A DNA stretch of 64,000 bases, taken from assembly GCA_000151295.1 (NCBI GenBank), contig GG745328.1, positions 509,735-573,734 on the forward strand. Reading direction: 5' to 3'. Below, piece by piece: positions 1 to 64,000 of this stretch (its first letter is position 1; every line of letters starts with the position of its first letter). Both the position numbers and the translations under genes were made by a program. Under the pieces are notes generated by a model. That model ran no database searches and was not told where the DNA came from. It saw only the letters and a program-made list of their open reading frames with translations. This DNA is from Allomyces macrogynus ATCC 38327. Lineage: Eukaryota; Blastocladiomycota; Blastocladiomycetes; Blastocladiales; Blastocladiaceae.

Positions 1-689
1 CCTTCGCGATGCTTGGGGATCATGACCAGGTCCCCACCACAAATTGATTTACGCCGACTCGTGCGATTCTAACAACGCCCACAAGGCAGAGAACCATGAA
101 AGAACCCCACCAGGTGCACGGCGTGCATGAGATGGTGGGCGCTGGCGGCGCGGGCGAGGGTTGCACAAGTCGACGCCGCTGCCGCCACACACAGTCCAAG
201 TGGCAACTGGGCGGAACCGCCGCCACTCGCCAGGATGGGGGAAGAACGCCGCTGGCGCCACGCGATCGCGAGGGTCGGCGAGAAAGATCTTCGAGACGAA
301 ACGTGTCAAGCGCCTTGGACGACTTGGATGCAAAAATTTTCGATGATTTTGCACACTTGAAAGGGTGTTTGATAGGTACCGCCGTGCAGGATCTGATTGG
401 CCACGCTATTGAATTCGAGACAGAACCGCGGTGCCTTTTCCGAAAAGGCGTGTCGTTTTGGTGTCGACCGGCCGCGCCTAGTTGGTGATGGTTTGGCTGG
501 CTAAGGCTCGGATGCTGGAGGCCGATGCAGATGACGGCGTATCTCATACACGTGGTTTCCGCGTGCGTCCCGCGTCTGCTCCGTCAAGTGTCTCGCGCTG
601 CCTTCCCCTACTGCTCTTCGCGCTGCCCTCGCCCTCGCGTGCGCTCCACCATCGCGACCCGACTAGCTTGCACCTGCTGCAACAGCGTC
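1..689. other. No gene supported
   Basis: Open frames exist on both strands, but they overlap each other, resemble nothing, and have no convincing splice structure. The stretch may hold the upstream region or 5' UTR of the small plus-strand gene that follows, or the edge of a gene lying outside the window. Confidence 0.4.
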
Positions 690-1306
690 ATGAACCCAGT
701 CTACGCGCCGCCGCTGCCACCACACAACCCCGCGGCCGCGACCGCCGCCGGCGTGCCTGCACACCACCACCCAGGCGAGCTTTCCCCTGGCCGTGCACTC
801 GAGCGGCAGGGGTACCCGGTCCTCGCCGCGCGCCGTGATGCGTACCGCATCCTCGCTCCGGGCGATACGGCCGTATTGCTCCACCAAGCCGCGCGTGGGC
901 CCGCACCACCGCCCATCGTTCAGCGCGCGATGGATGTCGCGCGGAGTGCGCCGGCGGCGAGGCGAACGGTTCTGGATACGCCGCCGGTACGTTGAAGTGT
1001 CGCAAAGGGGGTAGCTTCTGGGAGTGGAGAGTAACGATTGGGTGTGAGTAGAGTATCACGGCGATCCGGCTCGCGGCGATGCGGCAACTTTCTGGGTTGC
1101 CGCCGCCCCGGATGCTTGGTGCGTCGGCGTCGGTGGACACGTTGTCGCGGCCAAGTGGCAGCAAGATCGAGCATTCGTCGGGGTCAGCGCGCGAGTGGGA
1201 GACGACGCGGCCGGGCGCAAGGAGCGGTGGAGGAGGTAGTGGGCGGCGGTCGGTGCAGGGCCGTGGCGGGCCGTGGGATGATGCCGCAGACGACATGGAT
1301 TTTTAA
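690..1306 (+). CDS. Hypothetical protein, two exons, 183 aa
   Basis: I do not recognise this gene. Proposed CDS is join(690..986, 1052..1306). Exon 1 ends in two Pro codons at a GTACGT donor; the acceptor is GTAG before AGT ATC ACG, and the frame is kept (phase 0). The start at 690 is the first Met before a proline/alanine-rich segment. The same frame is open back to 525, so the start is not fixed. The middle (VLAARRDAYRILAPGD region) looks structured. The C-terminus is Gly/Arg/Ser-rich and ends in the acidic WDDAADDMDF. The canonical splice pair and sensible continuation on both sides support a real gene. There is no signal peptide or membrane segment. Confidence 0.4.
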
Positions 1307-1560
1307 TTTGTACATGTGGGACGGTGGTGTTGGTCGTGATTCAAGACGCAGGTTCGGGACGGTTTTGGTCTTGAACATTTCGAAACAATCAAGCACGCTC
1401 CACGACTGGGACCCACGAAACTTCTATCCGCAACGGTGATAAATAGTAAACATGTCCAAGCGCACGAGCACAGTCCTCTCCACCCGACAATGAATGAACC
1501 AGTCCCCCCGAGTCGGCGTGGGTCAGGTCTGCCAGCGTCCCTCCCCGCCCATCGTGGTCA

Positions 1561-4533
1561 TCATACTGCCGCCATACCCGCCGTCGCCGCTGCCGTTACC
1601 GATGACCCCACGGGCCGGTCGGTATGCCCACCGTAACCAGGCAGCTTGGGCAACGCCGGCGACCCAGCACTGCCACCACTTCGTGCTGCCGCTGCAGCTG
1701 TGGCCCCTGCCGGGTTCGCGCCGACCGTCGAGTGCACGTGCGGGTGCGCGTGGCCGCCGCCGCCCCCGCCGCCGCGCATCCGGCTCTGGTGAATGGCCTT
1801 CTTGGCGAGCAAGTACTTTTTCTTGACGTCCTGCACCTGGCGTGAGAGCGCCTGGATATCGGCCTTGAACTCGATCGCCTGCGCCTGGTGCATGTTAAGT
1901 TCCGACGCCATGGCCTTGAGCTCGCGCGTCTTGTCCTTGACGAGGTTCTTGAGCACCTCCACCTGCTGGACAATCTCCGGTCCCGGCACACGACTGAGCA
2001 TGGCCTTGAGGTCGAGGTAGAGTTTCTCTTTAGCCTGCAGCAGCAACTCCTTCTCGACGACCTGCTCGGTCTTGGCAATCAATCGTTTCTGCAGTGTCTG
2101 CACTTTTTGCACGAGCTCGTAGGTCGACGGGTCGGACCCGGCCAGCTTGCGCCACCGGTGAATGTTCATCGGGTTCTCGAGTTCCTCTTCGAGCACCTTG
2201 ACGCGCGTGCGCTCGCTGAGCAGTTCCTTTTGCAGCCGGTAAATCTCGTTGCGCAGCGTCTCGACGTTGGTCGTCTCGTGCTGCAAGATGGTCTTCTCGC
2301 GCCGCAGCTTCTTGACCTCGAGCTTGAGCACGCGAATGTCCTCGAGCCGCTCGCGATACTGGATTTCGCCCTTGTTCAGCGTCGACTGCTGGATCTTGAT
2401 CTTCTCGTAGAGCAGCGCGAGCTCGTCGTTGCGCCGGATCAGTTGCGTGCCGAGAATGTCCTAGTGTAGGCAAGGGGGGGCACCGAGTCGGCGTTTCAGG
2501 CAGCAAGATTGAGTGCGGGCGAGTGAGCGTTGAGGTAGAAAGAGAACACAGCATACGCGCTCCTGGATCACGGCTTCGTACTCCTTCTTTTGCCGCAGCC
2601 GCTCCGAGTCAGCCTCGGCAATAATGTGCCGCAACTTGTTCTCCTCGGCCTGCTGGTTCTGAATAAACTGGTGCGCGGCGTCGAGCTGCTGCCTGAGCTT
2701 TTGCAGTTCCTGTTTGGCCCCTTCCTTTTCCTTTTCGACCTTGAGGTGCTCAAAGTGCTCCTTGAGCAGCGCCGACTCCTTGGCGGAAATCTCCTCCTTG
2801 TACTGCTCGATCTGGTGCGTCATGATCTTGAGCTTGCGGCGCATTTCCGTAATCTCGTCCTGCGACTCGATCAGGTTCTTCGAGTACAAGTTGCGGTCCG
2901 ACCGGACCTGTTCGTAGAGCGCCTGCTGCTGCTTGAGCTTGTACTCGGCCTCGGCAATCTTCTTCTTGTAGTCGAAGATTTGGTTCTCCTTGATGATCAC
3001 CTCCTCCTCAGCGGCCTGCTTGCCCTGCTGAATCTGCGCGGCCTCGTTCACGTACCGGTCGCGCTCCTTTTCGAGCGCCAAAATCAGCTTACGCTGCTTG
3101 GCTGCCTCTTCCTTGTACCCGCCAATCTCCTGCTCGAGGTTCTGCTTGGTCTGTTCGTGCAGCTTGACGAGATTCGCCTGCTTTTGCGTCGCCGACGTGG
3201 CCTTGAGGTAGTTTTTCGACAAAATGTCGCGCTCACGAATCAGGTCGTCAATTTGCTTGCGGTCCGTCTCAGCCTGCTTCTTGTGGCTCTCCACCTGCCG
3301 CTCGAGCGAGTAGACGAGCGACTTGAGCGCGTCGCGATCCTGCTCGGCGGCCGCCTTCATCTCATCCACCTGCTTAAGTTTACGCTGCAGCATTTCGCGC
3401 ATCTTGGCGACCGACTTGAAATCCGTCTGGATGCGGTCGACGTCGTCGTCGGCCAACTTCACCTCTTGCGCGAGTTTCTGGTTCTCGGCGACGAGCTGGT
3501 TCGCCGTATACAGGTGATGGTCGACTTCTTCCTCGAGTTTCAACTTCATTGCGTGCAGCAAATCCGACTCGGCCATTATCTTATCGCGCGCGTCCTTGGC
3601 GTCCTTGAGCACCGACTCGAGTTTACGCACCTCGTCCTGCGCGCGCGCCAATTGCTCCGCCGTGCGTTTCGACTCGGTTGCCTTCGCGTCGGCCACAGCG
3701 CGCGCATCCCTGACATCCCGCTCCAACCGGTCCCGCGCGGCCGCGTCCGTCTCGGCCTCTTCCTGCCTCAACGCCACCAACTCCTTGAGCGACGCGATTT
3801 CCGCCAAAAGCGTCGCGCGATCGCGCGCATTCGCCGCGTCCTTTTCCGCCAATTCCGCCGCGTCCCCCTGGACCGCCGCGAGCCGCGCGCGTTCCGAGTC
3901 CAGCACGCGCGCCAATTCGTCGCGCTGTTGCAGGACTTCGAGCACGTTGGTGTTTTCCGAGACGAGCGCGCGCTGCGCGGGGGAACGCGCCTGCGTGGCC
4001 GTCGCGAGCTTGGCTTGCAGGTCGGCAACGAGGTCCTTGTTCGCCGAGTCCCGGTCGTTGGCGGCTTCGAGCAGGGCCCAGGCCTTCTTGAGTTCTTTTT
4101 GCAGGCCCATGATTTGCCGGTCTTGCGAGGAGGTCGACGACGAGGAGGACGGCGGGCGGACGGTCGTGGTGGCGCCGGACGGGGTCGACGTGGAAATGGA
4201 CGGAATCGACGGCGCGTAAGCGGACACCGTGGTGGTGGGCGGTGCTGCCGAAATGGACGCGTGTCGCGACCGCGACGGCGGGGTCGTTGCTACGGACGCA
4301 CGCCGTGCCGGAGCGGCGGGAGCCACGGGGACGGGGACTTGCGCGACGGGCGGCGTGTCATCGGAGTCGGTGGAGTCGAGACTGGCGTCGCCGGACGTGT
4401 CGCCGCTGGACGCAGCGTGGGGCGGCGAAGCGTCAGGCAATGGAGGTGGAGCCGACTCGGCGACGGCCGCGGGCGGTTCGGATGACGCTGGGGCCGGGGC
4501 TGTTGGCGGTGCTGGGTCGGTCGAGTCGTCCAT
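1561..4533 (-). CDS. CFAP58: Cilia- and flagella-associated protein 58 (CFAP58/CCDC147)
   Basis: Coiled-coil axonemal protein needed for motile flagella. CDS is complement(join(1561..2460, 2557..4533)), 958 aa; the single 96-nt intron has a GTATGC donor and CTAG acceptor. The first ~130 residues are Ser/Thr/Pro/Ala-rich low complexity, which animal CFAP58 (about 870 aa) lacks. From about residue 140 on it is almost continuous coiled coil. The last third carries the family's signature: ERDILGTQLIRRNDELALLY across the splice junction, then ELENPMNIHRWRKL, LQKRLIAKTEQVVEKE and LSSELNM-like stretches. The tail ends in Gly/His/Ala-rich low complexity. The start is the first ATG of the open frame. 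In a fungus the gene implies a flagellated zoospore stage. Family assignment is strong. Confidence 0.95.
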
Positions 4534-5067
4534 GGTGACGGCAGGGGTCGGCTTGCTGGGTTGGTTGGTCGGATCGGGCGGCGGGCCGCCGTCTAGTCTA
4601 GACCGGTACGTGATTGGGTATGGGTGCGGCCAGATTGCATTGCGGCCAGTTGGACTGGCCAGACGTGTGGGTGCGGGTGTGGGTGTAGGTGCAGATCGGT
4701 GTTGTCAACGACGGCTCCGGGCGAAAGCACATTTGTCGAGAAAGTGGAAGCGTCTCGCGCTGTCCCGCTGTCATCAACGTGAGAGTCTCGTGCATTTGAG
4801 TCAAAGCTGCGCAACCACCCCTTGCTTGTGTGTTGTCGGTTTTCGTGCTGTCGTCAAGCGCGCCGGATCTCGTCGGATCCGCAACAACGACTGTTCTCGC
4901 TCGCATGTTTTTCCAGACAAGCATCTGCGATCCTGAATGAATCCCCGCTGAACTGCTGGATTGCACGAGCGCGGCACCTCACGACCCAACCGCGCCCCGC
5001 TGTTCCACGCGACAAAAAAGTACCTATTCATAATCTCCCCCTTCCCTCTCTTCCCGTCCACCCGCCG
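4534..5067. other. Intergenic: CFAP58 upstream region
   Basis: This 534-bp stretch lies between the CFAP58 start and the end of the BAR-SH3 gene, both on the minus strand. It should hold the CFAP58 promoter and the BAR-SH3 3' UTR. I see no further gene or clear core promoter element. Confidence 0.4.
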
Positions 5068-7186
5068 CTAGTGCGCATGGAAGCAATTCTGGCACTTGCC
5101 GCGCTTAAACACATTCTCCACGTACTCGTCGCATCCGCACGTCGTGCACGGCCCCGGCTTTCCCCCTCCTGCACTCGCCGCCGCGACCGCACTCAGTCCA
5201 TGTGACCACGACGCCGACACCGGCATCCCACTTGACGGCTTCGCCGTCGACGGCGAACTCTGCGCGCTCGCGCGCCGCACGTGCCCCAGCGCCGCGGCCG
5301 CGGCCTGCGGGTGTGCGGCCGCCACGTGTGCGGCCGTCTGCGCCGCGTGCAGCGCCTGTTGCGGGTGCGCGGCAGCGTAGGACATGGCTGCGCCCGCGAG
5401 AGACGAGGTGGAGAGCGGGCGGGTCGTGCCGCCGGCGGAGGCGGCGGCGCGGAGGTTTGAGGCGGTGGTCGGGGCGAAGGGCGGGGTGCGTGACGAGCCG
5501 GTCGAGTGTTGCGCGACGGTCGAGGGGGCGCGGGGGCCCGTGGAGTGCGTCGGGACGGCGGAGATGGCAGTGGGGAGAGTGGTAGGGATCCGTGGCCCGG
5601 TGCCGTGCATTGCGACGGCGGCGGAAGGAGGGGCGGGAGCGGGGTTGTCGGTGATGGGTTCGGTGTAGTTGGCGGGGAACATGCCGCGTGCGCCGTCTAC
5701 AGAGCAAGAACAGGTCAGTTTCGATTAACTCGCCCAGGGGAGAGAAGCGGGAAATGGAACGTACTACACTCGCCGATCCACCACCCGGAATCAATCTCAT
5801 CCAGGACCGCTACGACCTGGCCACGACGCAGCGTCAACTCCTGGTCGCTCTCGCCATCAAAGTCGAACGTGACGCGCACGAGCCGGCGGCCGTCGGCGGC
5901 AGCACCACCTCTCGCCGGCAACGACGGCGGCGGCACGGCCGTGACCGCAATCGGCTCCGGTTCCGGCTCGTGCACCGGTTTCGGTACCACCGTGTCCTCT
6001 GCAAGCTCCACGACCGGCTCCGGCTCCCGTTCCGGCTCAACATGTTCCGTTGGCGGCGCCGCCGACCCCCTGCGCGCCGGCGGCGGTGGCGGGGCCCCAA
6101 TCCGGCCAATCGACGCGACCGAGTTTTGTCGGGAATGGTGTTGCCGCGCGGCCGCGGGCGACGGGGGCGGGATCCGTGGTGGAGTCGACGTGCGTGCGAG
6201 CGACGCCGCGCTCGTGTGCGTGGACCGCGGCGGCGGTGGGGCCATCCCGGCGAGATTGGCCTGCAGGGCCGTGAGCATGTCGGTGCATTTGGTGAAGTAC
6301 TCGACTTGCGCGGAGACGAGTTCGTGAATGGATGACCGGCCGCGGTCCTGGACGATCGTGAGGGAAAGATGGTCATTTGCGGGGGAAAAAGGCGAACCAG
6401 CAAACCGGTTTGCGAACGGACCTCGAAATCGAGCAAATAGGCCATTTTGCCCTCGAGGTCGTGCAACGTCTCCTCGTACTTGTACTGCGCGGCGCGCACT
6501 TCCTCTTCGAGCTCGGGTTTCTCCTTTTTGGCCTTTTGCATCTTGTTGAGCTTGGCGTCGTAGTCGAGTCGCCGCGACTCGAGCTTGCGGCGGAGTTCCT
6601 GAAGGACACCAGGTCAGTGACCGATCACTCGCAGCGAGGACGGTCGAACACGAATGACCGCGCGCGTACCGAGTACTTCTTGGACTCGCCGACGTATTCC
6701 TCGAGAATCGACAGGTAGTTGGTGTGCATGCGGTTGACCTAGTCCAAACGAACACGTCCTTTAGCTCACATTCGTGCACCAGATCGCTCCCTCCACCAGA
6801 ACCAAACTACGTACAAACGCGTTCTGCCACGCGCCCACCTTATCCAACGCCTCTCCCGTAACGACCAAATCGTGGCCAAACATTGACTCGTCACCGAGCA
6901 TCGTGCCCAAGTGCAGCATCGATGCGCCGAGCGCAGCCAATGGAATCTGTTTGGCCTCGGCGCCAGCCACGGCCGAGGCCGTGGCCACGATCCCGCCAAT
7001 GGCTTTGGGCTCGTGCGTGGCCACATATTGTTCGGCAATCATGGCCATCTTTTCCATGACTTCGCGGCGCGTCTCGGTGCGTTTTTCGAGATCGCGGAAT
7101 TCCTGCGTAAAGTCGGTCTTGCTGACGGATCCGAGCTTCTCGTTGGTCCATTGCTTGAGCTTGCCGAGGTTCTTGGCGAGACTCAT
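5068..7186 (-). CDS. BAR-SH3 domain adaptor with C-terminal Cys/His cluster
   Basis: Membrane-curvature and endocytic adaptor of the fungal endophilin-like type. CDS is complement(join(5068..5696, 5765..6347, 6422..6598, 6670..6738, 6815..7186)), 609 aa. The N-terminal BAR domain (about residues 1-240) opens with LGKLKQWTNEKLG and includes RRKLESRRLDYDAKL and KKEKPELEEE. A Pro/Ser/Glu-rich linker follows. The SH3 domain (about 370-425) is rebuilt exactly across the last intron: WWIGECNGARGMFPANY, with ALYDF-type VRVTFDFDGE at its start. After a Ser/Ala/Thr-rich linker the protein ends in CTTCGC...FKRGKCQNCFHAH, a CxxCxC/CxxCxHxH cluster likely to bind zinc. All four introns are GT-AG. BAR plus SH3 predicts binding to curved membrane and to Pro-rich partners at endocytic or cortical sites. 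Confidence 0.88.
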
Positions 7187-7685
7187 TTTGTTGGCGGAGT
7201 TGGGGGGGGCGCGGTTGTTTCGATGGATGGATGGGTTGGTTACTGGGTGGTTCTTGAACGGATCGGGAGCGTGGTGCGCGTGGATCGCGCGGGCTTCAAG
7301 TCGCGCGGGTGTGTTGGGGACTGGTGCGCGTGTCGGAAGAGAGCGTGCACGTTGTCGTGCTTGTCGGCCGCAGCGAGATCGCGGGAGGAGCGGACGGTGA
7401 GGTTCAAAGTGGTTGCACGTCGTCGGAGTGGGCCAGGCCGTTGACTTTGTTCTGAGCCGCTCACGTGCACCTGCAGCGAGACGCGCCGAGCGCGCGACTT
7501 GGCAAAGTCCGCTCGCCGTCTCTCTTCTCCAATCTTCTCCAAAACGTCAAGCCTGGGCCGTTTCCAGCCAGGAAAGCGCGTCATTGACGCCTTGGATTGC
7601 CATTATACACAACTTTGCCCAGCGGCCACGGCCCGCTGTGGCCGTTCGCGTGGTGCCGCTCTTGCCCACGCTCGCCTCTATGCCC
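7187..7685. other. Intergenic: upstream of the BAR-SH3 gene
   Basis: This 499-bp gap separates two minus-strand genes. It should include the BAR-SH3 promoter and 5' UTR and the 3' UTR of the next gene. No further coding signal is visible. Confidence 0.4.
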
Positions 7686-8217
7686 TCACACGACCCGCTC
7701 AAGCTCCATCACCTCGTGCTTCCCAACCCGCGCCTGCCCCTCCCTCCCCACCCCGTCCCACCCCACGCGTTCCTCGACCCGCACGCGCCCCTCGGCCGCG
7801 TCGCCCACAACCTCCCACACGCGCACATCGCCGTTGCTCATTTCCAAAACCAGCGACGCCGGCGGCTTGATCGCGTCCCAGACTCCCGCAACTTCCCACT
7901 TGTGCGGGTCGCGTGTGCGCGACACGGTGAATTGCTGTTCTGGGTACAAGTGCAGGTACCATGTGGCCGTCTCGCAGAGCGTGGAGGCGGGGAGGAGCGG
8001 CGGGCAGGAGGAGGGCGGATGGTGGATGCGGAATGTGCCGGGATGCGGGAATGGTGGTGGGACAGGTGGATGCGTGACTGTGGAGGAGAGCGGCGGGTGA
8101 GCTGAGATTCGACCAACGGGGAAGAAAGGGTGAGAACGGACCGGCGGTGGTCGCGACCATGATCGTGAAGAGCGCGGAGAGGAGCGTCCACAGGAGGAAC
8201 GTGAGGGTCGCGTGCAT
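7686..8217 (-). CDS. Small putative secreted or membrane-anchored protein, 163 aa
   Basis: I do not recognise this gene. CDS is complement(join(7686..8101, 8142..8217)). Exon 1 is essentially a signal peptide or anchor (MHATLTFLLWTLLSALFTI), then VATTA and a GTCCGT donor. The intron would be only 40 nt, ending TCTCAG. Exon 2 starts Pro/His-rich. It then has an ordered segment (ETATWYLHLYPEQQF, RDPHKWEVAGVWDAI, LVLEMSNGDVRVWEVV) that looks like beta-rich lumenal domain sequence, and a charged C-terminus. The start lies 330 bp from the divergent thiouridylase gene, so a shared promoter is possible. Confidence rests on the signal-like exon joining in frame to coding-like sequence. Confidence 0.5.
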
Positions 8218-8547
8218 TGCGGGGTTCCTTGGTGTGGCACTGGCGGCTCGACAATTGTTGAAGGTATTGATCGGATATGTCGTTGGAGAGTGGCCGGAAT
8301 TGCTCGACCCGGGTCCGTTGGGGCGAGCACAGGAGGGTCGAATTGATGCTCTCCACCGTGCAACGACTCGGTGTCCGGTGTCGGTGGTTTGAGAATGGGT
8401 TCGTGGTCGACGTTTCAGCAGAGACGCAACAGCCGACAAAGCGAAGAGCGAAAGTGTTGCCAGCGTGTTCGCGGCGTGTGGCAGTTAGCATCGTACTCTT
8501 ACGTCAATTTCGAGTCCTCCTCTCTTCCTTCTCTTCTGTCCTCGACC
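8218..8547. promoter_or_regulatory. Divergent promoter region
   Basis: A 330-bp space lies between two head-to-head start codons: the putative secreted protein on the minus strand and the thiouridylase on the plus strand. It must carry both 5' ends. No consensus TATA is evident. This is an inference from gene layout only. Confidence 0.35.
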
Positions 8548-10477
8548 ATGATGGCGAGCACGATCCGTTCCTCACGACCAACCATGTTGCAATCCATACT
8601 CCGGCCCTGGATCCAACGATGCACCTACTTTGCGCCCACGTGCACCGTCGCCATCCGTGCTCTCGTGCAATCCCGGCGCACTCTGACCACAACCACATCA
8701 ACACTCGCTGCCCTCAACCTGACCCCCCTCGAACTCCCCACCCGCCCCACCACAATCGCCATGGCTATGTCCGGCGGCGTCGACTCCGCCGTTGCCGCTT
8801 CCCTCCTCCTTTCCGCCGGCCACCGGGTCACTGGCATCTACATGCGCAACTGGGACTCGACCGACGAAACCGGCATCTGCACGTCCGACGCCGACTGGGC
8901 CGACGTCCAAGCCGCATGCCGGTTTCTCGGCATCCGCAGCGTGCGGGTGGATTTCGTGAAAGAGTACTGGGGTCAAGTCTTTGAGACGGCATTGGGCGAG
9001 TTTGAGCGGGGCAGGACACCGAAACCGGACGTCTGGTGTAATCGAGAGATTAAGTTTGTTGCGCTCGCGCGGCGGGTGTTGGTGGAGGGGGTCCCGGGAG
9101 AGGGGAGGTTCGAGTATCTCGCGACGGGTACGTTGCGGAACCTTTCGCCGCTGGTGCTTGAAGAAGTTGTGTCTGACGGTTGCGTGGTTCAAGGGTAGGC
9201 CACTACGCGCGCCGCGTGCCCATGTTCTCCTTGACCGACTCCGAGCCGCCACGATTCCAAGTCGCGCGCGGTCTTGACTCGGGTAAAGACCAGAGCTACT
9301 TCCTCTCGGCCATCGACGGCGCCGTCCTCCCGCGCGTGCTGTTCCCGCTCGGCAACGCGACCAAGCGCGACGTCAAGAACCTCGCGGGCGCGATTGGGCT
9401 CGCGAAGTGGGCCGACAAGAAGGAATCCATGGGGATCTGCTTTATCGGCAAGCTCAAGCGGTTCGATGACTTTCTCGGTCCGTCCGACTTGCTCTCTCCA
9501 CCCGGTTTCGCGCACCGAGCTAATGCGAACATAATGGTGGTGTGTGTGTGTGTGTGTGTGTAGACGGCTACATCGAGCCACAACCCGGCCACTTCATTCT
9601 CGAAGTTGGTACCGTCTTGGGCGCGCACGACGGGTTGGCCAAGTACACAATTGGGCAAGCCGCAAAGATTCATTCACAAAAGGACCGGTACTTTGTCGCG
9701 CACAAGGACGCCAAGACGGGCAATGTCCTGGTCGTCCCCGGACGCGACCATCCGCGGTTGTTTGCGCGCGCGTTGCGTGCGTCGTGGGTGCGGTGGATTC
9801 ACCCGGAGAACGAAGCGCGCGCGTTGGATAGTGGAACGGCGGGGTTGATGGCGCAGATTCGGTACCGCCAGGAGCCGGTGCCGTGTCAGGTGGAGAAGCG
9901 GTACGTTGTGATATCGTGTCGGTGGCGAGCGTGTAGTGGAGATTGACGGATGTGGGGTTTGGACGAATGTAGGTCGGACAGCACGTATACGGTGCACCTC
10001 GCGCATGCGGTTCGCGCGGTCACGCCAGGTCAGGTCGTGGCCGTGTACGATGGCGATGTGTGTCTTGGGTGTGGGGTGCAAATGGAGAGTGATGGGATGG
10101 AGGAGGGCGAGGAAGTCGGAAGCGGCAGGTCCGACTTGAGAGTTTGTTGGAGCGCTGGTCATTTCGTGTCACGCTTGCTCCCGCTTCGTCGTCGTGATGG
10201 AGCACCAGGGGGTTTGATCTGTCTTGTGCGAGGCTGTACCAGGCGAGCTGTGAGGTCCTGTCGTGGTTGCAAGACCAGAGCCCATGGCGCAGTGGTAAAG
10301 GGAAAAACGAGTTTCATTTCATTTCGCAGCAATAGCACTGGAGACAATCAACACTGGGGCCCGGCAGCGACCGCGAGAGCGAAATCCACAATGTACAGAC
10401 AGGATCGCGCCGGGAAATCAAGAGAGAGAGAAAGAGCGTCTTGGTCAAATGAAACGAGGCACCTGCGGCGGCAGTGA
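8548..10477 (+). CDS. SLM3: Mitochondrial tRNA-specific 2-thiouridylase (MTU1/SLM3, MnmA family)
   Basis: ATP-dependent 2-thiolation of the wobble uridine in mitochondrial tRNAs for Lys, Glu and Gln. CDS is join(8548..9127, 9199..9477, 9564..9900, 9973..10477), all introns GT-AG. A basic, Ser/Thr-rich presequence of about 70 residues precedes the PP-loop MSGGVDSAVAA (from residue 74). Both catalytic cysteines are present: PDVWCNREIKF and ESMGICFIG. The C-terminal barrel ends near VAVYDGDVCLGCG. The frame then runs about 130 residues further through Arg-rich, atypical sequence to 10477. The true end is therefore uncertain, and a missed splice site after about 10080 is possible. Intron 2 ends in a GT dinucleotide repeat. 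The start is chosen for the presequence and an ACCATG context. Confidence 0.9.
9539..9561 (+). repeat. (GT)n microsatellite at an intron 3' end
   Basis: About ten GT/TG units run to the last base before the TAG acceptor of intron 2 in the thiouridylase gene. The repeat takes the place of the polypyrimidine tract just upstream of the splice site. Confidence 0.85.
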
Positions 10478-10747
10478 GGTGGGGAAAAGAGAACGGGTCG
10501 ACGCACACAGATGGTCGGGGTCCGGCCAAGGATCGAGGTCGCCAGCCGCAGGTACTCAGCACAAAACGGGAATGACACGGGGAAAATGGTTGCGAAAGGG
10601 GGGCGGAGGGCGAGGGAGAGAGAGCGGGATCCAGGAGAGCGGAGGGACCGAGAATGGTATGCAAAGCGGGAGAGCGGAGAGGGTGGGTGCACAATATCGA
10701 CGAGAAAGCGAATTCAGATCCAAAAAGAAGAAAAATAACCAAGGCAA

Positions 10748-12013
10748 TTACTGCGGGAGCCGGAACTGCACGCCGGCGTCGCCGTACTCGTTGCTGTCGT
10801 CGTACTCGTCTTCGTCGTCGTCCTCGTCGTCTTCCTCGTCATCGCCGCCGCGGTGCATCGGCGCGGGCCACGCAAACTCGGTCACGGCCGGGAGCATCGG
10901 CGGCATGACCGGCGCGGTCGTGGGCGCATTCGTGGCGGCGAGCGCGCGCATCAAGTCCTCAAACCGACTGACGCAGCTGCGCGTTTTGCTGCTGCGCGGC
11001 CACCGCGCGTGCCGCTCAGCGAGCGCCTCGGCCTGCAGCGCCGCGACCTGGTCCTCGAGGTGCGACAGGTACTCCTTGCGCCGCTGCCGGAAGTTGCGCG
11101 CCGAGATCTTGTTGCGCAGCTGACGGCGCTCCTTGGCCGAGAGCGTGGCCGGCACGGGCGTCGGGGCCGACGGGAACGACGACGCGGGCGCCGAGGCGGG
11201 CTTGGCGGCGGTCGCAGGCGACGCGGTCTTGGCCGAGACGGGGATCGCAGGCTTGGGGGTCGGCGTCGACGCGGCGGGCGAGCCCGTGGCCTTGCGCTTG
11301 CGCGCGGGCGGCGCCGGCGCGAGCGTGAACGACCCGGCGGCCGGCAGGGCGACCGCCGTGGTCGCGTCGTCGGTCACGGCGCGCTTGCGCTTGTGACTGG
11401 CCGCGGCGGCGTGCTGCTGCTGGTGGTGCGGGGCCTGCGCGGTGATGGGCGTCGAGGGCGGCGACGCGAACGCGGCCACGTGATGCATGTCGAGCGCGTG
11501 CGGGTCGAGCGCCAAAGTTGCACTCGACGCCGTTGCGGGGCTGGTCAGTGTGCTGAGACTGCTGCTGCTGCCCATGTTCGCAGGCATGACCAGCGACTGC
11601 TGCGGCGGCAATTCGGGCACGGCAAACCGCGCCGTGTCGGCGTGCGGGCTCGGCGGGAGCCAGTCAGCGGCCGAGACGAGCGCCGGCAGGTCGTCGGGCA
11701 CCGTGCGCGTGAGCGCGGCCGTATCGGCAGCCGTTGTCGGCGGGGTCATGGCCGCGAGCAGCGACGAAGTCGTTGCCTGCAACCACCACGGCGCGGACGG
11801 GTCGGCAAGGAGCGTCGCCGACAGGGGAGCGGGGTCCTCGGCAGCGGGCGCGCACGGGAACGGCGGGAGATCGGTGTCGTGCGAGGGGACCGTGAAGAAC
11901 GGGGCCATCGACATGGGCGCGGGCGAGGGCGCGCGCGAGACCCAGGCCGAGGCCGGGACCGACGACGCGCACAGGCCGTCGAGATCAAAGAACTGGTGGA
12001 AGGCCGAGTCCAT
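10748..12013 (-). CDS. bZIP transcription factor
   Basis: Nuclear DNA-binding regulator, single exon, 421 aa. The long N-terminus is Ala/Pro/Ser/Thr-rich, as in activation domains, with a basic KRKR patch near the middle. The basic region is textbook: KERRQLRNKISARNFRQRRK (the SARNFR fungal class), then LSHLEDQVAALQAEALAERHA as the first zipper heptads. The next ~16 residues (RWPRSSKTRSCVSR) break the zipper. A neighbouring reading frame of the same DNA encodes QQQNAQLRQSV, a far better zipper, so two compensating indels are likely (see findings). Sequence after this (FEDLMRAL) fits again. The tail is a run of Asp/Glu from a trinucleotide-like repeat (about 10795-10850). A TATA-like element lies about 180 bp upstream. 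The target genes are unknown. Confidence 0.88.
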   Translation of the reverse strand: MDSAFHQFFDLDGLCASSVPASAWVSRAPSPAPMSMAPFFTVPSHDTDLPPFPCAPAAEDPAPLSATLLADPSAPWWLQATTSSLLAAMTPPTTAADTAALTRTVPDDLPALVSAADWLPPSPHADTARFAVPELPPQQSLVMPANMGSSSSLSTLTSPATASSATLALDPHALDMHHVAAFASPPSTPITAQAPHHQQQHAAAASHKRKRAVTDDATTAVALPAAGSFTLAPAPPARKRKATGSPAASTPTPKPAIPVSAKTASPATAAKPASAPASSFPSAPTPVPATLSAKERRQLRNKISARNFRQRRKEYLSHLEDQVAALQAEALAERHARWPRSSKTRSCVSRFEDLMRALAATNAPTTAPVMPPMLPAVTEFAWPAPMHRGGDDEEDDEDDDEDEYDDSNEYGDAGVQFRLPQ

Positions 12014-14099
12014 TGGCTGGAGTGGGTGTGGGTGCAGACCGGGCGTCGGGAGGGTAGTGGAGTGAGGGTGGAGGGGGTTCGATAGGTCTTGGTCGGTCTT
12101 GGTCGATTGGCGAGCGATGGACGGACTCTTGGTTGAGGCCCGGTGCGCGTGGGGTGGAGGTTGGTGTTGGTCCGAGAGCGGGCGGGCGGGCCGTGGTTAT
12201 ATAGGCGCGCCAAGGCGGGCGTCCATCGTGCGCGGGATTCGGCTGGGCGTCGATCGCCAATGCCCATTGTGCGCCTTGCCGAGTCATTTGATGAGTGATC
12301 GAGTGCGAGCGCGCGGGCGATGCCGTGGTGGTGGGCGGGTGGACGGACAGTGGATGAGCGAGAGGACCTCTCTGCCGCGCGCTTCGCTTCCCGCCCGCGT
12401 GCCCCGGTTTTCCTGCTTCCATTTCCCTTGGCGCGCAGAGTTGCAACTTGCAACCCACTTGCCGCCACCTTGCAACTCCAACCAGACCCACCACCCGCTT
12501 GCTCTGGCTTGCACAGAGAGCGAAGAGCAGAGAACAAGGAAAGGTTTTGCCCACTTTTGTGTGTCTTTCTTTATTACTGGCATCGCTGGCTGTTGACCTG
12601 GCGCGTGCCGTGCTGGTACTTAGTGGCTGGGCTGGCGGCCATGTGGATGACTTTGGCCACACGACCAAAGTCTCGTGTCCGCAGACCTTTCCCTGCTTGC
12701 TTGTGCAGCTTGACAAACCACCCGCTCCACCCTTTGTCTTTTCGAATCCCCCGTCCTCGACCCGTTTCCACCGCCCCCGCAACACCGACTCAACTTTGCG
12801 CAATGCGCGCCAGCCGCCCAGCGCTTAACTGCGCGACGCACACGACGCGAAGCGACCTGCGACGCACGCGAACGCAAATCCTGCGCCCGCCCCGCAATGT
12901 CGCACCGCCGCCATCATCTCTTTCCCCGACACCGAAAAGGGACCGCTGGGCGCGCAACGCGTTGTGATAGGATCGGCCTATGCCGTGCCTGGGTCCTCGT
13001 GCCTGGATCGAGAACGCGTTTGTTTTGGAGTCTGGGAAAGTTGAATGGATCCGACTATGCCGGCGCGTCGCGAGGGCAGCGGAACGCCCACCAACGACGC
13101 GGCGCAAACATGTAATTCGAGCCCTGGCTGCACGGCGATGATTGCAATTCTGACATGCTGCGACCCAATCGCGCGCGACGATGGGTGGTTCGCCTGCGCC
13201 ATGATTTGTTCTGGATGGCGGGTGGATCGGGATGAGACGGTTCTGGGGCGACGGGCGGCGTGGCGATAGGGGGACGGCGCGGATGGCGACGGCGGCGCAA
13301 TTTGAGACGGACGACATGAAATGGATGGAGACGCACCGCGCGCGCGCGGGGGTGACGGGAGACTGTGTTGACCGTGCCGGCCGAGTCGGCCGGGGTTGGC
13401 CGTTGAGCATGTAGGGGGCCGGGTCGTTTGTGCCGGTCGCGGTCAGTTGTCGAGCGTAGAGGATGGGATGCTCGTGACGGCCGTGCGCGATGAGTGACGA
13501 TAGCCATTTTATCGTGGATCATGGGCGTGCCACGATTTACCTGCTGTTCATGACGACGCTTGTCTTGGCCGCCGACGGATGGATAGCGACGTGGATACTA
13601 CGGACTGGCGCCATGTCTCGGATCTGTCGCTTTGTTGCGACTTTGAATTGTTGCAATTTCTGCTGTCGATACTGTATTCTTGTTGGTCAATTCGAAGCGC
13701 TCCGCTTACGGTTCATTTGTTCATGATCAGAGGCGACGCATGGTCATGAACACGTCTCAGGATGTGTTTGATTTCTGATCTTGCTCATGAACACCGAATG
13801 GAACCGTCTCAACAGAGCACTCCACCCGCTGCTCGACCAGTTGTGCGCGGCCCGGTCCCGAATCTCGGCCACGAAACCGCGGCATCATGAACGCTTAAAG
13901 GGACGGCGGTTTCGACCATGATCGCCAACACGCTCAACGCCTTCGCCAACACCGTCACCAACACCGTCGCCGACGACCCGTCCCTTCCTGATATCTAGCG
14001 CCGTGCCCCCCTCCTGTCTCGAACTGAATCGCTCCTCCTCGCCCTGCACTTTCTTCTCCACCGCTCCACGACCAACGCGCACGCACGCGAGCCGACCGC
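12014..14099. other. Intergenic, 2.1 kb
   Basis: Several overlapping open frames on both strands show no domain and no splice pattern. The first part is presumably the bZIP promoter and long 5' leader. The rest I cannot assign. AT-richer sequence around 13600-13830 contains no recognisable gene. Confidence 0.4.
12191..12200 (-). promoter_or_regulatory. TATA-like element upstream of the bZIP gene
   Basis: The minus strand reads CTATATAACC in very GC-rich surroundings, about 180 bp before the bZIP start codon. Position and composition suit a core promoter with a long 5' UTR. Inferred from sequence only. Confidence 0.4.
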
Positions 14100-16173
14100 A
14101 TGCTCCTCGCCCTTCTTTTCCTCGTGGCGCTCGCGGCCATCGGCGCGCTCGCCGCGACGCCGTACGCGACCGTCGGCCACGCGCGCACAGCGCGATTCTT
14201 GATCCGCCCGACCGACTTGGACGCGATTCCGCACCTCGTGCGGCGCTCGCTCGATCCGGTCACGGTTGCGACCGAATTGCTGGCCAAACACCACGCGCGC
14301 GACCAGCTGGTCGTGCAGAACACGTATACGGACGCACATAATGGAGTTACGCACGTGCATTTCATGCAGGTCGTGAATGGGACGGAAGTGACCAACGGTA
14401 CGGTGCTACTGTTTCGGTGCTGAGTTTGTTCGCCTTAGGGTGGGGGTGGTTCTGATTCGAAGATGATACGATAAATAGGGATCGCGCACGTCGCCGTCGA
14501 CAAGTCGAACCGCGTCGTCTCCTTCTCGGACCTCTTCGCGTCCCCTTCCGCCGTCGCCGCCCTCACCCCGCGCCTGTCGATTCGCCCCGCTGCCACCGCC
14601 GTCCGCGACCTCGGCGCGCACCTGGCCCTGCCGACCGCCGCCCACACTAACTGGACCACCGCCGCCGACAAGAAAGATCCCGCGGTCACCTGGGTCCACG
14701 GTGTGTCCTTTGCGGCCGACAAGATCTGGACCAAGCCGCGGCTCTACGTCGCCGACAATGGCGATCTCGCGTGGGTCGTGGACGTGCGGCTGCACACGCC
14801 CGCGACGTGGGTGAATGCGCAGGTGAGTAATGCCGGCAACGGCGTTGTTGGGTTCGTGGATTGGTCGGCGGATGCCGTCTACCGCGCGTTCCCGGCAGTT
14901 GGGTTCGCGAGTGATCCGACCGAGGGGGACATGGCGCTCGTTGGGGACCCGGAGGATACGGCAGTCGCGTCACCACAGGGGTGGGTTGGGACGGATGGAC
15001 TGACGGTGGGGAATAATGTGGTTGCGCGGCAGAGTCCGAGTACGTGATCCTTTGGATTGGCGCTGTTAATCGCGTTTCCCTTTTGCTCACGGTAGGCGTG
15101 ATCCCCCTCATCCAGAAGCCGCCGCCCTCGCCGGCCACGCGCCGCTCGTCGCCAAAGGCGCGTCGACGACCGCCTTTTCCGCGACCCCGGCACTCGCATT
15201 CGACTTCCCCGCCGACTTGCGCGATGGCCGCCCGACCGACCACCTCGCGACGTCGCTCACCAACGCCTTCTACGTGGTGAACCTCATGCACGACCTGCTC
15301 TACCGGTTCGGGTTCACGGAAACGGCGGGTAACTTCCAAACCTCGAATCTCGGCCGCGGCGGACTCGAAAACGACGCCGTCATCGTGCACGTCCACGACC
15401 CGAGTCAACGCAACAACGCCAATTTCGCGACCCCGCCTGATGGGGTTCCGCCGACCCTGACCGCGTTCCTGTTTGATATGTCGGGCACGACCACCGACCC
15501 CGTTGTCGATGATTCGATCTTGATGCACGAAGTCACGCACGGGCTCGTCTCGCGCCTGACCGGCGGGCCCGCGAATCCGAACTGTCTGAGTACCCCCGAA
15601 TCCCGCGCGATGAACGAAGGGTGGGCCGACGCGTTCGCTGCCGCATTCAAAGCCCGCGCGACCTACGCCGACGCGACGATCGGGTCTTTCAATTCCGGCA
15701 AACCCAACGGCCTGCGCCGGTTCCCGTACTCGACCTCGACCACAACCAACCCGCTGACGTACAAGGACGCGACGCCCAACGGTGAGCCGCACGCGGTCGG
15801 CGAAGTCTGGGCGCAAATCCTCTGGGAAACCCTGTGGGCCGGTGCGGCCACTCACGGGTTCCAGGCGAACTGGCGCCTGACGCCTGGGTTTCGTGATGGG
15901 GTGAATTTGACGGCGACGGCGTTGGGTGGGAACGTACAGGTCGTGCAGGATTGGGTCGACGGGATGAAGTTGCAGGCGTGTAATCCGACGATGCGCCAGG
16001 CGAGGGATGCGATCTTGCTGGCGGACCAGATTAATTTTGATGGCCAGAATCGGTGCGACCTCTGGCGCGCGTTTGCGAAGCGTGGGCTCGGGGTGAATGC
16101 GGGGACATTGGGGGAGGCCGATTTTACGGTGCCGCCGCAGTGCACGTTGGGCAAGCGCATGGTCCGGTTCTGA
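14100..16173 (+). CDS. Fungalysin extracellular metalloprotease (peptidase family M36)
   Basis: Secreted zinc endopeptidase made as a proenzyme. CDS is join(14100..14397, 14479..15039, 15116..16173), 638 aa, close to the family's usual ~630. Residues 1-19 (MLLALLFLVALAAIGALAA) are a signal peptide. Residues from about 20 to 240 form the FTP-type inhibitory propeptide. The catalytic domain has HEVTH at 424-428, the expected HExxH (family HEYTH), followed by GLVSRLTGGP, and NEGWAD with the third zinc ligand Glu at 454. The third exon was joined at a CCAG acceptor (before 15116), not the nearer TAG, because only that keeps QSPKAAALAGHAPLV in frame. The gene is convergent with the trehalose gene. 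Likely role: extracellular protein degradation; fungal saprotrophs and parasites both use it. Confidence 0.94.
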
Positions 16174-16394
16174 TGGGTGAGGGTGGAGAAGGAAGAGGAG
16201 GTAGATGATTTGATGTTGTATTGCAAGCCAAGGCGACCCACGCAGCGCAGTTGAATGGAATCTAGATGCCTTGTAATTTGGAGTTGGTTTTGGTCCACGC
16301 ACACACGGTCCCGCATCCGACGATTTCACGGTGCAAACAAGAAACATCAAACCAAAAAGAAGAGAAACATCAAAAAAGAATCGAATCGAATCGC

Positions 16395-19259
16395 CTACTC
16401 GGCCGTCGCCAGTGCCGGCAACTCGGGTACGGCCGGCACGTCGTGCCCAGCCTTGCCCACCACCGCGGCACACATGGGCGCGTCGTCATCATCGTTAGCC
16501 ACGAGCGCCGGGTCTTTAGCGGCCACGACCAGCGCGTCAAGCAACGCATGCACGTCGCTGATCCCATCCACATAATACTTGGCCGCGCTCGACTTCTTCC
16601 CGACCGTGACGGTCACCGCATCTTTCGCCGCATTCGCAACACACGCAAACACGGCCTCGTCCGACATCCCGTTGCCGACCGACATGACAAACGCGCCCGG
16701 TGTCGCACCCACATCTGCCAAGATCGCGCGCACCGCCGAGGCCTTATCGATTGCCGACGGCCGCAACTCAAGCGTCTTATTCCCGCCCGGAATAATCGAG
16801 ACGGGCAAATGCGACAACATCTTCTCGACATTCACCTGCAACTCGTTCGCCTGCCAAGCCCCAAACTCGGCATCCGTGTCGCGGTAATTCCACGTGAATG
16901 CCACCTCCTTGTCCTCGACGTAACTCCCGGGCGTGCGTTCCGTGTAGTGGTCGAACAGCGGGCGCACTGTGTCTCGCCATGCGAGATCCACGTGGTGAGC
17001 GAGCGCGACCCACCCGTCGGCGTCGGTCTCGGCGGACTTGGATTCGATGTGCGAGTCGCGCGCGTGCCGGTAGAAACACCCGTGTTCAGCCGAGAGGCCG
17101 ACGGCCACGTCCGCATACCACGCGGCCAAGTGCCGCCGCGCGCGGCCGGAGACAATGTAGATGGCGGTATTCGGCACGGCCGCGAGTTCGCGCAACGCCG
17201 CGATCACGTTTGGCGGCGGCGCCGAGAATTCCGGCCGCAGATGCTCCGATGCGAGCGTGCAGCCCTGGTCCAGGAACAGGACGCGCTGCGGGGCCGAAAA
17301 AAACGCGCGCAAAACCGCGGACCGTAGCGGGTCCGTGCCACCGTTCGTTGCCGTCGTCGTGGAAAAATGGGATGCGGTCGGGGATGGCGCGCGGTCGTTG
17401 ACCGCCGTGGGGGGCGCGACGTTCGCGAGGAACCGCGCCGGCGCGAGTTTCGCCGGGTGCCGTGCGGCCGAGGGTCCATTGGCGTCGGTGAACCGCAACA
17501 GTTCATGCACGAACGTGTGGCCCCAGTACGCGGCCGTATGTTTGGCCACGTACCGGAACAGTTTCGCGTGATTGTTCGCACGGTCGGCCGCAGGCATTGC
17601 GAGTGCCGCCGCGTACGCGTCTGCGAGTTCCTCGGTGTTCCAAGGGTTCACGAGCAACGCGCCGTTGAGCGATTGCGCGGCGCCCGCGAATTCAGACATG
17701 ATGAGGACGCCGTGGGCGTCGCGTTGTGCGGCAATGTACTCATAGCTCACGAGGTTCATGCCATCGCGCGTCGACGACACGACACAGACGTCGGCGACCG
17801 CATAGAGCGCCACGAGTTCTGTGAAAGACACGGACTGGTGCAGGTAGTGGATCGGCATGGCCTCAACGGTCCCGTACTCGCCGTTGATCCGGCCAACGAG
17901 CTCGTTGACGGTCGCGCGCAGGTGCTGGTACTCGTCCACGTCCGACCGCGATGGGACGGCCACCTGAATCAAAACCACTTTTCCCATCCATTCCGGATGC
18001 GCGTCGAGGAAGACCTTGAACGCGTGCAATTTGTGCGGGACTCCCTTGATGTAGTCGAGGCGGTCGACACCGACAATCACTTTCGTGCCCGCAAACCGGT
18101 CGCGCAAGTGCGCGACACGCTCGCGGACCGCGTCCGTATCGAGCGCCGCGACAAACTGGTCCGGGTCAATCCCGATCGGGAACGCACCCACGTGCACGAA
18201 CCGGCCTTCGTGGTCGACGCCGTTGGGCATCGTGGCCAAACCGAGAATCTGCGTGCACGACGAGAGAAAGTGCCGCGCATAGTCGTACGTGTGGAACCCG
18301 ACGAGATCGCACTGCAGCAATCCGAGCAGCATTTCGCGGCGCACCGGGAGGATGCGGTACACTTCCGACGTCGGGAACGGCGTGTGCAAGAAGAACCCAA
18401 TCTTGACATTGCGCAGTCCGCGAGCATCGCACTGCAGCCGCAGCATTTGCGGCAGCAGCATCAGGTGGTAGTCGTGCACCCACACGATATCGCCGTCCTG
18501 CAAGGTCGCCATGATCGCGTCGGCAAACGCCATGTTGGCCGCGTGGTAGGCCGCCCAGTGCGCCTCGTTGAAGGCCATGTCGCCCGGGTGGTAGTGGAAC
18601 AAAGGCCACAGGATCGAGTTGGAGAAGCCGTTGTAGTGCGCGTCGGCAATGTCGTCGGGCAGGAACACGGGCACGCACCGGTGCACGCGCGCGAGCATGT
18701 CGGCGATCCGCACCTGGTCGTCGGCGGGGAAGTCCTTGCCGGGCCACCCGATCCAGGTGAACGCCATGTCCTTTTTCAGACCCGAGAGAGCCGAGACGAG
18801 ACCGCCGGACGACATGCGCGCCGTCCAGGACCCGGTCGTCGCGTCCTGCGCGAGAGTCACGGGGAGACGGTTCGACACGACGAGTAGGCGCGCGCCGTTG
18901 GCGAGCTCGCTCGTGTTGGCTGTCGGCATCGTTGTGGATGGTGGCACCGGCGGCGGGGTGGTCGTGGCAGGTGCTGGTAGGTCTTTGGTGATCACGGCAG
19001 GGGACGCCGCGATACCGTTTGTTGGTGCGACGACAGCAGGTTCCGCATCGGTAGGTGCTGGTGCGGACACAGCGGGGGACGCAGTCTCAATCTTGGGTGC
19101 GGGTGCGGGCGTGGCGGGCGTTGCCTCCGGCGCGGCATGAGGCGTTGGCGTCGGTGCAGGGGACGCGGGCGTGTCCATGGGTTGCGGGCATGATTCGTTG
19201 GCATTCTTGCCATCGTTGGCGACCACTTTCAAGATGTCAAGATAACGCCCAATCGGCAT
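16395..19259 (-). CDS. TPS1: Trehalose-6-phosphate synthase with a degenerate phosphatase domain
   Basis: GT20 glycosyltransferase making trehalose-6-phosphate from UDP-glucose and glucose-6-phosphate, fused to a HAD-type trehalose phosphatase domain; 954 aa, one long exon. After ~130 Ala/Pro/Thr-rich residues the synthase shows LLVVSNRLPV, SGGLVSAL, WIGWPGKDF, VHDYHLMLLP, DRLDYIKGV and RDGMNLVSYEY, so the donor and acceptor residues are intact. The C-terminal domain keeps the fold but not the chemistry. Motif I is LFLDQGCTL instead of LFxDxDGTL (nucleophile Asp-664 kept, second Asp lost). The late motif is VGNGMSDEAVF with Asn-863 where GDDxTDE is usual. The phosphatase is therefore probably inactive and may be regulatory, as in yeast Tsl1/Tps3. 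Met-28 (19178) is an alternative start. A Ser/Arg-rich frame upstream (to 19549) could be a 5' exon, but no sound splice joins it. Confidence 0.93.
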   Translation of the reverse strand: MPIGRYLDILKVVANDGKNANESCPQPMDTPASPAPTPTPHAAPEATPATPAPAPKIETASPAVSAPAPTDAEPAVVAPTNGIAASPAVITKDLPAPATTTPPPVPPSTTMPTANTSELANGARLLVVSNRLPVTLAQDATTGSWTARMSSGGLVSALSGLKKDMAFTWIGWPGKDFPADDQVRIADMLARVHRCVPVFLPDDIADAHYNGFSNSILWPLFHYHPGDMAFNEAHWAAYHAANMAFADAIMATLQDGDIVWVHDYHLMLLPQMLRLQCDARGLRNVKIGFFLHTPFPTSEVYRILPVRREMLLGLLQCDLVGFHTYDYARHFLSSCTQILGLATMPNGVDHEGRFVHVGAFPIGIDPDQFVAALDTDAVRERVAHLRDRFAGTKVIVGVDRLDYIKGVPHKLHAFKVFLDAHPEWMGKVVLIQVAVPSRSDVDEYQHLRATVNELVGRINGEYGTVEAMPIHYLHQSVSFTELVALYAVADVCVVSSTRDGMNLVSYEYIAAQRDAHGVLIMSEFAGAAQSLNGALLVNPWNTEELADAYAAALAMPAADRANNHAKLFRYVAKHTAAYWGHTFVHELLRFTDANGPSAARHPAKLAPARFLANVAPPTAVNDRAPSPTASHFSTTTATNGGTDPLRSAVLRAFFSAPQRVLFLDQGCTLASEHLRPEFSAPPPNVIAALRELAAVPNTAIYIVSGRARRHLAAWYADVAVGLSAEHGCFYRHARDSHIESKSAETDADGWVALAHHVDLAWRDTVRPLFDHYTERTPGSYVEDKEVAFTWNYRDTDAEFGAWQANELQVNVEKMLSHLPVSIIPGGNKTLELRPSAIDKASAVRAILADVGATPGAFVMSVGNGMSDEAVFACVANAAKDAVTVTVGKKSSAAKYYVDGISDVHALLDALVVAAKDPALVANDDDDAPMCAAVVGKAGHDVPAVPELPALATAE

Positions 19260-20519
19260 ATCATCAAAGTGTGTCCGGATACTGCGGGCGAAATGGTCTG
19301 TGCGCGAGCCGTACCTTCAGGAACCGGGGCCATGGTGCTGCTCGGCGTGCGCGGGCTGCTGCTGTTGCCGGTATTTTCGTCGGTCGAGGCAAGCACGTCC
19401 GGCGAAGAGCTGGAAACAGAGAGCGGCGACCGTGCGCGTGCGCGCGACGCGGGGTCACCGCTGCTCGACCGGCGGCGGCGCGAGTTGCCAGAACTCGACC
19501 GCGCTGACGACGAGAGCGACAGGCGGCGGAGGACCGTGATGATGCCCATGGCGCAAGCGGGTTCAGTGATGCAAAAGGAGCGAGCGCAATCAAACTTGGC
19601 GAGGCCAAGCTCGGCGCACAGTCATGCAACGTGAGCGCGCGCGCGTGCAGCGATATGTGTGCGGGCAGGGCCGGGATGCTGCAAAGGTTGCCGGACTGGT
19701 CGGTTCGTGACAGGGGTCCTCGGATGAACTGGCGCGCAGTTGGATTGGTCCAAGCGTGGTGCAGCTGGGGTTGGTGGTGTGTTGCGTTGCGTTGCGTTGC
19801 GTTGCGTTGCCTTGTTGCGTTGCAGCGAGCTCGACAGCGAGAACGGGTCGTGGGCCGTATTTATGTTGGTGTGCAGCCGGTGCGTGCGCGTCTGGGTCCT
19901 CGGCAGTCGTTGAGGCGCGCGGGAGGCAGGAAGAGTGCGGGGGAGGAGAAGCCGAGTGGGCGAACGTCGTCGACCATGGGTCCAAGAGGAAACGTACGCA
20001 TGGACGGCCCCAGTCGTGGCGGGTCGTGTGAAGAGTAGACGTCATGATAGCTGAGATATCGGGCGCCAATCGCCAACGTTGGGCGCGTATCGAAGCAGAA
20101 ACAGCGCATGGAAAGCTCGTGTGACGGCGTCTCGTACGAAACGAGAACCACCAACTCGCAGAACGGCCAGCTCGCCGCCGCCAAGCCGGTGATCCGCTTT
20201 TTGATCAATGCGCGTGCAATGTCATTGCTGTTGATCGCGGTCGCCCCACCTCGACCGCCCACGGCTGGCGCCGTTGCTTATTGAGCACAACCAACACTCT
20301 TGCAAATATGAACAGTGATTTTGCTCGTGCGCAATTACGCGACGTGCCATCACTTCTCCAGTGCTGATGAAGGTGAGAGTTTTTGCCTCGTCGATAAAAC
20401 CCGAATCAAGCGTCACTTTTGCCCCACCACCCGCGTTCATAACCAGCCATCACGATTCACAAACCAATCTGTCCCGTCAATGCACTCACACAACCGCCCT
20501 TTCAACGGTTTCACTCGTT
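19260..20519. other. Intergenic upstream of the trehalose gene
   Basis: A 1.26-kb gap separates two minus-strand genes. It holds the trehalose synthase promoter, a possible Ser/Arg-rich 5' exon (19310-19549) and a GTTGC pentanucleotide repeat. No other gene is supported. Confidence 0.4.
19781..19823 (+). repeat. GTTGC pentanucleotide microsatellite
   Basis: Six perfect GTTGC units (19781-19810), then two imperfect ones. It lies about 520 bp upstream of the trehalose-phosphate synthase start, in non-coding DNA. Confidence 0.9.
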
Positions 20520-21366
20520 CTACTGCCGCCCACGCTTCTTGAACTGCTTCTCGAGCGACTCATGCAGCTGCTTCCACCATTTGATCACACCGACGCGGGC
20601 AAACCGCGCCCGATCATCAAACAGCGACGCGTCATTTGGGAACGCGCGATTGATCTCCTTGAATTGCACGGCGCTCGGCCAGAATTCCCGGAACCAACAC
20701 CCGTAGACGGCCGTGCCCGTCGCGCGCAGCGACCGTCCGCCCTGGAGCTCAGCAAAAACGTACTCTTCACCATACTTGACCTCGGCGTTGCGTTTCGCAA
20801 ATGGAATCGAGAGCGTCTCATCAGCCTTGTCGAGCACGACCGACCACGGTAGGTTTTTAGGGACGACACCGCGGTCAGTGGCGAGGTTGCAGAAGATGAG
20901 GAAGTCGCGCAGTGTGGCGAGCGGCGAGCGCGAGTAGAATTTGTGGTACTTGGATTTGGCCCAGGCCTAAATGACTCCGTTGCCATCTGATTGATGAGAC
21001 GCAGTTGGCGCGCAAAGCGCTGATGTTGGGACCAAGATGGACCGCGTCGTCGTGCATGCGCATGCGGAAACAGTCGACAAACCATTCCGCCGCCTTGGGC
21101 GGCTTCATGCCATCAGCCCACTTGGTCAATGGTCGAGCAACGCTGGGCGGCACGTCCACCATGGGGTTGAGGAGTTTCCGCGGGAGCGCCAAGAGGAAGC
21201 CGAGAAACGACATGTCGCGACGCGCCGGTTGCAGCGCGTGGACGGGCAGAGCCAAATGGGACGCGGTGGGCAGCACCACGCGTGGCATGAACAGCGCGAT
21301 AGCCACGATTACAGGTGCGCGCCGGACGGCGAGGGAGCGGGTCTTGTACAAATCTGACTGGAGCAT
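20520..21366 (-). CDS. Hypothetical protein, two exons, 270 aa
   Basis: I do not recognise this gene. Proposed CDS is complement(join(20520..20966, 21001..21366)). Exon 1 encodes a basic, hydrophobic N-terminus (LAVRRAPVIVAIALFMPRVV) that could be a mitochondrial presequence or anchor, then WADGMKPPKAAEWFVDCF. Exon 2 encodes WAKSKYHKFYSRSPLATLRD, LPWSVVLDKADETL, KYGEEYVFAELQGGRSL and WFREFWPSAVQFKEINRAF, and ends Lys/Arg-rich (KKRGRQ). Aromatic-rich blocks with even composition look like real protein. The intron, GTCTCA to TTTAG, would be only 34 nt, very short but still GT-AG. The start is the first ATG in the frame after in-frame sequence of poorer quality. Function unknown. Confidence 0.55.
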
Positions 21367-22103
21367 GGCGTGCTGAACAAAGTTGATGGAGACCGGGTGA
21401 GGGATCGGAGAGGAAGGGAAAAGGAACCAAGGCGCACTCTTTTGCGCCGGTGGCCAGCATGTCCTGTTCATGGCCGAAGATGGAGCCAAAAGCGATGCAA
21501 ATGCATGATTGCCTTCCACCGCAAGTCAACACACATCACTGGCAAGACATCACGCTTTGTTCTGCTTCGTGGTAGCAGTTTTGACGCTGTATTTCGTTCT
21601 TGCAGGACTCAGACCTGATACTTTGGCACCTGCTGCACAACCAAATTCTATGAATCCAACCTTTCCACTACCACATGCCGCATCCTGAGCTAACTGTTGC
21701 GCGACCTTGTCGCAAAGGCTGTTTTGCCTCGCAAGCAAGCAGCGTGTGACATGGCAGGCACGTGTTAGTCACGGGCGGCACGCTGTGCGGCTCTTCAAGG
21801 TCGTGAACCGCCGCGAGACATGACAGTTGGCGTGCGAGACATCAAGGCGAACCACTGCAGTCGCAAGATCAAACCTCACTGAGACCAGACCGAAACCAAG
21901 ACAGGAGAAGACACCCGCCAGCACTGACACCACGACGAGACACCCGCAACACCGCGCCGCGGTCCTGTACAAGCACGCCTTCTTACGATTCGTATCGCGC
22001 CACGCCCCTGGCACCCCCGACAAAATTACAAAACAACAAAACCGTGTCACAACGCATTCGCCTCCTCGTCTACTGGCGCCCCGCACGCCCTCGTCGTCGA
22101 TCT
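21367..22103. other. Intergenic
   Basis: This 737-bp stretch lies between the unknown 270-aa gene and the end of the DnaJ gene, both minus strand. Part is lower in GC. No domain-bearing frame or RNA gene was found. Confidence 0.4.
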
Positions 22104-23799
22104 CTATTGCGGCGCGCACCCGGGCCCGGCCTGCGCGTACCCGGCCTCGTCACCATCGTCATCCTCCCATTCATCATCGTCGTGCATGGCACCATCATGG
22201 TGCCCGCCCGACCGCCGCGCCGTATCCTCTTCCAGCACCGCGTGGTCCACAATCGCGTCGGCCGACGGCACATCCACCACACGCGGCGCCGGCAAGATGG
22301 CGCGCAGTGCCGCGAGCACGTCCGTATCCGCCCACTGGTTGCGCGGGAACTCGACCGCAAACCGAATGTAGAGGTTTCCCTTCTCGCCCGGCCGCTTGAC
22401 GCGCGGCATTCCTTCGCCGTGCACGCACTTGACGTCGCGCGGCTTGATGACGCGCCCCGCCGGCTGCACGATCTCGACGTACCGGCCATCCAAGTGCTTG
22501 ACGTACCTCGTGAACCCCGTGAGCGCCTCGACCAGCGTGATTTCCATGTCCATTTCCAAGTCGTCGCCGACGACCGTGAACTCTTCGTGCTCGACCAAGT
22601 CGAGCTCCACGATCACGTCGCCCGGCGGGACGCCTGGCTGCTGGTCAGCCTCGCCGCGGAGTGTCATGCGCGTGCCGTCGCGCATCCCGCGCTCAATGAC
22701 GAGTTCGATCGTCTTCGACTCGGAAATCGTTTGCGCGCCCTTGCACTTCTTGCACTTGTCCTTCTTGGCGACAAACTCGCCACGGCCGGAACAGGCACCG
22801 CACGGTGCGCGCGCCTGCGTGTACATGCCCGGACCGACTTGACGGACCACGTTCTTGAACCCGGTTGCGTCACATGCCTGGCACGGTTTCGGGTTCTTGC
22901 CGCCCTTGCTATGAATTCGAAGTCCGTCAGCTCCACGACATTCGAGTGACGCAGAGTGAGATGACCACAAACCCCTTGCACGCCGTGCACACGATCTGCT
23001 TCTCCAGCGTCTGCTTGATCGTCTTGCCGTTATACAAGTCCTCGAGCGTGACCTCGAGCTTGATGTGCTCGTCGGCGCCGCGCCGCGGCTTGCGTGGTGG
23101 TCCGCCCGGGCCGCCGCGCCGCGGACCCTCAAAATCGAAGCCGAACATGTGCCCGAGAATGTCGTCCATGTCAAACTACGGCAGCCGCAGCGTCAGCATT
23201 CTGGCAGACAGCACGTCGTGGAAGTGAGCGCGATGTCGCGCGCATGCGAAACGTACCGCATCGCCAAACGGATTCGGCCCACCGGGACCGCCATTCAGCC
23301 CGTCCTCGCCGTACTGGTCGTAGATTTGACGCTTGTCGCCGTCGGAGAGCACTTCATAGGCCATACTGGTGGGTGAAACGGTGTGAGTCAGAGCGGCTGA
23401 GCGATGGCGTCCGCGACAGAGGCGCGCGCGCGCGCGGTATATTTACCTCACTTCCTTGAACTTCTCCTCCATCTCGACATCACCCTGGTTCTTGTCCGGG
23501 TGGTACTTGAGCGCAAGCTTGCTGCATTTTTGGGTAACGGGGCGCGGTTAGGTACCGCCAGCAGTGTCATTCGTTCGGTATTTCGCGGCATCATGCATAC
23601 CGGTATGCCTGGCGTCAAGGAGGAAAATCGAGTCGGAGGAGCATCGCATAGCATAGCATGACGCGCAGGGGGGCGTTAGCCTCGTGAACCGGCGTCCGCG
23701 GCATTGCAGCGTGGTGCGAAGTGAGTATACCCTGCGCAGCTCGTCGTCGGACGCGCCGGGGCTCACGCCGAGGATGTCGTAGAGGCGCGTGTTCGACAT
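22104..23799 (-). CDS. YDJ1: Type I DnaJ/Hsp40 co-chaperone (Ydj1/DNAJA-like)
   Basis: Hsp70 co-chaperone that binds unfolded clients and stimulates Hsp70 ATPase. CDS is complement(join(22104..22908, 22973..23175, 23257..23365, 23447..23521, 23601..23608, 23731..23799)), 422 aa (yeast Ydj1 has 409). The J domain runs from [14 protein letters not shown] through YHPDKN (HPD at 33-35) and [21 protein letters not shown]. Residues AYR of helix II come from an 8-nt micro-exon. A Gly-rich linker and four zinc-binding CxxC motifs follow ([28 protein letters not shown]). The client-binding domains are complete. The protein ends in CAPQ, a CaaX box predicted to be farnesylated, as in Ydj1. The gene is divergent from LSm2 with a shared 484-bp upstream region. 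Confidence 0.95.
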
Positions 23800-24283
23800 G
23801 GTGGTGGGTGACGATGGATGGGTGGATGGATGCTGGCCGAGTTGCTGAAACGTGGCAGGGACCGGGTCCAAGTCGGAAAGGGAGCACTTGCAGCGGGTCG
23901 TGCAGTCGGCCGTGGGTGCTGGCGTCGCTGGCAAGGCGGTTTGGTGTTGTCGGATGGCGTGGTGTTGATTTCGGGGCAGTAGGCACGACGAAGAAGCGAA
24001 GCGGAGAAGAGCGTGCGCAGATTCGTTGACTCGGTCACGTCTTGTCACGTGGCGCTTCTCCGCCGCGGCCTTTCTGTCTCTTTGCGTGGCCAAGACGATT
24101 CTGCTGGCACCCAGTGTTCTGATCAGAGACTCTTCATTCGCCATCGGCAAGAGCTGCAATTCATTCCTCAACGCTCGAGTGGACCAACGACTTGCCGCCG
24201 TGCCCGCGGCCCACCAGCTTGAATTCCGTGTCGTCAGCACCAGCAGGCCATTGTGGATCTCGTCGAACCAAGGACAATCTATC
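23800..24283. promoter_or_regulatory. Divergent promoter region DnaJ/LSm2
   Basis: A 484-bp stretch between two head-to-head start codons (DnaJ minus, LSm2 plus). It should carry both promoters. Other-frame ORFs here have no coding features. No heat-shock element was confirmed by eye. Confidence 0.4.
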
Positions 24284-24771
24284 ATGGTGTGCATCGAGAA
24301 CCGACCCGAACCCATGAACCGATTGCACGTTCGCGAAACACTGCGCGCAAATCCATCGACGAACGACGCGCGCGTGCTCTCCACCCGACTGTCAACCTGA
24401 CCAAGCTCGCGTCATCTGCCTAGTTCTTCTATTCGGTCTTCAAGACGCTAGTCGGCAAGACGGTTGTCGTGGAGCTCAAGAACGACTTGGCGATCCAGGG
24501 CACGCTCGTCTCGGTCGACCAGTACCTCAACATCAAGCTCGACCACGTCTCGGCCGTGGATTCGGCGCGGTACCCGCACGTTGTACGTCCCCTCGATCCA
24601 CGCTTTTGTCTACACGCGCAGCAAGGCCCTGACGGGTCTTTTGGCTCGTAGGCAACGCTGAAGAACAGCTTCATTCGCGGATCCGTGGTGCGGTACGTGC
24701 ACCTGCCCGCGTCGGCCATCGACACGGCACTGCTGCAAGACGCGACGCGCAATGAGCCGGGCAACCGGTAA
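24284..24771 (+). CDS. LSM2: U6 snRNA-associated Sm-like protein LSm2
   Basis: Subunit of the Lsm2-8 ring that binds the 3' end of U6 snRNA and of the cytoplasmic Lsm1-7 ring in mRNA decay. Proposed CDS is join(24284..24286, 24424..24582, 24652..24771), 93 aa (usual ~95). The body matches the family closely: FYSVFKTLVGKTVVVELKND, the Sm1 motif with VDQYLNIKLD, then Sm2 NSFIRGSVVRYVHLP. Exon 2 opens right after a TAG acceptor with TTC TTC TAT. The family starts M-L/F-F-Y, so the initiator must sit on a separate exon. The nearest ATG directly followed by a GT donor (GTGTGC) is at 24284, giving an ATG-only exon. Exon 1 is inference; exons 2 and 3 are secure. A U6 gene lies in this same window at 45.2 kb. 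Confidence 0.92.
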
Positions 24772-24876
24772 CGCCCGTCGCTCTTCCTCCACCTCTCTTT
24801 TTGTGTACATAACAAAACTCTTGCACCTTTTGGCCACGTCCTCTCTACACACGCCGTGTATCTTTATTCGATGGGT

Positions 24877-25511
24877 TTACCGGAACACGTCGGTGTTGCG
24901 GAACGACGACGCCATGCGCAGCGACTCGTTATGTTCCTTGTACTCGAGCAGCGCGCCGTCGGGCAAGTTGAGCACGCGCTTGATCGTGTCGTAGATCCGC
25001 AGGTTGGCGGCGCCGTCGGCCGCACTCGCCGGGTGCCAGACGGACAGGATGTCCTCGTTGGCGCGAATCGAGAGGACGAGGCCGTTGATCGGGTCGGCGA
25101 ATTGCTCGCCGATCAGGCCGAGAATCTAAAGGTTGACCACCCAGGTCAGCTCCCTGACGACAAACCGTGAGCGCGGTACAGCGCATCAAATACCATATCC
25201 TCCCAAAACCGGCCCGAAATCCCCTTTTTGAACCGAATCATCCACTTGCCGCCCGTGATGTTGGCTGGGTCCTCCCAGACGGGCCGCACGCCGGCGCGGA
25301 ACAGGTGGTAATCCGAGACGGGCTCGAGATCATTTGGCCGCTTGAGTCGCGAATAAACGCTCCAAAACTCTTCGACCGTCGAGAAGGTGGCCAGTTTCTT
25401 GATGGCCTCCTCGTAGTTGGCGACGCGCTGCGTCGGCGAACGGTGCGAGTAGTAGACGGTCCACGCGCGCGCCAGCGCGTGCGGCGAGGCAGATGATGGG
25501 TCGCTGCTCAT
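24877..25511 (-). CDS. Eukaryotic translation initiation factor 4E, class II (4EHP-like)
   Basis: mRNA cap-binding protein. CDS is complement(join(24877..25125, 25194..25511)), 188 aa. The core has YEEAIKKLATFSTVEEFWSVY, DYHLFRAGVRPVWEDPAN, GGKWMIRFKKG and, across the intron, FWEDMILGLIGEQF. It continues with LSIRANEDILSVW and DTIKRVLNLP. Cap-stacking Trp is replaced in class II proteins: WTVYYSHRSP carries Tyr where eIF4E1 has its first Trp, and the second site reads NYEEAI (Tyr). This matches the 4EHP/nCBP class, usually a repressor or specialised factor and not the main initiation factor. Starting seven codons upstream at 25532 is possible. It is convergent with LSm2 (105 bp between stops) and divergent from the Gag1-like gene. 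Confidence 0.93.
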
Positions 25512-25821
25512 GGTCGTGCGCCTAGTCAACAAAACGGCGCGAGGGTGTCGAGCTTGGTGGTGGTGGTCGCGTGGCGGATGGTGATCGTGATCAGACGGTG
25601 AGGACTTTGCGAAAAGGCGACGCCGTCAGGCGCGCTCACATGCTGGGTCGCGCAACGGAAAAGGGGACCAAAAAATCAGAAAGGAACCGCCTCTTGCTTG
25701 CACCACCGCGACCACCAACGCGACCATCACGACGACCGACCACCGCAACCAACCACCGCAACCAACCGCCCCTGCCTGCTCGCTCTGTGTTCTGCGAGCC
25801 CAGCCTTTTCTTGCGCGCGGC

Positions 25822-26676
25822 ATGTCCACGACCCCGAGCCGCGCCGCACGGGCCGACCGTCACCCCCACTCTGCAACATCGTCGCCGACGGCCGCCATGT
25901 CCTCACCTGCCACCGCCAGTGCTTCCCGCCCGCGCACCGACAAGCACCACGCTGCCGCCGACCACGACGCCGCCTCGTTTCCTGCCGTCGCCGTCGCGGC
26001 TGAGGGCGACCACCATCACTCTCAACGCCGGTCATCGCGTCGGCCACGCACGACCATCCCGCTTGCCGCGACAACCATGGACTCGGCCGCCATTCTGACC
26101 GATTCGCGCATTCCGACGCACCTCGTGGGCGTCGCGCACTGGCACGCGCGGCGGCGCGAGTGGCTACAGGCGCCCGCATCCGGTGCGGCCCCACGCACAC
26201 CCGTGACGTTGCGTCGCGACGCGTACCTCGACGTGTACACGAAACTCGTCAAGGAGCGGAAACCTCTCGCGGCGGGGCGCGGGTTGCCACTGCAGCAGTT
26301 GCTCGAGTTGATTGTGGAGGGGTGGAAGCAGGAGGGTACGTTACGCGCATACATCGCTTTATTCCGCTCAAAGAGAATGCTGATGGATGTGATGCGAATA
26401 GGCATGCTCCCGGAAACCTTTGCGCCGCCGCCGTCGCCGCCGCCTAACCCGGAATCCTACTACCGTACGTACCTCGCGCACGCGCATCCGGGGGACGCGG
26501 AGCCGCCAGCGTCCACGCTCGAGTGGCTCGGTGGACTATTCCGTGGATTGCTTGCGCCCATTTCGGCTGCGACGCCGGCGTCGGCATCGGCGAGTGCGGA
26601 GACGCAGCAGACGAGGGGACGCCGGTCACTCGCGTCGTACTTGCGCGGTGGGGAAAGGTCGGCGCGTGGGTCGTGA
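25822..26676 (+). CDS. Gag1-like clamp domain protein (DUF4050 type)
   Basis: CDS is join(25822..26335, 26402..26676), about 263 aa after splicing. The N-terminal ~85 residues are Ala/Ser/His/Thr-rich. The conserved part contains HWHARRREWLQ, DAYLDVYTKLVKERKPL and PLQQLLELIVEGWKQEG, then MLPETF after the intron. This is the pattern of the fungal Gag1-like clamp domain (PF13259, formerly DUF4050), whose hallmark is a Tyr-x3-Tyr-x-Leu-Val helix followed by GWxxxGxxPE. The 66-nt intron (GTACGT to AATAG) is a multiple of three without a stop, so an unspliced form stays open. The start could also be at 25898 or 26077. The molecular role of the domain is poorly known; links to signalling or membrane traffic regulation are only suggested by relatives. 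Confidence 0.7.
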   Translation: MSTTPSRAARADRHPHSATSSPTAAMSSPATASASRPRTDKHHAAADHDAASFPAVAVAAEGDHHHSQRRSSRRPRTTIPLAATTMDSAAILTDSRIPTHLVGVAHWHARRREWLQAPASGAAPRTPVTLRRDAYLDVYTKLVKERKPLAAGRGLPLQQLLELIVEGWKQEGTLRAYIALFRSKRMLMDVMRIGMLPETFAPPPSPPPNPESYYRTYLAHAHPGDAEPPASTLEWLGGLFRGLLAPISAATPASASASAETQQTRGRRSLASYLRGGERSARGS

Positions 26677-27329
26677 GGAGGGTTCGTGGGTTGATAGACA
26701 CCAGTGGCGGAATTTGGTCTGGATTCGGGCAGGCTGCGGTCTCTTGTTGTGGCTGCTTGTGCGTTTGCTGCATTCGCCTGCACCCATCAGTCGCCTCCCT
26801 CAACCACTGCACATTAGGGAGCAGATCGGATCGTTTGCTCCCGTTTACCTCTGCTCAATTATATTCGGGTGGACAAGTGGGATTCGCCAACAAACAGGCA
26901 CGAGAAGAGGGAGCCGAGCCTGGATGGCTTCCCGCACACTACACTGTCGCGTTATGGGCAGCATCTCATTCCGCACTTGTCGCTTTTCTCGTACATTCAC
27001 TTGCTTTGTTATCACCGTCGTATTTGGTAAAGCCATCTTTGGGTGAACAATTATGACGTTGAGGAGCACAGCAAGATTACGCGACATTTTGTGGCGATTC
27101 AAGCTCCGTGCTCTTCGTTTCTGTAAATATCAGGCTGATGCGCCAGAGATTGTGGTCCTGGCGAGATGAGCGCGCAATCGAGAGTCGTGCACCATTGACC
27201 TCAACGTCATCTTTCTCCCCGTTCTTGACATCAACACACGCGACACGACATAGCAATCTCAACCATTCTCCCTCCGAATCAGGTTCCAACCTGCCGCATT
27301 CAACGGGCACAACTTGTGCACGTGTCCGA
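26677..27329. other. Intergenic, lower GC
   Basis: This starts the lower-GC tract that runs to about 38.9 kb. No frame here shows a domain, though the last part may be the decayed 5' end of the first F-box/LRR copy. Confidence 0.4.
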
Positions 27330-28803
27330 GACAGCTGCTTGCTCCAGCTATGCACGCTATCTTGCGCTTCCGCCTGATCGGTGACGCTTCCTGGCCTCGT
27401 GTTGGGTATTTCCGCGCGGAGAAAGGAATGGACAGCCCAACCAACTTGTGTCGCATTCCGGGACTGGATTTGCTACTGCGCGGGTGAGTATCGCAGTTGC
27501 TGATGCGAGATTACGATTCTCAAGTCAATGGCCATTTTTGCCGCTTCCACTCGAGGGTTTGTGGCAATTCAAAATTGCTGATGCGGCCAGTCCGCTAATC
27601 CCGCCAAAAATGTCGCTATCTTTGCATTGACGATGATGACTGGCCCATGGCCTGCTTGCCCACCCACTTTTGAGTACCTTGAGTTGACCACTTTCTCTCT
27701 TGACAGCCCCACGCTCCTTTCTCAGTAATCTCGCGCCGCATCTTCGTTCGTTGTGGCGTTGTCTCGGCGAGCTGAGCGAAGAATGGGATCTGGCGGTCTT
27801 GTACCGCAGATTGCCCCATACATTGGCAGAGTTCAAGCTCGCCCTGGGTTTGGCCAATACAAACCTCGTCCTTGGTTCTCGTGTGAACGAACTGACAATG
27901 GCCCTGGTAAACTTGCCGGATTTGGTCGTATTTGAGCACGGGTTCTTGCATGCCAAGGATGTGCCAAGTGTTCTCGAAAGTTTTGCTTCATGGGGCAGAG
28001 GCCAAGTTGTGCACATGCGCTCGCTCGCACTGAATGTCTTTCCGCCCTTGACTGAAGAGTTAATGGAGAGTGATGAGTCGGATCTGTGCTGGATGCTTGG
28101 AGAGCCATGGGAAATGGCGTGTCGTGCTGCCAGCGCTCAGCTCTCCATTGTGGACCTCAAGTTTGAATCATTCCGCCGTGGGGCGGCGTGGGAGGATATC
28201 GATGCCATGGCCGCGTTTTCAGTGCTGTACTTCCTCCTCCCATGCCCGACGCGTTCACTTACTGCCAGGCTGGTCATGTGGTGCCCTAATTTTATGCAAT
28301 GCCTGAGGACCGGGTCCAGCGACATGGATTGGGTATATTGGGATGTTGACGAGGACTTCTTTGAGTTCAATCCAGACCAGGTGCTTCTGGTCACAACCAT
28401 TCCAGAGGGGTTGTCAGGCTCGGAACCCGTTTGGACGTTTCGAGCGTCTATGACACATGTTGATCTCTCGAAGTGCCACTTGACCACCAACGATCTGCAG
28501 TACATGGCGGAGTGGTGGCATGTGGGTCTTTTGCACCTCAATCTAGCGGGGAATCGGCTGTTGACCGTCATTTAGCCTCTTCGTGCGCGGTTGCGCACGC
28601 TCAATCTTCCGGACAATCTGCTGGGCATTGGTATGCATCCCGAAGTTTGGATCGAAGCGCTTCCGAAGTCGTTGCGCTTGCTCGATGTGACAAGATGCCG
28701 TCTATCAACGTGTGCCATGCAACTGCTGGATCAAGTGATGTTGAGCTCTGGCACGACAAAGACTGGTGCACCAAAGCTGGTCAGTCTGGCAGGAAGGCAT
28801 TAA
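27330..28803 (+). pseudogene. F-box/LRR family copy A (pseudogene)
   Basis: A decayed copy of the local F-box/leucine-rich-repeat family. Homology to copies B and D can be followed in shifting frames: RFRLIGDASWPR (about 27370), LWQFKIADAASPLIPPK (about 27570), then PWPACPPTFEYLELTTFSL (about 27650). A long open stretch follows (27700-28575) with RRLPHTLAEFKL, FEHGFLHAKDVPSVLES and AWEDIDAMAAFSVLYFL. Breaks: stops around 27607-27620, a frame change near 27700, and an in-frame TAG at 28573, after which RTLNLPDNLLGIG and LPKSLRLLDVTRC continue in frame to 28803. No F-box start survives. The 876-nt open stretch might still be translated from an internal Met, but the family alignment argues for a pseudogene. 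Confidence 0.75.
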
Positions 28804-28914
28804 CGGAGGCCTTTTGCAGTGGAGGGCCTCGTCGCGAAAGGAGGGTGGGCTCGTCGAAATGAGTTCTTATCAATTTGAAATTTTATGGAAATCGTTCGGT
28901 TTGATTGGAGTTGG

Positions 28915-29210
28915 GGAATGGTTGACTCCCGTCGCGGCTGCGCGCGCTCAATCTTGCCCACAACCCGCTCAGGCCAGATCCGAACCCCACGGTCTGGGTC
29001 AAGGCTCTTCCTCGTTCACTGCACATGCTCTACGTGATGAGGTGCAAGCTACCAGAGCATGTTGTCGCGTTCTTATCGAAGGTCGCTCTGCGCTAGGGAA
29101 AGATACGGACTGGCTCACCAAGGCTAGTCATCGTGGGTGAAAAGGTTTGAAGTGAGTGTTTCACGGTGGGAAGGCTTGTCCATCAATCAAGGAACCATGG
29201 AGAATCTGTC
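28915..29210 (+). pseudogene. F-box/LRR C-terminal remnant (copy A')
   Basis: A short fragment of the same family. One frame reads LRALNLAHNPLRPDPNPTVW, then KALPRSLHMLYVMRCKLPE, up to a TAG at 29094. This is the C-terminal repeat of copies A and B. Homology continues past the stop into sequence matching the 3' end of copy B (the GGCTTGTCCATCAA stretch), showing that the duplicated unit included 3' flank. Confidence 0.7.
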
Positions 29211-30801
29211 TATTTGTCGACTTGAGGTTGACGTGGTGATGTTGGGCTATTGAAGCATGCAATATCCACATTACCAGAAGACAAGAACGCGACTCCTGCG
29301 CTGCCACCATGTGCCCAAGCGCGGCGGAAGCTGAAGGGAACGAGCGAAGGAAAGAGCCAAACCAAGAAATGAAGCGAGGCGACACATCAGACGTCACAAC
29401 TGCGACCGCATGTTCTATCCCGCGCCAGGCAATGCAAATGCGTCGTCATGCCGCGGTACCAGTGTCACAGGTTATTATGTCCTGCTCAATTGTTTTGGTG
29501 AAATGGTTTGCGCCGTCGCTCAAAGCAAATCGAAGAATGTGGCGACGTCACAAAACACGATGCCTTTGCTTCACATGTGGCATTGCCTCTAGCTGTACTC
29601 TCGCTTGATGCAGATGGCAAAAGATAAAGAACGCTCCATTTCAGGCTCTTACGCAAAGCGGTTCTGACGATCGCAACTTACAAGGTCAAAACTGGAGCGG
29701 ACCATGTTCATGAAGCAGACATGAAACCACGCAAGAACGAAACGACTTTTGCAGTCGGTGCTGGACAAATCAGCTCGTACTGGCACGCGATCACGCTCAC
29801 GTCTCACACACTTGCTCAAACCATGTGCAACAATGGTGCTCAAGCAGCCTGGCCTGCAGTTGCTCGTTGCCACCGCCCTGTCTGCTGGCGCAACGCGCGT
29901 CATTTTTCATTGTTGTTATGGGTTGTCGCGTTTATCCTGGTTCTTGCAATAAATATCGTTGGCCACGACTGTCGAGGTCAGCGGCCATGTACACCTCAAC
30001 CACAACAAGTCACTTGAGTTGCGGTATTAATGACGGCTGCGACATTTACAGGGTCGGTGGTCGCTGGCACACGGGTCTATCGTGTGAAATGAAATGGGGG
30101 CATTATCATGCAATTGTTCGTGACCCATAGCGTCTGCCCATAATGCATCTGTGGCGCGTAAATCCAGGGGTGATTATAGGGAGCTGTAAAGCCAACCAGA
30201 TTCTTCATTCATGGCATTGCGATGGACCGCCGTCATCCATAATGCGTTGCGCAGCGATCAAAGTGCTCACGCTGAGCCTGCGATCACGCAACTGCGGCTG
30301 ATGTTTGCCAGGGTTGCTGGCCGTTACGAGTTGCAGCAGCAGCAGGCTAGCGATGCAAGTTTCCAGCGGCTCAACAAGCTAAACGCATGTCAACGGCCCA
30401 CGTTGCCACTTCTCAGCGGCCCAAGTCGACCATACATGCCGGCCATACAGCTACAGTTGTTGTTGCTGCCGTTGCTATGGAGCCTCAGGTTGCAGTTGCC
30501 ATTGCTGTGGTGCGTAGATTTTGAATTACGTGTTTGGCCACGTCATTGTCACTGGGTCAACTGGCTAAATGGGTTGGAGCGGTCCAAGGCCATCCGCTCT
30601 AACAAGACACTCTCGCTGTACAGCTTGAGAATACCTCCACGGCCCCGTTCTTCGACACCTGTGGCGACTCGAAACCGATCATACTTCAGTCCCACAAGCC
30701 AACAACTTGCCGCACTAAAATCGACCGCAAGCACCCTGTGGCGATCCAACAAGTCAGACCAAGTTGTTGCCCCTGTTCCTTGGCGAACCTGGCTCCCGAC
30801 T
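29211..30801. other. Intergenic, lower GC
   Basis: A 1.6-kb stretch with no recognisable gene. Short frames on both strands lack domains. The frame of copy B is open back to 30211, but that extension (Gln-run, Leu-rich, mixed) has no counterpart before the start codon of copies D or E, so I read it as 5' flank. Confidence 0.4.
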
Positions 30802-33403
30802 ATGTCCCGTGCAACGATTGAGCAACTTCCGCATGATGTTCTCGAACTAATTCGTGAGCGGATCCGCCTCAACGATGCTCACGCTGTGGTTCATTGCCTG
30901 CGCATTTGTTATAACAGGAGCCTGTTTGAGTTTGCGCTGGCCTCAGCTCATTTTTTTGCTCCAGCGGTGCTTGCTGCCATGCACTTCAATCCCAGCCGAC
31001 ACAGCCATTTTGCCTGGCCACGAGTCCATGATCAGCTGGCTTATATCGATATCAGGAGCTGTTTTGATGACGCTGGCGACTTTTATGTGCTGACCAAGGA
31101 AACAGACTGCAAACCCATGGTGGAGCTCATTTTGCCTGCTCAGGATCACAATCGCGTTCGCATTGCTCGTCCACCACTGTTTTCCACCACAAACAACCAG
31201 GTGGACCACGTTGCAGTCCAGTCGCAGTATTCGAACTATTGGTCACGTTTACCGATTTCTTGTGCGAAATTATGGCACTTCAAGGTTTTGGATGCGATGG
31301 CGTGGCCAACAGTTCCACCACTGTGGTAGTGACGTGGTCGCCCTTGGTTCACACGCAGTTTCCGGTTTCTGGGACTGTGATCCAAGTGTGATCCGCCTCG
31401 TCCCCTGTGGCTTCCGTTTCCACTGTTTCCTGTATTGCGCCTCGCGCAATCTTTCCTGGTTTTCTTTGTGCTTTGTGACCTTTTGCCGGTTTTGTGAGCT
31501 TTTGTGCTGTTTCTGTCGGTTTCTCTGTCCGCCTGTCTTAGTAAGCGGGTAAGGCAGACTGGGCCATAATAGCTGGTGCCCACACCAAGGGAGGCCCACA
31601 ACGACGCGGACGCGATTGTGGCCCCTTTGGATGTGCGCGCGGTGCCTTTGCCCAGTCAGTCTGACCTCGCTCGCCTAGCAGGCGTCGGAATGCTGTGTAG
31701 GGACGAGAGTCATTTCAGGAGGCAGAAGGCTGTGACTCCAGCGCAAAGCACTCGACAGAACAAGTATATTTGCCACAGTCAAAGTCGAAGCAAACCCCCC
31801 ATCCCCCAGGCCTGACTTGATCCCAGTCAGCGCCGCATCCACACCACTGTGCCGCTATCTTTGGCTTGAAGATCGCCAACACTCATTTTCCACCCTTACC
31901 AGTCCATGGCCAGCTTGCCTGCCCACAATTGAGTGCCTCAAGCTGACGAATTTCTCACTGGGCGTTGGGGACAACGTTCGATACCTCCCGCCGTATCTTC
32001 ATTCGTTGACGTTCGTCATGGGCGACTTCGTTCGTGCACAGTGCCTTCCTTCACTGTACCGCAGCTTGCCCTGCACGCTGGCGGTGCTCAAGCTCACCAT
32101 TGAATCAGAAGACGCGTGGAATTTTCACGACACTTGTGTGAGTGAGCTGGCTGGCTGCCTGGCGACCTTGCAAGCGTTGGTCGTTATTGAGCATGGATTC
32201 TTGCATGTCAAGGATGTGCCGCGCGTGCTCAAAAGTCTTGCGTCGCGTGGTAATGGCGATGTTGTATGCATGAACTCACTCTCGCTCAATGTCATTCCAC
32301 CGAGTGAGGATGAAGTCGAGTGGAACATGGCCTGGACGCTCGGCGCGCATTGGGAAGAAGTATTCACGGCGGCGGATGCTTTGCTCGAAATTGAGCATCT
32401 CAGGTTTGAATCAGTCCGTCTTGAGGGGGCGTGGGAGGACATGGAGGTATTCATTGCATGTTCTGTGCTGTGCTTCCTTCCGATCCCAACACGCTCGCTC
32501 GATGCCCGACTTGTCCTGTGGTGTCCCGAATGCGTGCAGAAAATCATGAACTGGCTTGGTGCATCTTCGACGCTGACCGACCTGCGCATGTCCAGTCCGG
32601 GGCGAACGCTCGTTGGCGTTGGAGGTGATCCCCACGCGGAAGATTTGAACCCAGGGAGGGTGTATTTGGCGACCGATGTGACGGAAGGGTTTGCTTTCTT
32701 TGGGAATGACAATGAAATCGGCCTGATCTCGACGTGGATGTTCCCTACCGCGCTGACTTCGATCAACTTTTCGGGCTGCAGCTTGATGGATCAGGACCTG
32801 CAGTACATGGCGCGGAGCTGGCCGCGCGGCCTCAAGCACCTGAATCTTGCTTGTAACAATATCAAGACGGTTGCGCTTCCGCTTCCTTCTTCGCTGCGCA
32901 CGCTGAATGTCGCAGAAAACCCGCTGGGTACAGATCCGAAGCCTATGGTATGGATCAGCGCTCTTCCGCGGTCATTGCGCTGGCTCAACGTAACGAATGG
33001 TGGGTTGTCAGCTCATGCCTTGGAAGCACTGTCACGGGTCGCGCTGCGGTCTGGGAAGACACAGTCTGACGCACCGATGCTGGTAGTTATGGTGGGGAGA
33101 ATTGATGAGTGTACTTCGCGGTGGAGAGGCTTGTCCATCAACCAAGGAGCCATGAAGAACATGTTGTTTGTCTTTCTGGGGGGCTGTTGTGAGCAAGTAT
33201 GTCCCAGACGCCGGCTGTTGTCCCGTTTCTCAAAGATTTTAGAGACGGCAATCATGACACGACGACATTCGACACGAATGCAACGCTTGAATTTACTGCG
33301 CTACATCGATGCGTTTCGTGCTCATCTCTGCGGAATGGTTGGCGATGCATGTTTCCAGCTGTTGTTGGGCCGACGTGATCACGCATCAACAACAAGTCTG
33401 TGA
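30802..33403 (+). CDS. F-box/LRR family copy B, interrupted by an insertion
   Basis: The best-preserved member. It begins MSRATIEQLPHDVLELI (F-box-like), then LFEFALASAHFFAPAV, LPAQDHNRVRIARPP and SNYWSRLPIS. At 31325 the frame meets a 516-bp insertion with 10-bp flanking repeats. It resumes with CRYLWLEDRQ and runs unbroken through leucine-rich segments: SLYRSLPCTLAVLKL, IEHGFLHVKDVPRVL, ALTSINFSGCSL, LKHLNLACNNIK, SLRTLNVAENPLG. Removing the insert gives 691 aa. Splicing from GTAG at 31326 to CAG at 31830 would give 698 aa, also in frame. Copies A and D have no insertion at this place. Past about 33110 the frame (GLSINQGAMKN onward) covers what is 3' flank in copy A', so the true stop may have been lost. 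F-box plus LRR suggests an SCF-type substrate adaptor; inference only. Confidence 0.65.
31326..31841. mobile_element. 516-bp insertion with 10-bp direct repeats (transposon or introner-like)
   Basis: CACCACTGTG occurs at 31316-31325 and again at 31842-31851. Deleting one repeat plus the DNA between restores uninterrupted coding sequence aligned to paralogues A and D, so this is an insertion with a target-site duplication. It carries no coding frame of its own. It has a T-rich stretch near its middle (about 31430-31535), and I see no terminal inverted repeats. It begins GTAG immediately after the first repeat and contains CCCAGTCAG twelve bases before the second, which could act as splice sites. 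No known element family is recognised. Confidence 0.6.
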
Positions 33404-33439
33404 CAGATCCCCTCGGCGCTTAAAGCTGACTTTTGCCGG

Positions 33440-34437
33440 CGACAGAATCGAATCGGTCTCGTGTATTGGGACAAGTACATTGGCGGCTATGACGATGGGT
33501 GGAACGAGGAGGACAGGATTGTCGTGATCTGGCTTATTTTGCCTGCTCAGGACCACGATCGTGCACGGTTGATCCTGCCACGCGAATTACTTGATTCTTG
33601 CCAGCACGGTTCTGTCGCTCGTAATGCCGAGCTTGCAGATATTCAGTCACGTTTCTCGAAGCACTGGTCTCGTGTACCAATCCCACAACAGCAAATGCGG
33701 CACTTCATGGTCAATCGTATCTTCCATCATGTCTTCACTCATTTTCGCTTTCCATGGACGACGGCGATTCAGCTTTGGCCTTGGAACCACTTTACCACAA
33801 TTTGCCCCGCACACTGGTGACGCTAAAGCTCACATGTGACTCCGATTCAGCGATGCTCGTTCGTGAAGCTTGTTGGCTGCTACCCTGGCGACCATTTTGT
33901 GTTTGATCGAAGTTGAGCACGGTTTCTTGGGTGCCGAGGATGTGGCGCGTGTGCTGGAAGGCCTCGCGCCGCGTGGGGGTGGTCAAGTTGTGCATATGCA
34001 CTCTCTCACGCTGCATTTCTTCCCTCCTGACACGAAAAACCTTGTGAAGAGCCCCGGATCAAACCTGCTCCGGACCCCAGGCGCGCCGTGGGAGGCCCTG
34101 TGCTGTGCGGCCAATGCTCTGCTTGCCAGTGAGCACCTCAACATCGAATCGGCCTGTCTTGAAACAGCGTGGGAGGACAAGGACTTCATGGCTGCATCTT
34201 CAGTGCTGCTATTTCTCCCAATTCCGACGCGATCGCTTGCTGCCAAGCTCATCCTGTGGCGCATATCCAGCGAGGCGAAGCATTACCGTGCGCGATTCGG
34301 ATCCAACCCACACATGGAAGCCATTGTCAACCCGGGCTCCGTGTTTCTCGCGACAACCCTCTCGCAAGGGTTTCAGTTCTCTGAAGACGACGTCGAAGAC
34401 GCTTCGTTGATCTCGACGTGGACGTTCAACGCGCATT
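33440..34437 (+). pseudogene. F-box/LRR family copy C (pseudogene)
   Basis: Lacks the F-box end. The first part reads IWLILPAQDHDRARLILP and SKHWSRVPI in one frame. It jumps at about 33780 to LALEPLYHNLPRTLVTLKL, and again at about 33875 to LIEVEHGFLGAEDVARVLEG, PTRSLAAKLILW and VFLATTLSQGFQF, ending at a TGA at 34437 inside ISTWTF. The repeat segments after that are missing. At least two frameshifts, a truncation and an internal deletion near 34260 (TRSLAAKLILW joins straight to SEAKHY) mark a pseudogene. Confidence 0.7.
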
Positions 34438-34746
34438 GATTTCTCGACGTGCCGCTTGACTACCGATCCACTTTGGCAAAGTGGGAAGTCTTGGCCATTC
34501 TCAACGTCGTCCACCCCAGCGACGCCGCGACGTACGCGACGCCACGCCGTCGACTCGATCCTCCAGCCGCAAATCCAGACTTCAATGACTTGCCGCATTC
34601 AATCTTTGTGACTTCAGCCCCTGAGCATTCAAGACTGTCGCGACGATTCGCGCGCAATACGCAACGCAGCTCGATCCTGGCCACATCTCACGTTCAGTCT
34701 CCGTTGATTCCCTTGATAGAGGCCAATTCTGTTCAGATCTCGACCA

Positions 34747-36416
34747 TGACCCGGGCGCCTATCGAGCAGCTTCCTCTTCCCGTTCTCGACATGTTAAGTC
34801 AGCACGTTTGCTGCAGTGATGCAGATACGAACCTTCGCGCCGCCCGTGCCAGCTTGTTTGAAATTACATTGGCATCTCCCTAATTGTTTTCTCCAGCGAT
34901 ACGCGCTGTCCTCCGCTTTCGTCTGAATGTCGACAATTCTTGGCCTCGAAATGGGACTGTTCGTGTGGAAGGCATGACCCTCACGCGGATGACTTTCGCG
35001 TACTGTGGAATGAAGTGAATGGGAGCAGCAAGATTTGGCCCAAGCTGCTTGCTCGGGATCACAGCCGCATGCGCATTAATCGGCCACCCCGGGCGGACCA
35101 GGCTCATGAGCAAGACCATGCAGTGGTCGCTGCACTGGCTGGTTCCCAATCGCAATTCTCGAGCAGGTGGTCATACTGGCAGATCTCCCCTGAGAAAATG
35201 AGCCTCTTTGATCTTGACGCAGCAACCGATCCAAAGATTCCACCACGTTTTCGCTATCTTCGCATTGCATGCGAGTCCTTTGACGAATGTGAAGGCTCAT
35301 CATGGCCAACATGCCCGCCCACTCTCGAAAACCTCATGCTAACGTCGTATGCGCTGGATCCCGCGTATCTTGCTCAAAACTTCCCGCCACATCTTTACTC
35401 GTTGTCACTTGCCTTTGACGACCCGGACACAGCTACGACACTTGCAGCCTTGTACCGCAACCTGCCCAACACCTTGATGATTCTCCAGCTCAACCGCAAT
35501 TTCCATGGCTCAATAATTTTTGAGGAAGAGTGTGTTGATGATCTTGCTGCGGGCCTCGCCGCCTTGCCGCGGTTGCACAATTGCCACGAGTCCTCGAGAG
35601 TCTTGCATCGCGCGGTCGTGGTCAAGTCGTACACATGCTCTCACTTATGTTCCGTCTGTTTCCTGGGGAACCGGTGGAGGATTTTGGTTCGGACCTGCCT
35701 TTGACGCTGGGCTCGTCATGGGAGGACTCAATTGGCTCAGCGAGTGCTCTGCTTGACGTTGAACACATTGGAATTCAGCCTGCGCGGCTCGAATTGGCGT
35801 GGAAGAACGATGATGCCGCGGCCCTGTTTTCAGTTGTCCTCTTTCTCCCAATGCCAATGCGCTCACTTGCCATCAAGCTCGTCTTGTGGAATCCTAGCTT
35901 TGTGCAGTGTCTCATGGACTGGATTAGCCTGTCTTCGACGCTCCCGGAGTTATGCTTGAGCCGCAAAAAGCGCATCATTCGTTTGAGGATCCCACGGCTG
36001 ATCTGGACAGAGGCCAGGCTCGATTCTGAATCGGTGTATTTTGTCACCACTTTTAGGCAAGGGTTTGCAACTTTGGAGATGGCGGCGAAACCGCCCAGGT
36101 CTTGACGTGGACGTTCACCAACACGCTCATGACATTTGACTTGCCGGCGTGCAACTCGACCAACGATGATCTGCGGTGCATGGCGCCGCAGTGACCGCCT
36201 GGCCTCAAACACTTGAATCTTTCATGCAACAAGATCTCAACGGTCATGTTGCCGCTCCCGCTGGCACTGCACACGCTCAAAGAGGCCGAAAATCCACTGA
36301 AAAAGGGATTGGACCACAAAATGTGGATTGACTCACTTCCGCGGTCGTTTTGTACGCTAAATGTGACAAAGTTCGGGTTGCAGGTACGCTTCATGGAATT
36401 ACTTCGGTAGGTGGCC
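34747..36416 (+). pseudogene. F-box/LRR family copy D (pseudogene)
   Basis: Starts intact with MTRAPIEQLPLPVLDML (F-box-like) but has an in-frame TAA at 34881 where the others read ASAxFFAPA. Homology resumes (RFRLNVDNSWPR; LLARDHSRMRINRPPRADQ; IPPRFRYLRIACESFDE; NFPPHLYSLSLAFDD; LYRNLPNTLMILQL), shifts frame near 35575 (PRVLESLASRGRGQVVHM; FLPMPMRSLAIKLVLW), again near 36095, and meets a TGA near 36192 before LKHLNLSCNKIS. The contiguous IPPRFRYL stretch proves the family has no intron where copy B is interrupted. Confidence 0.75.
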
Positions 36417-36622
36417 CAAAGCTTTGGGATAACCCGGCTCAGCATGCTGAAGCTGGTCGTGACGGCCAAAAGCGATTGATGCTCTTTGTCTGGATGGGGC
36501 TCATTTTTGCCCATCTGGGATAAAGCGTTATACAGTACCAAAAAGCGTGCATCGTTTTTGATGTGCAGAAACAAAAGAAACAGTTTTCACGATATCCATC
36601 CCATTGACTCAAACTGCCCAGT

Positions 36623-37277
36623 TTATTGACGCCCAATCTTGCGACGCATGTCAACCTTGGCGTTCAGGCACGCCACGTCGTTGTCTTCAGCGTCATAGAC
36701 CAGAGCGTGGATGTAGAACACAGACTAGATTCGCACCCACTTCCGCGTTAGCGCACTGTATCCAAGCGTCGGTCCACTGATGCAACGCCATGCGCAAACG
36801 TACCGGTGGGACTTCCTTGGGCAAATCTATTTCGACGCGAATCACTTGGTGGCCCGTGGGAATCGGGCACGGCAGGCCAGGGTGGAGCCACGCCTCATCG
36901 CAAAAGTCGTACGTTTTGCCGAGCAGCTTGATGATGCCGAGCTTGACCGTCATTTCGACATACGCGCCCTGATCAAGCGGCTTCAACAGGAAACCTTCGA
37001 TTTCGACGACCGCGTTTTGCCCAGCCACGAGCGGGTCCGGAATAATGCGCGCCGACAACACTTGGAACAGGTCATGGTCTCCACCACACGACTCGATGGA
37101 ATGCGCGTCAATGTAGTTGGCGGCGTGGCGGAGCGCGGCGTGCGGCTGCACAGTCGACTGCAGCGGTAGCTCGCTGTTGTGCGACAAGGTGCGGATCGAG
37201 GGCGCAGCAAGCGTCGGGGCGGACACAGCCACGAGCAACACGAGCGCGAGGAGCAGGGTCGGCAGAGCGTTGGTCAT
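36623..37277 (-). CDS. NPC2: NPC2-like ML-domain lipid transfer protein
   Basis: Small secreted or vacuolar sterol/phospholipid carrier (MD-2-related lipid recognition fold; fungal PG/PI transfer protein). CDS is complement(join(36623..36724, 36804..37277)), 191 aa. Residues 1-25 (LPTLLLALVLLVAVSAPTLA) are a signal peptide. The ML domain follows: SIESCGGDHDLFQVLSARI, PDPLVAGQNAVVEIEG, GAYVEMTVKLGIIKLL, DFCDEAW, LPCPIPTGHQV, and LPKEVPP at the splice junction, then SVFYIHALVYDAEDNDVACL. The cysteine pattern expected for three disulphides is present. Without splicing the frame runs into unrelated sequence, so the second exon matters. The gene sits intact inside the tract of decaying F-box/LRR copies. 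Confidence 0.92.
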
Positions 37278-38330
37278 GGTGGGTTGTGAAATCTCAGTAA
37301 GTTGTTGGATCGGTCGTAGCTGAGGGAGAAGAAGAGAGAATGCGTCTTTCAGACCATGTGGCAGACGGGAGAAGAGGGCGCAGTATCTGCGGCCTGCGCA
37401 TGCTTTTGGTGTGTTGGCGGTGATGCAGCAAGGCACGACTTGGCGTTGTCCACCAGAAACTCAAACAAAGGCCAAGGCCCCGACTATGACTGTTTCAACT
37501 GGTCTCTCTGGTCCTTCGTTCAGGGCCAATGAGCTATTTGGGGAACCGGGGAATGAACGGGAATGAACTGGAGGTCGTTGGTGAGCATTGTCCAGCGGCC
37601 CAGCATGGGCGAGCTGCCCTGAATGTTTACATCATTCGCGACTCGTGAGCATCATTCCACTTCAATCCCATTCCTTCAACACGTACCGCCGACCAGCTGC
37701 ATCTCAATCCGCCACCACTCAATGCTTCCGCAAACTGCCACAACTTTGCGGCACATTGTACTGTCACCATCCCCACAAGAGATGCAGTCCAAGGCTCTTG
37801 TCTGCATGCTTGCTCTGAGCTCTTTTGTGCGTCGCCAAATATCTCCCTGCCGTCACATATTTGCTCTAGCACATGCACTTAAGGAGCAGATACACACACA
37901 TGACGTGCTCGATTCAGTCAGTCGTGGTTCACTGCAATCGTGAGCCCTAGCAGGGACAACGTTCAAGCAGGGCACTGATATTTAGATTTGATTTTGGGTC
38001 CGCTTTAGTTGTTTGTTATGTATCACTTTTTTCGGCGTTCTTGGGCCAAACTTGCCAACATCAGAACTTGAGCAATGTGTGGCGCCACGCCGTGTCAAGA
38101 CTTGGCGCCATGCCTTCACCTTGTATAGTTCGACCTCTGCCTCCACGGCGCTCAACACATCAACCCGAGTAACGACTTGCATCATTCGCTTTTCTGTACC
38201 GGGCAACATCTTGATCGTGCAAGTGTTGATTCTTGCTCAAGTTTGCAGCTACTCTGCCTTCGAAACTTGATATCGCCACATTAGTTTTCAACTCGCTTGT
38301 GCCTTCAACGTTTTCACCGTTTGCTTGCCA
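37278..38330. other. Intergenic, lower GC
   Basis: Upstream region of the NPC2-like gene and of the F-box remnant that follows. Only short frames without domains are present. Confidence 0.4.
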
Positions 38331-38548
38331 TGACCTCAGCACGAGCGTCCATTGAGCGGATCCCATTCGATGTGGTTGAGCTTCTCTGCCATCATCTGCA
38401 TGGCGAGGATGGGGCCGGGCGTGGTGGAGATCCTTTCGAATTTGCGCTTGCCTCTGCGATCTTCTTTGCGCCAGCTGTGCGCGCCGCCCACTGCTTTCGG
38501 CCGCGCCATGGTGCCCACTGGCCTGCAGTCTATGACCAAAATGATTAG
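38331..38548 (+). pseudogene. F-box N-terminal remnant (copy E)
   Basis: Opens MTSARASIERIPFDVVELLC, then FEFALASAIFFAPAVRAA, matching the first ~75 residues of copy B, and stops at TAG after WPAVYDQND. No LRR part follows. This is a 5' fragment of the family and marks the right-hand edge of the cluster. Confidence 0.7.
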
Positions 38549-39242
38549 AAGGCCGCCACCCTGGATCACCAGAACCTTTCACGTGAAGAGAGTTGTGTCG
38601 TTGGATCCTATTTTGTGACCTGGTGAGATGGTGGCCCTCCGACGGACGATTCGACTTGCTTTGCCGACGCGTGATAACAACCGCGCCCGCATGGCTCTGC
38701 CACAGCAATCCTACAGTTCTATCGACCATTCTTCCCGGCTTTCTTCGCGATTTGTCATTTCACGGTAAGGCCGGCAGGACACCAGCGGGACGCTCTTGCC
38801 ATGGGCCGCGGGCTGTCATCATCGCAGAATGGCAATCTGACCAGTGGGCTAGAATCCGCTGCGATTTTCTCCACCGAATTATCCGCAGAAGAGATGTCGG
38901 CCGTCGCCACAATACCTTGCCAATCGAGACGAAACGGACGACAGCACGCGTCTCTCACGTCCCATACATTTTCCACGTGGCGTCATAGAGTTAGGGCGCT
39001 GTTTCCTGGCCCTTGCGATGCAAGTTGCGGACTTGCGAGGAAGAACCTCTGCTTGCGACGCCCCACGTCGGGCAAACCATCCATCCATCTTCGCTGGCGA
39101 ACGCGTTGGGAACTATTTCCGGCAGCAGCTCTCTTTGTGCACGATTGCCAGACCCAGCACGGCCACGACTACCCGCATTGCAACCGCTTTACGCGCCAAC
39201 ATCCCGCCAACCAGTCGTTGTTCGACCAGCCAAGTACCAGCC
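38549..39242. other. Intergenic
   Basis: A 694-bp gap. The frame of the next gene is open back to 39018, but the added sequence (basic, Cys-containing) looks non-coding. It presumably holds that gene's promoter and leader. Confidence 0.4.
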
Positions 39243-40391
39243 ATGACGAACCCGTTTGCGGGCTACCCGACCATTGCCATTTCGCCAGCCTACCCGACCG
39301 CACCGGCACCGCCCATGTCGACGGCGTTCCCGGCCCCGACAGCGCCTCCGCTTCCGCCGCGGAGCACGCGCCCCGCAAGTATGCACAGCGTCCTCGATGA
39401 AGACGAGCTCGCGCTGACGGCCGCACCTCGCCCGAGGTCAAACTCGACCGAACCACGCGACCGCAGTGCTGCAACTGCAGAGACGCGTACTGGTGGGGCA
39501 ACGCTCGAGCCACCAGCCTACTCCATGTTCCCAAGCGCGGGCGAGACTCTTGTTGAATCGACGGTGCGCCCACCGCCCGTCATGCCTCCGCGCCCTGTGG
39601 TGGCTGCTCCCCCGTCGGGCGCATGGACGGCGCCTCAAGTCGCCGCATGGACGGCCCCCGTCCCGAACCTGACGCTCGACCGCGCCACGCAAACCATGCT
39701 GGACCGCGCGATCCCGTACTTGCGCGACCCAGAACGCGCGTTCCCGCCAGCGCTCGTTGCGGCTCCACCCGTGCTCTACGTGCAGCCTGTCTCGATGGCA
39801 CCGATTCCGGGCACGACCATTCACTACGCTCCAGCGTCGGGCGGCGCGCACTACTTAACCGCATCGGCGGCGCGGTCGCGACTGTCGCTCACGATTCTGC
39901 CAGTCCTGCCCGGCGTCGACCCGGTGACGACGGGCGTTCCGGATCCGTCACCGGCGCTGACGCGCATGATTTCTTACCTGCACCCACGCACGCTCAACCC
40001 GCGCGTCGCCACGGGCGCGTACCGCACGTCTGCCGACAAGCTTGATTTCCTGGACGTGGCCATGGGCCCAGGTGTGGTTCCGTCGGCCGCAATGGGGTCG
40101 GCCAGCGCGTTACCGCCGCAGCCGTGGCCGCCGGGCGTCACGATCGTGCGGTGTCCGCGCGTGTGGGCCGCTTGGGCCATGAGCCGCGGCAAGGACCGTC
40201 GCACGGGCAAGACGCCGCGCCGGCACTATGTGGCGGTTGGGATTCCGGCCGCAGCGTACCGCGGGACCCCACCGCCCGGACCGCATGGTGGTGTGCTCGT
40301 GGCGTGGGTCGATGCACACGGCAAGATGGACTCTGTGCTGGCGAGCGCGCTGCTGCAGGCGCTGGTCTTCAGCATGGCGCTCCCGGGCTAA
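39243..40391 (+). CDS. Hypothetical proline-rich protein, 382 aa
   Basis: I do not recognise this gene. It is one exon. The N-terminal ~130 residues are Pro/Ala/Thr-rich low complexity (SPAYPTAPAPPMST; PPPVMPPRPVVAAPP) and include PPAY, a PPxY motif of the kind WW domains bind. The C-terminal ~240 residues look folded: LDRATQTMLDRAIPYLRDPE, ARSRLSLTILPVLPGV, TRMISYLHPRTLNPRVA, VTIVRCPRVWAAWAMSRGK and HYVAVGIPAAAYRG. No membrane segment or signal peptide is visible. The start follows a CAGCC context and precedes the low-complexity part; upstream Met residues are less likely. Its high GC, unlike the adjacent pseudogene tract, suggests a conserved resident gene. Confidence 0.6.
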   Translation: MTNPFAGYPTIAISPAYPTAPAPPMSTAFPAPTAPPLPPRSTRPASMHSVLDEDELALTAAPRPRSNSTEPRDRSAATAETRTGGATLEPPAYSMFPSAGETLVESTVRPPPVMPPRPVVAAPPSGAWTAPQVAAWTAPVPNLTLDRATQTMLDRAIPYLRDPERAFPPALVAAPPVLYVQPVSMAPIPGTTIHYAPASGGAHYLTASAARSRLSLTILPVLPGVDPVTTGVPDPSPALTRMISYLHPRTLNPRVATGAYRTSADKLDFLDVAMGPGVVPSAAMGSASALPPQPWPPGVTIVRCPRVWAAWAMSRGKDRRTGKTPRRHYVAVGIPAAAYRGTPPPGPHGGVLVAWVDAHGKMDSVLASALLQALVFSMALPG

Positions 40392-41403
40392 GGAACCTTT
40401 GTGGGTTGCTTGCTTGCGGTTGGCTGATTTTGAGTGGATGCTCTCCCCATTTGTTTTTGTGGAATAGAGGAACCCAGCGCAAAGCGGAAACTGGGCAACA
40501 TTTTTGTTCATGTGTTTGCAGTCTCGTCAGGCGCCAAGACGGAAGAGACGGAAAGGTCTTACCACCTGCAGTGTCCGTTCGGTGTACCACGCGAACTGAG
40601 CTGCAAGAAACGATCAAGATCAGCCCGTTTGTGACTCGACTCTCCACTTGCCCATTTGATGGCAAAGACAGCAATAAATTTGGTCATTCTTCGCCAACTC
40701 GCTCTTATCCTCTGAGGTCATGGCCCTTGTTCTTGAAGAAGCGGCTAGAGTTAGCCGTATCGGCGCTGTTCATGTATACTTTGAGATATTGCTGCGTTCA
40801 ACCCAGCAGAATCAGCGCCCTCCCTTTTCGGCCGGCATCTTGCTGGCCGTACATGGCGCGCGCGTCGTGGGTCGGGTCGCCGTCTTTTTACACGCCCCGC
40901 CGCCCGCAGTCCAGAACCTCCAGAACCTCCATTTCATGAAACAATGGCAGAAGTGTGAGTGGATTTTGCGCTCGTTGCGCACGGATCTACATATCCGTTT
41001 GTCAGCCGTTGCGGCCTCCCCTTGTCTCCTCCCCTGCCTCCGCCTCTCGCCTCGCCGCCATCCCCAACCACTCATCTCTTTGCACTGTCCCTGACATTTT
41101 GACAAAACAATTTGTCATGGCCACTCCATCTAGCGCACTGCTGCTTACGAGAACAAGATCGCTGGGGCCTTCGCTGGGAAACGATGTCGAGAGGCCGCGG
41201 ATATACCCGACACGACGACGACAGCCAAATGAGGGACAAAGGCGTGCGCTTTCATCGTGCACGTGCTGTTCTCGCCGTGTGAGACGCGACTGGTACAAGA
41301 AGCGAGCTCATTCCTCGGTTGCCAATTTACAACAGCCAGCACCTGATCTGATCAAGTCCACTGGTTCCCGCTTTCGCCCAGCCTCACCATCCACCAAGTC
41401 AGG
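40392..41403. other. Intergenic, about 1 kb
   Basis: A 124-aa frame at 40720-41094 (VHVYFEILLRSTQQ; GVAVFLHAPPP-like) has no recognisable domain and is probably spurious. The rest is leader of the hydrolase gene. Confidence 0.35.
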
Positions 41404-42317
41404 ATGTCGACCTCCAACAACACCACCGCCGTCACGTCCAAGTCGGCCGAGCAGGCCGCGCCGCTCCACAGCGCCGCGTGCTGCAAGCGCGCGCCCGTTG
41501 TGCACTCGGATTACACGCCCAAGGGCGCTGTCGAGACCGTCACGCTCGAGTCGGTGGAGGGCAAGTCCATGGAAGTCTACTCGACGGGCCCTGCCAACGT
41601 GACGCGCGCCATCATCTTTATTTACGACATTTTCGGGTTCCATCCGGCCACGTTCCAGGTCGCTGATCTGCTGAGCGAGCAGCTCAAGGCGCGCGTGGTG
41701 ATGCCTGGTATGAATCTCGCCTCGTATTTTCGCCTTCATCATTGATGAAGTGCCTACCGATTCGGCTGATCAACTGACACGTACTCTCCCTTCCCCCGCC
41801 TTCAGACCTGCTGCTCGGCCACGCGTTTGACGCCGCGACGTGGACGCCGCAGGAGCAGGCCAAGCTTGGCGCGTGGCTGCAGAACCATGGCGGGTGGCAT
41901 GTTGTCTCGCCGCTGCTCGTGGGCGTCTTCGACTGGCTCGCCCTAACGTACCCAGCCACGCGTGACCACACGGGCATGGTCGGTCTCTGCTGGGGCGGCA
42001 AGGTCACGCTTATTTCGCTCATGGCGTTTGCCGACCATCTGCGCGCTGGCGCGACTCCCCACCCGTCGGCGTCCGAGGTGAACGACGCCATTAACGCCAA
42101 GCGGCCCGTGCTTGTGCTCCCGTCCGCGGACGAGGGCGAGATGGCCGATATGGCAGCGGTCCTGGCCGAAAAGAAGGACGGGTCGCGCGTCGTGCCGTTC
42201 CCGGACATGCACCACGGGTTCTGCGGCGCGCGCGCTGACTTCCGGGACGAGAAAAACCGCCAGCGCACGGCCGAGGCGGTGCAGCTCATGGCCGAGTTCT
42301 TTGAGCAGGTGCTGTGA
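41404..42317 (+). CDS. Dienelactone hydrolase family protein
   Basis: Alpha/beta-hydrolase of the DLH/Aim2 type. CDS is join(41404..41707, 41806..42317), 271 aa. After a short N-terminus (CCKRAPVVHSDYTPKG) come the strand and oxyanion region AIIFIYDIFGFHPATFQVAD, then VVMP joined by splicing to DLLLGHAFD. The nucleophile motif is GLCWGGK (Cys where most hydrolases have Ser, normal for this family). The acid lies in VLPSADEGEM and the catalytic His in DMHHGFCGARADF. The triad is complete. The natural substrate is unknown; relatives act on lactones or small esters. The intron is GT-AG with a CTTCAG acceptor. Confidence 0.92.
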
Positions 42318-42622
42318 AATGGAGCTTGATTATGTAGTTGGTTGGTATTGCCGTCGAGTTTGTTCTGAGTTGTTGTGATATTCAACCTGCGATGGTTGCA
42401 AGAAGAACACAAGTTCTCCGCTTCGCATCAACGTTGAAAGAACTCCTGTTCATGTCGCTTCCTTCTCCACCAGATAGGCGGGACGCAACGACGATATATT
42501 CACTTCATGTGAGTGAGCAATCCGAAAAGGGGAGCTGCCGCTCGTCAATTTTTCCACGCCCACCCGGTATATTTACCATTCATTTATCACCACCACAAAT
42601 TCCAACTTTCGGTTGCTCAACT
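42318..42622. other. Intergenic between convergent genes
   Basis: A 305-bp space between the hydrolase stop and the transporter stop; 3' UTRs only. Nothing else is visible. Confidence 0.4.
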
Positions 42623-44450
42623 TCAAATGCCAAGAGCAAGGCCCAAACCGTAACCGACCGTCATGACCAGCCCATACACACCCATCGACGCCGGCACGCC
42701 AACGATCAAAAAATCGCGCGCCGCGAGCCACGTCTTGCCGTCGCGGTCCTCTTGCGCGCTCGCGTTCATGTTCGGGAACCCCGACACGGGCAGGCCGCCC
42801 GCACCGCAGTCGATAAGCACGACGATAAGGACCATCAGCCGCGGGTGGCCGCCGGCCAAGCTCATCCCAACCTGGGCGACAACGGGCAAAAGAATGAGAG
42901 CAGCAACGGTGTGCGAAATGAAGGTGCCGATGACGAGCATCAGAGCCCCGAATACGGCGAGTACGGTCCACGGTCCCAGTCCGTGCGTGGCCTCGGAAAT
43001 GCCCGTTGCGACCGTGGCCAGCAAACCGGACGACGTGACGGCTTGTCCGAGCGCAATCCCGCCCATGGCGAGCATGATGACCGTCCCTACATAAGCCGGA
43101 GCGAAATAGAAGAACCGTCAGCGTGGTCACGAGAGACAAGGGGCTGGCGCATGCGCTCGAGAATGATCCGTACACTGGAATGCGTTGAAGTCGTCCTTGT
43201 TGAGCAGGCCCGTGCCGAAAAACACGACGAGCGGAAGGATCGCGATCAGGCCCATGTCGCCCACGACCGACTCGATCGTCGACTCGACACACCAGAGGAC
43301 AATCGTGACGAGCGTGACCGCGATAATGAACCATTGCTTGGCAACCATGGACCCGCCCACGCGCTTGAGGGGCTCAACCGTCGGCGTCGACTTGTGCGGC
43401 TTAAATACAAGCAGCAGTAGGCCCCACGCCAGCACGTCGGCGATGAGCGCGACCGGAATCGAAATGGCAAACCACTCGCCCCATGACACGGCAGGAGACA
43501 TGGTTTGAACGGCAATCACGTTCTGCGGCGACGCAATGGGCGAGATCATGCCGCCATTCTGTCCACGCGCGAAAACACCGGTGAGCCGCGGGATCACGAG
43601 ATTACTGGATGGAGAACGTTCGTAACGTACGTTGGACGCAAGTGCAATACCGAGAATCAATGCCTTGCCAAACGGGTCGCCCGAGGGCAGCGCCATGAGG
43701 ATGGGCTATCGTCGTTTCGGTTGAGTATAAGGAAACGAGTAGGTAACGGTGAACGATGACAAACGCCATCCGAAGCAAACCCGTGCGCACCTGGACAATC
43801 GAAAAGCAAAGAACTGGAGCGGCCACGTTCGAGATCCACATGGACGCAAATGTCGCGACGAGCATATTCGCGAGCAGCACCCACACCGACTTGGTCCCAG
43901 CGCGCGCAAGCAGAGAAACGGCAAGTCGCCGGGCGATACCATGTTTGGCGAGCGCAGCGGCAATCGAGAACCCGCCAAGCAAGAGCATGATCGTCGGCGA
44001 GAACATGGATGCAAAAATGGCCCTGGTCGCGGCATGGGCCGAGAGCCGCACGCCCGTCTCGGAATCACGCAGCACACGCAAGAGCACTACGAGCAGTGGC
44101 ACCACCAGCGCCGTCACGTAGAGCGGCAAAGCTTCGGTCGCCCAGAGCCACGACGCGGCAACCAAGATCGCAAAGCAGCCCTGCTCCTCGGGGGATCGAA
44201 ATACTCGGACCTGCGTGAGAACGGCAAGAAGGATGACGCCGAGGACAAATAACGACGTCTTGCGGCCGGGCTGCGGAACGCGGATCCCACACAACTTGAT
44301 CGTCGGTACTGGAACAGCCTGATGCTTGAGCAGGTTCACAGGGTCGAGCGAAATCGAGAGCCGTTTTGCAGCAACGGACTCTGGAGCGTTTTCAATCGAT
44401 GCGATTTCGACATCGCGGTCGATGTCTTTGGCCGAAGTAGGGTCACCCAT
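42623..44450 (-). CDS. SLC13/DASS-family anion transporter, PHO91-like (copy 1)
   Basis: Polytopic membrane symporter resembling the transmembrane half of yeast Pho87/Pho90/Pho91 low-affinity phosphate transporters, without the N-terminal SPX domain. CDS is complement(join(42623..43086, 43174..43558, 43631..43705, 43791..44450)), 527 aa. About ten to twelve hydrophobic segments. Family blocks: CFAILVAASWLWATEALPLYV, SPTIMLLLGGFSIAAAL, ANMLVATFASMWISNVAAPV, SPIASPQNVIA, SHTVAALILLPVV and GGLPVSGFPNMNA; the SPIASPQN and GLPVSGFPN hairpins form the anion site in this family. Substrate (phosphate, sulfate or dicarboxylate) cannot be read off. Its last intron (43087-43173) is absent from the tandem copy. 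Exon 1 has exactly the same length as in copy 2. Confidence 0.92.
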
Positions 44451-45230
44451 CGTCGTGGCAGCGCGAGATACGAGGCGCGAGCGGCGGTGCCTTGTTGGAT
44501 CGCAGCAGGTGCGAGAAGCGAAGCGAGGTTGATCGGCTGCGGAGCTTGCACAAAACGTTCCAGTCGGTTCACAGTGCAGAACAGGAGCGTGAGCGAACAC
44601 CACCGCGCTCACCACGTATGCACCTCATGGATCTGACATCGGCCAAACCTTTCCACCGCACATATCTCCCTCGGTGTTCTTCGATGCTCCTGAATGTATC
44701 ATGTGAGGGACGTGGTGTTGCTGAGCGGCATCGGCCCGCAGGTACTTCAATCATGGGCGCAGCTCACATCCATGTCTAGCGCACGTGCGCGCATCGGCAC
44801 GCGCAAGACGCCCAAAGACAATTGAGTAGTGGGCCAATCGTTGCAATTGATAGATAGTATCAATGAGGCTCGTGGTTCTTGGCGGGGTTTTCCTCTGGCG
44901 TGGGGAGGCTTGGACAGGGCCAACCAACCACGGAGGAGACGGATTCAAGAACAGTGGTTTTGGCTTGAAACAACATAGGGCGTGAAACCATTCGGCGTGC
45001 CGCGCGCTGCGCACATTGTTCGAAGACAAAATCAAAACCCACGTACTTGGTGCCAGGGTCAACGATTTCATTCAAGTCGATAAATCTGGCGCGAACGGTC
45101 GAGAGCACCTAATCTTTGGTGTAACTCTGGCCCTAGACATTTGTCGGTGCGCTCGCTGAACTCGACCTTGACACCACATAGATTGAGTGCAGCCGCCAGA
45201 TATCTCCTCACGAGAGAAATGAATGCAAAA
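44451..45230. other. Intergenic between transporter copy 1 and U6
   Basis: Contains the promoter of transporter copy 1. On the minus strand, 44860-45220 includes coding-like sequence in two frames (RRYLAAALNLCGVKVEFSE; RARFIDLNEIVDPGTKYVGF) that ends at the U6 3' boundary. It could be a fragment of a lost gene. I cannot name it. Confidence 0.35.
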
Positions 45231-45234
45231 AAAA
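45227..45234 (-). terminator. Pol III terminator of U6
   Basis: A run of eight T residues on the minus strand directly after the U6 3' hairpin; the usual RNA polymerase III stop and source of the 3' oligo-U bound by the Lsm2-8 ring. Confidence 0.9.
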
Positions 45235-45289
45235 TTTGCTCCGAAGAGCTTCCTCAGAAGACGAAGTGTGTCATCCTTGTGCAGGGACC

Positions 45290-45320
<31 letters not shown>

Positions 45321-45340
45321 GAATGTGTCCCGAAGGACAC
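45231..45340 (-). ncRNA. U6: U6 spliceosomal snRNA
   Basis: Catalytic snRNA of the spliceosome, transcribed by RNA polymerase III. The minus strand contains the near-invariant core AAAATTGGAACGATACAGAG followed by AAGATTAGCATGG, so the ACAGAGA box and AGC triad are both intact, then CCCTGCACAAGGATGACAC (internal stem-loop). The 5' end forms a perfect hairpin, GTGTCC-TTCG-GGACAC. An extra short hairpin near the 3' end, GCTC-TTCG-GAGC, precedes the T8 terminator at 45227-45234. A TATA box sits at -28 to -21. Length and order fit U6 (about 105-110 nt). It lies between the two SLC13-type genes. No other copy was seen in this window. Confidence 0.97.
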
Positions 45341-45360
45341 CTAATCGCGTGCAAGTTACG

Positions 45361-45368
45361 TATATAAA
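45361..45368 (-). promoter_or_regulatory. TATA box of the U6 gene
   Basis: TTTATATA on the minus strand, spanning -28 to -21 from the predicted U6 5' end. This is the classical distance for a pol III type 3-like U6 promoter. Confidence 0.85.
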
Positions 45369-45720
45369 GACGGCGGAAAGCTTTTACGTTTTGGTTGCGG
45401 GTTTGCAGCCGACTTTGATTTTTTTGGCATGGCTCGGCTCGGTCAGCAGTTAGTTGGCATGTTCACATCGTTTCCCATCCCTAAATCCACTTCTGAAGCG
45501 GCCTGCTCAGCCCAACATCACATTTTGCGCTTCTGCTGCTCCTGACCCATTTCATGCCCTTCTGGTCTCCTGGTCGAAAAGGAAATGGCAATGTCACATT
45601 TTCTATGAACAATGAGGGCGACATGACGGCCCTCCACTCAAAACACGCCTGCCAAACGTGTGCGTGGCCTGCAATCCTGGGCAATACAAAAACATCAAGC
45701 AGCACATAACATGCCTCCAA

Positions 45721-47606
45721 CTACAATCCAAGGGCCAAACACAGGCCATATCCGACCGACAAGACAATCCCGTAAACGCAAATCGACGCGGGCACGCCGA
45801 CCTTCAAGAAATCAATGGCCGCGAGCCACCTCTTGCCTTCGCGGTCCTCTTGCGCAACCGCGTTCATGTTGGGGAACCCCGACACGGGCAACCCACCCGC
45901 GCCCGACCCAATCAAAACTGTGGCCATGACGAGCAATCGCGGGTGGCCGCCAGCCATGGCGAGCCCGACTTGGTTCACGACCGGCAGCAAAATGAGGGCC
46001 GCGACGGTGTGCGAGATGAACGTTGCAATCACGAGCATCAACCCGCCAAACGCCGCGAGCACCGACCATTGGGGTAGCCCCTCGACGGCCGACGAAATCC
46101 CTGTCGCGACCGTTGCGAGCAGACCCGACAAATTGACGGCTTGCCCGAGTGCGATCCCGCCCATGGCGAGCATGATCACGGTCCACTGGAAAGCTTGGAA
46201 ATCGTCCTTGTTGAGCAGGCCTGTGCCAAAGAAAACGAGCAACGGGAACATGGCAATCACACCCATATCGCCAATCACGGCCTCAATCGTCGACTCGATG
46301 CACCAGAGCACGATCGTCGTGCCCGTGACCGCGACAATGAACCATTGCTTGGCGTTGAGCGAGCCCGCAACGGGCTGGAGCGGCTCGACGGTCGGCGTCG
46401 ACTTGTGCGGCTGGAAGACGAGCAGCAGCAGACCCCATGCAACGAGGTCGCCCAGGAGCGCGACGGGCAGCGCGACAGCGAACCAGTCGCCCCAGGATGC
46501 CGCCGGCGACATGGTTTGGATCGCAATCACGTTTTGCGGCGACGAAATGGGTGAGGCCATACCGCCAATCTACGTCGGTGGAGAAGCATCGTGGATCGTC
46601 AGATTCGTCGCTCCATTTCTCATTGCGACGTGTTGCAAGAACCACGTACGTTCGACGCGATCGCGATACCGAGAATCAAAGACTTGCCAAACGGATCGCC
46701 AGACGGCAAGGTCATCAAGATGGACTGTTAGAAATAACGGAAGGTGCGCGCATGCGTGGCAGTCAGCAACAGGCCGGTCGCGAAAACGTGTTTTGGATCC
46801 CGCGCGTCCGGCCGCCGCCACTTTCGCCGAGATCAAGCTCTTCGGCGGATAAAGGCCGCAGATACGATCTGGGTCGCTGGTTTTGCCGCAAGGCCATGGT
46901 TCTTGCTTCGGCAGAGCTTCCAGAACAATACAAGATTGCAACGTACGTGAACAATCGAAAAACAAAGGACCGGCGCGGCCACGTTCGAGATCCACATCGA
47001 CGCAAACGTCGCAACGAGCATATTCGCGAGCAATACCCAAACGGTGCGTGTGCCGGCGCGTGCGAGCAGCGACACGGCGAGCCTTCGTGCGATCCCGTGC
47101 TTGGACAGTGCCGATGCAATGGCGAACCCGCCGAGCAAGAGCATGATCGTCGGCGAAAACATGGTCCCGAAAATGGCCTTGGTCGCGGCATGCGCATCGA
47201 GCCGTGTGCCTTTGCCGTCGCGCAGAACGCGTAGCAAGACGACGAGGAGCGGGACGGCCAGCGCGGTCACGATGAGCGGCAATGCCTCGGTCGCCCACAG
47301 CCACGATGCGACGACAAGAATCGCAAAGCATCCTTGCTGTTCGACGGTCGCAAACAGGTGGATTTGGGTCAGGACGACCAGGAGAGTCACGCCGATTAAG
47401 AAATTGAGCGTCTTGAGTCCTGGTCGCGGGATGCGGATGCCGGCGATGCAGATCGTAGGGCCATGGTAGGCTGCTGGCTCTGGCCGCTTCGTCGACACGA
47501 TGGACTGGCGCTTCTCGGATGGAACGCCCGTGCCGCACTCGAGATCAACAAATCCTGGTGCCGGGTGGACGGCGGCCGATCGGCTTAAAGATGACAGCGG
47601 GCGCAT
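45721..47606 (-). CDS. SLC13/DASS-family anion transporter, PHO91-like (copy 2)
   Basis: Tandem paralogue of copy 1. CDS is complement(join(45721..46569, 46650..46724, 46947..47606)), 527 aa, exactly the length of copy 1. Exon 1 (660 nt) and exon 2 (75 nt) match copy 1 in size and phase, but the third intron is missing: FQAFQWTVIMLAMGG is continuous here. Conserved blocks are the same (WLWATEALPLIVTALAVPLL, SPTIMLLLGGFAIASAL, SMWISNVAAPVLCF, GGMASPISSPQNVIAIQTM, GGLPVSGFPNMNAVAQED). The N-terminal ~70 residues differ most and carry no SPX domain. The 222-nt second intron is longer than the equivalent in copy 1 (85 nt). Expected role: proton- or sodium-coupled uptake of phosphate or a similar anion across the plasma or vacuolar membrane. 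Confidence 0.92.
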
Positions 47607-48814
47607 GCTTGCAGCGGTTGGGAAACGAGGATAGGATCAGGACGAGCGAGCGAAACGTGGAGAGCGACGGAGAGCCAGTAGAAACTCGAGAGAGATCAGA
47701 AAACGTTTTCGGGTCGCCGGGCGAGCTGCAGACATACGATGGTGGCGGTGATGATGGAGCAGGTCGGTTGTCGCGTGGGTGCGCTTGAGCGCGTGCGCGT
47801 CGGCAATGATCCGTCTGGCGAAAACATTATTGTTGGGGACGCCGTTTCGGCCACAATCCTGTCACGCGGGCCCGCGGCTTCATATTTGCTCTCTCCACCA
47901 GCTGAGGACGCGCCAGACGCGCGCGCGGCGATGCGCGACGTGCTGCGCGCATCCGTGACCAGCTGGGGTTGGTGGTGCGAAAGACGGACCCTGGGCACGA
48001 ATTCGAAACATGTCCAGCCGTATGGACTTGAAGTGCAACGCGTATCAAGCACGAACACGGCGAGTTTGGGTTCTCGCGAGAACCGCGAGGTGTCATCGAC
48101 TGGGCGATCAGGAATAGAATTGGTGCATGATTGCCATGGCCAGTGTGGTCGGTCCTCCATCGGACATGCGCAGCGCGCTCTGCTTGTATTTTCCCTTCGG
48201 TTCATTTCTTTCGCGCGCGGCCACCGGTTGGCCACATTGCCCTTGGCCTGAAGCAAGACCACCAAGGAGACTACCCATCCGCGGCTGAGGTTCACGTCTC
48301 GTTCCCTCCTGCCCATCTTTGGCATTGATCGCGCCTAAGGATTGACGGTTCGACGACATGCCGCGATTGCTGTTTGTGATCAGCGAGGATGTGCCTCGCT
48401 CTGGTTCCATGTCGCAGCATCCGCGCGAGGAACGGCAAGGAAGGGCAAGGAATAGCTGGAACATGGTCTTTTCGAGAACCGGTCCATGCGAGCAGGAGGG
48501 AACCGAGCCGATCTTGACCATCGTGCCGAGGGTCGAGTGAGGCGGCGGCGCCATCTTTCGCTCCAAGGTGGAGTGCGCATGTAGCGACAGGATGCAAGAG
48601 CGAGGGCGAGAAGGGGGACGGCGGCAGTGTGGCGGAAATGATGTTGGCAGGGGGGACTGTGCTTTTGGATTTACTTTGATCACAGTTCGTCGCGGTCACG
48701 GGACAAACGTAAGCTTGATCATGACCAACAAATCACAATTTCTGCCTTGCTTGACGACACCAAATTCCTCGACATTTGAACCAACCACAACGGCATCAAG
48801 TCCCCGCAGTGCAA
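47607..48814. other. Intergenic, 1.2 kb divergent region
   Basis: Between the starts of transporter copy 2 (-) and BCS1 (+). Frames on both strands (for example 48108-48683 minus, 47739-48251 plus) overlap and lack domains. One small unrecognised gene is possible but not supported. Confidence 0.4.
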
Positions 48815-50368
48815 ATGGAAGCGGTTCTGCAGTCGCTCAGCGACAACCCCTACTTTTCGGCCGGGTTCGGCCTGTTTGGCCTGGGCACTGTCGCGGCCAT
48901 CGCGCGCAAGTCGACAATTCATGGCGCGGCCCTGTTGCGCCGACGCCTGCTCGTCACTCTCGAGATCCCATCCAAAGACAAGTCGTATGCGTGGGCGCTG
49001 CACTGGCTCACGACCGTCGAACAGTCAATGACCGTGTCCGAGGAGGCGACCAAGGCGTCGTGGTTGACCAAGTGGCGCCCGCGGTCGCACCAATTGTCGG
49101 TGGAAACTTCGTTCCGGCAGCACGACAATGGCGCGGCCACGACGCAGTTCACGATGGTGCCGGGTATCGGGAGCCATTGGATCAAGTACCAGGGCGCATG
49201 GATGATGGTAGGTGTCGTGTTGTTGCGCGACGCCGTGCTGAACGGTGTTCGCTTGGTTGTCCACCCGCTGACCACGGCGTGATCGCTTTAGATCAACCGC
49301 AAGCGCGATACCAAGATGATCGACCTGCAAAACGCTGCGCCGTGGGAGACCGTGACCATTACAACGCTACGCCGCGATGCGCACCTGTTCCCGGCGTTTC
49401 TCAAGGACGCCAAGGAGCACGCGCTCTCGGCGCAGGCCGGCAAGACGGTCATCTACACGTCGTACGGCCCCGAATGGCGGCCATTTGGCCAGCCGAGGAA
49501 AAAGCGGCCCATTTCCAGTGTTGTGCTCGACGATGGTATCAGTGACCGCATCTTGCAGGACGTGCGCCGGTTCCTCGACAACTGGAAGTGGTACAACGAG
49601 CGAGGTGCGTTTGAATTCATGAAGCCGGTGGTTTGCCTTGGATATCGACACTTACCAACCGTACGTGCTGGTTTAGGAATTCCGTACCGCCGCGGCTACC
49701 TTCTTTACGGCTCGCCCGGCAGCGGTAAGTCGTCGTTCATCCAGGCGCTTGCCGGTGAGCTCGAGTACAACATTTGCATCCTCAACTTGAGCGAGCGCGG
49801 CCTGACCGACGACCGGTACGTTTCCACCACACCCATTTCTTCATTTCTTCAGCAGCACGGGACCTGAAAACTCTTCTTCACCCTATTGCGCAGTCTCAAC
49901 CATCTCATGACCGTCATGCCTAATCGAAGCATCCTGCTCCTCGAGGACGCCGACGCCGCTTTCAACAAGCGGTCGCAAACCAACGACCAGGGCTACGTCT
50001 CGGGCGTGACTTTTTCGGGCCTGCTTAACGCCCTCGACGGCGTCGCCGCTGCCGAGGAGCGGCTCATTTTCATGACCACCAACCACATTGATCGACTCGA
50101 TCCGGCTCTGATCCGGCCTGGCCGCGTCGACGTGAAGGTGCTCGTCGACTGGCCGTCGGACGCGCAGGTGCGCCGGTTGTTTGCCAAGTTCTACGACGAC
50201 GAGTCCAAGGCCGATCGGTTCGTGGATGCGTTGCAAAAGGAGGGTGGAGTCGAGGGATGGCGCCCGAGTATGGCTGCGCTCCAGGGGCATTTCATTTACT
50301 TCCGCGATGACCCGGAGGAGTCGATCAAGCAGGTGCATATGCTGCGCCGCGATTCGTACTCGGCATGA
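48815..50368 (+). CDS. BCS1: Mitochondrial chaperone BCS1 (AAA ATPase)
   Basis: Inner-membrane AAA ATPase that inserts the Rieske Fe-S protein into complex III. CDS is join(48815..49207, 49292..49604, 49677..49815, 49894..50368), 439 aa (yeast 456). An N-terminal membrane segment ([17 protein letters not shown]) is followed by the BCS1-specific domain with [20 protein letters not shown] and [13 protein letters not shown]. The AAA domain contains [17 protein letters not shown], Walker A GSPGSGKS (247-254), Walker [12 protein letters not shown] and sensor-type [19 protein letters not shown]. All catalytic motifs are intact. The second intron (72 nt) is a multiple of three and stop-free, so the unspliced frame stays open, but splicing is required to give the family sequence. 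The start gives a short matrix-free N-terminus typical of BCS1. Confidence 0.95.
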
Positions 50369-50755
50369 GGCCGGTCGCCGTTTGAGTTTTGGATGTGTTA
50401 GACCGTGTCGTGTAGGATATTTTAGCCCCGTATTTTCATCTCGTAGATTGGTCTTGTACAACAAAACCAGTCAGTTTGTTATTGTGCAAAAAGTGCCTGT
50501 TCAGTCTTCCACAAATCGGTCAGTGGCCGTAAAACGGCGAGTAAGTGCCTTGAGCACGACGGCGAGAGACCTGGAGGATTGAAACGCATGAGCCGATTGG
50601 TCGACGTGGAAAGGAGAGAATGGTGACCACGTACGTATTGGATCCGTGGCCGGCACGCAGAGAGAATGTGGTCGTCGATCTCGTGCGATGGCGCGAGGTA
50701 GTGCGGCTGCGGCTCGTCCAGCGCGGGCGGAACCTCCATGAACAATCCGACATCC
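50369..50755. other. Intergenic between convergent genes
   Basis: A 387-bp region with the 3' ends of BCS1 (+) and of the FBF1-like gene (-). No gene seen. Confidence 0.4.
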
Positions 50756-53466
50756 TCAGTCAACCCGTCCGTACAAAGACAATCGAAACTTCGCGCTGCG
50801 TACCCAACGCGGCTGCTCGCCTGGCTCAAGCCCCTGCGGCTGCGACACGGTCCCCTTATCCGACAGCACGCGCGCCGTCAACTCCTCCTGCTCCTTTTCG
50901 AGCTGCTTGCGCTCCTTCTGAATCGCCGTCCACTCCCTCGCCAACCTCTCGCGCTCCTTCTCCAACTGCTCCTGAACACTCGCGTGCGTCGCCTTGACCT
51001 GCATCACCTCCACATTCAACAACTGCACGCGCTGCCGCTCGTGCGCGGCACGCTCATAATGCGCTCGTCCCTCATCCACCATCGCCTGCACCTCCGCGCG
51101 GTGCTGGACCAGAGCGTCCGTCTCGACTTTCACCCTCGTCCGCTCCAACTCGACGCGCTGCCGCTCCGCCGCGACCCGCAACTCGTCCCGCACCACCTGT
51201 TCCGCACGCCTTGCCAAGTCGCGCCGTTCCGTGGCCACATACTGCGCGACCTCATTCGCCAGGCGCTCGTCCTCGGCGCGTTTCGCCGCGGCCGCCGCCT
51301 GCATCGCCTCGACCTCCTGCGCCCACTTTTCCACCCGCGCGCGCTCGTTGGCCACGGCGCGCCGGTCCGCGTCCACGGCGCGAGATTGCTCGACGCGCGC
51401 GGCCTCGAGTTTCTCCCGCATCGCATCGACTTCCGCACGGGCCACCTCGGCCGCGGCCATCGACGCACGCCTCGCCACCTCGACTGCCGCCTGGTCGTCC
51501 CGCACCCGCACTTTCTCCGCGTCCAGGAACGCGCGCATCTCAGCTTCGTGTTTCGCCATATCCCGCGCGGAAGTCGCCAACTGGTCCGTCGCGCGCTGTA
51601 ATCCCTCGCGTTCAGTGGCCAATGCGGCCAATTCCGCCTGCAGTTGCTCTTGTAATTGCGCAACGAGCGCCTCTCGCGCGGCGAGCGCGGATTCGCGGTC
51701 GTCGAGCGACGCGACTTGTGCGGACTGCACGGCGCGGACGGCGGCCTCGTTCTTGGCGACAGTCGCGACGAGGGTCTGTAACTGGGCGGCCGAGGTGGCG
51801 ACGGTGTCGGACGCGGCGTAGCTGGATTTGAGTGCGTCGATGGCTGCGGCGTGCGCGGCGTCGCGAGCGGCGAGGTCGGCGGTGTGGGTCGCGGTGAGCT
51901 GGGCGAGGTCGGCGGCGTGGGTGGCGCGGAGTTGGTCGAGTTCGGTGGTGTGGGTTTGAGTGAGGGTCGCGAGCTCAGCGGTGTACGAGGTGCGGGCGTC
52001 GGCGAGTTGCGTTTCGAGGGTGGTGAGTTGGGTTGTCAGGTCGGTGTTGGTAGAGCGTAAGGTGGCGAGTTCGAGTTCGACTGCGCGGATTCGGGCGAGG
52101 TCGGCGTCGGTGCTGCGGGCCGGTTGGGGAGGAGCGGGTGCTGGGAGTGCGGCAGGGGCCGGTGCGGGTGGTGCGAGTGCGACGGGTGCTGGAGGGAAAG
52201 CTGTTGAGCTGAGAAAAGCGACACGAGATCGAGAAAGGAATATGACGAACCAGGCGCGGCGACAGCAGCGGGCGCTGGCGGTGGGTCGTTGCGCCGACCC
52301 TGCCCTGAACCACCTCGCGGCAAAAACGCGAGTGGATCAAGCGCTTGCTGCTGCTGCTGCTGCTCTCCCGGTGCTGGAGCCTCGACCGCGGGAACAGGAG
52401 CTGCTGGTTGCGGCGACGGCAGCTGCGTCGTCGGTACCGGGCCTGGCACCATGGCGGCCCCGCCCGCTCGCCTCGCGGCACGGCCCTGCAACAGCCCCAT
52501 GAGCGGGTCTTGCGCGCCGACGTCCGCACCACCCAGGTCTATACCCGACGGTTGTTGCGGCACGGGCGGAGCAGGTGGTTGTGCGAGTTTCGGTTTGGGG
52601 CCAAACAACGCCGCCAACGGATCTGTCGCGGCTGCCGGTGCGCCGGTACCGATTCCCAGCCCAACAGGGGCCACGGCAGCAGCCGGCAGCGCGTCGCTCG
52701 TCCCCGACATGATCCGCCTTCGCCGGGGCCGCGACCCGGCTTCCTGCAAGAAATCAGGCAACGACACGTCGTCCTCGCCACCGCCCATGGTCGTTACCGA
52801 CTTGGAGGGTGACGACGGGCGAGCTGCGCCACCACCCGCGGGCGGAGGTGCAGATACCGGCGCGGGTCCCGCAGCAGCAACAGCAGCTGGAGCCGGCGGA
52901 TCAAGCAGATTTCGTCGTGGCGCGACGGGCGACCCGCCACCGCCGCCGAGCAAGTTCAAAATATCGTCGTGATCGTCGGAACTGGTAGACGGGCCGGAGG
53001 TCGTGGTCATCGACAGGATCGACGACCGGCGCGACCCGCGCGTGCCGGCGGCATTGGCAGCGGGGCCGCCGAGTGCGCCGAGACCGTCGGCATCGGCAAA
53101 GAGCGAGCGGACGGGTGCGGGTGCGGGGGCATCGGTGCCGCCGAAAAGCGAGAGGCCAGGAGCAGGTGCGGGCGTCGGATCGCCAAACAGCGAGAGAGCC
53201 GGTTTCCCGGGCACATGAGATGCAGCGGGGGCGCCGAACGTTGGGAAGCCGGTGGTGTCGTTGCCAGCGCTGGTACTGCCAAAGAGCGAGAGACCAGAGG
53301 TTGGAGCAGGTGGAGAAGGGGCGGGAGCAGGTACAGAAGCGCTAACGGGTGCTGCCGAGAGCGAGGCAGCCGAGGTGGTGGTTGGCTTGGCTGACGATGC
53401 GGCAAGGTCAGTGCCCGAGTTGAGGATAGCGTCAATGTCTTCGTCCCACGAGTTGTCGTCGTCCAT
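50756..53466 (-). CDS. Coiled-coil protein, possibly FBF1-like (ciliary transition fibre)
   Basis: CDS is complement(join(50756..52200, 52251..53466)), 886 aa. The acidic N-terminus (DDDNSWDEDIDAILNSGTD) leads into a long Pro/Ala/Gly/Ser-rich region with several SLFG repeats, DDILNLLGG, SLPDFLQEAGSR, DPLAALFG, a polyglutamine run and DPLAFLPRGG. The intron (50 nt) was placed by frame: CCTG before a GTTCGT donor, and CAACAG before CTTTCC. The second half, from about residue 440, is one long coiled coil (LARRAEQVVRDELRV; QEQLEKERERLARE). The architecture (disordered N-terminus with DxxL modules, C-terminal coiled coil) resembles FBF1, a transition-fibre protein, and would fit a flagellated fungus with CFAP58. 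Sequence identity is too weak to be sure; a generic coiled-coil scaffold is the alternative. Confidence 0.6.
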
Positions 53467-53942
53467 GTCGTTCGTAAATGAATGGCCGAGGGTAATGCGA
53501 GATGATACAGGCGCATCCAAGTCGTGCAGCTCGAGAAACGGCGTGGTGGTGATCGCGGACGCGGGGCAGATGTGCACGCCAACGAAGACGACCACGGCGA
53601 CGCGACGGCCTTGGCCGCGGGCTACCCCACACGTGAAGACGCATGACGGCGAAAACACGACGCACCCCAGCGCGCCCCTCGCGCGGGCTTCCCTTGTCGT
53701 TCTCCCCCGTCGAGAGGGCCCACTGCTGCTGTGGAGGTCGGCGGGAACCCCATCTTGCACGGCACGCCAAGGCAGGCGCCGCTGCAGGCTGCTGCGGCGG
53801 CAAGTCTTCAACCGCTTGTCAAAGCCGGCCTGAACGCATACTCGGCAAATTAATCGTGATCCGTCGCGCCATCAACTTCACTGCCAACTACGAGCACACA
53901 CGGCGCCCTCCACGACTTGCCGCAACCATCCGACCACCGCCC
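53467..53942. promoter_or_regulatory. Divergent promoter region
   Basis: 476 bp between the start codons of the FBF1-like gene (-) and the zinc-knuckle gene (+). It should contain both promoters. No distinct core element was identified. Confidence 0.35.
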
Positions 53943-56273
53943 ATGGACGACGACGCCGACCACTACGACCAGCTCATGTACGGCGGCGTCGGGTCCGCCG
54001 ACGACATGGACACCGACCCGGCCGCCGCCACTGCCGCGCCCGACGCCGACGATCGGTGCGTCCTTGCCACCCGCTCGCTCTTCGCGTCGATGTCGCTGAT
54101 CCCGCTGGTTGTGCGCGCAATTGCAGTGACATCGACTCGGAAACGGAGGAAGCCGCACTCGCGCGGCTGCACTATGTGCCCGTCAAGTCGTTCCGACTTG
54201 CCGACCAGCCGCCCGGCCGGAGACCGTCGCGCACGTCCAACACCAGCGAAAACGGCAGCGTGCGCCGGTCGCGCCGCAGCGCCCCCGCGGCGCTCACCGA
54301 CGCGGACGACGACCGGCAGGCGAAACGCCGGCGATTGACCGCGCCCAGTAGCCCGATGCCGCCGCCAGTACCACCACGCGGGTCGCGTTCGCCGACGATG
54401 TTGGAGAATGGGCGGCCCATGAATATCGCCCTCAAGGACGCGTTGGGCGATAACGATGCCGACGAGGACGCCGACGACGAGTCGCGGTACACGGGTACGC
54501 GACGCAGTGCCGCGCGCGGGACCGTGACGGACGTGATTGTGCTCAATTCCGACTCGGCCAGCAGCTGCAGCAGCAGCTGCAGCAGCGACGAGAGCGATCG
54601 CGACGGCGACGAGGACGAGCAGGAGACGAGGCGGCAGTCGCGGCCGTCGGCGCGCCGCGAACCTGTCGAGCACGACGAGGACGTACCAGACTCGGAGCCC
54701 GAAGAAGTGGAGGAAGAGGAAGAGGAAGACGGGATGATCGTTCTCGACGGCAGTGACGTCGAGTCCGACAATGACGAAAACGAGATTTCCGAGACCATAT
54801 CCTCATCGGGGTCATCCTCGTCGTCCGGCTCTGGGTCGTCGTCGGGCTACGAGTCCGAGTCGGAGCCCGGGTCCGAGTTTGTCTACCACGAGATCGACGC
54901 GGGCGAGGACGCGGTCGATGACGGCGACCATCTCGCGACGGAGAATTTTGATCACTTGGACGATAAGAAGTACTCGGTACGCTGAAGGTCGCATTTCCGG
55001 ATGGCTCGGTCTGTGCGTCGACTCACGTTGGTTGTTGGATAGAGCAAGAGCCGGTACTGGCTCAAGTCGGGCGAATCCATCTTCGACCGCCCAGCACGGC
55101 CCGGTCGCTATGACCGACGCAATCCCGTCGAGCTGCCGTGCTTGCGCTGCCACCGGTTTCACAAGACCAAGTGCCCGGTGATACGCGTGCGTTTCTGCTC
55201 TTCGTGCGTCTTGGACGTGTTGCTTTTCGCTGACTTTACGTCGCTGCTTGATCAGTGCTCCTCGTGCTTCAAGGTCGACGACCACATCACGGAGCAGTGC
55301 CCGATGATGAACAGCATGCACGTGTGCAACAAGTGCCGTTTACCCGCGCACGGTCCCGGCGAAGTGCGTGTGCTTGCACGACTTCCTTGCGTTCTTGCAA
55401 AGACTCACTGCCATTTTTTGCCGGATCCAGGTCTGCCCCGTCAAGAGAAAAGAGTCGGTGTGCGACAAGTGCCCGCAACTGCCGCCGCACGAAGCGCAGT
55501 TTTGCCCAAGGATATGGCGCGTCTACATTCGCCCGGACACGCTCAGCAAAGTACGCCTCCCTCCCCCTTCTCCACCCGTCCATTTTTTTCAAACGACGCC
55601 TGACCTCGCTCATTTCCTCGTCTAGCCTCGCAAGCTGCAAAGCAAGGACTGCTCGGCGTGCGGCAATACGCACTTTTTCGAAGAATGCGGCGCGACACGC
55701 ACCTGGCCCAACCTCCCGCTACAATCGCCGTGGTCCGAAATGCCGCTGCTCGCGCGCCAAGCGACCGTGATCGACCGCGCCGCATTACCGGCGACGCGCA
55801 CGCTCGAACCCATCACGTTCGCGTCCGACGCAGATGAGACCGAGCACCGCCCAAAATCGCGGGCGCACGCGTCGCACCAGTCTCACCAGTCTCACCAGTC
55901 TCACCAGTCTCACCACCAGTCGCACCGGTCGCACCAGTCGCACGGCAGCAACGGCAGCTACCGCGGCGGGCGTTTCAGCTCGCACAACCAGTCGCCGCGG
56001 CCATCGACCCCGTCGAACCCGCAGCTCCCACCCCCACCGACGCACCGCCGTCCACCGCCGTCCAACTTCCCACGCAGCGGTACGCCGCCGGCGCGGCATA
56101 GCGGGCGCGGGCGCGGTGGGTACGCACCGCGCGGCGGAATTATGGTCGGTGGACCGCCGCGCAGGCACTCGTCCCCGGCGCCGCCGCCGTCAGCTGGTCG
56201 GGGAGGGTTTGGAGGTGGGTTTGGGAGAGGAGGAGGTGCGGGGAATACGCGGAAGTATCCGCGTGCGACGTGA
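53943..56273 (+). CDS. Air1/ZCCHC7-like zinc-knuckle protein (TRAMP-type RNA surveillance)
   Basis: Likely RNA-binding subunit of a TRAMP-like nuclear exosome cofactor. CDS is join(53943..54055, 54127..54976, 55043..55177, 55256..55363, 55431..55550, 55626..56273), 657 aa. The N-terminal ~320 residues are acidic and Ser/Arg-rich. After SRYWLKSG come consecutive zinc knuckles that only appear after splicing: CLRCHRFHKTKCP, CSSCFKVDDHITEQCP, CNKCRLPAHGPGEVCP, CDKCPQLPPHEAQFCP-RIWRVY and CSACGNTHFFEEC. The IWRxY after a knuckle and the RYW before the first are ZCCHC7/Air1 hallmarks. The tail has a Ser-His-Gln tandem repeat (55872-55945) and RGG/Gly-rich segments, often RNA-binding. Air1 in yeast is shorter (about 360 aa); the extra length is low-complexity sequence at both ends. 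Confidence 0.85.
55872..55945 (+). repeat. 9-nt tandem repeat encoding Ser-His-Gln
   Basis: CACCAGTCT-type 9-mers, about eight copies, first near-perfect then diverged, in frame within the zinc-knuckle gene. They encode a His/Gln/Ser-rich tract. Confidence 0.85.
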
Positions 56274-57134
56274 GCGCGCGGCGCAATGGATCCCGGCCGG
56301 GCATGCAGGGGCGGGCCCGCCGGCCGTCCGAGCGCACGGGCGTGCGCCGCTCGCCCTCGTCGTGCGCGTATCGCTATACTTCCAGACAGAATATAGCTCA
56401 CGATCCAGGCCCTCGCGGCCAGGCCAACAGCAGATGCCCATCTCCTTTGTTTTATCTCGAGTATCTTGTGCTGCAAGCCACGTGATAGTGACAGCGTTTG
56501 GACTTCCCCGCAATCTGGGGCGTCGCGTCGCGTGGTGCTTCATGTTGTGCTGTAACGTTGGACACACGCCGTGCTCGACGTCTTCTTCCTTCAGCACAAA
56601 CACGCTGCACCACCCTCACCACCTCGACGTTCTTGGATCAACACGCCGCACTCCGCCGCACGCGTAGCAAGGCAGGAATCGTGACGGCAGCACGCGTCTG
56701 ATTCCAGCAGCATCATTTGTGTCACCGTCGACTTCGAACAGCAAACGGCGGCAGTTCGAGCAAGGGCCCAACAGAAACGACCAGCTCCCTCCCCGCCAGC
56801 AGTATTTCGGGTGTTGGTGCTGGCCACAACGGGACACGTTTCGCCCAGTCGTTCTGTTCTCCGCCGTGTGCATCGTGTTCCGACGGTCAACGACGTGCCC
56901 GCACCGCACGCGCCTCGAGTCGCACCGAGAGTCATTGCGCAGCTCGACTTTTTTCTGTTTGAACGACACATCGGCACCCGCACCATGGCGCACTTGTACA
57001 AGACCGATACGGGTACCAGCTATATATACCCTCAACGACCCCGCGCGCCCGCGCGCGCAAACCGACGCTCATACGACTGACCGGGATCACGACCGTGCTT
57101 CCTCTCGCATGCTTGCAACTGCTCAACCACGACC
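56274..57134. other. Intergenic with PFK-2 promoter
   Basis: An 861-bp gap between two plus-strand genes. Contains a TATA-like element near its end; otherwise nothing recognisable. Confidence 0.4.
57021..57028 (+). promoter_or_regulatory. TATA box upstream of the PFK-2 gene
   Basis: TATATATA in a GC-rich setting, 107 bp before the start codon of the fructose-2,6-bisphosphate gene; a plausible core promoter. Confidence 0.5.
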
Positions 57135-58921
57135 ATGACCGTCACCGCCCTGACCTACCGCCACGTCGACGACGCGGCGCTGCTCCCGCTCGACCACCCC
57201 GAATCCACGCCCAACTGGTGGTTCGGGTGCCCCTACTCAAAATCGTCGCCGCCGCCAACACCAGGGCGCATGTTCCATGCCGGGACCATTTGCATCGGTA
57301 CCGCTTGCTGCTCTGGCTTCGAACTTGCGCGTCGTGATCGCTGACCATCCGCGACGTGCAATTAGTCCCCGTCGGCCTCCCCGCGCGCGGCAAGACCTAC
57401 ATGTCCAAAAAGCTGTGCCGGTACCTGCGGTGGCTCGGCGTCAAGACCGAGGTCTACAATATCGGCACTTACCGGCGCAAACTGTTCGGTGCCAACTTGC
57501 CGCACTCGTTCTTCGACCCGGGTACGCGCAACACCCTGCCCCCCACCCGTGCATGATGCTCATCTCTGGCCGGATGGGAGGCGACCGCGAAGTTCTCGAA
57601 AAGCGACGCATCGCGTCACAGGCCGCGTTCGAGGACATGCTCTCGTTCTTTGACGCGGGCGGGCAAGTCGGCATCTACGACTCGACGCTGACGATCATGG
57701 AGGAGAAGCGGCGCGAATTGCTCGACCGGTTGACACCACTCAACGTGCAAGTGATTTTCGTCGAGACGATTTGCGAGGTGCCGAGCGTGATTGAGGCCAA
57801 TGTGCGCGAGGTTAAGTTGAATATGCCGGATTATGAAGGGTGGGATGAGGATAAGGGTACGTACGCGCCGAATTGCGAGGTTCGACGAGGGTGAGGTACA
57901 GACTGAGATGGTGGTGGATGTAGCGCTCGACGACTTTATGCGCCGCATCAACATCCACGCGCCGTTCTACACGCCGATCAACGACTCGAGCTTGTCGTTT
58001 GTGCAGGTCATGAATATGGGGATCGAGTCGAATATCGGCGAGCATATCTTGTGCAATGTACGTGCTGTTTCGCGCTTTGCCTCCTCAATTTTTGCGACTG
58101 ACAGCCCCGCAATCACTAGAACGTCAAGGGCTACCTGCAGACGCGCATGGTCCTGTTCCTTATGAACCTGCACATTAGCCCGCGCACGATCTACCTGCTC
58201 AAGGTACGCCCGCTCCCCTTTGCCCGTCCTGCTCACTCCCCCCACCACACCAACTCACTCCACCCTCTCCCCAGAACGGCGAATCCGTCCCCGGCGCGTG
58301 CTTCAAAGACGACGCGCCGCTCAACGCCGACGGCGTCGCCCTCGCGCGCAAACTGCCGTCCTTAATCGCCAACCTGCGCGCGCGCACGAACCGTCATCCC
58401 GCGCCGCCCAAAATCGTCACTTCGACGCGGTCCCGGTCCTACCAGACGGCGCAATTCTTCCCGCCCGAGTGCATTACGTCCAAGGCGCCGCTCGTGCAAA
58501 TGAACCCGGGCGCAATCGAAGGGATGAGCGACGAGGAGATTCGCAGCAAGTACCCGGAAGAGTATGCGCGGCACGTGAAGGACCCGTTCAATCACCGGTA
58601 CCCGCGGTCCGAGAGTTACCACGACTTGGCATTGCGCATGGAGCATGTGATTTTGGAACTCGAGGGGGAGAAGGAGGATGTGTTGGTGATTGCGCATGAG
58701 ACGGTGTTGCAGTGCTTGTATGCGTATTTGATGGATTTGGGCGAGAAGGTGCGTTCCGCAAGGCGAGTTTGGGAATGATGATGAGTGGGGACTGGTGCTG
58801 ACAAGGTTCGTTGCCTTGGTGCGTGTAGGATATTCCGAGGCTGCAGATCCCGTCGAATACGCTGATCGAGCTCGTTCCGCAGGCGTATGGCACGCGCGAG
58901 ACGAGGTATTTGATCGAGTAG
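57135..58921 (+). CDS. 6-phosphofructo-2-kinase with a degenerate bisphosphatase domain
   Basis: Makes fructose-2,6-bisphosphate, the main activator of glycolytic phosphofructokinase. CDS is join(57135..57297, 57366..57521, 57581..57856, 57924..58057, 58120..58203, 58275..58748, 58829..58921), 459 aa, normal for the family. Kinase half: Walker A GLPARGKT (58-65), YNIGTYRRKLFG, FFDPGDREVLEKRR, GIYDSTLT, VIFVETIC, FMRRINIHAPFYTPI. Bisphosphatase half: NNVKGYLQTRMVLFLMNLHI, then YLLKNGES where active enzymes have RHGES. The phosphohistidine nucleophile is Asn-272, and the Arg before it is Lys. The rest of the phosphoglycerate-mutase fold is present (TSTRSRSYQTA, EGMSDEEIRSKYPEEYA, RYPRSESYHDLALR, VIAHETVLQCLYAY). 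It should therefore work as a kinase only, comparable to yeast Pfk26, which also lacks this His. Confidence 0.94.
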
Positions 58922-59180
58922 GGTCGAGCGTGCGCGGCGGCGTGGGTGTGTCGTGTTGCGTTGGTTCAAGGATTCCATTGTCATTTTCCTAGTTTTCTTC
59001 GCATGCCTTTTTTTCCCTTCGTCCCTCCGCTCCGTCCGTCGACTTGGGCGGCCATTCCACTCGCAAGCAACCGTAGTTAGAAACACGGATATAATGATAA
59101 AAAAACTGTCTGCCTGGAACTCTCGCTCGCTTCGCTCTATCGCGGCCCGTCCGCGACCTGACACTTCTCCCACGCACGCT

Positions 59181-60324
59181 TCAAACGCGCTGCTGCCACC
59201 TCCACCACTCCTCCTCTTCGGCCCAATACTCGTTCCACCGCGCACACACCGCGCTCGCCCACTCGTACGCCCAGAACGTGACCGCTGACGACGGTCCCGC
59301 TTTCACCAGACCCGGCACCAGCCCGCGATAAAACGCGCGCACCCCTTCGCGGCGCGCCATGTCCAGCGCGACATGCACTGCACTCGTCGTCCGCGCTTGG
59401 GCCACGGCGAGGACGTACGCGTGCGTGGGTCCACACACGACTTGCACGCGCTTGCGCACCGTGTCGAACGGATAGACGCCGAGTTTCGCGAGCGTGCCGG
59501 CGAGGGCGCCGCAGAGCACCGGTTCCCAGGCGTAGAAAGTGGGCGGGAGGTGCGTGAGGTAGAGAATCTTGAGGGATTCGTACGCGCCGAAGGTCAGGCC
59601 CATGTAGGGGACGATTTGCGTGATGGATGGGCCGAGACCGGAGTAGAACCCGCGTAGACCGTCGGCGCGGTAGATGGAGGAAATGGCGCGGAGGACCGAG
59701 GGGTAGACCTATGGATATGGGGTGGGGAGGGTTAGCGGTAGGGTCGGAGATGGGGGAGGAGATAAGAAACAAGGCGGTGGGGGGTAAAGAAGGCGAAGGA
59801 CGAGTCGTGCGTACCTTGGCTTGACCCGACGCCTGGATTGCGAACCGCGTGCGCATCAGGTCGAACGGGTACGACGCGACTGTCGCGACTGTCGCGATCG
59901 TGCCCGCCGCCGCGCCGGCAATGTACTTTTGCCCCGTTGGTCCAATCATGTCCTAGCGATCCCAAAACGGTTGGTCAGCGTCACGCCATCCAACTCGAAA
60001 CGGGTGCATGGACCAACGCACTTGACGCTCACGCAAGAGCGTGTTGATTTGCGCATAGGACCAAAACTGCACGCCGCCGTAGACGAGGTAGAGCAATTCC
60101 GCGGGGATATTGCCCTTCCAGAACGCGGTGACGCCCTCTTCGCGCACGATTTTGCGGCACGCGTCGAGGAAGTTGGCGTACTTGACTTGCGCGCCAGCGA
60201 CGGAATGGTGTTGTTGGAGCTATTGCGGGCGAGAATGGATGAGTGCCAGAAGGTGGAGAGTGCGCAGAGCGCAGGAACGGACCTGCAGCCGAATCTTGAC
60301 AACGTCGATGGGCGAAATGGCCAT
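59181..60324 (-). CDS. TPC1: Mitochondrial thiamine pyrophosphate carrier (TPC1/SLC25A19 type), 5' end unresolved
   Basis: Inner-membrane carrier importing thiamine pyrophosphate. Exons supported: complement(join(59181..59708, 59815..59952, 60022..60219, 60283..>60324)), 301 aa from the Met at 60324. The three carrier signatures are SPIDVVKIRLQ, SYPFDLMRTRFAIQ and VYPFDTVRKRVQVV. The stretch EEGVTAFWKGNIPAELLYLVYGGVQF is typical of the TPP carrier branch. The first transmembrane helix is incomplete if translation starts at 60324: upstream of GVTIAS (before MAISP) the frame meets a stop, so a further 5' exon of some 20-30 codons is probably missing. I could not place it. A start at 60324 would be unusual. 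The gene is convergent with the PFK-2 gene (259 bp between stops). Confidence 0.85.
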
Positions 60325-61502
60325 GCTAGCGATGGTGACGCCACATCAGCTCATGTTTTCGCGCAGAGACTGGGAGCGAGCACACTCACCGAGAAATACC
60401 GCCCGCGGTCGCTCCACATAATGCCGTCTGAGTTGAGCTCAATTTTCGCGGGTCCGGTCGACCTATTCGACAGGCCATTCAAAATCGTTGGTGGATGGGC
60501 GACACGAAAACATGGGCGACTCGAGAACAATCGCAAGACGAGATCAATTGCCAACCTCGTTCTCAGTGCAACTTACCCTCTCGACTTGACTCACTGCCGT
60601 TACGCTCAGTTGATCGTGTTGCCATTGATCCAAGCAGCAGCACGGAGAAGCCAGCGAAAATGGGTCGGAGCCGGATCGGTTCGTAAACGAGGTGGCGGCG
60701 CCAAGTTGGGCGGGGATGCGAAAGGAGGCGCCGCTTTCAGGTCGGGCAGCGGCGCAAAAGTGCGAGCTGGACGTTGACACGCTCACGCTCACGTCGTTGT
60801 CGTTCGCGCTGGTCCTGCCGAGATGTCAAACGGGTTCAACGGCCGATAGAGCGCAGGGGCTGCTGCTTGGCTCGCTGTAGACTGTATATTCGCAAAAGTC
60901 GTAGGATCGAGCGGGTTGGTCGCAGCTGGTGCAAGCCGACGGCCAGTCTGACTGCTTGGTCTGGGCAAAGTGTTTTTCGGGCGACTGGGAGCGGGAGAAG
61001 AACATGGTGGACGGCCGCCTTGGCAGATTACATGTTGGTGCAGCCGGTCGCTGTCGCCATCGCGGTCGCGTGTGCAAAAGATACGGCAGCCTGCAGCAAA
61101 AAGAGCAGCGGCGCGCAACAACCCGGCTCGCTTTTTCTGCTGGCGAAAAGTGTCGAAGCAGGCGCAACCAGCCCCAACGACATGAGGTCGTAACAAAAGT
61201 GCTGGGGAAAACAGCGAAAGAAAGTGAGACGATGAGATGGCTCCGAATATACCGCAACCTGCCACATCCATTGGCAGAACGTGACTCTGAGCCGAACCTC
61301 TCCACCGTCGCCTGGGACCACTTCAACGTCACGGATCGTTATGTCGAGTGTCGACCACGGCAACCTTCACGACGAGCTGAATCCAACAAGACGCGACTAG
61401 CTGCAGTACACGTGCGCGCTCCAGTGCAAGGGATTCGACCGGTTGGGCCTGTGACTCGTGCGGCCGTTGCCTCAGTCCACCCTCCCGAACGCGGCCACCA
61501 CC
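60325..61502. other. Intergenic or 5' exon region of the TPP carrier
   Basis: 1.2 kb between divergent genes. A candidate minus-strand segment at 60400-60550 ending in MWSDRGRYFS before a GTGAGT donor could belong to the carrier's 5' end, but the phase does not fit. No other gene is supported. Confidence 0.35.
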
Positions 61503-64000
61503 ATGGACGTTGACGTTGATCTCTCGAACCTGCCGGCGCTGTCGCGCTGGGTCGATGGTATTGTGACGCTTGCTCTCCACCACCGTGGACCGTGGTCAAC
61601 CAATATCGAGTCACTCCAATTTGGACGCCAAATTCACGAACCCATGCTTTTGTTGCTTTTGTTCATGGTGCAGAGTACACGGACACGCTGTCGGGCGATG
61701 CATTTGCGATCCTTCGCGACGATCTCTTTGCCGACCTGCACGGCGTCATTCGGTCCCGTCACTGATGACCGAAGGAATGGTCACCGAGATTCCCAGACCT
61801 GACGCCTTCGCTGCCCCCAATTTAGCGCCGTCGGCACCATCCCGCTCGGCATTGTAAATCGACTCTTCGACATGGTTCTCTCGGGCCTGCAGGCCATGGT
61901 CGACGCCTGGGACGCGCACATTGGCGACGGCGATGTGCCGCTCTCGCAGACCGACATGGAAACGCCCAAGCGCGCCTTGCTGCGGTGGCTCACACTCATG
62001 CAGACGCTCGTCGTGACCGCTGAGCACCGGTCGATTCACGCGCAGTCGCTCGCAACCGTGGCCACGGCCGGTACCGGTACCGGTGGTCGCGCCAAAAAGG
62101 CGCCCGCGGCGCCCGCGCGCAAAAAGGCCAAGGGCAACGTGATTGCCGAGCAGGACTGGGAATGGGAGTCGCTCAAGATCCGCACGCTGCGCGCGATCCT
62201 CAATGTGCTCGAGTTGCCGCTTGCCCGGTTCCTGACGGACGCGGAGCGCGAGGAGGCGGTCGGGACCGTGACCAAGTCGCTCAATGAACTGTGGCAGAAC
62301 AAGGACCGCACGAGCTTGAAGTGCGCGCCGTTGAAAAGGCTCATGTTCGAGGCCTCCGCGACGTGCATTGTCTCGCACGGCCACGGTTCGTCGTCGTCGC
62401 AACCACGAATACTCGCACCCAGTTGCTCACGTCTGCCGTCCACCCAAGCGTAGATGCCCAGGTCACGATCGAGCAAAACCTCAAATTTTTCGAGTTTCTC
62501 GCCGAGCCTATGGCCGAGTTCTTGCACTACCTCGAGTCGGACCGCGACGTGACCAAACTGACCGCCGACTTGCTCAAGACGATTGGCCAGACCGAGTACA
62601 CGGATTCCAGCCACGCCAAGTCGATTGCCACCTTCTTGACGGCGCTCTCCGACAAGTGCCCCAAATCGGTGCTCCGCAATCTCGTCTACCTCAAGGCGCA
62701 GCTCGACTCGCCTGAGTACCCGTTGCGGTCCGCGATTCTGCAATGTGTCGCCGCGGCGATCCAGCACCTGTTTCAGACCGACGAGACGGACCACGTCGCG
62801 TCGCTGATTGAGGTGATCGAGGAGCGGTACCGCGACGTGACGGCGCAGACGCGCAAAAAGGCGCTGCAAATCACGAGCGAACTGCTCGGGTACAAGTACT
62901 TTTACGCCAAGTTCCCGGACCCGTGGTTCGACCTGTTGAGGCTCGCCGTGTCACGCATCCAGGACAAGAACCAGCCCGTGCGCGCGTCGGCGATCAAGAC
63001 CGTGACCCAGTTCTTGCACCGGCACCCGTTCACGCTGCACGGCGAGACACTCGCGCGCGCGCCGATCGAGGCCAAGGCCGCTGAGATCCGGGACCAGCTG
63101 AAAGTGTTCCTCGACGACGCCGAGCACGCAGACGAGGTGGATGCGGGTCAGCTGAGTCTGCTCGAGGCTCAGCACAAGTACTTTACGCACCTAGTCCAGT
63201 TTCTTGACCAGCTCGAGCACCAGGCGATCCCGTACCTCGCGCAGCTGCTCGCATCTAAGAACAAGGCCGAGGTGATTGACACGATGGACTTCTTTGTCGA
63301 GGCACATGCGCTCAAGCTTCCCGGCGCCGCCGTGGGCCTGAGCAAAATGTGGCACTTGGTATTCAACGTGCGCAACTCGGAGCACCTCAAGGACATTCAC
63401 GCGCACTTGATTGCGTGCTTTGACGCCGTCTACCTGTCGTCGGCGGCAGCAACCGCCAAGCAGACCGCGCCCACCGGATTGAGACAACCGGACGTGAACC
63501 TGGTCGTGCGCAACCTGATCACGCTGACTTACGACAAGACGCTCGCCGATTTGACGTGCCTCGATAAGATTGTCGGCATGTGCCGCCAGGAACGGCTCAT
63601 TGACGATCGCGCCGTCACGCACCTGTGGACCATTTTCTCGGCCACCAAAGTGCCCGTCCCGCTCAAACAACGCCGTGGGGCCACGCTCGTCCTCTCGTGG
63701 CTGTGCCATGCCGAACCCGCGTTGCTCGGCGCAGACCAGCTCATGCTCGTCCTGCGTGGTCTGCGCGCGAACCGCGACTTGATTTTCGCGCGGTCGTGCT
63801 GCCAGGTCCTGCAGTCCCTGCAGGGCCGGGCTGCCCATGGGACCACGAGTTGTTTGACGTGATGCAGGCCATCCTGCTCGAGGCGCCCGCGCCGCGGGGC
63901 AACGCGTCGACGGCGTGTTACTGTACCGCGCAGCAGGTGATCAAGACCATTTACGCGATCTGCCAGCAGCCGATGGCCGTGCTCAACCAAGTCATCAAGA
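61503..64000 (+). CDS. YCS4: Condensin complex subunit 1 (CND1/YCS4/CAP-D2), partial, with a frame break
   Basis: HEAT-repeat regulatory subunit of condensin, needed for mitotic chromosome compaction. Exons: 61503..61557, 61674..61752, 61826..62385, 62454 to beyond the window end. N-terminal parts: LSRWVDGEYTDTLSGDAFAI, TIPLGIVNRLFDMV, KIRTLRAILNVLELPLARF and, across the third intron, HGHDAQVTIEQNLKFFEFLAEPMAEFL, a block typical of CAP-D2. HEAT-type helices follow: KLTADLLKTIG, HAKSIATFLTALSDKCPKSV, PLRSAILQCVAAAI, TRKKALQITSELL, KNKAEVIDTMDFFVEA. At about 63811-63835 the frame breaks: it would stop at 63862, whereas another frame continues with CPWDHELFDVMQAILLEAP and AQQVIKTIYAICQQPMAV to the window end. 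This is either an indel error or a real mutation. The rest of the gene lies outside the window. Confidence 0.9.

Follow-up and report, generated by a model that had tools for sequence, protein, structure and literature searches.

A probable solo LTR within a leucine-rich-repeat gene of Allomyces macrogynus

A TGTNR start and a 4-bp target duplication are common to the LTRs of Gypsy retrotransposons and to the Ginger DNA transposons, as set out in the available part of PMC2836005 (compare the available part of PMC3601003). The same part of PMC2836005 gives terminal inverted repeats of about 40-270 bp for Ginger1 and 50-180 bp for Ginger2, and CCGG or CCGT/ACGG as the Ginger1 targets. Introners are surveyed in PMC9860276, which in its available portion finds most of them consistent with DNA transposition and describes introners with 4-bp duplications as well as introners that add residues. 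The words LTR, solo, Allomyces, Blastocladiomycota and chytrid are all absent from the main text of this survey. For Allomyces macrogynus an intron density of 1.30 is given in a table within the available part of PMC8476143.

We analysed a 64,000-nucleotide stretch of Allomyces macrogynus DNA (the window), in which a leucine-rich-repeat gene is interrupted by a mobile element (Table 1). This element is probably a solo LTR. Somewhat less firmly, we lean towards the fuller reading, in which the LTR belongs to a Ty3/gypsy-type retrotransposon and most likely breaks the gene, and is not spliced out. The first-pass annotation had described the same place as a 516-bp insertion with a 10-bp target duplication that may behave as an intron of the introner type.

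Table 1. Features of the interrupted gene and of the element, in window positions
Feature	Positions	Strand	Basis or remark
Upstream part of the interrupted leucine-rich-repeat gene	30802..31321	+	from the first ATG in the alignment of relatives
Left target duplication, 4 bp, CCAC	31318..31321	.	alignment and flank comparison
Mobile element, LTR-like copy, 522 bp, TGTGG...CCACA	31322..31843	+	sense to the host gene; ends from the 17-copy alignment
5' end TGTGG, one half of the 5-bp terminal inverted repeat	31322..31326	+	matches the Gypsy LTR pattern TGTNR (available part of PMC2836005)
Putative intron of the first-pass annotation, GTAGTG...AGTCAG, 505 nt	31326..31830	+	one of 7 frame-keeping pairs among 48
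First in-frame stop (TAG) for the host frame, within the element	31327..31329	+	ends ORF 30211-31329
3' end CCACA, second half of the 5-bp inverted repeat	31839..31843	+	17-copy alignment
Right target duplication, 4 bp, CCAC	31844..31847	.	alignment and flank comparison
Downstream part of the interrupted gene, to the stop	31848..33403	+	Pfam LRR_1 match in ORF 31817-33403

The boundaries of the element were placed where similarity begins and stops across 17 near-full-length copies. The string CACCACTGTG is indeed present on both sides, at 31316-31325 and again at 31842-31851, but it is not the target duplication: the family ends give 4 bp, CCAC, and an element of 522 rather than 516 bp. The repeat appears to be 10 bp long because TGTG both starts the element and stands downstream of the target, while CA both ends the element and stands upstream of it. 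Judging from the sequence, the remaining 6 bp are a coincidence. Outside the family ends the flanks agree over exactly 4 bp in 11 of the 17 copies, and an agreement of 5 or 6 bp occurs in none. The eleven exact targets are CCAC, ACGC, CCGT (twice), ACGT, CCGC, CTGG, ATGT (twice), CTGT and GTGG. The other six copies lack an exact duplication, which counts against the reading that we prefer; one mismatch is present in L039, L044 and L045, two in L038 and L046, and four in L052. The 5' TGTGG is exact in 14 of the 17 near-full-length copies, the exceptions being TGAGG, CGTGG and TATGG.

Of the features expected of a solo LTR, TG...CA ends in the TGTNR pattern, a short inverted repeat and a constant duplication in the range of about 4-6 bp are found here. 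A solo LTR of the Ty3/gypsy type is the best fit to such ends, to the 4-bp duplication and to an inverted repeat as short as 5 bp. The constant duplication and the inverted-repeat ends, together with aligned 3' ends that carry no A-rich tail, argue against a SINE or other target-primed retroelement. Such an origin would suit a short, multi-copy element in which no long open frame was taken as coding. However, a SINE should have a tRNA-, 5S- or 7SL-related head or an A-rich tail, and longer duplications of variable length, whereas the tRNA and Rfam searches of the region, window copy included, gave no match; we give this origin a very slight probability.

The genome (54.0 Mb in 75 contigs) was searched with 31316-31851 as the query. 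At least 34 matches were found at at least 27 places, of which 17 are near full length and 10 partial. The idea that the insert has further copies in the genome is thus borne out, and the element is a multi-copy mobile one, which has a target duplication and a relative where the site is empty. The partial copies at C40:69535 and C40:147216 have two stretches in common, 1,770 and 1,048 bp long and 100% identical; the second spans the fragment itself, and the two copies therefore represent one insertion that was duplicated. In L050, L051 and L052 the element is longer: its bases 277-361 are duplicated in tandem within it, with a spacer of about 30 bp, and the partial copy L055 (also L028) is arranged in the same way. 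At L044:3490-3544, some 480 bp upstream from a full copy, there is a 55-bp fragment of the 3' end in inverted orientation. Two copies adjoin remnants of a Ty3-type pol, L045 with a Pfam Integrase_H2C2 match and L051 as judged from its similarity to L045 and from a reading of its frames. When ten flanking frames were compared with Pfam, six had matches, which are genes or transposable-element parts near the copies; no match in these frames spans a copy.

The search for a full-length parent used the whole element, each of its two ends, two diverged copies and one end pattern. The five sequence queries added nothing to the 27 places and brought up no copy with two LTRs and an inside, in an assembly that contains runs of N. 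The end pattern gave 59 matches versus 35 in the control; 20 have at most one mismatch, and one of these (C49:631469) lies outside the family. A full element, with an inside between two LTRs, is absent from the places found, and this too counts against our preferred reading. As the copies found all lack an internal region, a non-autonomous DNA transposon remains a candidate. It would be a MITE-like element that was mobilized by a Ginger-kind transposase resembling Gypsy integrase and was never part of a retrotransposon, and it would break the gene as well. Its TGTNR end and 4-bp duplication match, CCGT is the target in two of the eleven exact copies, and the genome searches returned no two-LTR copy. 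However, at 5 bp the inverted repeat falls well short of the ranges given above for Ginger1 and Ginger2, and neither the end queries nor the end pattern led to a long element bearing these ends. We regard this origin as unlikely, with a minor though real share of the probability.

Integrase-core matches in the genome number 81, with Gypsy and Ginger counted together. We examined 30 of these 81 loci (1.5 kb on each side, E 0.01), and the element is absent from them; as far as these flanks reach, this counts against the LTR reading. Compared with each other, the 30 loci contain a single large young family and a pair (L082, L083), and among these loci neither the family nor the pair could be tied to the element. 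At C65:956806-974726, four integrase-core matches are spaced by 5,873, 5,873 and 5,884 bp, like a tandem array of retrotransposons.

The copies L038 and L039 are 99.4% identical, point in the same direction and lie 8.3 kb apart; the pair occupies L029:201-724 and L029:9047-9571. Each of them is 86-96% identical to the other copies, with the exception of L049 (about 85%). We considered them as the two LTRs of one element and rejected this: a P-type ATPase gene lies between them, their outer flanks are unlike, and relatives on contigs C34 and C63 lack L039 alone. The frame between them, 1,243 codons long, reads as a P-type ATPase; in its C-terminal part there is a Pfam Cation_ATPase_C match, which at E 6.7e-5 falls below the curated cut-off. 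At the L039 position the relatives on C34 and C63 are contiguous, which marks L039 as an insertion on its own and speaks for our preferred reading. The sequences on either side of L038 match different contigs, therefore a rearrangement or gene conversion is likely to have occurred there. With a DNA transposon of the Ginger kind, the high identity of the pair at 8.3 kb could come from local hops.

We next turn to the host gene. With 526 bp deleted, a single open frame runs over 691 codons, starting with the ATG at 30802, and apart from the element this frame has no other break. The Pfam LRR_1 match in its downstream part scores 21.7 bits (cut-off 20.6); a protein search with the downstream part, in which the 7,996 candidates with the most shared words were scored, gave nothing at E 0.001. 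It had been claimed that excision restores both the frame and the alignment to two paralogues, A and D, in which the site is contiguous. The frame and the contiguity in D hold; A can be aligned over the site too, although a gap of 10 residues follows directly on the junction. Both paralogues, which lie in the window, are themselves broken: A has five stops in its main alignment and two in a second one, and D has four stops over four pieces in different frames. Over positions 27300-38600 the window carries the leucine-rich-repeat gene as an array of copies, which have diverged and are mostly broken, around one copy that is open save for the insertion.

An empty site is present on contig C57, where a single CACCACTGTG lies at C57:432365-432374 and the flanks are contiguous. 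The region C57:431900-433100 is 76.0% identical to the window on the left flank and 77.7% on the right. The protein alignment of this locus (residues 1-258) passes through the junction and has three stops; on C57, too, the gene is broken.

The window copy has seven private substitutions over 521 compared sites, and its tree branch is 0.029. As the private changes may predate the insertion, this divergence is an upper bound on the age of the insertion. We simulated neutral decay of the host frame, with the indel rate taken from the element copies. The frame stayed intact in 5.9, 1.5 and 0.2% of the runs at 1.3, 2.0 and 2.9% divergence, respectively. An intact host frame is thus unusual if the gene has been dead for as long as the private changes suggest, and this also counts against our preferred reading. 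Since these changes could be older than the insertion itself, a recent insertion accounts for the intact frame no less well than splicing.

For the solo LTR we suggest the following course of events. A retrotransposon integrase would first have placed a full element at CCAC; later its two LTRs would have recombined and the inside would have been lost, so that one LTR remained. The transcript of the gene is predicted to run into this LTR, and the product would stop after about 175 residues.

The other way to read the same arrangement is that the copy acts as an introner: it would be spliced from the transcript as an intron, 21 extra bases would be left behind, and the gene would still work. The GT at 31326 and the AG ending at 31830, named in the first-pass annotation, do exist, and their use would remove 505 nt, keep the frame and add seven residues. 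This GT (at base 5) and this AG (13 bases before the end) are present at fixed distances from the ends in 15 of the 17 copies. Thirteen of the 15 are free of stops, in all frames, over the 17 element bases that would stay behind, with the four target bases left out. In the window copy the AG is preceded by a CTGAC stretch, presumably branch-point-like, and the host frame has no further break, as neutral simulations rarely give. However, seven of the 48 GT/AG pairs at the edges keep the frame open anyway, therefore one frame-keeping pair is weak evidence, and the intactness is accounted for equally well by a recent insertion. Two introns that we read by eye in a proteasome-subunit gene near L041, a very small sample, are 82 and 80 nt long with donors GTGCGC and GTACGG, versus 505 nt here. 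The intron density quoted above we take to be per kilobase of coding sequence.

The distribution of the copies speaks against the introner as well. A codon-score test of the flanks separated coding from non-coding DNA poorly, and a junction-spanning frame test was used instead. In it the flanks were joined, and random nearby positions within the same few kilobases served as the local null; the limits were 100, 60 and 40 open codons on each side, so that shorter exons would be missed. At 100 codons or more on both sides only the window copy is open, one site of 17 versus a null of 17.4% (about three expected). At 60 codons 5 of 17 sites are open versus 40.6%, or 4 of 17 versus 27.7% in the sense orientation, and at 40 codons 12 of 17 versus 63.7%. 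An introner family should have many copies as introns within genes, similar right up to the splice boundaries. Copies are not enriched in open frames here, and the family lends the proposed introner-type behaviour no support. That copies sit in introns with matching direct repeats holds as to the repeats, exact over 4 bp at 11 of 17 sites, and finds no support as to the introns, for which open frames served as a proxy.

We consider the introner reading improbable; it is, for the sequence at hand, unproven and not favoured. There is an equally small chance that the LTR doubles as an introner, in which case its own ends would supply a GT donor and a CTGAC...CAG acceptor, and landing in an exon would create a tolerated intron. 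On that view, to which we likewise give little credence, splicing would always add 21 bases, mostly without a stop in the element's share, and the window would hold the one clear exonic copy, in a gene whose frame is still intact.

The window contains CFAP58 and a fused trehalose-phosphate synthase/phosphatase (TPS), and its G+C content is 60.5%. Part of the TPS gene has a second copy on C57 at 89% DNA identity. The C57 counterparts cover window positions 16395-18000 (89% identity) and 30633-32100 (76-78%). As the TPS match lies about 9 kb off on the same C57 contig and strand, C57 is probably a duplicate of the window region, which suggests that this region belongs to a duplicated genome block. 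Between positions 42618-44288 and 45718-47441 of the window there are three pairs of matching stretches, 73-75% identical and about 3 kb apart, a diverged tandem duplication. A scan for bacterial promoters and terminators found nothing, the models being bacterial and not applicable to this genome.

As an LTR-like insertion the locus is a routine and largely ordinary case, a mobile element that interrupts one gene of a family in decay. The locus is useful as a clean example, because the ends, the duplication and the empty site are all readable. If RNA showed the element to be spliced, LTR retrotransposons would be linked to the birth of introns.

Last, we compare the locus with the known systems. 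Like the introners in the available part of PMC9860276, the element has a target duplication, putative splice sites at its edges and a frame that is kept with added residues; unlike them, its copies are not enriched in open frames, and its splice sites are predicted from the sequence. With Ginger1, Ginger2 and their non-autonomous copies it shares the TGTNR ends, the 4-bp duplication and CCGT among the targets. However, its 5-bp inverted repeat is far from the 40-270 bp or so given for these elements in the available part of PMC2836005, and no transposase could be tied to the present ends among the places and integrase loci examined. From the solo LTRs of Ty3/gypsy elements (Metaviridae) it differs in that a matching full retrotransposon was not found in the present assembly. 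It resembles them in its TGTNR...YNACA ends, its short inverted repeat, its 4-bp duplication and its occurrence as scattered single copies.
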